Origin: an uncultured Granulosicoccaceae bacterium
Lineage (GTDB): Bacteria > Pseudomonadota > Gammaproteobacteria > Granulosicoccales > Granulosicoccaceae
Reading direction: 5' to 3'
Length of the DNA: 42,953 nucleotides
NCBI GenBank assembly: GCA_937957915.1
Contig: CALGNZ010000133.1
Location: forward strand, 1 to 42,953
The first letter of the stretch is position 1. Each line of letters opens with the position of its first letter. Positions 1 to 42,953 of the stretch are shown here, one piece after another. The notes beneath the pieces are model-generated. The model was not told the DNA's origin, ran no database searches, and saw only the letters and a program-made list of their open reading frames with translations. The translations under genes and the position numbers were made by a program.

Positions 1-1
1 T

Positions 2-148
2 TTATATGTAAACTGTGGCGCACAAGGCACGCTCACTGTCAGAACGTCGGGGGCGGCCACGGAGTTAAAAGAGCAGACAATTGGATTGCGATTTAAGCCG
101 GAAAGCGTGCACCTGTTTGATGCTGCCGATCAGGCTGTTCGAGTATAG
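2..148 (+). CDS. C-terminal fragment of a MalK/UgpC-type ABC transporter ATPase
   Basis: The first 49 codons on the plus strand are open and end in TAG at 146-148. The translation ends in a motif close to FKPESVHLFDA followed by a short tail. This is the usual end of the TOBE (transport-associated) domain of MalK/UgpC/PotA-type importer ATPases, where a 'G.RPE.vhlfd' strand closes the protein. The start, Walker motifs and substrate class lie to the left of the window. It is the last gene of an upstream import operon. A 412-base gap separates it from the amide operon, so it probably belongs to a different transcription unit. Confidence 0.7.
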   Translation, partial: LYVNCGAQGTLTVRTSGAATELKEQTIGLRFKPESVHLFDAADQAVRV

Positions 149-560
149 AAATCTGTGCGCTCACGGTAGCGTACACGAGGCACCCGCAGATGGTATTCAC
201 TTGAAAAGTCGTGCAATGCGGCTTGCTGTGGCGCGGGCATTGCCGGTTGTCTGACTGCTCAGAACACTGTTTCGTGGGTGCTGGTTAATACGCATCACCG
301 AAGGTCCTCTCGGCTTTAGCCATTATTCATCGTTCTGTCGCTCGTTTTAGCGCTTGTTAAGTCGCTCTGAATACTCCCCGGGCTCCAGGTCAAATGTCAG
401 GCCATGAGTAGCCTCGAAACAGGCCCGCTGGCATATCCGGAGCTGTTTTTTGCGCCCGCAATGCCATGTGCTCTATCACTGCTCTATCACATAGTGCAAT
501 TGCATCATGGACGTGCGGGCCGTAATTCAGCGAGTCTAGTACGATACCAGGAGGCAAACT
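149..560. other. Intergenic region upstream of the amide operon
   Basis: No credible gene is seen here. A short open frame at 404-607 overlaps the start of the binding-protein gene and has no recognisable content. The downstream half probably carries the operon promoter. An 11-bp direct repeat lies at 469-490, and a TTGCAT hexamer at 500-505 could serve as a -35 box. The matching -10 around 521-528 is poor, which would fit a promoter that needs an activator. Confidence 0.4.
469..490 (+). promoter_or_regulatory. 11-bp tandem direct repeat, candidate activator site
   Basis: TGCTCTATCAC occurs twice back to back, at 469-479 and 480-490. The repeats are one helical turn apart and end 9 bases before a possible -35 hexamer (500-505). 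The binding-protein ATG is at 561. Direct repeats with this spacing just upstream of a weak promoter are a common arrangement for activators. The LuxR-type gene that ends this operon is the natural candidate, but that link is inference. Confidence 0.35.
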
Positions 561-1841
561 ATGAACTATCTGAACAGACGCACATTCATTCGCAGCATCT
601 CCGCTAACGCCCTTGCCTGCATAGCATTCGCGGCGGGCACCACTATGCCGGCGATGGCAGCAGATCCAATCATTGTAGGCATACCGGCAGCACAGTCTGG
701 CCCGGTTGGTGTTGCTGATCATCAGGACTGGACTAATGGTGCCACCATGGCAATTGAAGAAATCAATGCCGCCGGTGGTGTCTTAGGTCGGCCTCTGGAA
801 GCCAAGATTATCGACCTCGATATGCTGACGCCGGAAGGCAACGTCGCTGGCATTCAGGCATTGATCGAGGGCGGCGCTCACGCGATAGCATCAGCTTTCA
901 CTATCATTCCCCAGCCTGCAATGGATGCAGCAGCACCGTCCGGTATTCCGTATGTTCACGGCAATACCTCATCAGTCAACGTGGATCTGTACCAGGGCGA
1001 TAAAGAGAAATACAAAAATATCTTCCAACTGGATGTACCTGAAGCCTGGTACGGCACCGGCTTCGTGCGATTTTTATCAGACCTGAAAAAATCCGGCGCG
1101 TGGGAACCCAAGAATAACAAGGTGCATATCGTTCAGGGGCAGATCTCGTATACCCAGTTGATCAGTAAAGCAACGCAGGAAGAAATTGCTAAAACCAATG
1201 GAGAGTGGGAGGTTGCGCAAATCACGGACATTCAGTTTCCGGTTCAGGACTGGTCGCCGGTGATACGTGCGCTGCAGGAGTCTGATGCCGCTGCCATTAT
1301 GATTGATCACTGGGTGGCAGCAGAACTGGCGGCCTTTGCCCAACAGTACGCCTTTGATCCGGTACCGGGTTCACTCGTCTACCTGCAATACGGACCTTCG
1401 CAGCCGGAGTTTCTGGATCTGGCGCAGGGTGCCGGTGAGGGTATGGTTTGGGGTACCGTGTACGGTGTTTATGCTGATGAAAAGGGTAATGAGTTCCGCG
1501 CAAAGTATCGTGAGAAGTTTCCGGGGACAATGGGTATGGTGTATACCGGCGGCGGATATGATGCCATCAATATGCTGGCAGCAGCCTGGGAAAAGGTGGG
1601 TGACCCGGCTAAGTTTGATGCAGTTGGAGATGCTATTCGAAACATGGAGTATCGTGGAATCAATGGCTTCTACAAGAATGATCCGGAAACCAACTCGGGC
1701 ATCAGTTATCCGAATATGACTGATGATCCGGAAGCGGGGCAGGCGCACCTGTTCTTTCAGATTCAGGATGATAAGCACACGATTATTGCCCCCGCGGCAT
1801 TTGCTGAACAGCCGTTCCGCAAAGCACCCTGGATGAAGTAA
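561..1841 (+). CDS. Tat-exported amide/urea-type ABC substrate-binding protein
   Basis: A 426-residue periplasmic binding protein of the branched-chain amino acid/urea/short-chain amide class (Peripla_BP_6, like UrtA, FmdD and AmiC). Residues 5-11 (NRRTFIR) form a twin-arginine motif, followed by a hydrophobic stretch and a probable cleavage after AMA at residue 33. The mature part starts with the class signature (IIVGIPAAQSGPVGVADH), then a helix with EEINAAGGVLGRPLE. An AGGAGG ribosome site ends 7 bases before the ATG, so the start is secure. It is the first gene of an operon that continues into two ATPases, two permeases and DMFase subunits. That context makes a small amide the likely ligand. 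The exact substrate cannot be read from the sequence. Confidence 0.85.
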   Translation: MNYLNRRTFIRSISANALACIAFAAGTTMPAMAADPIIVGIPAAQSGPVGVADHQDWTNGATMAIEEINAAGGVLGRPLEAKIIDLDMLTPEGNVAGIQALIEGGAHAIASAFTIIPQPAMDAAAPSGIPYVHGNTSSVNVDLYQGDKEKYKNIFQLDVPEAWYGTGFVRFLSDLKKSGAWEPKNNKVHIVQGQISYTQLISKATQEEIAKTNGEWEVAQITDIQFPVQDWSPVIRALQESDAAAIMIDHWVAAELAAFAQQYAFDPVPGSLVYLQYGPSQPEFLDLAQGAGEGMVWGTVYGVYADEKGNEFRAKYREKFPGTMGMVYTGGGYDAINMLAAAWEKVGDPAKFDAVGDAIRNMEYRGINGFYKNDPETNSGISYPNMTDDPEAGQAHLFFQIQDDKHTIIAPAAFAEQPFRKAPWMK

Positions 1842-1865
1842 TCAAAGCGAACTGACTTTCTATTC

Positions 1866-2576
1866 GTGGACGCACTCTTTGGTTGTGACGGCATTAGCCT
1901 CACACTGGCTGGCCGACAAATCCTCCACAAGGTCAGCATTGCGACCGACCCGGGAAATATTCTTGGGTTGGTCGGCCCGAACGGTGCGGGAAAAACCTCG
2001 CTGTTTGAAGTGTTGTGCGGGCGCTACCCCTGTGATGAAGGAAGTATTTATCTTAAAGGCAGTAACATCACCGGGTTGCCGTTTCTAAAGCGGGCGCGTA
2101 TGGGGCTCGGCCGTACCTACCAAAGTCCGGTTGTGCCCACCACGCTAACCATTGGTGAAACTTTCCTCGCGGTGCGTAAGGCACGCAAACCCTATTTGAG
2201 TCGCCACGATGCCGAGTGGGCAGCGCGGTTAGTCCATCTGCACACTGCGTGGGATACACCGGCGGCAGTACTGGGGGCATTCGATCGTCGCAAGCTGCTT
2301 CTGGCGTGTCTGCTGATGCGAGAGCCGTGCGTGCTGTTAATGGACGAGCCTGCATCCGGTCTTATAAACGCAGAAATAGATGAGCTCGATGTCATCATGC
2401 GCAGGCTGGTAGATGAATACGGCATTAGCCTGGTGTTGATTGAACACAGACTTGAGTTATTGTCAGCAGTGGCTGACACGGCGGTTGTGCTCGATCTGGG
2501 TGAGGTGATAGCAAGTGGCACACCTGACCAGGTATTCGCTGACGAGCGAGTCAAGGCGGCTTATTTTGAAGCCTGA
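1866..2576 (+). CDS. LivG/UrtD-like ABC transporter ATPase with a degenerate signature motif
   Basis: A 236-residue cytoplasmic ATPase of the branched-chain/urea importer type, starting at a GTG 24 bases after the binding-protein gene. Walker A is GPNGAGKTS near residue 38. Walker B is LLMDEPASGL near residue 160. The H-loop is LIEHR near residue 193. The segment where LSYGE or LSHGQ is expected reads LGAFDRRK (residues 136-143), so the ABC signature is not canonical. The protein is slightly shorter than usual LivG proteins (about 250). It should pair with the next ATPase, which has a normal signature, so one of the two composite sites may be weak or inactive. The last 11 bases overlap the next gene. 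Confidence 0.85.
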   Translation: MDALFGCDGISLTLAGRQILHKVSIATDPGNILGLVGPNGAGKTSLFEVLCGRYPCDEGSIYLKGSNITGLPFLKRARMGLGRTYQSPVVPTTLTIGETFLAVRKARKPYLSRHDAEWAARLVHLHTAWDTPAAVLGAFDRRKLLLACLLMREPCVLLMDEPASGLINAEIDELDVIMRRLVDEYGISLVLIEHRLELLSAVADTAVVLDLGEVIASGTPDQVFADERVKAAYFEA

Positions 2577-3264
2577 ATTGCTGCAGATCAATCAGTTGTC
2601 GGCGGGTTATGGTCCGTTGCGAGTACTGCACGAAATTGATCTAACAGTGCGCGCCGGCGAGCGCATCGGTCTGGTTGGTTTAAACGGTCATGGTAAAACC
2701 ACCATGATGCGGGCGATCACACATATGACAGGCTGGCAGCAAGGTTCAATCAGGTTTAATGGTGTTGAAATAGGCGGTAATCGTTCACAGGGGGCGGGGC
2801 GCCGAACCCCCGGACTGGTAAAAATGGGGATTGCCGTGGCACCGCAAGGCGATGCGATCTTCCCTGGTCTGTCAGTGCGCAAGCATCTTGAATGTGGGGC
2901 TCATACAAAGCTCGCATGGCGGGAGCGACGTCAGCGTATTGCTCAAATCTATAAAATATTTCCGGCGCTTGACCCCCTGCAGGATGCTCTGGTCGGGAAA
3001 CTGTCTGGCGGAGAGCGTCGCATGGTTTCGATCGGGCGCATGCTAATGGCAGATGCCAAACTGTATCTAATCGATGAACCGTCACTCGGCCTGGCACCGA
3101 AAATTTCCAAACGGGTAATGGAGGCGCTGTGGGCGCTGCCAGTCGAGGGTGCGATGATTATAGCCGAGCAGAATGTCAGTTTGCTTACTGGTCGTGCTGA
3201 TCGTATTGTCGGAATGCATGCGGGTCGTATGCGCGGCGATGTCGGTCACGTGGAGCTGGTCTGA
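2566..3264 (+). CDS. LivF/UrtE-like ABC transporter ATPase
   Basis: A 232-residue ATPase with Walker A GLNGHGKTT, signature LSGGERR, Walker B LYLIDEPSLGL and the AEQN H-loop variant typical of LivF. The frame is open further upstream, but I chose the TTG at 2566. An AAGGCGG ribosome site precedes it by 6 bases, and the protein then starts a few residues before the LivF core (ELLQINQLSAGYG). The start overlaps the end of the LivG-like gene and the stop overlaps the LivH start (TGATG), which indicates translational coupling. It is the second ATPase of the amide importer. Confidence 0.85.
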   Translation: MKPELLQINQLSAGYGPLRVLHEIDLTVRAGERIGLVGLNGHGKTTMMRAITHMTGWQQGSIRFNGVEIGGNRSQGAGRRTPGLVKMGIAVAPQGDAIFPGLSVRKHLECGAHTKLAWRERRQRIAQIYKIFPALDPLQDALVGKLSGGERRMVSIGRMLMADAKLYLIDEPSLGLAPKISKRVMEALWALPVEGAMIIAEQNVSLLTGRADRIVGMHAGRMRGDVGHVELV

Positions 3265-4190
3265 TGGATTTGGGGCTGGTGGTATATGCACTGAACCTTG
3301 CGGCTATCTACGCGTTGATGGCAATTGGCATTTCGATACTGTGGTCGAGTGTCGGCATGATCAACATGGCTCACGGTGCCACGTTTGCTATTTCCGGTTA
3401 CGCAGCCTGGCTGGTAACCGGGGCTTTAAAGCCGGTTGTTGCAGCGACCTTTGGCAAGACGGTACTGGCGTCTGGTGTCATGGCGGCTGCGCTGGTCAGT
3501 TCAGCGTTACTGGCAGGCGCGCTTTGTGGTGCCGTCATTTACGCGCTCGCGTTTTTGCCAATCCACGATAAACCAAACTACCCGGTACGCGCTTTGATCA
3601 TTACGCTCGCGCTGAATATAGGCACGGTGCAGGGCTTACTGTACTTCTTCGGGCCACGCAATCAGGGATTGCCAAAGATATTCGGCTTCGGGCGTTGGGA
3701 AATCTGGGGCGCGAAAATCCGCTATGACCAGGCAGGTACTATTGTCGGAGCGGCAGTGATCATGGGCTTGACACTTGCCTGGTTACGCTATTCGCGGCGT
3801 GGACTAGAGGTGCGTGCGATGATGCAAAATGCGGAGGGGGCTGCCTATTCCGGTATATCCAGACAAGTAACGGCACTGCCCATTCTTATGTTAACCGGTG
3901 CCCTGGCCGGCATGGCGGCAGCGCTGTTGAGTCAGACTATTTTTGTAAGTCCAACGGCAGGTGTTGTACCACTGGTAAAGGGGTTAACCATTGCGTTGCT
4001 GGGCGGCCTGGGCTCGGTGCCGGGGGCGATGATTGGTGCATTGCTGATCGGTTTTCTCGAAGCGATAGTCGGCGCAATACCGTTTCTTGGTCAACGCTAT
4101 GTGATGTCTGCAACCTTCGCGTTTATCATTTTAGTGTTGATTGTTCGTCCTCGCGGTATCGGCGGGCTGCTGGATGATACTCGCGAATGA
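3264..4190 (+). CDS. LivH/UrtB-like inner-membrane permease
   Basis: A 308-residue, very hydrophobic permease of the branched-chain amino acid/urea ABC family with about eight predicted membrane segments. The start shows the family pattern (INMAHGATFAISGYAAWL, residues 33-50). The C-terminal half has the coupling region GLEVRAMMQNAEGAAYSGI and the conserved KGLTIALLGGLGSVPGA. Its ATG overlaps the LivF stop and its TGA overlaps the LivM ATG (ATGA at 4187-4190). It forms the translocation channel together with the LivM-like protein. Confidence 0.88.
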   Translation: MDLGLVVYALNLAAIYALMAIGISILWSSVGMINMAHGATFAISGYAAWLVTGALKPVVAATFGKTVLASGVMAAALVSSALLAGALCGAVIYALAFLPIHDKPNYPVRALIITLALNIGTVQGLLYFFGPRNQGLPKIFGFGRWEIWGAKIRYDQAGTIVGAAVIMGLTLAWLRYSRRGLEVRAMMQNAEGAAYSGISRQVTALPILMLTGALAGMAAALLSQTIFVSPTAGVVPLVKGLTIALLGGLGSVPGAMIGALLIGFLEAIVGAIPFLGQRYVMSATFAFIILVLIVRPRGIGGLLDDTRE

Positions 4191-5713
4191 CTAATCGTAC
4201 TTTCTATAAGGTCGGGCGCCGACCGTGGGAGGTAAAGGGTCATCCTGATGGCCTGCAGGAACGCAAGCGTACACGTGTACCTTTTACGCGAAGACACTGG
4301 CTCAAATGGCGTGACTCGCATAACCCGAAAAATCTGCAGCGCGAACGCGTGCTGGCAGACAAAAAGCCATTGTGGTGGGCTATAGCACTGAGTCTGCTCG
4401 TTATAGTGACACCGTTCTTACCGAATTCTATGATCTCTACGGCATCGATCTTCTGCATCTATGCCGCTATCAATGTGTTGTGGACGCTTATTGTTGGCAC
4501 TGCGGGTATCTTTTCTCTGGCAACCCTTGCGGTGGTGGGTGTTGCCGGTTACAGCGCTGCTGCGGCTAATGTGTATCTGGGGGTGCCGTGGCCCTTTATG
4601 TTACTCATTGGGCCTTTAGTCGGGTTTATAGCAGGCGCTGTTCTGGCCGCACCTTCAACCCGACTCGATGGACTTTACTATGCGTTGCTCACCATGGGCG
4701 TGGCCGAAATATGCCGCGTGTTCGTTGTGCAGCTTCGGGCGCTTACTACGACTAACGGTGCAATTACACAGGTAGACAGTTTTATTCCGGAAGCCTGGTT
4801 TCTGCAGCGACCCGGTTTGCTGTTGGGTTTTGCCGGTGCTTTTTGTCTGTTGCTCGGTGCATTGCTGGTATGGCGGCTGGTCAATTCGGAGCGGCTGGGG
4901 TTATTGCTGCGGGCATCACGAGGCAGCCGCGAAGACGAATCGTTTTGCGAGGCAGTGGGTATCGACTTTCGCCGTGCCCGATTACAAGTGTTTGTTATTT
5001 CTTCTGCGGCACTGGGAGTTGTCGGTGCTTTCTATGCGATGTACTACCGTTCGATATCACCCAATATTTTTTCACTCGACCAGCTGTTGTTGCTTTTTGC
5101 AATGATGGTCATTGGTGGTCTCGGCCGTGCGGAGGGGGCGGTACTTGGCGCCGCCATTGTTACTTTAATCGATAAAGGCATGATTGAACTTGGGCCACTG
5201 CGCATTATTCTGGTGGCTGCCATCATGCTGATTGTCACTATCTTTGCGCGCGAGGGACTCACCGGTGCTCGTGATCAGTTCCGAGATTTTCGTAAACGCA
5301 AAGCGGGAGAGCGCCGCGCCCACAGAACAGAGAAAGGAGGTGAAGCCATGCCTGAAGAAGCAGTTGATGTTCGCGATAAACAAGAGCTTTACTATCGGCG
5401 TTTTAACAAGCGTTTGCGCGATCGACTAAAGCCGATGATTACGCCGGAGCTCATCGCTGAGCACAAGGCAGATCCTTTGGGCCATCACTCTGATGCGCTG
5501 GCGCGCGTACTGAATTATTTTCGCCGCGCCGAGATGGTTGATAAATATGTGATCATGCGTTTAAAAGACGGCGAGGAAGCCTATCGAATAATGGCGGTGT
5601 CCGGTGTTCGCGGTATGCCACCAAGAGTGGTTGACGATAAGGAATACCAGGCATTGAATGATGCCTATCATGCAGTGTTTTTACTGCGTGTAAACGATTT
5701 ACTGGAGAGCTGA
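4187..5713 (+). CDS. LivM-like permease fused in frame to a DMFase-type small subunit
   Basis: One uninterrupted 508-codon frame. Residues 1-60 are a basic hydrophilic extension. Residues about 62-360 are a LivM permease (about nine membrane segments; features include FSLATLAVVGVAGYSAAA and the C-terminal MVIGGLGRAEGAVLGAA). Residues 361-387 are a charged linker. Residues 388-508 match the small (alpha) subunit of N,N-dimethylformamidase: the family pattern EH.A.P.G.HS..L.RV.NYFR, then YVI, AYRI and HAVFL.R is present. LivM proteins normally end near the linker, and the known DMFase alpha subunit is a separate protein of about 130 residues. The junction holds a perfect ribosome site and ATG, so both a fusion and a free small subunit may be made. 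A missing stop through sequencing error is the main alternative. Confidence 0.85.
   Translation: MTNRTFYKVGRRPWEVKGHPDGLQERKRTRVPFTRRHWLKWRDSHNPKNLQRERVLADKKPLWWAIALSLLVIVTPFLPNSMISTASIFCIYAAINVLWTLIVGTAGIFSLATLAVVGVAGYSAAAANVYLGVPWPFMLLIGPLVGFIAGAVLAAPSTRLDGLYYALLTMGVAEICRVFVVQLRALTTTNGAITQVDSFIPEAWFLQRPGLLLGFAGAFCLLLGALLVWRLVNSERLGLLLRASRGSREDESFCEAVGIDFRRARLQVFVISSAALGVVGAFYAMYYRSISPNIFSLDQLLLLFAMMVIGGLGRAEGAVLGAAIVTLIDKGMIELGPLRIILVAAIMLIVTIFAREGLTGARDQFRDFRKRKAGERRAHRTEKGGEAMPEEAVDVRDKQELYYRRFNKRLRDRLKPMITPELIAEHKADPLGHHSDALARVLNYFRRAEMVDKYVIMRLKDGEEAYRIMAVSGVRGMPPRVVDDKEYQALNDAYHAVFLLRVNDLLES
5333..5343 (+). promoter_or_regulatory. Perfect internal Shine-Dalgarno at the LivM/DMFase-alpha junction
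   Basis: AAAGGAGGTGA contains ten consecutive bases complementary to the 3' end of 16S rRNA, and its GGAGG core ends 7 bases before ATG 5348. It is the strongest ribosome site in the window, yet it lies inside an open reading frame, where it encodes Lys-Gly-Gly-Glu. Its position exactly at the domain boundary argues for real internal initiation. Confidence 0.7.
5348..5713 (+). CDS. dmfA1: DMFase-type small (alpha) subunit, possible independent translation product
   Basis: Internal start of the fused frame. The ATG at 5348 would give a 121-residue soluble protein (MPEEAVDVRDK...) very close in size and pattern to the about 130-residue alpha subunit of Paracoccus/Alcaligenes DMFase, which packs against the catalytic beta subunit in the alpha-beta heteromer. 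The ribosome site at 5333-5343 supports the start. The stop is followed after 2 bases by the large-subunit ATG, the order known for dmfA1-dmfA2. It is listed separately because the cell may make both the fusion and this short form. Confidence 0.55.
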   Translation: MPEEAVDVRDKQELYYRRFNKRLRDRLKPMITPELIAEHKADPLGHHSDALARVLNYFRRAEMVDKYVIMRLKDGEEAYRIMAVSGVRGMPPRVVDDKEYQALNDAYHAVFLLRVNDLLES

Positions 5714-5715
5714 GA

Positions 5716-8046
5716 ATGACCGATATTCGGCTTTTCGGCTACAGTGATCCGCTGGCCGCAAAGGCAGGTGAGCCTGTCGATTTTATGATCTCGGCGGAGG
5801 GCACTGCCGAGGCCAGTATTGACATCGTGCGGATTGTGCACGGCGACTATAACCCTGATGGTCCTGGTTTCATTGAAGAGGTAATTGATACTGATTTGCC
5901 GAGCACACTGGCAGTGCGACGTCAGTATACTCAGAATGGATCGTATGCTCGTGTCACGGATGACAAGCAGCTACTGGCAAACGAGGGCTCATTTACGGTA
6001 CACGCTTTTATCTGGCCGTCCAGGCCCGGTGGCACACGTCAAACCATTATGGGCAACTGGTCCGTCAACGATTCTAAAGGCTACGCGCTTGGCATCAACC
6101 CGGAAGGTAAGCTTGAGTTCTGGGTGGGTGATGGCGAAATGGTTGACCAGGTAACGTCTGATGCTCCGCTCATTCCTAAAGTCTGGTTGTTGGTGGCGGC
6201 GAGCTTCAATCACCAAACCGGTGAAGCGCGGCTGCGCCAGATATCAGTACAGAACTCGTGGAATTCGGCTATTGGTCCGGTTGCCCCGATAGATCACAAT
6301 AGCCATGTGGTAGAGACTCTGCGCTGTGCTCCCCGTTTTGCAGATAAAGATTTTTTGATTGCCGGTGCCAATGAACGCAATCCGGAACGCGGCGATTATG
6401 TATCGATGCTATACAACGGCAAGCTCGATCGGATGGGGGTAGTTGGCAGGGCGCTGTCAGCGCAGGAGATTGCCGATCTGGCTGTGGCAGTAAACTCTGC
6501 AACGACCGCCACCCCGGTTGCAGCGCCAACGAATTCAATAGCCTATTGGGATACGACGGCCGGCTTTACAGACACCGGCATAGGTAACCGGATTATTGAT
6601 ACCGGTCCACACGGATTATATGCGGAAGGTGTCAATCGGCCCGTGCGCGCAATGACTGGCTGCAACTGGCGCGGTCGAGATGACAGCTTCAGATTAAACC
6701 CGGCGCAATATGGTGGTATTTCCTTTCATGAAGATTCACTAACAGACTGTGGCTGGACACCGCTGCTTAGCTGGACACCGTCGCCTTCACTGAAGTCGGG
6801 TGTGTATGCCTTGCGGGTTACCGCGGGTGCCAAGACGGATCGCATACCGGTGATTGTCAGGCCCCAAACACCGCGTGCGAAGATCGCTGTGCAGATGTCT
6901 ACGTTTACCTACCTTGCTTACGCGAATGAGCACTTGAGTTTTGATGCGCAAATTGCACAGGCGATTGTTGCCCATACGCCGGTCATATCGGCGGATGATA
7001 TCGAATATAACAAGCTGCAGGAGTTTGGTCTGTCGACCTATGATCATCATTCCGACGGGGCAGGGGTTTGTTACTCATCGTGGAAACGCCCCATTATAAA
7101 TATTCGACCTGGCTATCGAATGGCGGGCATGACCTTTCCGTGGGCACTGCCTGCCGACTTGTCATTGCTGTGGTGGCTGGAGCATGCCGGCTTCGACTAC
7201 GATCTGATTACTGATCACGATGTACATGCGGAAGGTGCAGCCGCATTGTCACCCTACAAAACTGTGTTGAACGTTACTCACCCGGAGTACTACTCAGAGC
7301 AAATGCTGGATGCCACGGAGCAATACCTGACAACCGGTGGTCGCATGATGTACCTCGGAGGCAATGGCTATTACTGGGTGACGTCAACGGTGGCTGATGA
7401 CCCTGCTTGTATTGAGGTGCGCAAGCTCGATGTAGGCTCACGAGCCTGGCAGGCTGAACCGGGGGAGGGCTATCTGGCCTCCACCGGAGAGCGATCAGGT
7501 TTATGGCGCTCACGTGGTCGCGCCCCACAAAAACTGGTCGGACTAGGTTTTACCGCCGAAGGTATGGATCGCTCTGAGCCGTTTGAGCGCATGCCTGACA
7601 GTTTTCACAAACGTGTGGCTTGGATCTTTGAAGGTATCGGTGACGAAGAGCTGATTGGTGATTTCGGACTGGCGCTGGGCGGGGCGGCCGGCGTCGAGCT
7701 CGATCGCTACGATCTGGCGCTGGGCACGCCTCCGCACACGCTGTTACTCGCCGCCAGTTGCGGACACACTGACAACTATCCACTGGTATCCGAGGAGATC
7801 AGCTATGCGTTCCCCGGACGCGGTGGCTCGCAGGATCCGCAGGTAAGAGGAGATATGATTTACTTCAACACTCAGGCCAACGGTGCCGTGTTCGCTGCCG
7901 GATCAATCGCCTGGAGCCAGGCACTACCCTGCAAGGGCGGCGACAACAATGTCGCAACCATTATGCGCAATTTGCTGAATGCCTTCATCAAGGATGACCC
8001 GCTACCCGGTTCGTCGTACACTGGAGAGGAAAAGGCGTGGCGCTGA
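5716..8046 (+). CDS. dmfA2: N,N-dimethylformamidase-type large (beta) catalytic subunit
   Basis: A 776-residue protein matching the DMFase beta subunit (about 760 residues), an amidohydrolase that splits N,N-dimethylformamide or related small amides into formate and amine. Residues about 60-260 form a LamG/concanavalin-like domain (SFTVHAFIWPS, KLEFWVGDG). The rest is the DMFA2 C-terminal domain. The known enzyme holds one iron through two tyrosines and one glutamate (Tyr399, Tyr440 and Glu521 in Paracoccus, from memory). Equivalent residues here are Tyr399 (TFTYLAYAN), Tyr442 (LSTYDHHSDG) and Glu524 (THPEYYS), so the centre looks intact. There is no signal peptide, so it acts in the cytoplasm. 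The start lies 2 bases after the small-subunit stop with GGAGAG upstream. The true substrate may be another amide. Confidence 0.85.
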   Translation: MTDIRLFGYSDPLAAKAGEPVDFMISAEGTAEASIDIVRIVHGDYNPDGPGFIEEVIDTDLPSTLAVRRQYTQNGSYARVTDDKQLLANEGSFTVHAFIWPSRPGGTRQTIMGNWSVNDSKGYALGINPEGKLEFWVGDGEMVDQVTSDAPLIPKVWLLVAASFNHQTGEARLRQISVQNSWNSAIGPVAPIDHNSHVVETLRCAPRFADKDFLIAGANERNPERGDYVSMLYNGKLDRMGVVGRALSAQEIADLAVAVNSATTATPVAAPTNSIAYWDTTAGFTDTGIGNRIIDTGPHGLYAEGVNRPVRAMTGCNWRGRDDSFRLNPAQYGGISFHEDSLTDCGWTPLLSWTPSPSLKSGVYALRVTAGAKTDRIPVIVRPQTPRAKIAVQMSTFTYLAYANEHLSFDAQIAQAIVAHTPVISADDIEYNKLQEFGLSTYDHHSDGAGVCYSSWKRPIINIRPGYRMAGMTFPWALPADLSLLWWLEHAGFDYDLITDHDVHAEGAAALSPYKTVLNVTHPEYYSEQMLDATEQYLTTGGRMMYLGGNGYYWVTSTVADDPACIEVRKLDVGSRAWQAEPGEGYLASTGERSGLWRSRGRAPQKLVGLGFTAEGMDRSEPFERMPDSFHKRVAWIFEGIGDEELIGDFGLALGGAAGVELDRYDLALGTPPHTLLLAASCGHTDNYPLVSEEISYAFPGRGGSQDPQVRGDMIYFNTQANGAVFAAGSIAWSQALPCKGGDNNVATIMRNLLNAFIKDDPLPGSSYTGEEKAWR

Positions 8047-8074
8047 CCATGCCCGACTAGTGTGCGGGGAACAC

Positions 8075-9049
8075 ATGCAAAACAGCTTGAGGCAATTTTC
8101 GGGGTTTGTCGGCGACATGCACGAAGTTGCCCGACACAGTGATGCTCAGGGCCTGGCGAGTTGGGCGGTGGGCAGGCTGTCGGATACCGTGGGGTTTGAT
8201 TGTGCATGGTATGGCTGGGCGCAACTCAGGGATGAAGATGTGCAAATACACGCTCAGTGTTCACACAATCTGACCGAGGCCTATTACGACAGCTGGTGCG
8301 AGATCGCCGAGGAGGATTTACTGGCAGCGGCGGTGCGCGAAAATCCGATGCAGACGGCAGTCTATGATCGGCGCGGGAAAGTGCAGACAGATGGTATGAT
8401 TTCGCTCGCAGACAGCTACGGCATTAACAAAATGGCGACAGCAATGCACGCGCGTCAGGGGCGAACTGCATCGTTCTATCTCTCCAGTTATCGAGCAGGC
8501 CCGCAAAGCCGATCATGGTCGGCAGAGGAGCTTGATTATCTGAAGTGCGCAGTTGATCAGTTATCTTCTGCGATGAAGGTTGCAAGCGCCGAACCGGTAC
8601 ATCAAAACGATAACCACGCTCGCTCAATACTGGTTAGTGAAGAGGGCATCGTCATATTGGGTTTGCAAAGCCTGCTGGCCAGATTCGGTTTTCTCTGGCC
8701 AGAGTGGCAGAGTGATCGATTGCCCGAGCACCTTGGCAATCTGATTCATATACCGGGAGAGCACGTGCTGGTTGACAGGCAGCTCATCGTTCATTGCAGC
8801 CCGGTCGGTGGACTTAACAATATGGGGTTGCTGCAACTCACCGTAAGACGGCTCACTAAATTTGATTTGCTAACACAACGTGAGCGGGAAGTAGCAGGGT
8901 TACTGGCTCAAGGCAGCAGCCACAAGGAGGCAGCTCGTATTCTGGGGGTGGCGCCCGCTACCATTCGCAATCAGACCCAATCAATCTACTCAAAGATGGG
9001 TGTTACCAGCCGAGTAGAGCTGGCGCTGGAAGTTAAAACCGGTGAGTGA
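8075..9049 (+). CDS. LuxR-family transcriptional regulator, DmfR-like by position
   Basis: A 324-residue regulator. The C-terminal part (about 262-322) is a LuxR helix-turn-helix (LTQREREVAGLLAQG, then KEAARILGVAPATIRNQ). The N-terminal 200 residues look like a GAF/autoinducer-type sensor domain (AVGRLSDTVGFDCAWYGW) but without clear ligand residues. An upstream frame start at 7979 would overlap the DMFase gene by 68 bases, so I prefer ATG 8075, 28 bases after its stop. DMF degradation in Paracoccus aminophilus is controlled by a LuxR-type activator (DmfR) encoded beside dmfA1A2, so a local activator role is likely. Confidence 0.75.
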   Translation: MQNSLRQFSGFVGDMHEVARHSDAQGLASWAVGRLSDTVGFDCAWYGWAQLRDEDVQIHAQCSHNLTEAYYDSWCEIAEEDLLAAAVRENPMQTAVYDRRGKVQTDGMISLADSYGINKMATAMHARQGRTASFYLSSYRAGPQSRSWSAEELDYLKCAVDQLSSAMKVASAEPVHQNDNHARSILVSEEGIVILGLQSLLARFGFLWPEWQSDRLPEHLGNLIHIPGEHVLVDRQLIVHCSPVGGLNNMGLLQLTVRRLTKFDLLTQREREVAGLLAQGSSHKEAARILGVAPATIRNQTQSIYSKMGVTSRVELALEVKTGE

Positions 9050-9366
9050 GACTGGCAATACCTGATTTGCCGCAAATGAACCGGAGTCGGCCGATGATTG
9101 GACGGCTTAACGCTCGCGACCAGCCAACCCTTGACCTGGTACAAAAATAGACAAGTCAATCATGTGGCTGAAGTGTGTCTGAAGTGTGCCGAAAAAGGGC
9201 CGACGCGGGGCCCATGCGGGCTGATACATTTGATACAAATCGATTGCAATTGAAACACTATGGACACTGCTCTGAAACTCGGGCTGCCGATACTACTATC
9301 AGCTGATGAGAGGGCATGTCGCCGCTCTGATTGGTTTTTCGTATTAACGAATCCGAGGAGCGAAAA
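9050..9366. other. Intergenic region between the amide operon and csrA
   Basis: No gene is seen. It contains short direct repeats (CTGAAGTGTG at about 9169 and 9179; TGATACA at about 9222 and 9231) and an AT-richer stretch at 9215-9265 where the csrA promoter probably lies. No clear terminator was found after the regulator gene. Confidence 0.3.
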
Positions 9367-9585
9367 ATGCTAATTTTGACACGAAGAATAGGTGAGCGGT
9401 TGCTGATAGGCGATGAAATCACTATTTCGGTACTGGGTAAGAAAGGCAGTCAAATTAGAGTTGGCATCGAGGCACCGAGAGAAGTAGCAGTCCATCGAGA
9501 GGAGATTTACGAGCGAATAAAAAGCACCGAGGCTGAACAAAAAGCGGTTCCTGGTATTTGCGAGGTAAAAGCGTTCAGTTCCTGA
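9367..9585 (+). CDS. csrA: Carbon storage regulator CsrA/RsmA
   Basis: A 72-residue RNA-binding regulator. It begins [20 protein letters not shown] and continues with the core [30 protein letters not shown], including the RNA-contacting N-terminal strand and the VHREEI strand with its conserved arginine. The homologue in E. coli has 61 residues; here about ten extra C-terminal residues are present. The ATG at 9367 has GAGGAG upstream. The frame is open 36 bases further, but the family start is unambiguous. A GGA in the ribosome site could allow autorepression, as known for csrA leaders. It acts post-transcriptionally on many mRNAs. Confidence 0.95.
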
Positions 9586-9648
9586 TTGCGTTCACCGGTG
9601 TTTGTTTGTAGGCCCGTCCGCATTCCCATGAGAGTCGCACTGGTTTAC

Positions 9649-9681
9649 AATTCCCGCGGGGTACGAATTCGCGGGGTAACG
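9649..9681 (+). repeat. Near-perfect tandem repeat just before a response-regulator start
   Basis: AATTCCCGCGGGGTACG (9649-9665) is followed directly by AATTCGCGGGGTAACG (9666-9681), four bases before the ATG at 9686. The GGGG runs are also the only ribosome-site-like sequence. The repeat may be an operator or may affect translation; its role is unknown. Confidence 0.4.
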
Positions 9682-9685
9682 ATTA

Positions 9686-10414
9686 ATGGGAAACGAGGAA
9701 AATACATCCGTATTAGTCGTTGACGACGATGAAAATCAGCGCTGGATGGTTAAAACCTATCTGCAAAAACACGGATTCGTTGTGCACACTGCTGCGGACG
9801 GAGTGGCTATGCGTGAAAAACTGGCCGAGCATCCTGTAAGCGTTGTGCTGCTGGATGTCACAATGCCCGGAGAAGACGGCTTTACGCTGGCCCGATATCT
9901 CAGAGCGGATCATAAAGTCGGTATTATTATGCTAACTGCTTCCACAGAGTTAGTTGATCGGGTGCTGGGTCTTGAGATTGGCGCTGATGATTACATCACG
10001 AAGCCGTTCGAGCCGCGTGAGCTAATGGCCAGGGTCAAGGCACTGCAGCGCAGACTGGTTTCAGATTCTGAGCCAGTGGCGCCAGCGGAAGGGGCGTTAT
10101 CTAATGAGCAGACAATTGCTTTTGGTGAGTTTTTGCTGCACCTGGATTCACGTGAGTTAAGAGACAAGAGCGGGCAGCTGGTGGCCTTAACATCAATGGA
10201 ATTTGACTTGTTAAAGGCCTTTGCAGAAAACCCGGGACGGGTGCTTACTCGTGATAATCTGCTTTCACTGGCGCACAAACGAGACTGGGATCCCTACGAT
10301 CGTAGTGTTGATATCAGGGTAGGCAGAGTACGGCGTAAAATTGAGTCAGACCCCTCGAAGCCGGCCATAATAAAAACGGTCAGAGGTGTTGGTTATATCT
10401 ATGTGAAAAACTAG
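9686..10414 (+). CDS. OmpR/PhoB-family response regulator
   Basis: A 242-residue two-component regulator. The receiver (residues about 8-120) has the acidic pair VVDDDEN, phospho-acceptor Asp57 (LLDVTMPGEDG), a Thr in MLTAS and Lys in ITKPFEPREL. The C-terminal winged helix (about 145-240) has MEFDLLKAFAENPGRVLTRDNLL and RSVDIRVGRVRRKIE. No kinase is directly adjacent. The nearest is the membrane kinase at 11960-13348, and csrA is upstream. It ends 4 bases from the converging single-domain regulator. Its target genes cannot be read from the sequence. Confidence 0.92.
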   Translation: MGNEENTSVLVVDDDENQRWMVKTYLQKHGFVVHTAADGVAMREKLAEHPVSVVLLDVTMPGEDGFTLARYLRADHKVGIIMLTASTELVDRVLGLEIGADDYITKPFEPRELMARVKALQRRLVSDSEPVAPAEGALSNEQTIAFGEFLLHLDSRELRDKSGQLVALTSMEFDLLKAFAENPGRVLTRDNLLSLAHKRDWDPYDRSVDIRVGRVRRKIESDPSKPAIIKTVRGVGYIYVKN

Positions 10415-10418
10415 TCGG

Positions 10419-10817
10419 TTATTGGACATTGGTTTTTTGCGAGTCAGTTTCTCCCAAAAGCAAGCGGATCTTCGTTAGCAGTTTGTTAAAGTCAATCGGC
10501 TTTGTTTCATATTCATTGCAACCGGCTTCGAGCGCAATTTCACGCTCACCGGGCAACGCGTGAGACGATACAGCAATAACAGGAATAGAACTGGTTACAG
10601 AATTTTTCCGTAGCATTTTGGTAGCCGCCCAACCGTCCATGACTGGTAAATTGAGGTCCATTAATATGATATCCGGAATGAGCTCCTCCGCTTTGGTTAC
10701 ACCTGCTCCGCCATCAGTGGCAACAATTACAGTGTATCCCCGCCTGCCAAGTCGGCGGGATAGCATATAGGCATTGTCTTCATTGTCCTCAACATAGAGA
10801 ATAGTGGTGCCTGTCAT
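10419..10817 (-). CDS. CheY/DivK-like single-domain response regulator
   Basis: A 132-residue stand-alone receiver with no output domain. Acidic pocket residues are Glu10-Asp11, the phospho-acceptor is Asp54 (IILMDLNLPVMDGW), and the Ser of VSSHAL and Lys of YETKPID complete the site. The VEDNEDN start and the E.GC.EY.TKPI pattern are typical of receivers that serve in hybrid phosphorelays. It points toward the OmpR-type gene and away from the binding-protein/kinase pair, so it is likely transcribed from the 10818-11100 region. A phosphotransfer role with the kinase at 11960 is possible but unproven. Confidence 0.9.
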   Translation of the reverse strand: MTGTTILYVEDNEDNAYMLSRRLGRRGYTVIVATDGGAGVTKAEELIPDIILMDLNLPVMDGWAATKMLRKNSVTSSIPVIAVSSHALPGEREIALEAGCNEYETKPIDFNKLLTKIRLLLGETDSQKTNVQ

Positions 10818-11103
10818 TTGGCCCTCCAGACTTGAGTTCGAGATTGAGATTGCGGGTTTCAGCTGGACGACGGTGTCTAATGTCAGTCGCCAGAGCAGCC
10901 ATCATAAAACACTTTATAAGGTGGTCTGAAAATTTTCTCATTTTATAGTAGCAGCCACCGGTTTCAGTCTGTGCCGAGAGCGCAGATTATCCGACGAATG
11001 GTATACTCGTGTGGTTAATCTTTTGAGATTTGGAGCGCCAATTCTGATCGAATTTTCTGAACAGACTGACTTTCATTATTGTGGGAAGCGGGAGCAACTC
11101 ATT

Positions 11104-11868
11104 GTGCAGCTAATTCAACGAGCATTTATCGCAACCATTATGCTGATGTTTGCCGTAACTACCCAGGCTGAGGAATATACGATTCATACCGGGCCAAATG
11201 GCTATGCTCCGTTTTTTATGATCGAAGGCAGTGGTGATGATGCTGTTTACTTCGGGGCTATCCATGATCTGCTAGACATATTTGAAGATCGTCATCCTGA
11301 GTATTCGCGCAGACCTATACTGATGACGGCTAAGCGTGCCAATTTGGGATTAGCGCGCGGTGAAGGTTTTGACGTTATGTTTAACAGCCCGTTGTTCGTT
11401 TCGGACGATGTGTTGCAATATTTTCGGTTTACGCAAACGGTTTTTACATCACGAGATGTCGTCATTACGCGTAAAGATCAGGAGTTCGAGTATACAAAGC
11501 CGGAAGACCTTTTCGGGCAGTCGGTGGGTGCAATCCGTGGGTACAGGTACGCACAATTTGATGAGCTTCTTGAATCAGGGCAGATCAGTGATGTGCGTGT
11601 CGATGAGCATCCGCAGGCGATTGGTATGCTGGCCAGGGGGCGCATCGATGCCTATTTCGGGAATATTTTCGTGTCACCTTACTACATAAAGCAAATGGGG
11701 ATAAAAGTATCTGACTTTGATTTCTCTAAAGTTTCAATGTACGAATTCGAGTTCGCATTTGCAGTAAACAAAGAGAAACCAGAGTTATACAAGAAGCTGG
11801 ATACGTTTATTTCAGACATTCGTTACAACGGTGTATTAAAAAGACTGTTGAAAAGCTATCTTGAGTAA
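11104..11868 (+). CDS. Periplasmic family-3-type solute-binding protein
   Basis: A 254-residue protein of the SBP_bac_3 (amino-acid binding) fold. I chose the GTG start at 11104: GGGAG lies just upstream, and the first 21 residues then form a signal peptide ending TTQA before EEYTIHTG. The frame is open to 11011, but the extra residues are polar and would bury the signal. The pattern FGQSVGAIRGYRYAQFDELL and MLARGRIDAYFGN matches the second half of family-3 binding proteins. No transporter genes accompany it. The next gene, 91 bases on, is a sensor kinase, so it may deliver a ligand signal rather than feed transport. Confidence 0.75.
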   Translation: MQLIQRAFIATIMLMFAVTTQAEEYTIHTGPNGYAPFFMIEGSGDDAVYFGAIHDLLDIFEDRHPEYSRRPILMTAKRANLGLARGEGFDVMFNSPLFVSDDVLQYFRFTQTVFTSRDVVITRKDQEFEYTKPEDLFGQSVGAIRGYRYAQFDELLESGQISDVRVDEHPQAIGMLARGRIDAYFGNIFVSPYYIKQMGIKVSDFDFSKVSMYEFEFAFAVNKEKPELYKKLDTFISDIRYNGVLKRLLKSYLE

Positions 11869-11959
11869 TCACGGACTCACCGGTCCACTACCACCGTTTT
11901 CGTAATCCATATCATCAAGATGTTTTCGAGAATTGCAAACAGGGACCTGCGCTTCGAGC

Positions 11960-13348
11960 ATGAACTTTTATTCAAAATTTCAGACGATATCCTGGAAGTT
12001 CCTGGCGTTCCTGATACCTGCGGTTACCATTGCGGCTGCGGTAGTGCTGTTTATTTACGCTTACACCAAGCAAAGGTCATCTGAAGAAGCGCTGGTAAAG
12101 AAAATTGTAGAGATTGCCGAGGTGCATAGCCAGGCTGTTGCGTATCCGCTTTGGACGCTTGATTTCGATGGTCTGGAGCGCAGTGTTCGGACTATTGCAC
12201 TGCATCCTGAAATACAGTGTGTAGAGGTGATTGAATCCCATGAGCAACTCCCGTTTCAGTGGCCAGAGAAATGTATTGTTCATGATGACGAAGGGAAACA
12301 CAGTTCGCAGCTGGCTTTTGAGGATCAGCAAGTAGGGGAACTGAGCCTCTATTATACCACTGCGCCATTCACTGCTGCCTTAAGAAGGGAGATACTCAGT
12401 GGAGCGCTGTTTTTTTTCCTGCTCGTGAGCGTTGCGGGGATCGTGGCGTTTTTGGCTTTACAAACCATCGTGGGTCGCCCTGTTCAACAATTGATGTCAT
12501 CAATAAGAAAGGCTGAAAAAGAGGACTCCAGAGAGCCGATAGTCTGGACTTCTCAGGATGAACTCGGCAGCGTGATTACCGCTTATAACAATATGCTTTA
12601 TCAAGTCGATGAGAACACGAATGAGTTGATTGCAGCCAGAGAGCAGGCGGAGTCTGCGGCTTATACAAAGAGCCGATTTCTGGCCAATATGAGCCATGAG
12701 CTGCGTACTCCGCTTAATGCGGTTATTGGAATTACCGAGATGCTCCGCGAGGAGGCAGAAGACGAGGAAAAAGATACCGAGCCATTTGATCGAGTTGCCA
12801 GATCAGGCCGGCATTTGTTGAGTTTGATAGATGATATTCTTGATTTCTCAAAAATTGAAGCTGGCAAAATTGAGCTTGCCTATGAGGAAGTTAATTTGCG
12901 TGAATTGCTTGATGAGGTTGTTGCAACAGCCGATCCGCTCGCTAAAACCGGCGGTATTGCACTAAACCTTATATACGATAACGACCCGGCTCATCTCTAT
13001 ACCGATCCGTTAAGGCTTCGGCAAATCGTATTAAATTTACTGAGCAATGCATGCAAGTTTACCGAGCAGGGGTCGGTTTCTCTGACAGTCGAGAGTGAAG
13101 CATCAGAGCAGAGCAACGGTGTTCGCTTTTCTGTGGTTGATACTGGCATTGGTATCTCGAAAGAGCAAAGCGAGAATCTGTTTCAAGACTTTTCTCAGGC
13201 AGACAATTCGACAACCAGGCGTTATGGTGGAACCGGTTTGGGTTTAGCGATCAGTCAGCGGTTGTGTAATTTGCTCGGGGGGCAAATAGAGCTGAGCAGC
13301 ACAGTTGGCAAAGGGTCGAGTTTCAGTTTTGTTTTGCCGGTCCAGTAA
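11960..13348 (+). CDS. Membrane histidine kinase
   Basis: A 462-residue sensor kinase. Two membrane segments (about 9-31 and 144-168) enclose a 110-residue periplasmic sensor with no familiar domain. A HAMP linker, a HisKA domain with phospho-His246 (FLANMSHELRTPLNAV) and a HATPase domain (N box NLLSNACKF, DTGIGI, GGTGLGLAIS) follow. There is no fused receiver, although the kinase core resembles that of hybrid kinases. ATG 11960 is preferred over an upstream TTG. It follows the binding protein at 11104 and may sense that protein in the periplasm. The OmpR-type or CheY-type regulators nearby are candidate partners. Confidence 0.88.
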   Translation: MNFYSKFQTISWKFLAFLIPAVTIAAAVVLFIYAYTKQRSSEEALVKKIVEIAEVHSQAVAYPLWTLDFDGLERSVRTIALHPEIQCVEVIESHEQLPFQWPEKCIVHDDEGKHSSQLAFEDQQVGELSLYYTTAPFTAALRREILSGALFFFLLVSVAGIVAFLALQTIVGRPVQQLMSSIRKAEKEDSREPIVWTSQDELGSVITAYNNMLYQVDENTNELIAAREQAESAAYTKSRFLANMSHELRTPLNAVIGITEMLREEAEDEEKDTEPFDRVARSGRHLLSLIDDILDFSKIEAGKIELAYEEVNLRELLDEVVATADPLAKTGGIALNLIYDNDPAHLYTDPLRLRQIVLNLLSNACKFTEQGSVSLTVESEASEQSNGVRFSVVDTGIGISKEQSENLFQDFSQADNSTTRRYGGTGLGLAISQRLCNLLGGQIELSSTVGKGSSFSFVLPVQ

Positions 13349-13373
13349 GTTGAATAGATGCTCTTGTGACCAT

Positions 13374-15020
13374 TCAGAGTTCGCGTAAGTCTGGCAGTAG
13401 ATAGCCGTCTGCTTCAAGCTTGCTGCGGACCAGCTTTTTACTCATTTTTCCGGTTGTCGTCAATGGAATACTGTCGACAAAAAGCACGTCGTCAGGTAGT
13501 TGCCATTTGGCAAAACGGGTGGCGCAATGATCTATAACTGACCCGGGTTCGACAGTGGCTCCGGTTTCTGTGACGATTAATACTACCGGCCTTTCTGTCC
13601 AGCGCGGATGCGGCTGAGCCACGGCGCAGGCCTGAGCGACTCCGGGCAGGGCTACAATATGATTTTCCAGATCAACTGATGAAATCCACTCGCCTCCGCT
13701 TTTGATTAAATCTTTTGATCTATCTGTGATGATCAGATATTCATCTTCATCAATCGCTGCAACGTCGCCTGTTACCAGCCAGCCGTCTTTAAATTTGTCG
13801 GGTTGCGGGTTATTAAAATACTCGCTGCAGATCCACGGCCCGCGTATCAACACCTCACCAACAGCATTGCCATCGTGCGGCAGGTCCAGACCGTCGTCAT
13901 CAACTATTTTTATATCAATGCCTGGCATAATCTGGCCGGCCTTGGCCATGTTTTGAAACTGTTCGTCATCGCTGAGGGAGAGGTGTGAGCGCTTTGAAAC
14001 CCGACGGGCTACGGTGCCGAGTGGACTCGTCTCGGTCATGCCCCAGCCTTGAATCATCTCGACGTTAAGGTTGTCCCAGTACCACTTGATCAATGAGATA
14101 GGTGCTGCCGAACCGCCAACCGTTAGCCGGTCGAGAGCGCTGAAGTCATAGTTCTGTGGGTTTTTTTCAATCAACACTTTCATGCCTTGCCATATCGTGG
14201 GGACCCCGGCAGATATAGTCACCTTTTCCTCTGACATTAACTGAGCAATTCGGGCGGGGTCCATAAAACGGTGTGGCATGACTTGTTTCATACCGAGCGT
14301 GAGCGCAACCCAGGGCAATCCCCAGCCCTGTGCATGAAACATTGGCACTATGCCGCACAGAGTGTCAGTTCCGGATAGACCCATACAGTCGGTTGCCATC
14401 ACTGACATGGTGTGCAGATACTGCGCCCGGTGTTCGTACTCAACACCTTTCGGGTCGCCGGTAGTCCCGCTGGTGTAACACAGGCCCAACGGCGATGTCT
14501 CCGGTAAGTCGGGCCATTCGCAGTGGGCAGGTTGCGTGTCGATAAAGGTTTCGTAGCAGACAGCATTGGGCAAATCTGTTTGCCAGTTTTCAAACCCTTC
14601 TTCGGCGCTGATTACTACGCGTTCTACCGTGGGTATGTTGTCTTTGACTGTCTCCAGTGCGGGCAGCAGATCGGCATCGACAATGATTAACTTGTCTGTC
14701 GCATGATTGATGATGTATTCGAGATCGGTTTGGCCAAGTCGAATATTCAGTGTGTGCAGAACGACGCCGAGTCCGGCGCAGGCCCAGTAGATTTCGAGGT
14801 GGGTCGCACTGTTCCACATAAATGTCGCGATACGATCGCCGGGCTTGATACCCTGTGCGATAAGCGCGTGAGCCAGTTGATGCGCACGGGCGCGCGTTTG
14901 CCGATAGGTTTGTCGCCTTGTACCGCTGGTGGTTGCTGTAACAATTTCTTCTTCAGGGCAGACTACTGCGCCACGCTCAATCAGTCGGTGCATTAGCAAC
15001 GGCACAGATTGCATACCCAT
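13374..15020 (-). CDS. AMP-forming acyl-CoA ligase
   Basis: A 548-residue adenylate-forming enzyme that activates a carboxylic acid with ATP and joins it to CoA. Motifs in order: CYTSGTTGDPKG (about 180-191), GWGMTETSP (about 325), DGWLVTGDV, DRSKDLIKSGGEWIS, and the catalytic lysine in TTTGKMSKK (about 523-529). Length and motif spelling fit the medium-/long-chain fatty acid and methylmercaptopropionate ligase group (AlkK, DmdB). The acid cannot be chosen by reading. It stands alone, convergent with the kinase gene 25 bases away, with GGGAA before the ATG. Confidence 0.88.
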   Translation of the reverse strand: MGMQSVPLLMHRLIERGAVVCPEEEIVTATTSGTRRQTYRQTRARAHQLAHALIAQGIKPGDRIATFMWNSATHLEIYWACAGLGVVLHTLNIRLGQTDLEYIINHATDKLIIVDADLLPALETVKDNIPTVERVVISAEEGFENWQTDLPNAVCYETFIDTQPAHCEWPDLPETSPLGLCYTSGTTGDPKGVEYEHRAQYLHTMSVMATDCMGLSGTDTLCGIVPMFHAQGWGLPWVALTLGMKQVMPHRFMDPARIAQLMSEEKVTISAGVPTIWQGMKVLIEKNPQNYDFSALDRLTVGGSAAPISLIKWYWDNLNVEMIQGWGMTETSPLGTVARRVSKRSHLSLSDDEQFQNMAKAGQIMPGIDIKIVDDDGLDLPHDGNAVGEVLIRGPWICSEYFNNPQPDKFKDGWLVTGDVAAIDEDEYLIITDRSKDLIKSGGEWISSVDLENHIVALPGVAQACAVAQPHPRWTERPVVLIVTETGATVEPGSVIDHCATRFAKWQLPDDVLFVDSIPLTTTGKMSKKLVRSKLEADGYLLPDLREL

Positions 15021-15382
15021 TAGAATTTCCCCGTGTGTTCTGGCGTGTTAGCTGGAAAGGTTACAGAGCCGCTCCGGGCAGTGTTCGTGCAGGCCATGGT
15101 GTTTATCAGTTTGATTCGATATTGCCACAGCGTTTCAATCGTCGCACAGGTAATTTATTGCTGTTAAGCAGAGCAGCTGATCTACTGTAGTGTCGTCGGT
15201 GAACAGACCAATAAACTGCCTCTGAACGCGATTATACTAGTTGATCAGGCAATAGATTTATCTGAGGCTTGCCCGCTATGCGGGTCGGTTATCCTGGGTG
15301 CGCGAGAACGGGGTAGCACTTGAACCAACGACGGGGGCGGCATATTATGTCATGACGCATTCGTGATAAAGGGAATGAAGCT
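15021..15382. other. Intergenic region between divergent genes
   Basis: This 362-base stretch lies between the acyl-CoA ligase (minus) and the lipoprotein (plus). It must hold both promoters, but I see no convincing promoter pair, operator or RNA gene. Confidence 0.3.
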
Positions 15383-16240
15383 GTGAATACACTCCGTTTA
15401 CTGTTTGCACCGGCACTGCTTGCACCGGCACTGCTTGCACCGGCTCTGGTTGCACCGGCACTGCTTGCACTGTCACTGGTGGCACTTTCGGCGTGTAGTG
15501 GTACCTCTGCTGAGCCATCGACCGACACATCGAATCCGTTGTCCCCTCCCGTCACGGTACAGGCAGATCAGGCGTCTAACCCGCTAACTGCCGACGATTC
15601 CGCAGCAGGTGATGTGAGCGGCCACTGGTACTGTGCCGCATCCGAGGTGGTAGGGAATGCAGACAATTGGAGCAAAGCGTTTACACTTGAGTTTCTTGAC
15701 GATAGAACGCTTTCCAGTTCTGGTCAGGGCGTGTCAGGTCAGGGCATTTCAGGGCAGAGCGTTTCAGGCCAGAGCATGGTTAATCGTAGCGGGACGTGGT
15801 GGTACACACCTGCCGGCGCGATGGTTCAATGGGCGAATGGAGATACCACCGAGTATCGGGTTACTGATGGTAGCCTCGGCGGGCTTTCTGATGGCAGTAC
15901 GCATTGTTTGCGTGAGTTGCCATCGGCGGGCAGTTCCGTTGATGCCCCGGCTCTTGCCGCCATACCGACTTATGATTGTGGTAATGGAACGATAGTCGGG
16001 TTTGCAGCTAATGGGCGGTTATTTCAAAACGGTGTTGTGAGCGGGCAATGGCGAATGTATCTTGGAAATGGTATTGGAATTCCCACGCCGGATGCGCAGA
16101 TCGGCTATACGTATATTGAATTCAACGATACCCGCTTTACGGTTATTGACGATACGCTATTGCAGGAGTTCGGTGAGTGGTCCTGTTTCTCTATCAAGGC
16201 CGATGGGCCATTGTTGACATTGCTTGCACCGCTGCCGTAA
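15383..16240 (+). CDS. Putative lipoprotein with two pentapeptide repeat tracts
   Basis: A 285-residue protein starting at GTG (GGGAATGAAG upstream; the nearby ATG hits a stop at once). Residues 1-38 are a lipoprotein signal with lipobox LSAC. Its hydrophobic core is built from five-residue units (LAPAL-like) encoded by a 15-bp tandem array. The mature region has a Ser/Thr/Pro-rich linker, a segment GHWYC...GTWWYTPAGAMVQW, and a second tract (GQGVS, GQGIS, GQSVS, GQSM) from another 15-bp array. The C-terminal part has paired cysteines and beta-strand-like sequence. I do not recognise the family. It is likely outer-membrane anchored. Confidence 0.7.
   Translation: MNTLRLLFAPALLAPALLAPALVAPALLALSLVALSACSGTSAEPSTDTSNPLSPPVTVQADQASNPLTADDSAAGDVSGHWYCAASEVVGNADNWSKAFTLEFLDDRTLSSSGQGVSGQGISGQSVSGQSMVNRSGTWWYTPAGAMVQWANGDTTEYRVTDGSLGGLSDGSTHCLRELPSAGSSVDAPALAAIPTYDCGNGTIVGFAANGRLFQNGVVSGQWRMYLGNGIGIPTPDAQIGYTYIEFNDTRFTVIDDTLLQEFGEWSCFSIKADGPLLTLLAPLP
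15407..15481 (+). repeat. 15-bp tandem array inside the signal peptide
   Basis: Five head-to-tail units of GCACCGGCACTGCTT. Units 1, 2 and 4 are identical; units 3 and 5 are diverged. All are in frame, so gain or loss of a unit would lengthen or shorten the hydrophobic core by five residues without breaking the protein. Confidence 0.85.
15722..15781 (+). repeat. Second in-frame 15-bp tandem array in the same gene
   Basis: Four units related to GGTCAGGGCGTGTCA encode the GQxxS pentapeptides. The first two are most similar and the last has degenerated. The sequence is unrelated to the signal-peptide array. Confidence 0.75.
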
Positions 16241-16313
16241 AACATAGCGAGCGCTCATAATCGTTTAAGAGCGATTACATAGAGCGACTAGTTAGTGCCA
16301 TGACGCACAGTGC

Positions 16314-17615
16314 TTACGTAAGGTTTGCACTGACCACAGCGATACACCGCGCTGTTTTACAGTTTGGATTGGCCGGTGAACCGGGTCTGCCAAACACATT
16401 GCCGTCGACTTCAAAATACACGTTGCTCCAGCAGATGCACGATTCTGCCGAGTTAGGTGAGAACCACAGCTCGTTGCCAAGGCCAATGCCGTCAAGCACA
16501 TATCTCTGCCGACCCTCAACTAAAAAAGGGGGTTGACCAACCTGATCCCAAATCCACCTGGGATAGTTGGCCTGGCCTCGTGCACTGACTGCTGCCTGGC
16601 CATTGGTTCCGAGGACTCGATCCTTGAATTCCTGGCTACCGACAAAATCGATGAAGCGATCATAGTTAATGCAAAGGTCAGTGACGTTGCATAGGCCGGT
16701 GTCCGTTCCAATCGTTGCAGACCAGGGAACGAACGATACGTAGAAAAATGAGTTGCTGCACTTTCCGCTTGATGGCAATCCGGTTGCTACATCGCGACTG
16801 GCAGAGCCACCATCTCCTCCAGCGGTTTCCCATTTTACGAATATGCCCCACTGACGCCCGTCGATAGTGATAGGCGCTGTATTGTTGAGTAAGGCGCCAC
16901 CGGTTGCCTGTGTCGCGGTAAATCCCTCAGGTAAACAAAGCTTGAAATTGAGGTTCCAGGTTTCCGTCGCGTTTTCGTTGATTTTGTTCAGATCACCCCA
17001 GGAGGCCTGATAGCCATCTGGCCAAAGATCCGGTTTGTCAATTCTATGCAGGTAGGAATCGATAAAGACATTCTCGATATTTTGCGCGTCACCTGAGCAA
17101 TTCTTGTTAACGTCAAAACAGATTTTAAGCGTACTTAGTGTGTCGACTCTCGCAGGCAGTCTGATGCTGGCGTTGGGTATTCGCATGTCGTAGACAGCGG
17201 CGTTACCGCACCTGCCTGATTCGGCGAGTTTGGTGGTGGTGTTGCAGATTGTGCCCCAGGTTTCGCGTCTGCCTCCGAGCGAACCCAGCAAGATAAATGG
17301 ATAGGCATGGACGTGAGATCTCTCGCCGGTTGGTGGGTCAATGTTACGGCGCCCGTCGCTGTGGGTGCCATGGTCTACCTGTGGAGGAATCGTATAGCAA
17401 AACGTGTACTGGCCGGTGTCATCAGCAGACCCGGCAATGGGCGACGCGTAACAGTCACCACGAACTTTTGTACCGGCCGGTACGGTCCATTCACCACGCG
17501 CCAGTGGATTTCTGGATAAATCAATATTCCAGAAGTTTGTCGCGTAAAACAGATCTCCCACCTGGGCCGTATCAAAGCTGTTGTTGCCATCGGTATTGAT
17601 TTTTATATTCGGCAT
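16314..17615 (-). CDS. Unrecognised cysteine-rich protein, second gene of a pair
   Basis: A 433-residue protein of unknown function. ATG 17615 is 5 bases after the stop of the preceding gene with GAGAG upstream; a longer frame start at 17648 would overlap that gene. There is no signal peptide or membrane segment. It has about 18 cysteines spread along its length (GDCYASP, GTICN, GRCGN, KICFDVNKNCSG, GLCNVTDLC, SCICW), many Trp and Gly, and beta-rich patterns. WGIFVKWE and YVLDGIGLGNELWF faintly recall beta-jelly-roll glycosidases, but no catalytic pair is visible, so I assign no function. It is transcribed together with the gene at 17621-18529. Confidence 0.7.
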   Translation of the reverse strand: MPNIKINTDGNNSFDTAQVGDLFYATNFWNIDLSRNPLARGEWTVPAGTKVRGDCYASPIAGSADDTGQYTFCYTIPPQVDHGTHSDGRRNIDPPTGERSHVHAYPFILLGSLGGRRETWGTICNTTTKLAESGRCGNAAVYDMRIPNASIRLPARVDTLSTLKICFDVNKNCSGDAQNIENVFIDSYLHRIDKPDLWPDGYQASWGDLNKINENATETWNLNFKLCLPEGFTATQATGGALLNNTAPITIDGRQWGIFVKWETAGGDGGSASRDVATGLPSSGKCSNSFFYVSFVPWSATIGTDTGLCNVTDLCINYDRFIDFVGSQEFKDRVLGTNGQAAVSARGQANYPRWIWDQVGQPPFLVEGRQRYVLDGIGLGNELWFSPNSAESCICWSNVYFEVDGNVFGRPGSPANPNCKTARCIAVVSANLT

Positions 17616-17620
17616 GTGGT

Positions 17621-18529
17621 TTAGCTCTCTGACGGAGATTTGCAGCATTCAACTTCGATGGTGAAGTTACCTGTGTCGGATGCGATTACCTGCGTTACTG
17701 GGCCGTTGGCGGGGTTAAACGTTAATTGTGGATCAGGGGAGCGCCAGGTAATTTCACTTTCATCACAGCATTCGCAACCGGCAACACTCAGGGTTTTCGC
17801 TACACCCTGTACAAGCGCGACCTGGCCATCCTGACATTCGACGATTACCGGGTCAGGGCACTCGGCGGCGGCTATGTTGATGGTCGCCTTGCAGTCGGTT
17901 GCCTGAGTAACGTTGTTGCAAAATACGTCAAACGTCATTACCAATGGCGCGTTGGCAGCAGTCATCTGCGCTGCGGGGATTTTGGCAACGCAGGCCGGGT
18001 CACTGATGATAAAGGTGATAGCAGGTGTGAATCGGATGTTTGTGACGATGCATGGCGTTGCGGTACTTTCGGGTATCGACAGATCCGCTTTACTAATACA
18101 CAGTGTCTGTCCTGCTGATGCCTGCAACTGTGGATTGGTGCAGGTGTAGATCTGACTGTCATCATCCGGTGTGTTGCTACAGGCAGAATTGGCAGGCACG
18201 GCAAACGATAACTCGCAGGCATTTGTCGTGCTGTTGTCGGTTGCCTGAATGACAAATACATCAGCGTTGTGCGAACCGACCGTATAGGGAACATAGAAAC
18301 ACTGAAAGCCGGGTACATCCGTGACGGCGAAGTCCTGCGCATAGGGAGGCTGGTTATTGCTCGATTGAAAGCCTGTTGAGCCGTGTGCTGATCCGGTGGC
18401 GTTGCCGCCATTGATGTCAAAACCCTGAAAATAGGGCCCCTGGGTTGCCAGGTCTTTGAGGCAGATTAGCACGCGTCCATTGCATGCTTCGCTGGCGTCG
18501 ACAAATGATGCGCTACAGTCTATTGGCAC
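17621..18529 (-). CDS. Unrecognised cysteine-rich protein with a C-terminal Ig-like segment
   Basis: A 302-residue protein starting at GTG 18529 (AAGGAA upstream). It has no signal peptide and no membrane segment. It is rich in Cys, Thr, Ala and Asn: about 20 cysteines, including the cluster AGCECCDESE and a final ECCKS. The C-terminal 90 residues (VALVQGVAKTLSVAGCECC, then TWRSPDPQLTF and TGNFTIEVECC) read like an Ig/PKD-like beta sandwich. It is the first gene of a two-gene operon and is followed after 5 bases by another Cys-rich unknown. Shared style suggests one extracellular or surface structure, but the export route is not evident. Confidence 0.65.
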   Translation of the reverse strand: MPIDCSASFVDASEACNGRVLICLKDLATQGPYFQGFDINGGNATGSAHGSTGFQSSNNQPPYAQDFAVTDVPGFQCFYVPYTVGSHNADVFVIQATDNSTTNACELSFAVPANSACSNTPDDDSQIYTCTNPQLQASAGQTLCISKADLSIPESTATPCIVTNIRFTPAITFIISDPACVAKIPAAQMTAANAPLVMTFDVFCNNVTQATDCKATINIAAAECPDPVIVECQDGQVALVQGVAKTLSVAGCECCDESEITWRSPDPQLTFNPANGPVTQVIASDTGNFTIEVECCKSPSES

Positions 18530-18592
18530 TGCATACGTTCCTTGTTCTTGTTGTTTTCAGGTTAGTTATATCACTGAAATTAGGAGACATTT

Positions 18593-18736
18593 GTGTTGCG
18601 GTCAAGTTCTGCGATTGCGCTGGCCGGCGTTAGTCAACTGGCAGGTCTATTAAGCCGATATGGCGGAACTGGCATGTTTTGCGACCGGATTGTACTCGTA
18701 CAAGTGTGCAGAAGTTGCGATGATGGACACTCATAA
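18593..18736 (+). CDS. Possible 47-residue small protein
   Basis: A GTG-started frame with a good ribosome site (TAGGAGAC, 5 bases upstream) ends at TAA 18736, 27 bases before the GFA gene. The peptide has a mildly hydrophobic N-terminal half and three cysteines (FCDR, VCRSC). There is no recognisable family. It may be a leader peptide or chance. Confidence 0.2.
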   Translation: MLRSSSAIALAGVSQLAGLLSRYGGTGMFCDRIVLVQVCRSCDDGHS

Positions 18737-18763
18737 GCAAAAATTATAGAGGGTTTGTAATCT

Positions 18764-19153
18764 GTGAGCGTATCAGGAAGCTGCCTGTGTGGCAGGGTAA
18801 AGATTGAGGTAGCACGCTTTGATCGAGACGTTGTTGCTTGTCACTGTGTTCAGTGCCGCAAGCAGTCTGGTCATCATTTTGCGGCGACACGCGCGCAGCA
18901 GGATGATGTTTCCATCACCGGCGAGCAGGACATAAAGTGGTTCAAGGCGTCGAAACATGCTGAACGTGGCTTTTGCCAGCACTGTGGGTCAGTGATGTTC
19001 TGGAAGCAAAGGGAAGTGAGCCATATATCAATACTGGCTGGCTGTCTTGATGGGCCGACCGGACTGAAGCTGACAAGGCACATATTTACCGACGATAAAG
19101 GTGACTATTATGACATTACGGATGACGCTGACACTTATCCTCAGGCAGATTAG
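18764..19153 (+). CDS. GFA/CENP-V-fold zinc protein
   Basis: A 129-residue protein of the GFA family (named for glutathione-dependent formaldehyde-activating enzyme). The zinc motifs are complete: CLCGRV at residues 7-12, CHCVQCRK at about 27-34, and FCQHCGS at about 70-76. The family assignment is secure, but many GFA proteins have no proven enzyme activity and may handle other thiol adducts. The start is GTG 18764. The next plus-strand gene, 120 bases on, is an aminothiazoline-carboxylate hydrolase-like protein, so a role in sulfur or aldehyde adduct chemistry is conceivable. Confidence 0.88.
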   Translation: MSVSGSCLCGRVKIEVARFDRDVVACHCVQCRKQSGHHFAATRAQQDDVSITGEQDIKWFKASKHAERGFCQHCGSVMFWKQREVSHISILAGCLDGPTGLKLTRHIFTDDKGDYYDITDDADTYPQAD

Positions 19154-19273
19154 TAACCGCTGTTCCTGACACTGTGCCAGACCCATTCGGACCATTGTCA
19201 GAGTGTCGGATAGTAATCGGGCAACAGCTCCTCAATCAAAGCTGCGATTGCAGCGCAACCTCAGATACAAGCT

Positions 19274-19801
19274 ATGACTACACCAAAAATAAAGCCGGAT
19301 ACATTGACTCAGGAGATTGGCGTGCTGACAAGACGCGAGGTGGAGGCTCGTATTCTGGCGCCGGTAATTGATGCTATGGGGGAAAAATTTGGCCACGATG
19401 CCGTGGTCGAGGTTGTGCGCGACACCATCGTCAGGCTGTCGCGCCAACAGGGTGCCGAGATGTCTGATGCGATGGGCGGCAAGGGGTGTACGGCGTTTCA
19501 GCAGTCGCTTCAATACTGGACTAAAGATGATGCCCTGCAGATTGAAGTTAAAGAGCAAAATGAAACCACTTTGAATTTTAACGTGGTTCGATGCCGCTAC
19601 TCTGAAATGTATCGAGAGTTGGGCATTCCCGAGCTGGGGGCGGTGTTTTCCTGTAATCGGGATTACGCGATGATCGAAGGGTTTAATCCGGATGCTACTT
19701 TGCAGCGAACGCAGACCTTAATGGAAGGCAAGTCGCATTGCGATTTTCGTTACCAGTTTCCGGTGGATGGTGAAAGCAAAGAGACCTCCGGGGCCGAATA
19801 A
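19274..19801 (+). CDS. L-2-amino-thiazoline-4-carboxylate hydrolase-family protein
   Basis: A 175-residue protein matching the ATC hydrolase family, whose founding member opens the ring of L-2-amino-delta2-thiazoline-4-carboxylate on the way to cysteine. Family features are the MCRY-like [19 protein letters not shown], a central cysteine in [16 protein letters not shown], and the C-terminal [18 protein letters not shown]. The family is broad and often of unknown substrate. The stop at 19801 touches the stop of the converging phosphoesterase gene with no gap. No transporter is nearby. Confidence 0.82.
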
Positions 19802-20461
19802 CTACTCTGTTTCAATAGTAATTTCCACTGGCGGGTGTCGTAAAGTTTCATAGATCGAGGCGGCATTGATTGATACGCGGCCACAAGGGTGATTTACCAC
19901 GCCGTGTCCTTCGTGAATGTGGCCGAACACATGGAGCTTGATTGATGGTGTTTTCAACACGGATTCAAGCAAAGCGGGGCACCCGGCATGGGAGGGCTTG
20001 CCGCGGTGGTCAGGACACTCATCCATAATACCCTGTGGTGGACCGTGTGAAATTAAAACGTTTGTATCTGACGGTACCTTTGACCATATTGCGCTGGCCT
20101 CCGGGGGATCATACATGAACGCCCAGTCGTAAAATCGGGGGGTGTACGGCGACCCGTAGAAATTTATACCATTGATACACACACTGCTTTCGTTAAGGTA
20201 GTGCAGGTGCGTACCGTTTGACAGCTCTACATACGGCTCGGCGGTGTAGCCAATATCGTGGTTGCCAGCGATGTATATGATGTCTTTAAACAGAGTTTGC
20301 TGATCGAGCCATTGTAGAAAATCGTCGATTTCCTGCTCTCGGCCAAGGTTGGTAAAATCACCGGCATGTATTAACAGATCATATTGTTTTCTTGCCTGAA
20401 ACACTGAGTGCCGATGATACCCATGCGTGTCGCTCAGTAACAAGGTTGTCAGTTTCGCCAT
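19802..20461 (-). CDS. MPPED-type metallophosphoesterase
   Basis: A 219-residue calcineurin-fold phosphoesterase. Metal and catalytic motifs are LSDTHG (start), HAGDFTN, AGNHD, SHGPPQG and FGHIHEGHG, so both metal sites look complete. The spelling of the last three blocks and the inserted DECPDHRGKPSHAGC match the MPPED1/MPPED2 branch, which hydrolyses phosphodiesters such as cyclic nucleotides weakly. I chose ATG 20461 because it places the family start MAKLTTLLLSDTHG at the N-terminus. A TATAAT lies about 6 bases upstream of it, so the mRNA may be leaderless; ATG 20512 is an alternative. Confidence 0.85.
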   Translation of the reverse strand: MAKLTTLLLSDTHGYHRHSVFQARKQYDLLIHAGDFTNLGREQEIDDFLQWLDQQTLFKDIIYIAGNHDIGYTAEPYVELSNGTHLHYLNESSVCINGINFYGSPYTPRFYDWAFMYDPPEASAIWSKVPSDTNVLISHGPPQGIMDECPDHRGKPSHAGCPALLESVLKTPSIKLHVFGHIHEGHGVVNHPCGRVSINAASIYETLRHPPVEITIETE

Positions 20462-20598
20462 CTGCAAATTATAACAAAATGCCAGCGGGTTGCTGTAAAG
20501 TAAATCTGCCATGGCAAGCCGCCACTTGAAGGTGCCTCTTCGGGTGCTGGGCACGGGAGCCTACAGATGATTGAATGGCGATTCACAGGAAGAAAATC

Positions 20599-21288
20599 AT
20601 GAGGAGCAAGGTGCGTGAAACCCTGTCTATGTTTGCTATAGCAACACTGATTGGCATCAGTTCAGCCAACAGCGTGCAGGCGGCTGGCAGAACCTGGCTA
20701 AATTCGGATCAGGTGACGCAGCGATACTGCACCCGCCATCGTCATGGTGATTACTGGCATAGTTGTTCCGATACACGACACCCGGTGTTTGACCAGTCGC
20801 ACTCGCACACCGGACTGCCGGCATACTACACTTCAACGCATCAACATAGATCAGGCGGGTTATATTTTGGAGTAAAAAGCGGGTCGTTGCGAGTTGATAT
20901 CGAGCAGGCTGATCCGGGCTTGCCGAAAGCTGTTGTAATCGGGTTTGGGCGTGGGGAGTACGCGTTCGAGCTCGAGGCTACGTCAACCTCGATATCGTCA
21001 ACCGCTGCAGGGCCAATACAAGCAGGTGTGCCGATGCGGTTCGATTCCAGTTACTCAACGACGGCGGTGTACGGTGTGCGACGAATCGGTGAGGATTTCT
21101 ATACCAAAATGAAACTGGGTTTGGCGAGCAGCCGCTATGTAAGTGATGACGTAAAGCATAGTAACAGCAACGCATCCGCGGGCTTTGGTTTCGGTTTGAG
21201 ATTCGGATCCGGTTTTCTTGAAGGCGAATATACCTATATCGGAACGAAAGCGAAGCTAATTAGTATAGGGGCAAGTATTCTATTTTAG
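20599..21288 (+). CDS. Small outer-membrane beta-barrel protein
   Basis: A 229-residue exported protein. ATG 20599 has AGGAAGAAAATC upstream and gives a signal peptide ending SVQA before AGRT. A His/Tyr-rich segment follows (residues about 45-90, many HxH pairs), then alternating beta strands with the closing aromatic pattern GEYTYIGTKAKLISIGASILF. That end with a terminal Phe is typical of barrels assembled by BamA. It resembles OmpA-like or opacity-type 8-strand barrels. The His-rich region could bind metal; this is inference. Confidence 0.7.
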   Translation: MRSKVRETLSMFAIATLIGISSANSVQAAGRTWLNSDQVTQRYCTRHRHGDYWHSCSDTRHPVFDQSHSHTGLPAYYTSTHQHRSGGLYFGVKSGSLRVDIEQADPGLPKAVVIGFGRGEYAFELEATSTSISSTAAGPIQAGVPMRFDSSYSTTAVYGVRRIGEDFYTKMKLGLASSRYVSDDVKHSNSNASAGFGFGLRFGSGFLEGEYTYIGTKAKLISIGASILF

Positions 21289-21454
21289 TGCCCGCTGCGC
21301 GCAGGTTGTTGCGGCGGTGCTCGTACACTGACGGGTTTATTTAATTGTTGGGAAAATGGCAATAGGGTTGCAAAAACACGCGGGCTGGATTGCCTGCGCC
21401 TGGCGTGCAGGGCATGATAGGCGAATCATCTGTCCTTAAAATACCGGAGTAAAA

Positions 21455-21892
21455 ATGACTAGTGATTCTGACCGAAGCGTTCATTGGGTTTACTGGGTTA
21501 TCGCGGGCTTCGGACTCATCTGGAATGTGATGGGGGTTCTGAACTTTCTATGGCAAATGAACATGACGGCCGAAACGCTGGCCACGCTTTCGGATGCGCA
21601 GCGCGCCATCATTGATGGTCGCCCTTTATGGGTAACTGTGGCATTTGCTGTTGCTGTATTTGCCGGATCAATGGGTTGTGTGCTGTTGTTACTACGAAAA
21701 TCAATGGCGCTTGCTTTTCTTGTGTTGTCTCTGCTGGCCGTGCTGGTTTCGATGATTCCGGTGTTTGGCATGATCGGAAAAGTGAATTTCACAACCGTTG
21801 AACGGATAATGTACCTGGTTGCAACGCCGGCACTGGCAGCTTTTTTGGTCTGGTATACACGGCGCGTTCTCGCGGCAGGCAAGCTACGCTGA
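21455..21892 (+). CDS. Small four-helix inner-membrane protein
   Basis: A 145-residue protein with four hydrophobic helices (about residues 10-33, 64-86, 88-112, 119-138) separated by short loops. A conserved-looking loop (LATLSDAQRAIIDGRPLW) lies between the first two. GGAG stands 5 bases before the ATG. Similar small proteins are common in gammaproteobacteria and lack a defined role. It ends 4 bases before the converging amn gene. Confidence 0.7.
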   Translation: MTSDSDRSVHWVYWVIAGFGLIWNVMGVLNFLWQMNMTAETLATLSDAQRAIIDGRPLWVTVAFAVAVFAGSMGCVLLLLRKSMALAFLVLSLLAVLVSMIPVFGMIGKVNFTTVERIMYLVATPALAAFLVWYTRRVLAAGKLR

Positions 21893-21896
21893 GGCT

Positions 21897-23372
21897 TTAT
21901 TGGAAGGCGGTTTCAAAAAAGCTGCGCAGCTTCCTTGAGTGCAGTCTTTCCGGTTCCATTGAAGCGAGCTTCCTGAGTGCAAGCATGCCTATTTCAAGAT
22001 GCTGGCCGACCTGGTCCTGGTAAAATTTGGAGGCCATACCTGGCAGCTTGAGTTCACCCTGCAGTGGCTTGTCTGATACACACAGCAGGGTGCCATACGG
22101 TACTCTGAGCCTGAATCCGTTGGCAGCAATCGTTGCGGATTCCATATCCAGTGCAATAGCGCGTGATTGCGAGAGCCTGCGTACAGGCTCGCGATGATCC
22201 TGCAGTTCCCAGTTACGATTGTCAATTGAGGCAACGGTGCCGGTACGCATAATACGTTTTAACTCCATACCATCGAGCCCGGTTACTTCAGCAACGGCGG
22301 ATTCCAGTGCCTGTTGTATCTCGGCAAGTGCAGGGATGGGAACCCAGACCGGTATGTCATTGTCGAGGACTTTGTCTTCCCTGACATAGGCGTGTGCAAG
22401 CACATAGTCGCCCAGTGCCTGGGAACTTCGCAGTCCGGCACAGTGTCCGAGCATCAGCCATGCGTGCGGTCGCAGTACGGCGACGTGATCCGTTATTGTT
22501 TTGGCATTCGAGGGTCCAACGCCAATATTAATCAGTGAAATGCCGCTGCCTTTTTTACCAACCAGGTGGTACGCAGGCATCTGTGGCTGCCGTGCAAGTG
22601 GTTCGCCCGTGCGTTCACCTGATCCGGATGTGGTAATGATATTGCCGGGCTCAACAAATGCAGAGTAGGATGAGTTACCGTCTTTCATCATCGTGTGAGC
22701 AAGGCGGCAGAACTCATCAATGTAGAACTGATAGTTAGTGAACAGCACATAGTTTTGAAAGTGAGCAGGGTCAGTTGCGCAGTAGTGAACCAGTCGGTGC
22801 AGTGAATAATCAATGCGTTGTGCGGGAAACGGTGACAGCGGGCCGGCTTCGCCGTCGGTGGGTTCATGTGTCCCGTTTACGATAAAATCATTGACATGCT
22901 CTATATCGGGCACGTCGAATGTGTCGCGCAGCGCTGCACTGATGTCAGCTGACTTTTCACTGGTTACCGGCGTACCGGCCTCGAGTGCAAAATGCAGTGG
23001 AATAGGAATGCCGGATTCCACAATTTCAACCGGCATTTCGTGGTTACTTACCAGAAGATCGAGTTGATGTCGCAGATAGCCTTTGAACAAAGCGGGCTGG
23101 GTAATCGTAGTTGAGTAAAGACCGGGTTGGCTGACGTGCCCGTAGGATAGTCTCGACGTTACTCGAGCGTAGGTATCATTGCGGAAGCGAATTTCAGGGT
23201 AGTAGGCGCGGTGCTTGTTACCGGGCAGTTCGCCCGCCAGGTAGCGCTTAAACGACTCGCGCAGGAAATTGGTATTCCTGTCGTATATTTCAATCAGTCG
23301 ATCGACGGCAACGGCTGGTTCGTGACAGGAGAGCGGGGCGAAAGCGGGCGGAGATGTGATTTCGTCATTCAT
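21897..23372 (-). CDS. amn: AMP nucleosidase
   Basis: A 491-residue enzyme that cleaves AMP to adenine and ribose-5-phosphate (E. coli Amn has 484). The N-terminal regulatory domain (about 1-180) is followed by a purine-phosphorylase-like catalytic domain. The latter contains SLINIGVGPSNAKTITDHV, PHAWLMLGHCAGLR, DMESATIAANGFR, and CVSDKPLQGELK with the catalytic Asp near residue 432. I use ATG 23372; an earlier in-frame start adds 12 residues. A WYL-type regulator lies 106 bases upstream on the same strand and may control it. Confidence 0.95.
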   Translation of the reverse strand: MNDEITSPPAFAPLSCHEPAVAVDRLIEIYDRNTNFLRESFKRYLAGELPGNKHRAYYPEIRFRNDTYARVTSRLSYGHVSQPGLYSTTITQPALFKGYLRHQLDLLVSNHEMPVEIVESGIPIPLHFALEAGTPVTSEKSADISAALRDTFDVPDIEHVNDFIVNGTHEPTDGEAGPLSPFPAQRIDYSLHRLVHYCATDPAHFQNYVLFTNYQFYIDEFCRLAHTMMKDGNSSYSAFVEPGNIITTSGSGERTGEPLARQPQMPAYHLVGKKGSGISLINIGVGPSNAKTITDHVAVLRPHAWLMLGHCAGLRSSQALGDYVLAHAYVREDKVLDNDIPVWVPIPALAEIQQALESAVAEVTGLDGMELKRIMRTGTVASIDNRNWELQDHREPVRRLSQSRAIALDMESATIAANGFRLRVPYGTLLCVSDKPLQGELKLPGMASKFYQDQVGQHLEIGMLALRKLASMEPERLHSRKLRSFFETAFQ

Positions 23373-23478
23373 ATATTCAATCGCTTTCTCCTGTATTGTA
23401 GCGCGCAATGATGCCCGTGTATCAATCCAGTCGAATCTATTTTCCTTTTTGTCCGAAAATTAATCTTTCCGGCGCAAA

Positions 23479-24135
23479 TTATTCTTCCACCTGCTGCCAA
23501 AGTTCTCGCAAGGTGGCGCCACGTCCCCTGAATGAAGCGTCGGTGGCGTGGCATTCCAGCATTCGCTCGAGTCTGAAGTGTCTGAAAGCGTGGCGTAACT
23601 CGCACCATGCCACTAACACAAGAGCTTCGACATAATAAATCAACACGATTGGAAGAATCGTTCGCAGACTTTCAACGTTGTTGACGTCTGTATAGCGCAG
23701 TCGCAGTTTGGTTTCGTCGCGAATAGCTGTGCGCAGCACATCGGCGCTGACGGTGGCGGGTTGCACACTTGACCATTGCGATACCTGCAGGTTTGCTTCC
23801 GCAAATTTAACCGATTCGAGTTTGTTCATTACCCTGCTGGCGGCTTTTTGCAACCCGGCATCTCCGGTTCTGACCAGCAGATTGAGACCTACGACGATCG
23901 CTTCAACTTCATCGGTATCAAAGTTAACCGGGGGCAGGTCATAGCCTCGACGCATGATGTAGCCGATGCCGGCTTCACCATCGATCGGGGTTCGCATCGC
24001 CTGCAGGGATTGTATGTCCCGGTACACCGTGCGCACCGACACCTCAAGCTGGCTTGCCAGTGCGCTCGCCGTCACTGGCCTGGTGGAGGTTCGCAGTATC
24101 TGGATCAGTTCAAACAGGCGATCAGTTTTTCGCAT
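23479..24135 (-). CDS. YafY-type HTH/WYL-domain transcriptional regulator
   Basis: A 218-residue regulator. Residues 1-60 form a winged helix (RLFELIQILRTS, then VTASALASQLEVSVRTVYRDIQSL). The linker GIGYIMRRGYDLPPVNF and a shortened WYL-like domain (LRTAIRDETKLRLRYTDV, VLVAWCELRHAFRHFRLERM) follow. Relatives sense small ligands or nucleotides through WYL. It is transcribed toward amn and divergent from an EamA exporter. The gap to the exporter ATG is about 100 bases, which would hold the control sites. Confidence 0.85.
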   Translation of the reverse strand: MRKTDRLFELIQILRTSTRPVTASALASQLEVSVRTVYRDIQSLQAMRTPIDGEAGIGYIMRRGYDLPPVNFDTDEVEAIVVGLNLLVRTGDAGLQKAASRVMNKLESVKFAEANLQVSQWSSVQPATVSADVLRTAIRDETKLRLRYTDVNNVESLRTILPIVLIYYVEALVLVAWCELRHAFRHFRLERMLECHATDASFRGRGATLRELWQQVEE

Positions 24136-24235
24136 GTATTCATTATAAGTGTTTCCAGTGACACAGGTGGTCAGGCTACTGACAGCACGGTGTCAGCAGT
24201 GGTTTGTCACACTTGTGCTTTGCCCACACGAGCTG

Positions 24236-25165
24236 ATGGTTATGCGAACAGGCACGATGGATGGTGTAGTGCTGGTTACTATATCGGCGGTTGTTTTTAG
24301 CTGTGCGGGCCTTTTTGTTCGATCTGTGGATGCAACGGCGTGGACAATCATTTTCTGGCGAGGTGTCTTCGCCGCTGTATTGACCAGTGCGATTGTCTGG
24401 CAGCGTGGATCCGTACAACGTGAATTTTGCGCCATGGGTGGTGCTGGTGTTGCAGCGGCGCTAACCGGCGCGTTGGGGACAATGGCCTTTATACCAGCGT
24501 TCAAGCTGACAACCATCGCTAATGTTTCGCTAATCTATGCAGTTGCTCCGTTTATTGCGGCTATCGTTATGTGGATCTGGGTTCGTGAGCGCCCGGGCAG
24601 ATCAGTGTTGGGTGCCAGTGTGCTGGCATTGATTGGTGTGCTGATCGTAGTTGTCGAGTCGATTGGAGCGGCCAATCTTAGAGGAGATATGCTGGCTCTG
24701 GTTATGACCTTTATGATGGCAATCTATGTCTGTATATACCGGCGATATCCAGATACGCCCGCCGCCGGGCCTGCGGTACTGATGTCACTGTTTTTGCTGC
24801 CAGTGGCTCTGATCTTCGGGCGGCCGCTGTCTATTTCCGGCACAGACTTTCTTATTGTTGCCTGCTTTGGAGGGATTTTTTCTATTGCATCGGTAACTCT
24901 GGCGGAAGGGTCGAGGAGGCTGCCTGCAGCACACACCACTTTGTTAAGTGCGGTGGAGACGCCATTGGCGCCAGTGTGGGCGTGGCTGTTACTGAGTGAG
25001 TTGCCGGCTCTTTCTGTTGTGATTGGGGGCGTTGTTATAATGGTTGCGGTGATTGGCAGTGTGTTGTGTGGTCCGGGGCCTTCATTTTTGAAAAGACCAA
25101 AAACGAAGCAAAAGCGTTTCTGCGACCGGACGCAGGGTGTTGGTGAGCGACGCGAATCGCATTAA
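24236..25165 (+). CDS. EamA/DMT-family exporter with a repeat-derived tail
   Basis: A 309-residue inner-membrane protein with ten predicted helices arranged as two EamA repeats (FWRGVFAAVLTS; AAHTTLLSAVETPLAPVWAWLLLSE). It probably exports a metabolite or amino acid. The last 28 residues (from GPSFLKRPKT on) are hydrophilic and are encoded by an 82-bp dispersed repeat that occurs again at 37384-37465. The repeat seems to have replaced or extended the original end. I chose ATG 24236 because the residues from the frame opening at 24149 do not fit the family; ATG 24242 is equally possible. Confidence 0.82.
   Translation: MVMRTGTMDGVVLVTISAVVFSCAGLFVRSVDATAWTIIFWRGVFAAVLTSAIVWQRGSVQREFCAMGGAGVAAALTGALGTMAFIPAFKLTTIANVSLIYAVAPFIAAIVMWIWVRERPGRSVLGASVLALIGVLIVVVESIGAANLRGDMLALVMTFMMAIYVCIYRRYPDTPAAGPAVLMSLFLLPVALIFGRPLSISGTDFLIVACFGGIFSIASVTLAEGSRRLPAAHTTLLSAVETPLAPVWAWLLLSELPALSVVIGGVVIMVAVIGSVLCGPGPSFLKRPKTKQKRFCDRTQGVGERRESH
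25075..25156. repeat. 82-bp dispersed repeat, copy 1
   Basis: This copy shares 82 aligned positions without gaps with 37384-37465. The first 39 bases are identical (from GGGGCCTTCATTTTTG on), and the last block GTGAGCGACGCGAA is identical. Both copies have the same orientation. Copy 1 lies within the end of an EamA gene. Confidence 0.8.
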
Positions 25166-25516
25166 TCCCAATGGTGCGTGCGGCATTTAAAAATTGATCA
25201 TTCCACCGAGTTGCGCAAAGAGGCCTCCAGTCTGATTACGCTTTTTGCGCACGTTCTGGCTGAGCGTTTGTCTACCGAGCTGGATCTCATGCAAAAAATT
25301 TTCACAACCACATTAGTCACGGCAGGCATTGGTATACGCCACTTGTGTTAAATTGACGGTATGATGACCGCATATTCGCCCGGTATGGTTGACTCGATAT
25401 GGTTGAATAGCAGCGTCACTGCGATGAGTGCTTTTTGTGCTAAGGCCACCAACTGCCGGTGGCATTATCTGTACTCATTGATTACCCCTCCTGAAACGGA
25501 ACATTGCGCACCCCCC
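25166..25516. other. Intergenic region upstream of the YehS-like gene
   Basis: No gene, hairpin or clear promoter is seen in this 351-base stretch. The YehS-like frame is open from 25361, but residues before 25517 do not match the family. Confidence 0.3.
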
Positions 25517-25957
25517 ATGACTGCCACACAATTGCTGATTCAAATACAATCGATATTTAGTTTGAGTGCCGAGGATATGGTGCGTATTTGCGAGCATGGC
25601 GATGCCAAAGTAGCGGCCAGTCAGTTTGATAACGCCGCCAATGACGCTGATTGGTGCTCAGAAGAACTGGCCATTCAGTTTCTAAACGGCTTTATAGTGG
25701 AGTGTCGTGGTGCCAGTGACAAACCGCCGCCGATCGAAAGCCAGCTAACCAATAATTTGATTTTCCGAAAAATCAAAATCGCGCTGGGTCTGCAGGCAGA
25801 CGACTTACTGCAAATGCTGGCTGATGTGGAAGTTGTGCTTAGCAAGCACGAGTTAAGCGCTTTATTCAGAAAAACAGACAACAAGCATTATCGGCCCTGT
25901 AGTGACGAGCTGCTAGAGGCGTTTCTGGCGTCGGTGCGTGTCAATCACTACGGTTAA
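25517..25957 (+). CDS. yehS: YehS-like DUF1456 protein
   Basis: A 146-residue protein with two copies of the DUF1456 module. Each copy has an alpha-helical IF.L..DD(M/L) start and a closing C..E.L..FL..... pattern: residues 8-60 (IQSIFSLSAEDMVRIC, then CSEELAIQFLNGFIVECRG) and 75-145 (IFRKIKIALGLQADDLLQML, then CSDELLEAFLASVRV). E. coli YehS has the same layout and 156 residues. The function is unknown. The start at 25517 gives the family N-terminus although its ribosome site is weak. Confidence 0.88.
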   Translation: MTATQLLIQIQSIFSLSAEDMVRICEHGDAKVAASQFDNAANDADWCSEELAIQFLNGFIVECRGASDKPPPIESQLTNNLIFRKIKIALGLQADDLLQMLADVEVVLSKHELSALFRKTDNKHYRPCSDELLEAFLASVRVNHYG

Positions 25958-26259
25958 CTCATGTCGATCTTTTCTGTGTAATCCGCCGGAATGACCCTCT
26001 CCAGCCATACCTGTAAGCGAGTGAGCGGAGCATAGAGATTGGCCCGGTTTCGTATTATCGGCGGCGCTGTCAGATTCGCAAAGTTGCCAGATGTGTGACG
26101 AACCCGCCGGTTCTAGCTACAGTTCCAGCCGGTGCGGCGGAATCTTCACTTTGTTTACACAGTTTCTTCCGATAATCTGCCTAACATTTACCGGACGGTC
26201 CGAGATTATAATTGCTGTGGACAGCCCGCCCCGGAGACCCTGGAGTTTTCCACCCGCTC
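25958..26259. promoter_or_regulatory. Upstream region of the BaeSR-like operon
   Basis: No gene is seen in these 302 bases. CCGATAAT at 26169-26176 provides a good -10 hexamer (GATAAT) without a matching -35. The same CCGATAAT stands at 28621-28628 before the EF-hand gene. Both have a pyrimidine-rich, ACAC-containing stretch upstream, so both may depend on the same activator. Confidence 0.35.
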
Positions 26260-27720
26260 ATGCGTTTGAAATATCAGCTTTTTCTAGTGTTGTTGTTAGC
26301 CAGTGCGATACTGATTACGTTGATGTTTGCAATCAGTAGCTGGAGTTTTAGTCGCGGGTTTCTGGGCTACATAAACAATGCTGAGCAACAGCAGTTGCAA
26401 CCCTTGCTTGAAAGCATTGTGGACAAGTATGAGCAGTACGGAGGGTGGCAGTGGGTTGATGGCAACACGTCTGAATGGAGGCAGCTGTTATCCGAGCACG
26501 GAAGGCAGCGTCGTGGGCGAGGTCGCAGTCGTGGGCCGGATTCTCGGCACAATAGCCCTGATGCGCAACACTCCAGTGTTTCTGAACCTTTAAAAAGAGG
26601 ACCACGAGGCGATCGGGCTCAGAGACCCGCAAAGCACAAACCTGTGCACTTTTTGGCGGATAGCAATAAGCGCATACTGGCAGGCCCGGCAAAGTCCGCA
26701 GACAATATATCGTGGTTACCTGTAACCAGTAATGAAAAGGTGGTTGGCTTTTTAGGTGTACGGAAGTTGACTCGCCTTAACTCAAGTGTCGATCAGGCGT
26801 TCGAGTACCAGCAGCGCAATAGCTTTGCGTGGACAGCGCTGGCGATGGTTGTTTTGTCTGCGATCATGTCTATTCCGCTGGCAAGCTGGCTGGTAAAGCC
26901 TTTGCTCAATCTGAACAGCGCTATTTCCGAGGTTAGTCAGGGCAATTACTCACATCGGGTTGAGCTAAAACGCAAAGATGAAATTGCCGATCTTGCAAAT
27001 GGCATAAACGGTCTGGCCACCACACTCGAAATAAATCGTGACGCACGGCGTCGCTGGGTAGCCGAAATCTCTCACGAACTCAGAACACCGGTCGCGGTGC
27101 TGCAAGGTGAGCTGGAAGCCATGCAGGACGGTGTACGCAAAATGGATGGTGCGTCAGTGGACTCCATTCACGCCGAGGTACGCAAGCTGGCACATTTGAT
27201 CGATGACTTACATCAGTTGTCGCAGTCTGATGTCGGGGCGCTGGAGTACCGCATGTCCACGCTGTGTCTCGGTGAGCTGGTGGAGTCGCAAATCGAGTTT
27301 GGCAGCGCAATGCTCGACGAGGCGGGGCTTATCTTGACAGTTGAGGCACAGCACAAGCCTTATCTGATCAGTGCAGATGAGCAGCGACTGAGCCAGCTGA
27401 TCTCTAATCTGCTGCAAAATTCCGTACGCTATACTGATGCCCCGGGCAAGATTCGCGTTTCAATAACAATGAAAGGTGATCATGTGGTGTTGATTTGGGA
27501 GGATTCATCTCCTGGCGTGTCTGAAAACGAACTAAAGCAGTTGTTCGAGCCTTTGTATCGTGCTGAGCAATCACGTAGCCGTGAGTTTGGAGGCGCGGGT
27601 CTCGGTCTGTCTATTGCCACCAGAATCGTCCAGGCACATGGTGGAAGTATTGATACATCGCATTCCGAGCTAGGGGGCTTGAGTCTGACCATTCAGTTTC
27701 CGACGGCGCGGCAGGTGTAA
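26260..27720 (+). CDS. BaeS-like sensor histidine kinase
   Basis: A 486-residue membrane kinase. The first helix is residues 5-27 and the second about 187-208. Between them lies a periplasmic domain with an unusually basic, low-complexity stretch at about 78-128 (QRRGRGRSRG, PLKRGPRGDRAQRPAKHK). The HAMP region, HisKA with phospho-His272 (EISHELRTPVAVLQGELEAM) and HATPase (NLLQNSVRYTDAPG, GGAGLGLSIA) match BaeS. ATG 26260 starts the first helix. The response regulator follows after 20 bases, and a secreted EF-hand protein lies downstream. The signal may be envelope stress or a cation; this is inference. Confidence 0.9.
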   Translation: MRLKYQLFLVLLLASAILITLMFAISSWSFSRGFLGYINNAEQQQLQPLLESIVDKYEQYGGWQWVDGNTSEWRQLLSEHGRQRRGRGRSRGPDSRHNSPDAQHSSVSEPLKRGPRGDRAQRPAKHKPVHFLADSNKRILAGPAKSADNISWLPVTSNEKVVGFLGVRKLTRLNSSVDQAFEYQQRNSFAWTALAMVVLSAIMSIPLASWLVKPLLNLNSAISEVSQGNYSHRVELKRKDEIADLANGINGLATTLEINRDARRRWVAEISHELRTPVAVLQGELEAMQDGVRKMDGASVDSIHAEVRKLAHLIDDLHQLSQSDVGALEYRMSTLCLGELVESQIEFGSAMLDEAGLILTVEAQHKPYLISADEQRLSQLISNLLQNSVRYTDAPGKIRVSITMKGDHVVLIWEDSSPGVSENELKQLFEPLYRAEQSRSREFGGAGLGLSIATRIVQAHGGSIDTSHSELGGLSLTIQFPTARQV

Positions 27721-27740
27721 CACTTGGTAAATACGGAACG

Positions 27741-28436
27741 ATGAGTATGGAAGTCGCAATTGTTGAAGACGAGCCCAAGTTGGTAGCGTTGCTCAATGAC
27801 TATCTGTTGAACGAAGGGTATAGCACAAGGCTCTACAGTGATGGCTCTGAGGCATTGCAGCAGCTTCAGTCATCGCTGCCCGACCTGATCCTGCTTGACC
27901 TGATGTTGCCAGGCACGGACGGGCTGACGATATGCAAGGAAATCCGCAAGTCGTCGCAGGTTCCCATCATCATGTTAACCGCCAGAGTTGACGAAATAGA
28001 TCGCCTGCTGGGGCTCGAGATCGGGGCGGATGACTACATTTGCAAACCGTTTAGCCCACGCGAGGTCGTGGCTCGTGTTAAAGCTGTTATGCGACGCGCA
28101 GTGCCAGCTGGTGACAGTGTTGGTTCTGCAACTGACGATCTCACCATTTCCGAAAACACGGCGCAGATGATGTTTAACGATAAGTCCGCAGCGCTGACCT
28201 CAGTAGAGCTGATGCTGTTAAAAACGCTGATCGGACAAACCGGTAGAATCTTCAGTCGCAATCAGCTAATGACCAGAATTTATCCGGACAATCGCGTTGT
28301 AAGCGACCGCACTATTGACAGCCATGTTAAAAAGCTGAGACAGAAAATTCAGGCGCTTGACAGTAGTCGTGAGTACATACATTCAGTTTACGGCATTGGT
28401 TATAAGTATGAAGTAGAGGAGGCTGGTAAGACGTAA
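27741..28436 (+). CDS. BaeR-like OmpR-family response regulator
   Basis: A 231-residue partner of the preceding kinase. The receiver has VEDEPKL, phospho-Asp53 (LLDLMLPGTDG), MLTARV and CKPFSPREV. The C-terminal winged helix has LTSVELMLLKTLIGQTGRIFSRNQLM and RTIDSHVKKLRQKI, as in BaeR/CpxR. GGAA precedes the first ATG; a second ATG two codons later is also possible. It probably activates its own operon and perhaps the EF-hand gene 258 bases downstream. Confidence 0.92.
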   Translation: MSMEVAIVEDEPKLVALLNDYLLNEGYSTRLYSDGSEALQQLQSSLPDLILLDLMLPGTDGLTICKEIRKSSQVPIIMLTARVDEIDRLLGLEIGADDYICKPFSPREVVARVKAVMRRAVPAGDSVGSATDDLTISENTAQMMFNDKSAALTSVELMLLKTLIGQTGRIFSRNQLMTRIYPDNRVVSDRTIDSHVKKLRQKIQALDSSREYIHSVYGIGYKYEVEEAGKT

Positions 28437-28693
28437 TCGCGTTTGCTGCTGTCAACCCGGCAGGGCTGAGTCAGTCGGCGACCTGATAGCCGTTGGCGTG
28501 TCATTCTCCGCGAACCGCGCAGCGGTAGTTGCGTACCCGTTGCACAGCTTCATTAATCAGCCCTCGAATGATCTGTGCAATTGTTGCCAGTATTCTTGCA
28601 CATTCACTGCACACTCTCTCCCGATAATTTAATTGTCAGTTAATCAGGTCAACCACCGGTTAATGGCATTTTTTAAATTACAGGAAGAATTCC

Positions 28694-29221
28694 ATGAAAA
28701 TAGTTTCAGTTAAAAAAGCATCGATTGTTACCGGTTCGATCGTGGCCGTTTTTTCAGGTTCTGTGTTGGCGCTGACGCCGCCGGCCTATACCGACCTCGA
28801 TGGCGACGGTGTAATATCGGGGGCCGAAGTCAGGCAAATCAGAGAAAACCACCGTGCTTCTGTGCTGAGTGAATACGATGTAGATGGAGATGGCGAGCTT
28901 TCGCGGCTAGAGCGCAGAGAGGCTAAAGATGCTCGGCATGCGCAGCTTGTGCTGCAGTTTGATGCCGATGGTGATGGTGAACTGTCACGTGCTGAACGCA
29001 AGTCCGCACGTAAAGCGCGACACAGCGCTCTTGAAGCTCAATTCGATGTGAATCAGGATGGCACCCTGTCAGATGAGGAGCGCGCCGGACTAGACTCGAC
29101 CCGGAAACGTCATGGCAAGGGTAAAGACAGACAGGCTGGGCGTACGCACAAAGGTGACTGCGGCTCTGATCGTGCTGTCGATCAGGCGACAGATCAGGCT
29201 GAAGAGCAGGTTGCAGAGTAA
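28694..29221 (+). CDS. Secreted EF-hand calcium-binding protein
   Basis: A 175-residue exported protein. The signal peptide ends near SVLA (residue 27). Four EF-hand loops follow: DLDGDGVISGAE (34-45), DVDGDGELSRLE (62-73), DADGDGELSRAE (90-101) and DVNQDGTLSDEE (118-129). All keep Asp at positions 1, 3 or 5 and Glu at 12, so calcium binding is likely. The helices between them are rich in Arg/Lys and Glu. The C-terminal tail has a basic patch (RKRHGKGKDRQAGR) and an acidic end. AGGAAGAATTCC precedes the ATG. It is followed by a strong terminator and probably belongs to the BaeSR-like regulon. Confidence 0.88.
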   Translation: MKIVSVKKASIVTGSIVAVFSGSVLALTPPAYTDLDGDGVISGAEVRQIRENHRASVLSEYDVDGDGELSRLERREAKDARHAQLVLQFDADGDGELSRAERKSARKARHSALEAQFDVNQDGTLSDEERAGLDSTRKRHGKGKDRQAGRTHKGDCGSDRAVDQATDQAEEQVAE

Positions 29222-29280
29222 GTTGAGGTGGATGCCGGTTTTGTTTCATCTTGTATGATTTACACTGAAAGTCTGGGGTT

Positions 29281-29307
29281 CCCGCGGCGATTGTTGCCGC
29301 GGGTTTT
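29281..29307 (+). terminator. Rho-independent terminator after the EF-hand gene
   Basis: Perfect 8-bp stem CCCGCGGC/GCCGCGGG with a 7-base loop, followed by TTTT. It lies 60 bases after the EF-hand stop. The remainder of 29222-29542 holds no other recognisable feature apart from the short leader of the CvfB-like gene. Confidence 0.88.
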
Positions 29308-29542
29308 CCTGTGAGCCAGTATACTTTGCAATACGACGTTCATCGGAAAACCCGCCTGATGGCCATCCTGCCGCAGCGCATCGGTGTTTGCATTATTCTC
29401 ACTTAGCCGTGTAGATACTGGTGCGCGCTGGTTGAAGTAACATGATTTCAAGCCTGAGGAACTGATACCCTTTACGGCTACGTATCGGAATCGACGCCGA
29501 ATTTGCTGCAAGGGGCGTCAGACGGCTTTCGGAATATATACT

Positions 29543-30388
29543 ATGGTTGAAATCGGAAAAATTCATACGCTCGAGGTCGCTCGAATCGGGATGTACGGAA
29601 CCTATCTCGATGGCGGTGAGCTGGGTGAGGTGTTGCTACTGCGTGCCGGATCGCCGAGAGACAACAAGGCCGGAGATCAACTGACAGTCTTTGTCTATAT
29701 TGACTCTGACGACACGCTGGTTGCCAGTTCCATTCATCCGCCGATCGAAGCCGGTAAGTGTGCGGCATTGAAGGTGGTTGCACTGACCGACCATGGCGCT
29801 TTTCTCGATTGGGGGTTAAGTGCGGATCTGTTCGTACCCCGCTCCGAGCAAATGGGTGATATGGCTATTGGCAGTACGTGTGTGGTAATGGCCATGCTCG
29901 ATGAGACCAGCCATCGAATGATTGCCAGTGCCAGGTTGTATCAGTATTTGAGTGATGAGAGCAGCGGAGAGTATAAGGCAGGCCAGTCAGTTCAGCTTCT
30001 GATCTGTCAGCGTACTGATTTGGGTTTTAAAGCGGTAGTCGATGGAAGGCATCTGGGCATGATCTACCACAATGAGGTTTTCGCAGATATCCATATAGGC
30101 GACAAACGCGATGGATTTATCAAGGCGGTCAGAGAAGATGGAAAAATTGATCTTGCTTTGCAACAAACGGGCGCGGCTGCGCGCGATGACCTGGAATCGC
30201 AAATTCTGGAGTATTTGAAAGCTAATGGCGGTGAATCAGCGATAACGGACAAAAGCCCGCCGCAGGAAATTTACAAGACTTTTGGCGTGAGTAAAAAAGC
30301 CTATAAAAAAGCACTTGGCGGTTTGTACCGTAACCGCGTGGTCGTCGTTAGCAAAGACAAGGTAGAACTGGTAACACCAGGCTCTTAA
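29543..30388 (+). CDS. CvfB/YitL-like S1-domain RNA-binding protein
   Basis: A 281-residue cytoplasmic protein of the CvfB family. It has consecutive S1-like modules: residues 4-60 (GKIHTLEVARIGMYGTYLDGG), about 65-135 (AALKVVALTDHGAFLDWGLSADLFVP) and about 150-215 (IHIGDKRDGFIKAVREDGKIDLAL). A C-terminal winged helix (ILEYLKANGGESAITDKSPPQEIYKTFGVSKKAYKKALGGLYRN) follows. Family members bind RNA; CvfB affects virulence gene expression in Staphylococcus. It is monocistronic, between a terminator and a converging operon. Confidence 0.92.
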   Translation: MVEIGKIHTLEVARIGMYGTYLDGGELGEVLLLRAGSPRDNKAGDQLTVFVYIDSDDTLVASSIHPPIEAGKCAALKVVALTDHGAFLDWGLSADLFVPRSEQMGDMAIGSTCVVMAMLDETSHRMIASARLYQYLSDESSGEYKAGQSVQLLICQRTDLGFKAVVDGRHLGMIYHNEVFADIHIGDKRDGFIKAVREDGKIDLALQQTGAAARDDLESQILEYLKANGGESAITDKSPPQEIYKTFGVSKKAYKKALGGLYRNRVVVVSKDKVELVTPGS

Positions 30389-30419
30389 AAAAACGTTAAG
30401 TACTACAATTAAGTGCTAT

Positions 30420-30459
30420 AGCGAAAGCCGAGTGAGAAGGGCGCTCACCCGGCGTTCGT
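30420..30459. terminator. Hairpin between converging genes, likely bidirectional terminator
   Basis: GCCG-A-GTGAG (30427-30436) pairs with CTCAC-C-CGGC (30444-30453) around a 7-base loop with one mismatch, and AGCGAA/TTCGTT extends the stem outward. The flanking T runs are short. Its place between the CvfB-like stop and the comE stop fits termination in both directions. Confidence 0.5.
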
Positions 30460-30494
30460 TGCTACTCTGTGTTCGTTTGGTTCTGAGGGCTTAC

Positions 30495-31052
30495 TCAGGA
30501 CGCAGACACCTGCTTCATAAATCGATCACGGATGACAACCGGGTCCATGGTGATTACCGGTACCTTCACGTTGCCGCTTTCGCACTTGCACACAATGATG
30601 GTTTTCTGTGAGCCAGCCAGCGCTTTTTCCAGTTCCTTTTTTGTGTCAGCGGCATCGCACTCGACTACATTTTCACAGCCGCAGGCACGGGCAACTTCAG
30701 TCAGCGACGTGTTCATGCCAGCGTAGGTGGGCTGGTCTCCGGTGCTGCCGTAGCTGCCGTTATCGATAATCAACAAGATAAAGTTATCAGCTTTGTTATT
30801 AGCGATGGTCGGCAGCGTGCCCAGATTGGTCAATACGGAACCGTCGCCGTCTATAGCGATTACCTTTTTGTTTTGCACCATGGCAAGCCCAAACCCGATT
30901 GACGAGGCAAGACCCATGGTACCCAGCATGTAGAAGTTACTGGGTTGATCATCGATCATATGCAACTCCTGGCTGGGAATGCCGATGTTGCAGACGACCA
31001 GTTGATCCGATATTACCGGTGCGATTTCTTTTAGTACTTCAGAGCGAATCAT
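30495..31052 (-). CDS. comE: Sulfopyruvate decarboxylase beta subunit
   Basis: A 185-residue thiamine-diphosphate-binding subunit. The TPP/Mg motif GDGSVLTNLGTLPTIANN lies at about residues 68-85, with NGSYGSTGDQPTYAG further on. With the alpha subunit it converts 3-sulfopyruvate to sulfoacetaldehyde and CO2 in the cytoplasm. Phosphonopyruvate decarboxylases are close relatives but usually single fused chains; the split form and the HpsN neighbour favour sulfopyruvate. It starts 2 bases after the alpha-subunit stop. Confidence 0.88.
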   Translation of the reverse strand: MIRSEVLKEIAPVISDQLVVCNIGIPSQELHMIDDQPSNFYMLGTMGLASSIGFGLAMVQNKKVIAIDGDGSVLTNLGTLPTIANNKADNFILLIIDNGSYGSTGDQPTYAGMNTSLTEVARACGCENVVECDAADTKKELEKALAGSQKTIIVCKCESGNVKVPVITMDPVVIRDRFMKQVSAS

Positions 31053-31054
31053 AA

Positions 31055-31552
31055 TTAGTAGCCCTTCCAGAAGGTTGCGTCGGTGAGTATAGCGACCGGC
31101 TTGTTACACATGAATGTATGCTTGAGGATGGCATCGAGTTCTTTCGCGTCATCTTCGTGATGGAAGTGGTACGTTGGAATATTCAACTGTGCCAGCAGCG
31201 CTTTGGTGTGGACCGCCATCTCAACCTGACAGGCAACAGGCTCACCCAGTTCACCACGATACGAAATAAGCATAGGTAATGGCATACGGTAGTACTGGGT
31301 TAGTGTGACCAGAGTATTGATTGTGACACCTATAGCGGTGTTTTGCATGATGATCGCTGGCCGCGTGCCGCCCATGAATGCACCTGCACACAGGCCCATG
31401 CCTTCGTCTTCTTTATTGGAAGGTACGTGCAGAATATCAGGGCTTTTGTCGATAGCGTCGATGACGCCAGCGAGTTGTTTGCAGGGAACGGTAGTCACGA
31501 ACCCTACGTCGTTAGCCACCAGATCAGCTACGATTTTTTTGTCAATGGACAC
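31055..31552 (-). CDS. comD: Sulfopyruvate decarboxylase alpha subunit
   Basis: A 165-residue subunit corresponding to the pyrimidine-binding half of thiamine-diphosphate enzymes. The motif SNKEDEGMGLCAGAFMGG carries the catalytic Glu that activates the cofactor. IMQNTAIGVTINTLVTLTQYY and ISYRGELGEP are typical of ComD. It lies between HpsN (33 bases upstream) and ComE (2 bases downstream), so all three are one operon. No sulfoacetaldehyde acetyltransferase or sulfolactate dehydrogenase is within the window, so the pathway must be completed elsewhere. Confidence 0.88.
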   Translation of the reverse strand: MSIDKKIVADLVANDVGFVTTVPCKQLAGVIDAIDKSPDILHVPSNKEDEGMGLCAGAFMGGTRPAIIMQNTAIGVTINTLVTLTQYYRMPLPMLISYRGELGEPVACQVEMAVHTKALLAQLNIPTYHFHHEDDAKELDAILKHTFMCNKPVAILTDATFWKGY

Positions 31553-31585
31553 AGTAAGTTTATTCCTTGTTCTATGCTAAATGAG

Positions 31586-32893
31586 TTAATCGGTGCCGAT
31601 CAGGTCGAAGTTTTCTTTTGGAAAATACTTTTGCAGGCGTATGTCGGCTGTGCGAGCATGACCTTCCATGCCTTCCAGTCTGGAGATACGTGCGGTAGCT
31701 TCGGCAATCGGCTTTGAGCCGTCTCGTGTCGCACGCTGCCAGGTGACTATTTTCATGAACTTGTGTACTGACAGGCCGCCCGTGTATTTTGCTGAACTGG
31801 AGGTAGGCAATACGTGGTTGGTACCTGACGCCTTGTCACCGTAAGCTACGGTTGTCTCCTCGCCAAGAAACAGCGATCCATAACAGCGCAGACGGTCCAG
31901 CCACCAGGGCAGGTCTTGCGCCTGCACAGTGAGGTGTTCCGGCGCGTAGTCGTCGGATACTGATGCCATTTCCTCACGGTTATCACACAGTATAACCTCT
32001 GCGTAGTCACGCCATGCGGCTTCAGCATTAACTCTGTTGGTCTCCGGCAGGTCCGCTATCAGCCCGGGCACAATTTCCATGACTTTTTCGGCCAGCGGCT
32101 TGTCATTGGTTACCAGCCATACCGGCGAGTTGTAACCATGCTCTGCCTGTCCGACAAGGTCTGCAGCAACAATCATAGGGTCAGCAGAGTCGTCGGCCAG
32201 AATCAGGCTGTCAGTAGGGCCGGCAAACATATCAATACCCACTCTGCCGAACAATATGCGTTTGGCTTCTGCCACGAATTGATTGCCCGGGCCTACCAGG
32301 ATGTCTGCTTTAGGTAGCCCCATCAAACCAAAGGCCATTGAGGCCACGCCCTGAACACCGCCCAGAGCCATTATCTTGTTGGCGCCGCAGATATGCGCTG
32401 CATAGATAATGGCGGGCGCAATACCAACATCCGGGCGCGGTGGAGAACAGGCAATAATATTTTCACAGCCGGCTACCTTGGCCGTGGTGACAGTCATTAT
32501 TGCAGACGCGATATGTGAATAGCGACCACCGGGTATGTAACAACCTGCAGTGCGAACCGGGATGGTCTTTTGCCCTGCTATCAGGCCCGGAACCACTTCG
32601 CACTCGACATCCTGCAGCGTTGTTCTCTGCGCTTCAGCAAATCGTTTAACGTTGGCATGCGCAAACCTGATGTCTTCCTGCAGCTTTGCCGGGACCAACG
32701 CGGTCGCCGCGTCGATTTCTGCGGCGGTCAGTTCGATGTTACCGTCATACTTGTCGAACTGTTTTGCATAGGCGAGTGCGGCTTCGTCTCCGCCGGCTTC
32801 GATTTTATTCAGGATTTCCTTGACGGTTTCACTGACGTCATCTGCGTGGCTGACTGAGGTCAGGTCAGCTTTTTTCAGGTATTCAATGGTCAC
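31586..32893 (-). CDS. hpsN: HpsN-type sulfopropanediol 3-dehydrogenase (HisD family)
   Basis: A 435-residue histidinol-dehydrogenase-fold enzyme, likely oxidising (R)-2,3-dihydroxypropane-1-sulfonate to sulfolactate with NAD. The zinc and catalytic residues are kept: VGQAEHG, SDDYAPEHLTVQ, the ASGTNHVLPT block and EGMEGHA. Where true HisD has QAEHD and AGPSE, this has QAEHG and AGPTDS, which marks the HpsN group. The location beside comDE rather than his genes agrees. The start is GTG 32893 with GGAGG 7 bases upstream; the frame opening at 32959 lacks support. It is the first gene of the operon. Confidence 0.87.
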   Translation of the reverse strand: MTIEYLKKADLTSVSHADDVSETVKEILNKIEAGGDEAALAYAKQFDKYDGNIELTAAEIDAATALVPAKLQEDIRFAHANVKRFAEAQRTTLQDVECEVVPGLIAGQKTIPVRTAGCYIPGGRYSHIASAIMTVTTAKVAGCENIIACSPPRPDVGIAPAIIYAAHICGANKIMALGGVQGVASMAFGLMGLPKADILVGPGNQFVAEAKRILFGRVGIDMFAGPTDSLILADDSADPMIVAADLVGQAEHGYNSPVWLVTNDKPLAEKVMEIVPGLIADLPETNRVNAEAAWRDYAEVILCDNREEMASVSDDYAPEHLTVQAQDLPWWLDRLRCYGSLFLGEETTVAYGDKASGTNHVLPTSSSAKYTGGLSVHKFMKIVTWQRATRDGSKPIAEATARISRLEGMEGHARTADIRLQKYFPKENFDLIGTD

Positions 32894-33107
32894 TAGGGAA
32901 CCTCCGGTTCGTGGCTGCGACAGTGGAGCGACTCTCGCCTGTAACCGAAAACCAAACAAGCGGCACAGGCGTCACATCTGTGCCTGTTGCTGACTGGCAG
33001 ACAGGTTGGCGAGCCTGACTTCGTTGGTGCGAAAAGCGACCACTGGCTCAAGTAGTCGGGTGTGTAAAACTCAGCAAGAGGATCTCGACTGGCTTTTGAC
33101 GGCGACA

Positions 33108-33136
33108 GTTTTAACGCGGATAGTTGCAGAATGCAA
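33108..33136 (-). promoter_or_regulatory. Candidate hpsN-comDE promoter
   Basis: On the minus strand TTGCAT (33136-33131) and TAAAAC (33113-33108) are 17 bases apart. The -35 box overlaps the LacI-type operator, as expected for repression. Confidence 0.4.
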
Positions 33137-33152
33137 GCGCTTACATTAAATT
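33124..33152 (+). promoter_or_regulatory. Candidate promoter of the LacI-type gene
   Basis: TTGCAG (33124-33129) and TAAATT (33147-33152) are 17 bases apart. The operator fills the spacer exactly, so autorepression is likely. Confidence 0.4.
33132..33145 (+). promoter_or_regulatory. LacI/GalR-family operator
   Basis: TGCAAGCGCTTACA fits the LacI-family consensus TGnAAnCGnTTnCA at every fixed position with the central CG. It sits 52 bases before the LacI-type start and overlaps promoter-like hexamers on both strands. Confidence 0.75.
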
Positions 33153-33197
33153 TCACTGCAGGTTCTACTTTATCTCAACGTCACCAGTCATTGGAGT

Positions 33198-34250
33198 ATG
33201 CCATTGCGATCCCCGTCAGTACCGACCCTGCAGGATGTTGCTGCTGCGGCAAATGTGTCAACCGCGACTGTCTCAAGGGCGCTAAACAACCCGGATGCAG
33301 TGGTTCATGAAACCCGAGAGCGTGTGCTTGATGCCGTCGCTCGCCTGGGCTATTCGCCAAATTTTGGCGCACGAGCGCTGGCTGCCCGGCGAACCAACAC
33401 CATCGGTGCGGTGATTCCGACGATGGAAAATGCGATTTTTGCGCGGGGCCTGCAATCCTTTCAGGAGACGTTGTCGCAGGGAGGCTGCACTTTGCTGGTG
33501 GCAAGTTCGTCGTATCGGTTAGATCTTGAGGAGGAACAGGTGCGCGCACTGGTGGCTCGTGGTGCTGACGGGCTTTTGCTGATAGGCAAGCAACGTCGTC
33601 AATCGGTGTATGATTTTCTAAATGGCCGGGGCATTCCCTATGTCGTTGCCTGGACCTATCAACAGGACACGGATCATACGTATGTTGGTTTTGATAATCG
33701 GCTTGCGGCAGCGGCAATGGTAAACCGGGTGATAGACTACGGCCATCGGCGCATTGGAATGATTGCGGGGTTGACGACTGATAACGATCGGGCCAGAGAC
33801 CGTCTTTGCGGAGTTCGCGATGCGGTTGATGGCTTTACCCAGGAAGAGATTACTTTGACGGTGGTTGAAGCGGCCTACAGTTATCAGGAAGGCGGAAAGG
33901 CGGCCGAATCTCTGATGAAAGCTGCAAGCGGACAGCGACCGACAGTGTTGGTGTGTGGCAACGACATACTGGCGGTAGGTGCGATAAAGCAGCTTAAAAA
34001 GATGGGGCTTAGCGTTCCGCTTGATGTCTCTGTTACCGGATTCGACGATATAGAGGTGGCGACTATCGTCGACCCGGCGTTGACGACGGTACACGTTCCG
34101 CATAGAGACATGGGCGGGTTGGCAGCGCAAACGTTGTTGCAGATGCTGGGCGGCGTTTCTGCTGCTGGTTCTACTGCTGGTTCTACTGCGACGGGGCATG
34201 AATTGAAACCCGTTATTGTCGAGCGCGAATCGCTGGTGCGTGTGCAGTAG
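33198..34250 (+). CDS. LacI-family transcriptional repressor, likely of the sulfonate operon
   Basis: A 350-residue regulator. Residues 9-60 are the LacI headpiece (TLQDVAAAANVSTATVSRALNNP, then the hinge LAARRTNTIGAVIPTM). Residues 61-330 are a periplasmic-binding-like ligand domain with GADGLLLIG, the DNR sequence YVGFDNRLAAAAMVNRVIDYGHRRIG and SVTGFDDIEVA. A 12-bp perfect tandem repeat near the end (34164-34187) encodes AGST twice. It is divergent from hpsN-comDE across the operator at 33132-33145. A sulfonate intermediate is the plausible inducer. Confidence 0.88.
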   Translation: MPLRSPSVPTLQDVAAAANVSTATVSRALNNPDAVVHETRERVLDAVARLGYSPNFGARALAARRTNTIGAVIPTMENAIFARGLQSFQETLSQGGCTLLVASSSYRLDLEEEQVRALVARGADGLLLIGKQRRQSVYDFLNGRGIPYVVAWTYQQDTDHTYVGFDNRLAAAAMVNRVIDYGHRRIGMIAGLTTDNDRARDRLCGVRDAVDGFTQEEITLTVVEAAYSYQEGGKAAESLMKAASGQRPTVLVCGNDILAVGAIKQLKKMGLSVPLDVSVTGFDDIEVATIVDPALTTVHVPHRDMGGLAAQTLLQMLGGVSAAGSTAGSTATGHELKPVIVERESLVRVQ

Positions 34251-34310
34251 CCAGCTCATTGCCCGCTCTGACTCACACCCACAGCAGTTAGTAGCAGGAA
34301 ATTTTGCGTG

Positions 34311-35327
34311 TCAGTAGTAAGTCAACTCGGTAGATTTGCCGCGGAAAATCCAGTATGAAAGCGCGGTATAGATAAAGATTGCCGGTAATACAACCACACA
34401 TCCCAGTAGCACAACCCGTAGTGATTCCGGTGCGCTGGCTGCCTGCCAAATGGTGAGTGTATCCGGAACGATATACGGATAGAAGCTGTAGGCAAGACCG
34501 GAGAACGCCAGTACAAAAATACCAACTGCCATAGCGAATGGTCGGCCACAGTGTCTGTCCTGATGTTTTGGCAGTTGCCTCAGAGTGATAAACAGACAGA
34601 CAATCAGGATTGCACAAAGCAGCGGCAATGGCAGTAGATAGAGCGCCTCGGGCCATTTAAACCATTTGTTATAAATGGTTGGGCTTGCCAGCGGGTTCAC
34701 GATAGACACCAGAACCAGACCAAGCGCTGTTAGCGCCAATGCGGACCGAGCATTTTTTATCGCCATTACCTGCATATGACCGATAGTTTTAAGTATCAGC
34801 CAGCACGCGCCCATTAACAGATAGGCGCTGGCCACGCATGCAGCGCTGATTACACAAAATAGTTCTGCGACGAGGCCGCTTTCAAACCCGACGATGTACT
34901 TGCCCAGCATATAGCCCTGGGTTGTCGATGCGAGCATTGATCCGGCTATAAAGAGTGTATCCCAAAATTTCTTATGGCCGACGCGTGCTTTGGCTCGAAA
35001 GTCAAATGACACGCCCCGCAGGATAAGGCCCGCCAGCATCAATGCAACGGGCGTGTACAACGTGCCAAGCACCAGTCCGTGCGCCATTGGGAACGCAACC
35101 AGTAATATCCCGACACCGAGCACAAGCCAGGTTTCGTTAGCATCCCAGAAGGGGCCTATAGAGGCGATCATACGGTCTCGGTCTGCTTCAGATTTATTGA
35201 GCATGAGCATGCCAATACCCAGGTCGTAACCGTCGAGGATTGCATACACCAGCATGGAAATACCCAGCAGGCCAAGAAAGATAACTGGCAACTGGTGGTC
35301 ACTCACAAGCGCGTTTATGTATTGCAT
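34311..35327 (-). CDS. cydB: Cytochrome bd-type ubiquinol oxidase subunit II
   Basis: A 338-residue membrane protein with about eight or nine helices. Family motifs are YAILDGYDLGIGML near residue 27, GPFWDANETWLVLGVGILL near 53 and GVSFDFRAKARVGHKKFWD near 105. With CydA it reduces oxygen to water using quinol. Sequence style matches the CioB branch. It starts 3 bases after the cydA stop and converges with the LacI-type gene. I found no cydX-like small frame after it. Confidence 0.93.
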   Translation of the reverse strand: MQYINALVSDHQLPVIFLGLLGISMLVYAILDGYDLGIGMLMLNKSEADRDRMIASIGPFWDANETWLVLGVGILLVAFPMAHGLVLGTLYTPVALMLAGLILRGVSFDFRAKARVGHKKFWDTLFIAGSMLASTTQGYMLGKYIVGFESGLVAELFCVISAACVASAYLLMGACWLILKTIGHMQVMAIKNARSALALTALGLVLVSIVNPLASPTIYNKWFKWPEALYLLPLPLLCAILIVCLFITLRQLPKHQDRHCGRPFAMAVGIFVLAFSGLAYSFYPYIVPDTLTIWQAASAPESLRVVLLGCVVVLPAIFIYTALSYWIFRGKSTELTYY

Positions 35328-35330
35328 TGT

Positions 35331-36686
35331 CTATCCTTGTGCCGGCACTGGCAGATTGTGCGGGTTTGTTGTTACCGGTGGCGCGGTAGAGTTACTGCCG
35401 GCGCGGCGTGCCATATAGAAAAGGGTGGTTACATAGGCGACAAGAAGCAGGGCATATAGCGAGAGATACATTGCCAGTGAGCCGGCTACAGTCGTTGCCG
35501 GTACGCCGGATACGGCGTCGCGAGTTGTGAGCACACCCTGTACTAACCACGGCTGACGCCCAATCTCGGTGACGTACCACCCGGCCAGTGTTGCTATCCA
35601 TCCGGAGAAAGTCATTGCGACCAGTGCACGCAGTGTCCACTTGTTCAGTTCTGCTCTGCGATACAGTTGCCATACCGCAGTAAAGGAGATGATCAACATC
35701 AGCAAGCCAATACCGACCATAATTCTGAAACCGAAAAATAGTGGTGCAACCGGTGGACGGTTTTCTGCAAAGCTGTTGATGCCTGCTATTTCACCATCAA
35801 GCTGATGGGTAAGAATTAAACTGGCCAGGGCAGGAATGCCGACTTCGTAGTGGTTCTCACGGTTTTCTTCATCGGGTATGGCGAACAACAGTAGCGGTGC
35901 GCCTTTTTCTGTGTCCCAGATACCTTCCATCGCGGCTATTTTTGCGGGTTGGTGTTCCAGCGTGTTTAAGCCGTGCAGGTCACCCACGAATATTTGTATC
36001 GGAATCAGTAGTGCTGCAATGGCGACCGATGATTTTAGAGCCCGGTTCAAGCCGGTAGATCGATCGTTACGCAAAAGTCGATAGGCGCTCAGTCCTGCAA
36101 TGAGGAATGCTGCTGTCAGGCCTGATGCGATCAACATATGCGTTAGCCGATAGGGCATTGAGGGATTAAAGATCACCATTGACCAGTCGGTTACATGCGC
36201 CTGACCGTCAATCATCTCGAACCCCTGCGGGGTGTGCATCCACGAGTTGAGTGCGATGATCCAAAATGCGGACAGGGTCGTTCCTGCTGCCACTAAGGCG
36301 GTGGCCAGTGTGTGCATTAACGGTGGTACGCGGTTGCTACCGAATAGCATGATGCCAAGAAAAGTAGCTTCCAGAAAAAAAGCGGTCAACACCTCGTAGG
36401 CGAGCAGCGGACCGGCGATGTTGCCGACGGTTTCCATGAAGCCGGGCCAGTTAGTGCCGAACTGGAAGGACATGGTGATGCCACTGACCACACCAAGCGC
36501 GAAGGTCAGGGCGAATACCTTGACCCAGAAGCGATAGGCATCCAGCCATGAGTCGTTTCCAGTGAGGTGAAAGCGGATCTTGAAGAACAGCAGGAACCAG
36601 CACAGCGCAATGGTGATGGTTGGAAACAGGATATGAAATGATATGTTTGCCGCGAACTGGATTCGGGCCAGGGCAAAAGCGTCCAT
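35331..36686 (-). CDS. cydA: Cytochrome bd-type ubiquinol oxidase subunit I, cyanide-insensitive type
   Basis: A 451-residue haem-bearing subunit. His18 in ARIQFAANISFHILFP corresponds to the haem b595 ligand. GNIAGPLLAYEVLTAFFLEATFLGIMLFG and GWYVTEIGRQPWLVQGVL are further hallmarks. It is shorter than E. coli CydA (522) because of a short Q-loop, as in the CioA cyanide-insensitive group. Two adjacent ATGs (36689 and 36686) follow AGAGAGAG; the second has better spacing. The operon is cydA-cydB. Two strong dyads lie 150-195 bases upstream. Confidence 0.93.
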   Translation of the reverse strand: MDAFALARIQFAANISFHILFPTITIALCWFLLFFKIRFHLTGNDSWLDAYRFWVKVFALTFALGVVSGITMSFQFGTNWPGFMETVGNIAGPLLAYEVLTAFFLEATFLGIMLFGSNRVPPLMHTLATALVAAGTTLSAFWIIALNSWMHTPQGFEMIDGQAHVTDWSMVIFNPSMPYRLTHMLIASGLTAAFLIAGLSAYRLLRNDRSTGLNRALKSSVAIAALLIPIQIFVGDLHGLNTLEHQPAKIAAMEGIWDTEKGAPLLLFAIPDEENRENHYEVGIPALASLILTHQLDGEIAGINSFAENRPPVAPLFFGFRIMVGIGLLMLIISFTAVWQLYRRAELNKWTLRALVAMTFSGWIATLAGWYVTEIGRQPWLVQGVLTTRDAVSGVPATTVAGSLAMYLSLYALLLVAYVTTLFYMARRAGSNSTAPPVTTNPHNLPVPAQG

Positions 36687-36836
36687 CATACTCTCTCTGA
36701 AAGTGTCTTCGAAACAGATGTAGGCCATGTGGACCTTCGTCCAGGCTTAAGTTGCGTTGTCATTCGGTCTGCGGCGATTCGGATATGCGGTTGCTACCGG
36801 TGGAAAAGATTCGATAGGTTTTAGTATTTACGGTTG

Positions 36837-36854
36837 TTTCAGTAATTACTGAAA
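36837..36854. promoter_or_regulatory. 18-bp perfect palindrome upstream of cydA
   Basis: TTTCAGTAATTACTGAAA is identical on both strands. It lies in the divergent region between cydA and the small secreted protein gene, 151 bases before cydA and 82 before the latter. The size fits a dimeric repressor such as a MarR, TetR or Rrf2 family member; I do not recognise the specific site. Confidence 0.6.
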
Positions 36855-36858
36855 TATA

Positions 36859-36880
36859 TGAAATCGGTGGGCTGATTTCA
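36859..36880. promoter_or_regulatory. Second dyad, TGAAATC/GATTTCA
   Basis: Perfect 7-bp arms (36859-36865 and 36874-36880) around an 8-base spacer, starting 4 bases after the 18-bp palindrome. It could be a second operator or part of the same control region. Confidence 0.4.
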
Positions 36881-36935
36881 AGAGCAATGTGCAAGGCGTG
36901 ATCAAATTTAGCAGCCAAAGTGCTAGAGTTAGCCG

Positions 36936-37322
36936 ATGATTGATAATGTCAGCACAATTGCCAGGACTCGCTGGTTGCTGGTTTTGCCTGCCTGCTTCCT
37001 GTTGGGATGGGGTGCGGCAGAGGTTGACGGGAAGACGTTGCGATCAGCGAAGTCTTTGGTAGCTCAAACCTATCTGAATAAATTTAATGCCATGAGCGGT
37101 ACAAACGTTAAGGAGTACATTTACTACGTGATCAGCGATGATGCACTGACCTTGCATCAGTTGGCCGAAGAATTGACTGGAATCAATCGCATTGAAGCAT
37201 CCGATTTGCCAACGCTTTTTCATGCGCACATTGCTGCGAGTGAAAGACGGAATGTGTTATCCCGCCTTCGGTCAGCGGCTGCGGTGACAGCGGTGTTCAC
37301 GGTGCCTTTTATGTGTCACTAG
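36936..37322 (+). CDS. Small hypothetical protein with N-terminal membrane anchor
   Basis: A 128-residue protein of unknown family. Residues 11-30 are hydrophobic (WLLVLPACFLLGWGAAE) and may be a signal peptide or anchor. The middle region is mixed alpha-helical (SLVAQTYLNKFNAM; LHQLAEELTGINRIEASDLP). The last 20 residues are again hydrophobic (AAAVTAVFTVPFMC). It is divergent from cydAB with two dyads between them, so co-regulation is possible. There is no clear ribosome site. Confidence 0.45.
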   Translation: MIDNVSTIARTRWLLVLPACFLLGWGAAEVDGKTLRSAKSLVAQTYLNKFNAMSGTNVKEYIYYVISDDALTLHQLAEELTGINRIEASDLPTLFHAHIAASERRNVLSRLRSAAAVTAVFTVPFMCH

Positions 37323-37383
37323 GAGATCACGCCCCGGCGAACGGTGCGTGTCGCGCAGCTAACAAGTAGGACATCCCCTGCGG

Positions 37384-37465
37384 GGGGCCTTCATTTTTGA
37401 AAAGACCAAAAACGAAGCAAAAAGTCTTTTGCGACCAAATGTAGTGTGCCCGTGAGCGACGCGAA
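37384..37465. repeat. 82-bp dispersed repeat, copy 2
   Basis: Gap-free match to 25075-25156. This copy keeps an inverted repeat AAAAGAC/GTCTTTT that is degenerate in copy 1. A small CCCC-TGC-GGGG hairpin (37375-37385) abuts its left end. It lies between the small hypothetical gene and the 3' end of the second EamA gene. Confidence 0.8.
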
Positions 37466-37494
37466 CCCCGGCACTTTGTGGTGAGAGCGAGGAA

Positions 37495-38460
37495 TTAGGG
37501 TTTGCCGCGGGCTCCGGGTGCATTGACCAGTGCGATACCTGTCGAGACCAGTAACAGCGCGACGCCAACGTTCCAGCCAATGGATTCGCCAAGAATCAGC
37601 CAGCCCAGCAAAACACCAAACACGGGCGCCAGAAAACTGTAGACCGCCATATCGGCCGCAGGGTATACAGATAACACCCAAAACCAGGACAGAAATCCAA
37701 CACACACGACTACCAGTACCTGGAAGGCAAAGATTGCCCAGATCATTGGGGTCGGGTCGCGAAACCAGTCGCCAAACGCGAGTGACAGGATCAATAAAAT
37801 CGGGGCAGATACGCCGAGTTGATAGAGCAACTGCATTTCCGGCGTTGATTTGGACAGTTTGGTAAGGCGGGCAAGCAGCGCAATAGCGGCCCACAGCGTC
37901 GAAGCCAGCAGACACAGCAAATCACCGATGAACGCCTTATCTGATACCGGGTTTACATTATGCGCCAGCGCAGCAATCACACCGAAGCACGCCAGCAGTA
38001 ATCCGGCAATTCGCGTAAGTGACAGGGATTCCCCCGGAATTAAAAAGTGCGCAGCGACGGCTACCCAGATAGGCATCGTGTAAAAAAGCACGGATGCGCG
38101 TGCAACGGAGGTGTAATCGAGGGCAACGAACAGCAAAGTGAACTCAAACGCGAACAGGGTGCCAGCCAGGGCACCGGGTAACAAGCTGCCATCACGCACA
38201 CTCAGCGCTTTACGGGTCAACATTGCGAACAGCAGAACCGGCACAAATGCGCAGACTGAACGCAATCCCGCTTGAAAGACCGGTTGCATACCGGCGTTGA
38301 CCAGTTTGATCAGCACCTGATTCAGGCCAAGAAGTGCTGAAAAGCTCACCAGAACCAGTGCCCCGAACTTGTCGATACGATCTTTTCTCTGCACTGTAGC
38401 GGGCCTGTCTGTCCGGATTTGGAAATTGGTAGATAGTGGGGCATACCGATAACAAGGCAC
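37495..38460 (-). CDS. EamA/DMT-family exporter
   Basis: A 321-residue inner-membrane protein with ten predicted helices in two EamA repeats (LVSFSALLGLNQVLIKLV, AGLRSVCAFVPVLLF, DYTSVARASVLFYTMPIW; AVYSFLAPVFGVLLGWLILGE). It probably exports a small metabolite. The first 28 residues are polar and may not be translated; a GTG at 38394 is an alternative start just before the first helix. It is only distantly similar to the EamA protein at 24236, yet a copy of the same dispersed repeat lies beside each gene's 3' end. Confidence 0.85.
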   Translation of the reverse strand: MPCYRYAPLSTNFQIRTDRPATVQRKDRIDKFGALVLVSFSALLGLNQVLIKLVNAGMQPVFQAGLRSVCAFVPVLLFAMLTRKALSVRDGSLLPGALAGTLFAFEFTLLFVALDYTSVARASVLFYTMPIWVAVAAHFLIPGESLSLTRIAGLLLACFGVIAALAHNVNPVSDKAFIGDLLCLLASTLWAAIALLARLTKLSKSTPEMQLLYQLGVSAPILLILSLAFGDWFRDPTPMIWAIFAFQVLVVVCVGFLSWFWVLSVYPAADMAVYSFLAPVFGVLLGWLILGESIGWNVGVALLLVSTGIALVNAPGARGKP

Positions 38461-38674
38461 AACCTCTATTTTTGGCCCGCTTACCGCGTGGGTTTAAAGA
38501 TCTGGTAAGACGAAATCGCTGTTGAGCCGTAATGCACTGTATTCCACCGGACCGGCGAGGCTGTGTTGAACGAGCCTGTGTGCGGTGGATTGGGCTCTTG
38601 CTATACTCGGCGGCTTGCTGAAGATGGTTGGGCTCCTTCGTTTTAATTTCCTGAATCTCATATAAGAATTGAAC

Positions 38675-40489
38675 ATGCTGTCTGGCGCTAGTGAAGCTCA
38701 CACACAATTTATCGAAGCCAATACCGCAAGCGCGAGAGCATTGGGTGAGGATGTTGAGCTGGAACTCGATTTACTCGGGAGCGAGGAGTTACCGCTTGAT
38801 CTCATCGCTCCTGCGGCGACTCAGGATCAGATGCTCATTCGCGGCTTTGCCGATTCACTGGCGCTGATACGAGTTCACCACGATGGTGACATCCACGCTG
38901 AGAGTCAGCCGGGCAGTGCTTTGGCTGAAAAGATCTTCGTAGCTATGGAGCGTGCTCGGTGTGAGGCGTGTTGCAGCCGTCACTATGCAGGGGTGGCGGG
39001 CAATATGGCGCAGCTTTGGATTAACACTCAGGGGCGGGCAAGGCGGGTAGATCCCTCTGACGTTAATCAATTGCCGTTAGTGTTTTCTTGCTTTACTCGA
39101 GAGGCACTTGGGTTGCCGTTTGCAACGCCAGAGGCTCTGCAAAGGCTGATTGATTACTGGCGGTCGATGATCGTTGGTGCTCATCGCGACCTGTGGAGCC
39201 GGTTAAGCCGAGCGGCTCGGAATCAACACGAGTTTGCGGCGGTGTCCATCGATATCATCAAGTGCATTGATATTATCAAGAGCCCAGCTGACGCACCGGC
39301 GTCCCCGGCCGGCGGTCAGGCCGACCCTGATGAGGATTCGCGCGATACAGACAACGACAGTGATGAGGCAGGCGTTGATGAAGAGGTCGATGATGACAAT
39401 CAAAACCTGACGGTATCGCTTCGCGAAGAGCCAGACGATGACTCGGATGCCGTCCAAAGCGAGAACGCAGAGTCGGGTCCTGATGATATTGCGCTGGTTA
39501 ATCGCGACTCCCCGGTCAGCGCTGACTCCGAAAGTGGCAGTGAACTGGCTGGCCGAAGGGAAGGGGGTTACAAGGTTTACTCTACGGCCAACGATGAAGT
39601 GGTTATCGCCGAGAAGTTTTGCAGTGCCGCCGAACTGTCTGAGTTGCGTGACTCACTGGACCTGCATCTGGACCGTCATGCCCGTGTTGTCGGAAAGCTC
39701 TCGGGAAAGTTGCAACGCGTATTAATGACGCAGCAACAGCGTCACTGGAAATTTGATCTTGACGAGGGAATTCTCGACTCGGCGCGCCTGGCCCGGGTGG
39801 TTTCCGATCCCATGGCGTCACTGTCCTTTAAACAGGAGAGTGATGTGCTGTTCAAGGATACGGTTGTTACGGTGCTGGTGGACAATTCGAAATCAATGTT
39901 AGGAAAGCCAATTGCGATTGCGGCGGCCTGTTCCGATTTGTTGTCGCAGACGCTTGAACGTTGTGGCGTCAGTGTCGAAATACTCGGTTTTACCACCACG
40001 CAGTTGCATGGAGGAGAGCAGTTTGACCACTGGAAGAGTGAGGGCGCTGCCAGTAATCCAGGCCGGTTGAATGCGCTGCGACATATTATCTACAAGGCCG
40101 CAGATACACCCTATCGTCGAGCCAGGCGATGCTTTGGACTGATGTTACACAAGGATTTGTTAAAGCAGAATATTGATGGAGAGGCGTTAACATGGGCTTA
40201 CGAGCGCTTACAGCGAAGACCTGAACGCCGTAAGATTCTGTTAGTTATATCCGACGGTGCGCCTATTGATACCAGCACCATGGCGGCTAACGACGGCAAC
40301 TTCCTGGTTGACCATCTGCATCAGGTGATCACCACAATTGAAAACCGTGCAGAGGTTGAACTGATTGCAATCGGTATCGGCCACGATGTGAACAGCTACT
40401 ACGCGAACGCTATGACGATTCTGGATGCACGGGATCTAGGGCGGTCGATGCTAGCCAAGCTCAGTTCGTTGTTTGCCAAACCTTTCTAA
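38675..40489 (+). CDS. cobT: CobT-like VWA-domain protein
   Basis: A 604-residue protein resembling the CobT subunit of aerobic cobaltochelatase, which with CobS (AAA+ ATPase) powers CobN to insert cobalt into hydrogenobyrinate diamide. The N-terminal 200 residues resemble the CobT N-domain (FADSLALIRVH, ERARCEA). Residues about 205-295 are a highly acidic Asp/Glu/Ser linker, as in CobT. The C-terminal VWA domain has an intact metal site, VDNSKSM with Asp403, followed by RRKILLVISDGAPID and a CobT-type end. No cobS or cobN is adjacent. ATG 38675 is preferred over a TTG two codons upstream. Confidence 0.8.
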   Translation: MLSGASEAHTQFIEANTASARALGEDVELELDLLGSEELPLDLIAPAATQDQMLIRGFADSLALIRVHHDGDIHAESQPGSALAEKIFVAMERARCEACCSRHYAGVAGNMAQLWINTQGRARRVDPSDVNQLPLVFSCFTREALGLPFATPEALQRLIDYWRSMIVGAHRDLWSRLSRAARNQHEFAAVSIDIIKCIDIIKSPADAPASPAGGQADPDEDSRDTDNDSDEAGVDEEVDDDNQNLTVSLREEPDDDSDAVQSENAESGPDDIALVNRDSPVSADSESGSELAGRREGGYKVYSTANDEVVIAEKFCSAAELSELRDSLDLHLDRHARVVGKLSGKLQRVLMTQQQRHWKFDLDEGILDSARLARVVSDPMASLSFKQESDVLFKDTVVTVLVDNSKSMLGKPIAIAAACSDLLSQTLERCGVSVEILGFTTTQLHGGEQFDHWKSEGAASNPGRLNALRHIIYKAADTPYRRARRCFGLMLHKDLLKQNIDGEALTWAYERLQRRPERRKILLVISDGAPIDTSTMAANDGNFLVDHLHQVITTIENRAEVELIAIGIGHDVNSYYANAMTILDARDLGRSMLAKLSSLFAKPF

Positions 40490-40956
40490 TTGAGTCTATT
40501 GAAAGTTTTCGCTGATCCGCTGCCACTACAATCGATTTGGCCTGGGACACGATTCCTTTCGCTGGATGCCTGTTGTCGTTAGACCCGTATTGCGTCACAA
40601 CTGGTAGACACTGTTTAGCTGCTCAGGCTTTCACGTCTGACTATCCGCTTTACACTCCTGGTCCGTAGCAGGCACTGGTCAATCCGAAAGTGTGATACCG
40701 ATCAACATTGGTGGACATAAGCTGTTCAGATCCGTGGTTGGGGGCCGTAGTTTTCAAGGGTTGCAATGATTTACATCCGAATGTTGGCTAGATCACCTAA
40801 CTGACTTTATCAAAATTGAAATTCTCGGAAACCCGCCGTTATCCATTCAACAGGGAGCTTACTTGCACAAAGTTTCCGGAGATGTCTTATCCGGTACCAA
40901 TGTCGGCAATGGTTTAGGAACGAAAATAATAATTATCTCCGAAACGAGTATCCAGG
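40490..40956. other. Intergenic region upstream of the GGDEF/EAL gene
   Basis: These 467 bases contain no convincing gene. I see no strong hairpin after the CobT-like gene and no clear promoter pair. A 34-codon TTG frame at 40863 overlaps the next start and is probably chance. Confidence 0.3.
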
Positions 40957-42953
40957 ATGTTACTTAATACCAGACCTGCTTTGAATAAAGTGAGTCGTGC
41001 GCTGCCGCGTGTGGGGCTTGTGGGTGTTGCGGTGATTTGTTTGGTCGTAGCACTATATCTGGTATGGAGTGGCGTTCGATCGAGCCAGGACCAAATCCGT
41101 GCGGCACAAAGCCAGGACGGTCAGCAAACTAATCTTGTTCAGCTGGTTTCATCGATAGACCTGAATCATCACCGGTTTCTCAGAGCGTCGAGTCAGTTCG
41201 TCAATGGCTCCGGTCTGGTGACTCGAGAAGAGACTCGTTGGAGACTGCAGCACTACGCCTCACGATTCGCCGAGTTGCGTCCGCACCTGGATTTGATACA
41301 AAGCGAGACAGAGGCTCTGTCTGCGGATGAGGGTGAAGACGTTTCTCAGGCTGATGATATCGCGGTAGCCAAAAATCAACGGGTCATTTACACAATCAGG
41401 GAAATTCTCAGGGACGGTGAGGCAACTCTCAACTATGTAGATTCACTAATAGACTGGTTAAGGCCGGGTGATTCGAACGGGTACAACAATATATTGAGCA
41501 TCATGGATTTGCTTGGTGACGATATCACTGCTTTGGAGATGGCAGCACAGCAAAGAAGGCAGCTGCTCGATGAACAGGCGATTGAGAACAAGGCGTTGCT
41601 GGCTTCCAGATTAGCAACCGCGAAATCGAGCATGGGCATCGGTTTGTTAATGTTGTTTACCCTTGGTTTTTTCTTCGTTCGCCATCGTCACATTGCGGCG
41701 AAAATTTTACGTCGATCGAATGAAAAGCTGCAACGTCAAATTGAAGCTTCCCGCAAGCTGACAGAGGAATTACACTACAGGGCAACGCATGATGCATTGA
41801 GTGGTCTGTCTAATCGGTCCGGGTTTACTTCACAGTTGCAGGAAATGCTGGGTCAGGGATCCGGGGCTCATGGCCTGTGTTTTATCGATCTCGATATGTT
41901 TAAGATCGTTAATGATACCAGCGGACATGCGGCCGGGGACCAGCTGATTATAGAAGTGGCTGAGTTAATCGAGAAACAGTCTCCCGATGGCTCGCTGGTT
42001 GCCAGATTTGGTGGCGATGAGTTTCTTGTGCTGGTCAGGGATTGCGAAAAGGCTGAGTTTGAGCAGGCGATGACAAGCTGTTGTGATGCATTGCGTGCGC
42101 TGACCTTTCAATTTGAAGGACGCAGGTTTTCCATTAGTGGCAGTTTTGGGGCTATGCATTTCGATGCGAGCAAGTACGATATGGACACACTAATGAGTAT
42201 TGTTGACTCTGCCTGCTATGAGGCCAAGAATGAGGGTGGCGGCCGCATTATCTTCAGGTCCGGTGCTACAAGCTCACCGGGGTCCAGACGCGAAGATCAT
42301 GTCTGGGTAAATCGTATCCAGTCTGCACTCGAGAATGACCGCTTCTGTTTGTACTACCAACCAATCGCACGGATAGAAAAAACGAATGGCAAACCCGTCC
42401 ACAGTTGGGAAGTGCTGTTGCGGATGATTGATGAGAACGGTGAGATTACAGCCCCGGGCAAATTCCTCGATATTGCCGAGCAATACTCGCTGGCGCCCAG
42501 AATTGACAGCTGGGTTATTAACAAAACGTTTGCCTGGCTGGCGAGCAAAGGGGGGAAAGTTGAAGAGGTCGATTGTATCAACATCAATCTGTCTGGAAGA
42601 TCGATTGGCAACCTCGATCTGCTTGAATTGATCCGACAGCGCGCCGCTGAATTCGACGGCGACTTGTCAATTATTTGCTTTGAGATTACTGAAACTGCGA
42701 TTGTTGGCGACAATGCCAGAGAGTTTCTATTGAATTTGAAGGCGCTTGGTTTCCGCATTGCACTCGATGATTTTGGCAGCGGGTTCTCGTCGTTCGGGTA
42801 TCTGGAATCACTCCCTGTCGACTACATAAAAATCGATGGTATTTTTGTCCGCGACATCGATAGCAACCCCACCCACCAGGAATTCGTCAAGGCGATAAAT
42901 GCTGTTGGCAAAGCGATGGAGAAGCTCACCGTTGCCGAGTTTGTTGAAAACGG
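40957..42953 (+). CDS. Membrane GGDEF/EAL cyclic-di-GMP enzyme (3' end outside window)
   Basis: At least 665 residues, running off the right edge. Helices at about 18-37 and 226-244 enclose a 190-residue periplasmic sensor of unknown type. The GGDEF domain (about 265-430) has an intact active site, ARFGGDEFLVL with GGDEF at 352-356. The RxxD inhibitory site is absent (PDGS at its position). The EAL domain begins near 465: EVL at 485-487 is an accepted variant, and NINLS, FEITET, DDFGSGFSSFGYLESLP and IKIDG are conserved, so phosphodiesterase activity is plausible. AGG precedes the ATG weakly. It could make or break cyclic di-GMP depending on the sensed signal. Confidence 0.9.
   Translation, partial: MLLNTRPALNKVSRALPRVGLVGVAVICLVVALYLVWSGVRSSQDQIRAAQSQDGQQTNLVQLVSSIDLNHHRFLRASSQFVNGSGLVTREETRWRLQHYASRFAELRPHLDLIQSETEALSADEGEDVSQADDIAVAKNQRVIYTIREILRDGEATLNYVDSLIDWLRPGDSNGYNNILSIMDLLGDDITALEMAAQQRRQLLDEQAIENKALLASRLATAKSSMGIGLLMLFTLGFFFVRHRHIAAKILRRSNEKLQRQIEASRKLTEELHYRATHDALSGLSNRSGFTSQLQEMLGQGSGAHGLCFIDLDMFKIVNDTSGHAAGDQLIIEVAELIEKQSPDGSLVARFGGDEFLVLVRDCEKAEFEQAMTSCCDALRALTFQFEGRRFSISGSFGAMHFDASKYDMDTLMSIVDSACYEAKNEGGGRIIFRSGATSSPGSRREDHVWVNRIQSALENDRFCLYYQPIARIEKTNGKPVHSWEVLLRMIDENGEITAPGKFLDIAEQYSLAPRIDSWVINKTFAWLASKGGKVEEVDCININLSGRSIGNLDLLELIRQRAAEFDGDLSIICFEITETAIVGDNAREFLLNLKALGFRIALDDFGSGFSSFGYLESLPVDYIKIDGIFVRDIDSNPTHQEFVKAINAVGKAMEKLTVAEFVEN

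Follow-up and report, generated by a model that had tools for sequence, protein, structure and literature searches.

Gene content of the operon

The window, a stretch of 42,953 nucleotides from an uncultured Granulosicoccaceae bacterium, carries on its forward strand an operon in which the genes of an ABC importer precede that of a catalytic amide hydrolase subunit. The conserved operon opens with the periplasmic substrate-binding protein of the importer (positions 561–1841; Peripla_BP_6, E 9e-35), which is followed by a LivG-like ATPase (1866–2576; ABC_tran, E 2e-21, with BCA_ABC_TP_C), a LivF-like ATPase (2515–3264; ABC_tran, E 2.5e-26), whose real start possibly lies 3' of 2515, and a LivH-like permease (3264–4190; BPD_transp_2, E 4.3e-29). 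The fifth importer gene (4187–5713) is a single frame, open over 508 codons, that joins a LivM-type permease to a dimethylformamidase (DMFase) small subunit; a DMFase-like large (catalytic) subunit follows at 5716–8046. A LuxR-family regulator (7979–9049; GerE, E 6.6e-14) lies 3' of the operon, these coordinates being those of the longest frame, with the real start probably further in. No homologues were found in 56 relatives (13 from the genus, 22 from the family and 21 from the class of the window's bacterium), so the operon may have been acquired horizontally.

The permease part of the fusion comprises approximately residues 1–356 (4187–5254), with BPD_transp_2 matching residues 83–350 (E 2.1e-28). 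We assigned it to the LivM type on the basis of this domain together with the adjoining LivH-like permease, two ATPases and binding protein; it scores under the NCBIfam cut-offs for both LivM and UrtC, and the label fixes no substrate class. While LivM proteins usually end soon past their last membrane helix, about 155 residues lie beyond the last hydrophobic segment (335–353) of this one. The C-terminus of LivM proteins faces the cytoplasm, and the corresponding end of the permease part presumably does so as well. A basic linker (residues 357–387, 5255–5347; 10 K/R vs 6 D/E), whose charge is in keeping with a cytoplasmic location and which contains an EKGGE motif (382–386), leads to the junction at residues 387/388, beyond which lie the 121 residues of the small-subunit part (5348–5713).

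Identity of the joined parts and conservation of the join

Residues 386–505 of the fusion match chain residues 6–127 (of 132) of the DMFase small subunit 6lvb_B (E 2.8e-10). An AlphaFold2 model of residues 388–508 (mean pLDDT 86.5) has four helices and two longer strands, and a Foldseek search with this model returned 6lvv_B and 6lvb_B (TM 0.82 and 0.79, respectively; E about 5e-7). As the DmfA1 fold of parDMFase likewise consists of four helices and two strands, sequence match and predicted structure both identify residues 388–508 as a complete DMFase small subunit with that fold, in agreement with the sequence-only reading, which had described the 508-codon frame as a permease joined at this very junction to a complete small subunit. 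A model of the whole fusion, built from six alignment rows, was poor (pLDDT 49.1), and no geometry can be derived from it. In the window's own genome, which is 89% complete, this is the single small-subunit match at E 0.001, with no second one.

The next gene, also read earlier as the catalytic subunit, matches 6lvb_A (E 5.4e-185). The large subunit of parDMFase binds iron through two tyrosines and one glutamate and has a catalytic histidine (PMC7686228); aligned by eye, Y402, Y442, E524 and H522 of the window's protein correspond to Y399, Y440, E521 and H519 of 6lvb. Since the PDB matches of the large subunit also include 8huy, an N-acetyl-(R)-beta-phenylalanine acylase, DMF cannot be taken as the substrate, which is probably a small N-substituted amide.

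We examined 26 relatives, all with the identical in-frame join. Together with the window they make up 27 loci (labelled alpha-, beta- and gammaproteobacterial), which were chosen because a permease match adjoined a small subunit, so that their number tests the frame of the join and not the frequency of fusion; additional fused-looking plasmid records (for example H23, H45, H46 and the other A. tumefaciens ones) lie outside this set. The frame is open throughout in 26 of the 27 loci, the exception being L010, in which codon 12 of the small-subunit part is a TAA; this locus was omitted for that reason from alignments A1 and A2, and is counted among the 24 start-bearing loci described below. Five of the relatives carry the join on completely sequenced plasmids, and four of those records annotate it as one CDS. 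The large-subunit gene is found 3' of the fusion in all 27 loci; in L094, an ORF between fusion and large subunit gave no Pfam match. A LuxR relative lies 3' of the large subunit in nine of the 27 loci (the window, L010, L012, L014, L016, L089, L094, L110 and L111), a count to be read with the fact that some locus stretches stop before that position. Another candidate, L095, has an open frame of 483 aa, the upstream part of which lacks a permease match and resembles a chance frame; it was counted as separate.

Consistently separate genes in homologous operons were the pattern that, according to the sequence-only reading, would speak against a meaningful fusion. Instead, all examined small subunits at least 51% identical to that of the window are fused, while the examined ones that are at most 48% identical are separate genes, except for second copies in three fused loci. 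In 14 chosen pairs among the 27 loci, some of them saturated at synonymous sites, pN/pS was 0.15 for the permease body and 0.13 for both the linker and the small subunit; within the linker it was 0.13 over residues 357–380 and 0.06 over residues 381–387. Synonymous sites have otherwise diverged between the loci (pS about 0.4). By these ratios the linker is under purifying selection, as the permease is, and the comparisons as a whole indicate a genuine fusion that is conserved and maintained by purifying selection.

The fusion is easily overlooked: a Pfam scan of its product detects the permease domain only, and in 24 of the 37 plasmid records with a match its sole label is 'branched-chain amino acid ABC transporter permease'.

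A putative internal start for the small subunit

The first codon of the small-subunit part is an ATG (Met388, 5348–5350), preceded within the reading frame by the Shine-Dalgarno sequence AAAGGAGGTGA (5333–5343), with a gap of 7 nt between AGGAGG and ATG. Among 418 sites of the window that were compared (24 ATG-started starts of long ORFs and 394 internal in-frame ATG/GTG codons, with the two GTG-started ATPase ORFs excluded), it had the strongest anti-Shine-Dalgarno pairing (-12.9 kcal/mol); the anti-Shine-Dalgarno sequence used for the pairing values given here was an assumed one, the canonical 16S tail pattern having been found in one of seven genomes, and not in that of the window. An in-frame ATG or GTG occupies the same two-codon slot after EKGGE in 24 of the 27 loci (nine ATG and five GTG at codon 1, ten ATG one codon earlier), so that the position of the start shifts by one codon between clades, yet a start is retained. 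Pairing of -11 kcal/mol or better was found at 19 of these 24 junctions vs none of 767 other internal ATG/GTG codons in the same genes, a contrast that is owed in part to EKGGE itself. Furthermore, the RNA at the junction is less structured than elsewhere (median unpaired 0.56 for the 24 junctions vs 0.34 for 517 controls).

When sites were tested one by one against synonymous recodings drawn from the codon usage of the respective locus, p 0.05 was reached at 10 of the 24 junctions vs 10 of the 767 controls. Combined over 11 clades, the codon bias had p values of 5e-5, 3e-5 and 4e-7 when each clade was represented by its weakest, median or strongest locus, respectively. Over five coarse clades, p was 0.02 with the median and 0.24 with the weakest locus, and on that grouping the codon evidence for an internal start is not overwhelming. 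GC-rich loci have the rare codons AAA and GGA at the junction (background 0 and 0 in L092). The GGG-using Rhodobacter-like loci and L089 had single-locus p values of 0.19–0.29 each, and L010 of 0.28. At five of the 24 junctions (L030, L032, L033, L094 and L110) the Shine-Dalgarno is moderate (-7.1 to -7.7 kcal/mol) and codon bias is absent (p 0.38–0.68). Codon choice thus appears to favour the internal start beyond the needs of the protein, less strongly so with five coarse clades.

The remaining three loci (L087, L029 and L112) have CTG in the slot and weak pairing, and in each of them another small-subunit gene lies between the fusion and the large-subunit gene; no such gene is present in the examined stretch of any of the 24 start-bearing loci. 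L112 was added after the pattern had first been noticed, and conformed to it. In L029, an ATG lies nine codons 5' and a GTG seven codons 3' of the slot. The three start-less loci form one clade and represent one evolutionary event rather than three.

These observations bear on an alternative, that the fusion is the only product and that the methionine, like the Shine-Dalgarno-like stretch before it, is left over from an ancestral small-subunit gene that stood alone, or else reflects the EKGGE protein motif. The motif is invariant in all 27 loci and, because the three start-less loci retain it, is conserved in part as protein; the residues found in the slot (M, V and L) are similar; and the moderate Shine-Dalgarno at five junctions and the weak codon evidence over coarse clades also speak for a single product. 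However, GC-rich loci keep the rare AAA and GGA, with the low combined p values over 11 clades; a start is kept even though it moves by one codon; the sole clade that lacks it has a separate small-subunit gene; and a mere relic would be expected to have decayed at its synonymous positions, given their divergence elsewhere. We therefore consider a single product unlikely, and we expect with some confidence that initiation at codon 388, as predicted, yields a free small subunit as a second product.

Proposed coupling of uptake and hydrolysis

We favour, as the likelier outcome, a gene from which two proteins would be made, a small subunit anchored to the importer and, by internal initiation, a free one. 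Translation from 4187 would produce a protein of about 57 kDa, a LivM permease with a DMFase small subunit on its cytoplasmic end; initiation at the ATG at 5348, behind the strong Shine-Dalgarno, would produce the same small subunit, about 14 kDa in mass, without the anchor. Both forms should be able to bind the large subunit encoded by the next gene. Anchored copies would hold the iron-dependent amide hydrolase at the importer's inner mouth, where the substrate could be split on entry, such local hydrolysis being the presumable benefit of anchoring. Free copies would supply a soluble pool of enzyme, or would take up the other small-subunit position in an alpha2beta2 enzyme, so that two importers are not cross-linked. 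From the identity of the parts one would expect the large subunit to bind the anchored copy and the hydrolase thereby to be docked at the importer. The activity of parDMFase requires the small subunit, which helps to shape the active-site entrance and the N-terminus of which packs into the enzyme (PMC7686228), so that a tether at this end may strain the known geometry.

Of the sequence-only interpretation, in which the permease docks the hydrolase through its small subunit, the fusion itself stands as real, conserved and selected; the internal Shine-Dalgarno and start had been overlooked, and as the small-subunit part is equipped with a conserved pair of these, probably not all of the small subunit is tethered. 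We give even odds to the wider proposal of a covalent uptake-hydrolysis machine, in which the permease is itself an enzyme subunit, the internal start sets the ratio of docked to free enzyme, and one lineage later resolved the dual gene by duplication into anchored and free small-subunit genes.

Alternatively, the small-subunit domain might be a sensor that binds the large subunit or the substrate and regulates transport rather than bringing catalysis to the pore. Regulatory C-terminal domains do occur in some ABC importers, but those known to us sit on the ATPase subunits, and the domain described here retains the small-subunit fold, with the gene of the catalytic subunit next to it in every locus; we regard a sensor as improbable. 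It is quite improbable, too, that post-translational cleavage in the linker turns the fusion into an ordinary permease and a free small subunit: such cleavage would suit a linker that is long and basic and probably lies exposed, but purifying selection acts on this linker up to its end, and cleavage would make the internal start superfluous. As for a sequencing or assembly error, or a stop codon that a single strain happened to lose, the TAA of L010 illustrates that single assemblies can mislead here, but the in-frame join in 26 relatives, four of them with one annotated CDS on complete plasmids, rules out such an artefact and with it the concern about a stop or frameshift at the junction.

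Physical coupling of import to catabolism has often been proposed and is rarely visible in a gene. In the loci analyzed here it appears genetically hard-wired, across three proteobacterial class labels, and the clade with separate genes is a natural control that makes the coupling idea directly testable. The operon has the same five importer genes as the Liv, urea and short-chain-amide ABC importers (LivHMGF). In Methylophilus, the genes of an importer for amides and of an amidase occur together in the fmd operon; to our knowledge, none of these importers, fmd included, has a hydrolase subunit covalently within its permease. Novelty, as claimed in the sequence-only reading, holds for the open literature that was searched, in which we found no description of a permease-DMFase fusion; most subscription papers lay outside the reach of that search.

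With DmfA1-DmfA2 of Paracoccus (6lvb; PMC7686228), the window's proteins have in common the small- and large-subunit families, the small-large gene order, the iron ligands and the catalytic histidine. In the dmf operon of pAMI2 (PMC4543880), by contrast, the small subunit is separate, while here it is the end of a LivM permease and probably free as well; and importer genes are part of the operon here, whereas no ABC importer is listed within pAMI2 12000–18563. Kinship of the LuxR gene with the pAMI2 regulator was considered and is unsupported, as the two showed no significant match (E 0.27). The closest parallel for the internal start is Cas11, which arises by internal in-frame initiation inside cas8 or cas10 (PMC11899642). 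In the fusion gene, a conserved Shine-Dalgarno and start codon lie 5' of a self-standing C-terminal domain, and, as with Cas11, one gene would give two proteins, the C-terminal domain also being made alone. Unlike the Cas11 case, where both products enter one CRISPR complex, the two products here would be an importer subunit and an enzyme subunit. If this is true, the recurrent internal start with its clear Shine-Dalgarno would be a clean bacterial case of one gene and two proteins outside CRISPR.

The permease-amidohydrolase fusion and its operon

The reading frame at 4187-5713 (forward strand) is open over 508 codons; residues 83-350, in the permease part, match BPD_transp_2 in a Pfam scan, and residues 386-505 match the dimethylformamidase (DMFase) small subunit of structure 6lvb (E 2.8e-10). 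The predicted structure of residues 388-508 has a mean pLDDT of 86.5; at E < 0.001 it matches just two PDB chains, 6lvv_B and 6lvb_B, both of them DMFase small subunits. The sequence-only reading, that a LivM permease and a DMFase small subunit share a single frame, was confirmed: in 27 loci (window included), selected for a permease match adjoining the small subunit, the join is invariably in frame, and 26 are open throughout. We regard the fusion and its conservation as almost certainly real. In the exception, L010 from a metagenome-assembled genome, the small-subunit part has TAA as its codon 12 (about 5818-5820 of that locus). This stop would cut short the fusion and an internally initiated protein alike, and reflects either a misassembly or a disrupted gene.

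Over 14 pairs, some of them saturated at synonymous sites, pN/pS is 0.13 in the linker (residues 357-380), 0.15 in the permease body and 0.13 in the small-subunit part. Since the linker value would be unexpected for an untranslated stretch, these substitution patterns argue that the reading frame is translated across the linker.

The operon encodes, in order, a binding protein, two ATPases, a LivH-like permease, the fusion and the large subunit. The binding protein begins (561-660) with MNYLNRRTFIRS, which we take to resemble a twin-arginine (Tat) export signal more than an ordinary Sec signal. The large subunit matches 6lvb_A with E 5.4e-185, and its PDB matches include N-acetyl-(R)-beta-phenylalanine acylase as well as DMFase. 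In the alignment to 6lvb_A, its Y402, Y442, E524 and H522 correspond to Y399, Y440, E521 and H519, given in PMC7686228 as the iron ligands and catalytic histidine of the Paracoccus enzyme.

Distribution of the fusion

A large-subunit scan yielded 18 loci, and a tblastn search of plasmids with the small subunit returned 37 records. In 24 of these 37 the label under the match is 'branched-chain amino acid ABC transporter permease'; 19 of the 24 are A. tumefaciens plasmids whose match scores are identical and whose lengths mostly agree. Genome surveys, based on an alignment of seven small subunits, gave small-subunit matches in 35 of 385 genomes in the class of genome G057 and 7 of 274 in the window's class. 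Recognisable fused copies, counted among matches whose locus was examined, numbered two and one (the window itself), respectively. At the level of order they occurred in 2 of 292 genomes (order of G057) and 5 of 250 (order of G058), and at that of family in 7 of 12, 2 of 150 and 3 of 149 (families of G1208, G1009 and G885, respectively); these survey sets overlap.

Fused small subunits share 51-92% identity with that of the window, and the separate ones examined at most 48%. Among 18 stretches that carry other DMFase-like large subunits, a small subunit was seen in 16 and an ATPase match in three (L023, L024, L034); no LivH- or LivM-like match was found near these large subunits, some of the stretches being short.

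Wherever the stretch is long enough, gene order around the fusion is constant, apart from a second small subunit in L087, L029 and L112, a second large subunit in L031, and an extra ORF in L094 and L110. In L031 (8437-13180), a plasmid of Aminobacter sp. MDW-2, a strain that figures in the methomyl-degradation literature, one fusion gene is followed by two large-subunit genes. About 1.3 kb separates fusion and large subunit in L094 (6897-8063), as at the same place in L110; the intervening ORF of L094, roughly 380 residues long and with an N-terminus resembling a signal sequence, had no match in the Pfam scan and is perhaps an outer-membrane channel. On a plasmid of the archaeon Halalkalicoccus jeotgali (L028, 7785-8327), a protein some 180 residues long matches the DMFase small subunit and lacks any part of permease length; it is labelled 'inner-membrane translocator', a label perhaps copied from fused relatives. 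Small-subunit matches also lie inside open frames of 853-863 residues (L066, L078, G401:C187), each possibly a small-large fusion or a mere long open frame in GC-rich DNA.

A putative internal start at the junction

Codon 388 is an ATG (5348) preceded by AAAGGAGGTGA, whose AGGAGG is separated from the ATG by 7 nt. Its anti-Shine-Dalgarno pairing (-12.9 kcal/mol) is the strongest in the window among 24 long-ORF starts, the two GTG-started ATPase genes excluded, and 394 internal in-frame ATG or GTG codons; pairing is weaker at the starts of the fusion itself (-3.1), the large subunit (-6.4) and the binding protein (-10.3). Another strong internal Shine-Dalgarno (-12.2) lies at 33540, ahead of an in-frame GTG within ORF 33198-34250.

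The EKGGE motif that encodes the Shine-Dalgarno is invariant in all 27 loci. The two-codon slot that follows has ATG at codon 1 in nine loci, GTG there in five, ATG one codon earlier in ten, and no start in three. Pairing of -11 kcal/mol or better occurs at 19 of the 24 start-bearing junctions versus none of 767 other internal ATG or GTG codons in the same genes. Because EKGGE by itself yields about -8 kcal/mol, we compared each junction with synonymous recodings drawn from the codon usage of its own locus; p 0.05 was reached at 10 of 24 junctions and 10 of 767 controls. Combined over 11 clades, p was 5e-5, 3e-5 or 4e-7 when each clade was represented by its weakest, median or strongest locus, whereas over five coarse clades it was 0.02 (median) or 0.24 (weakest); codon-level selection on the internal Shine-Dalgarno is therefore likely, although not proven. 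Against it, five of the 24 junctions pair no more than moderately and lack codon bias, and Rhodobacter-like loci using GGG are unremarkable one by one. Junctions show less structure than the other internal start codons do (median unpaired 0.56 versus 0.34; 24 versus 517 sites), and the window's junction fold is weaker than in 194 of 200 shuffles. We consider it probable that a free small subunit is made as a second product.

Pairing is weak in the three start-less loci (L087, L029, L112; -7.0 to -7.4, p 0.58-0.93), and each of them carries a second, free-standing small-subunit gene located after the fusion and before the large subunit. Within the stretches examined, none of the 24 start-bearing loci has such a gene. 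Near the slot, L029 has an in-frame ATG nine codons before and a GTG seven codons after, and L112 a TTG 13 codons after. In a midpoint-rooted tree of 20 loci, which lacks L112, a clade of L087 and L029 has full support and lies amid start-bearing fusions. The three second copies form a single clade in the small-subunit tree (98/99), adjoining the three start-less fusions (77/99, uncertain given long-branch warnings). This reads as one event, not three, in which the small-subunit part would have been duplicated and the internal start then lost.

Proposed function and comparison with known systems

Borne by the permease, the small subunit would dock the large one at the importer's cytoplasmic mouth. 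Each importer presumably has one fused permease, as the LivH-LivM pair suggests, and an alpha2beta2 enzyme contains two small subunits; additional, untethered small subunit would then be needed and would come from the internal start or from the second gene. We lean modestly towards such docking for local hydrolysis. The earlier proposal of coupled uptake and hydrolysis is partly supported, the fusion being real and conserved; the fusion is probably not the sole product, and the proposal needs the internal start added. One fused locus, on a Rhizobium plasmid, adjoins formaldehyde-detoxification genes, which fits a methylated C1 amide substrate and proves nothing.

In the open literature searched we found no report of a permease-DMFase fusion, and no open-literature paper joining 'dimethylformamidase' with 'ABC transporter'. 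For Cas11 it is established that a second product arises through in-frame initiation inside a gene (PMC11899642). In the classical dmf operon, as described in PMC4543880, dmfA1 is a separate gene, as it likewise is on pAMI2, whereas the small subunit of the window is joined to a permease.
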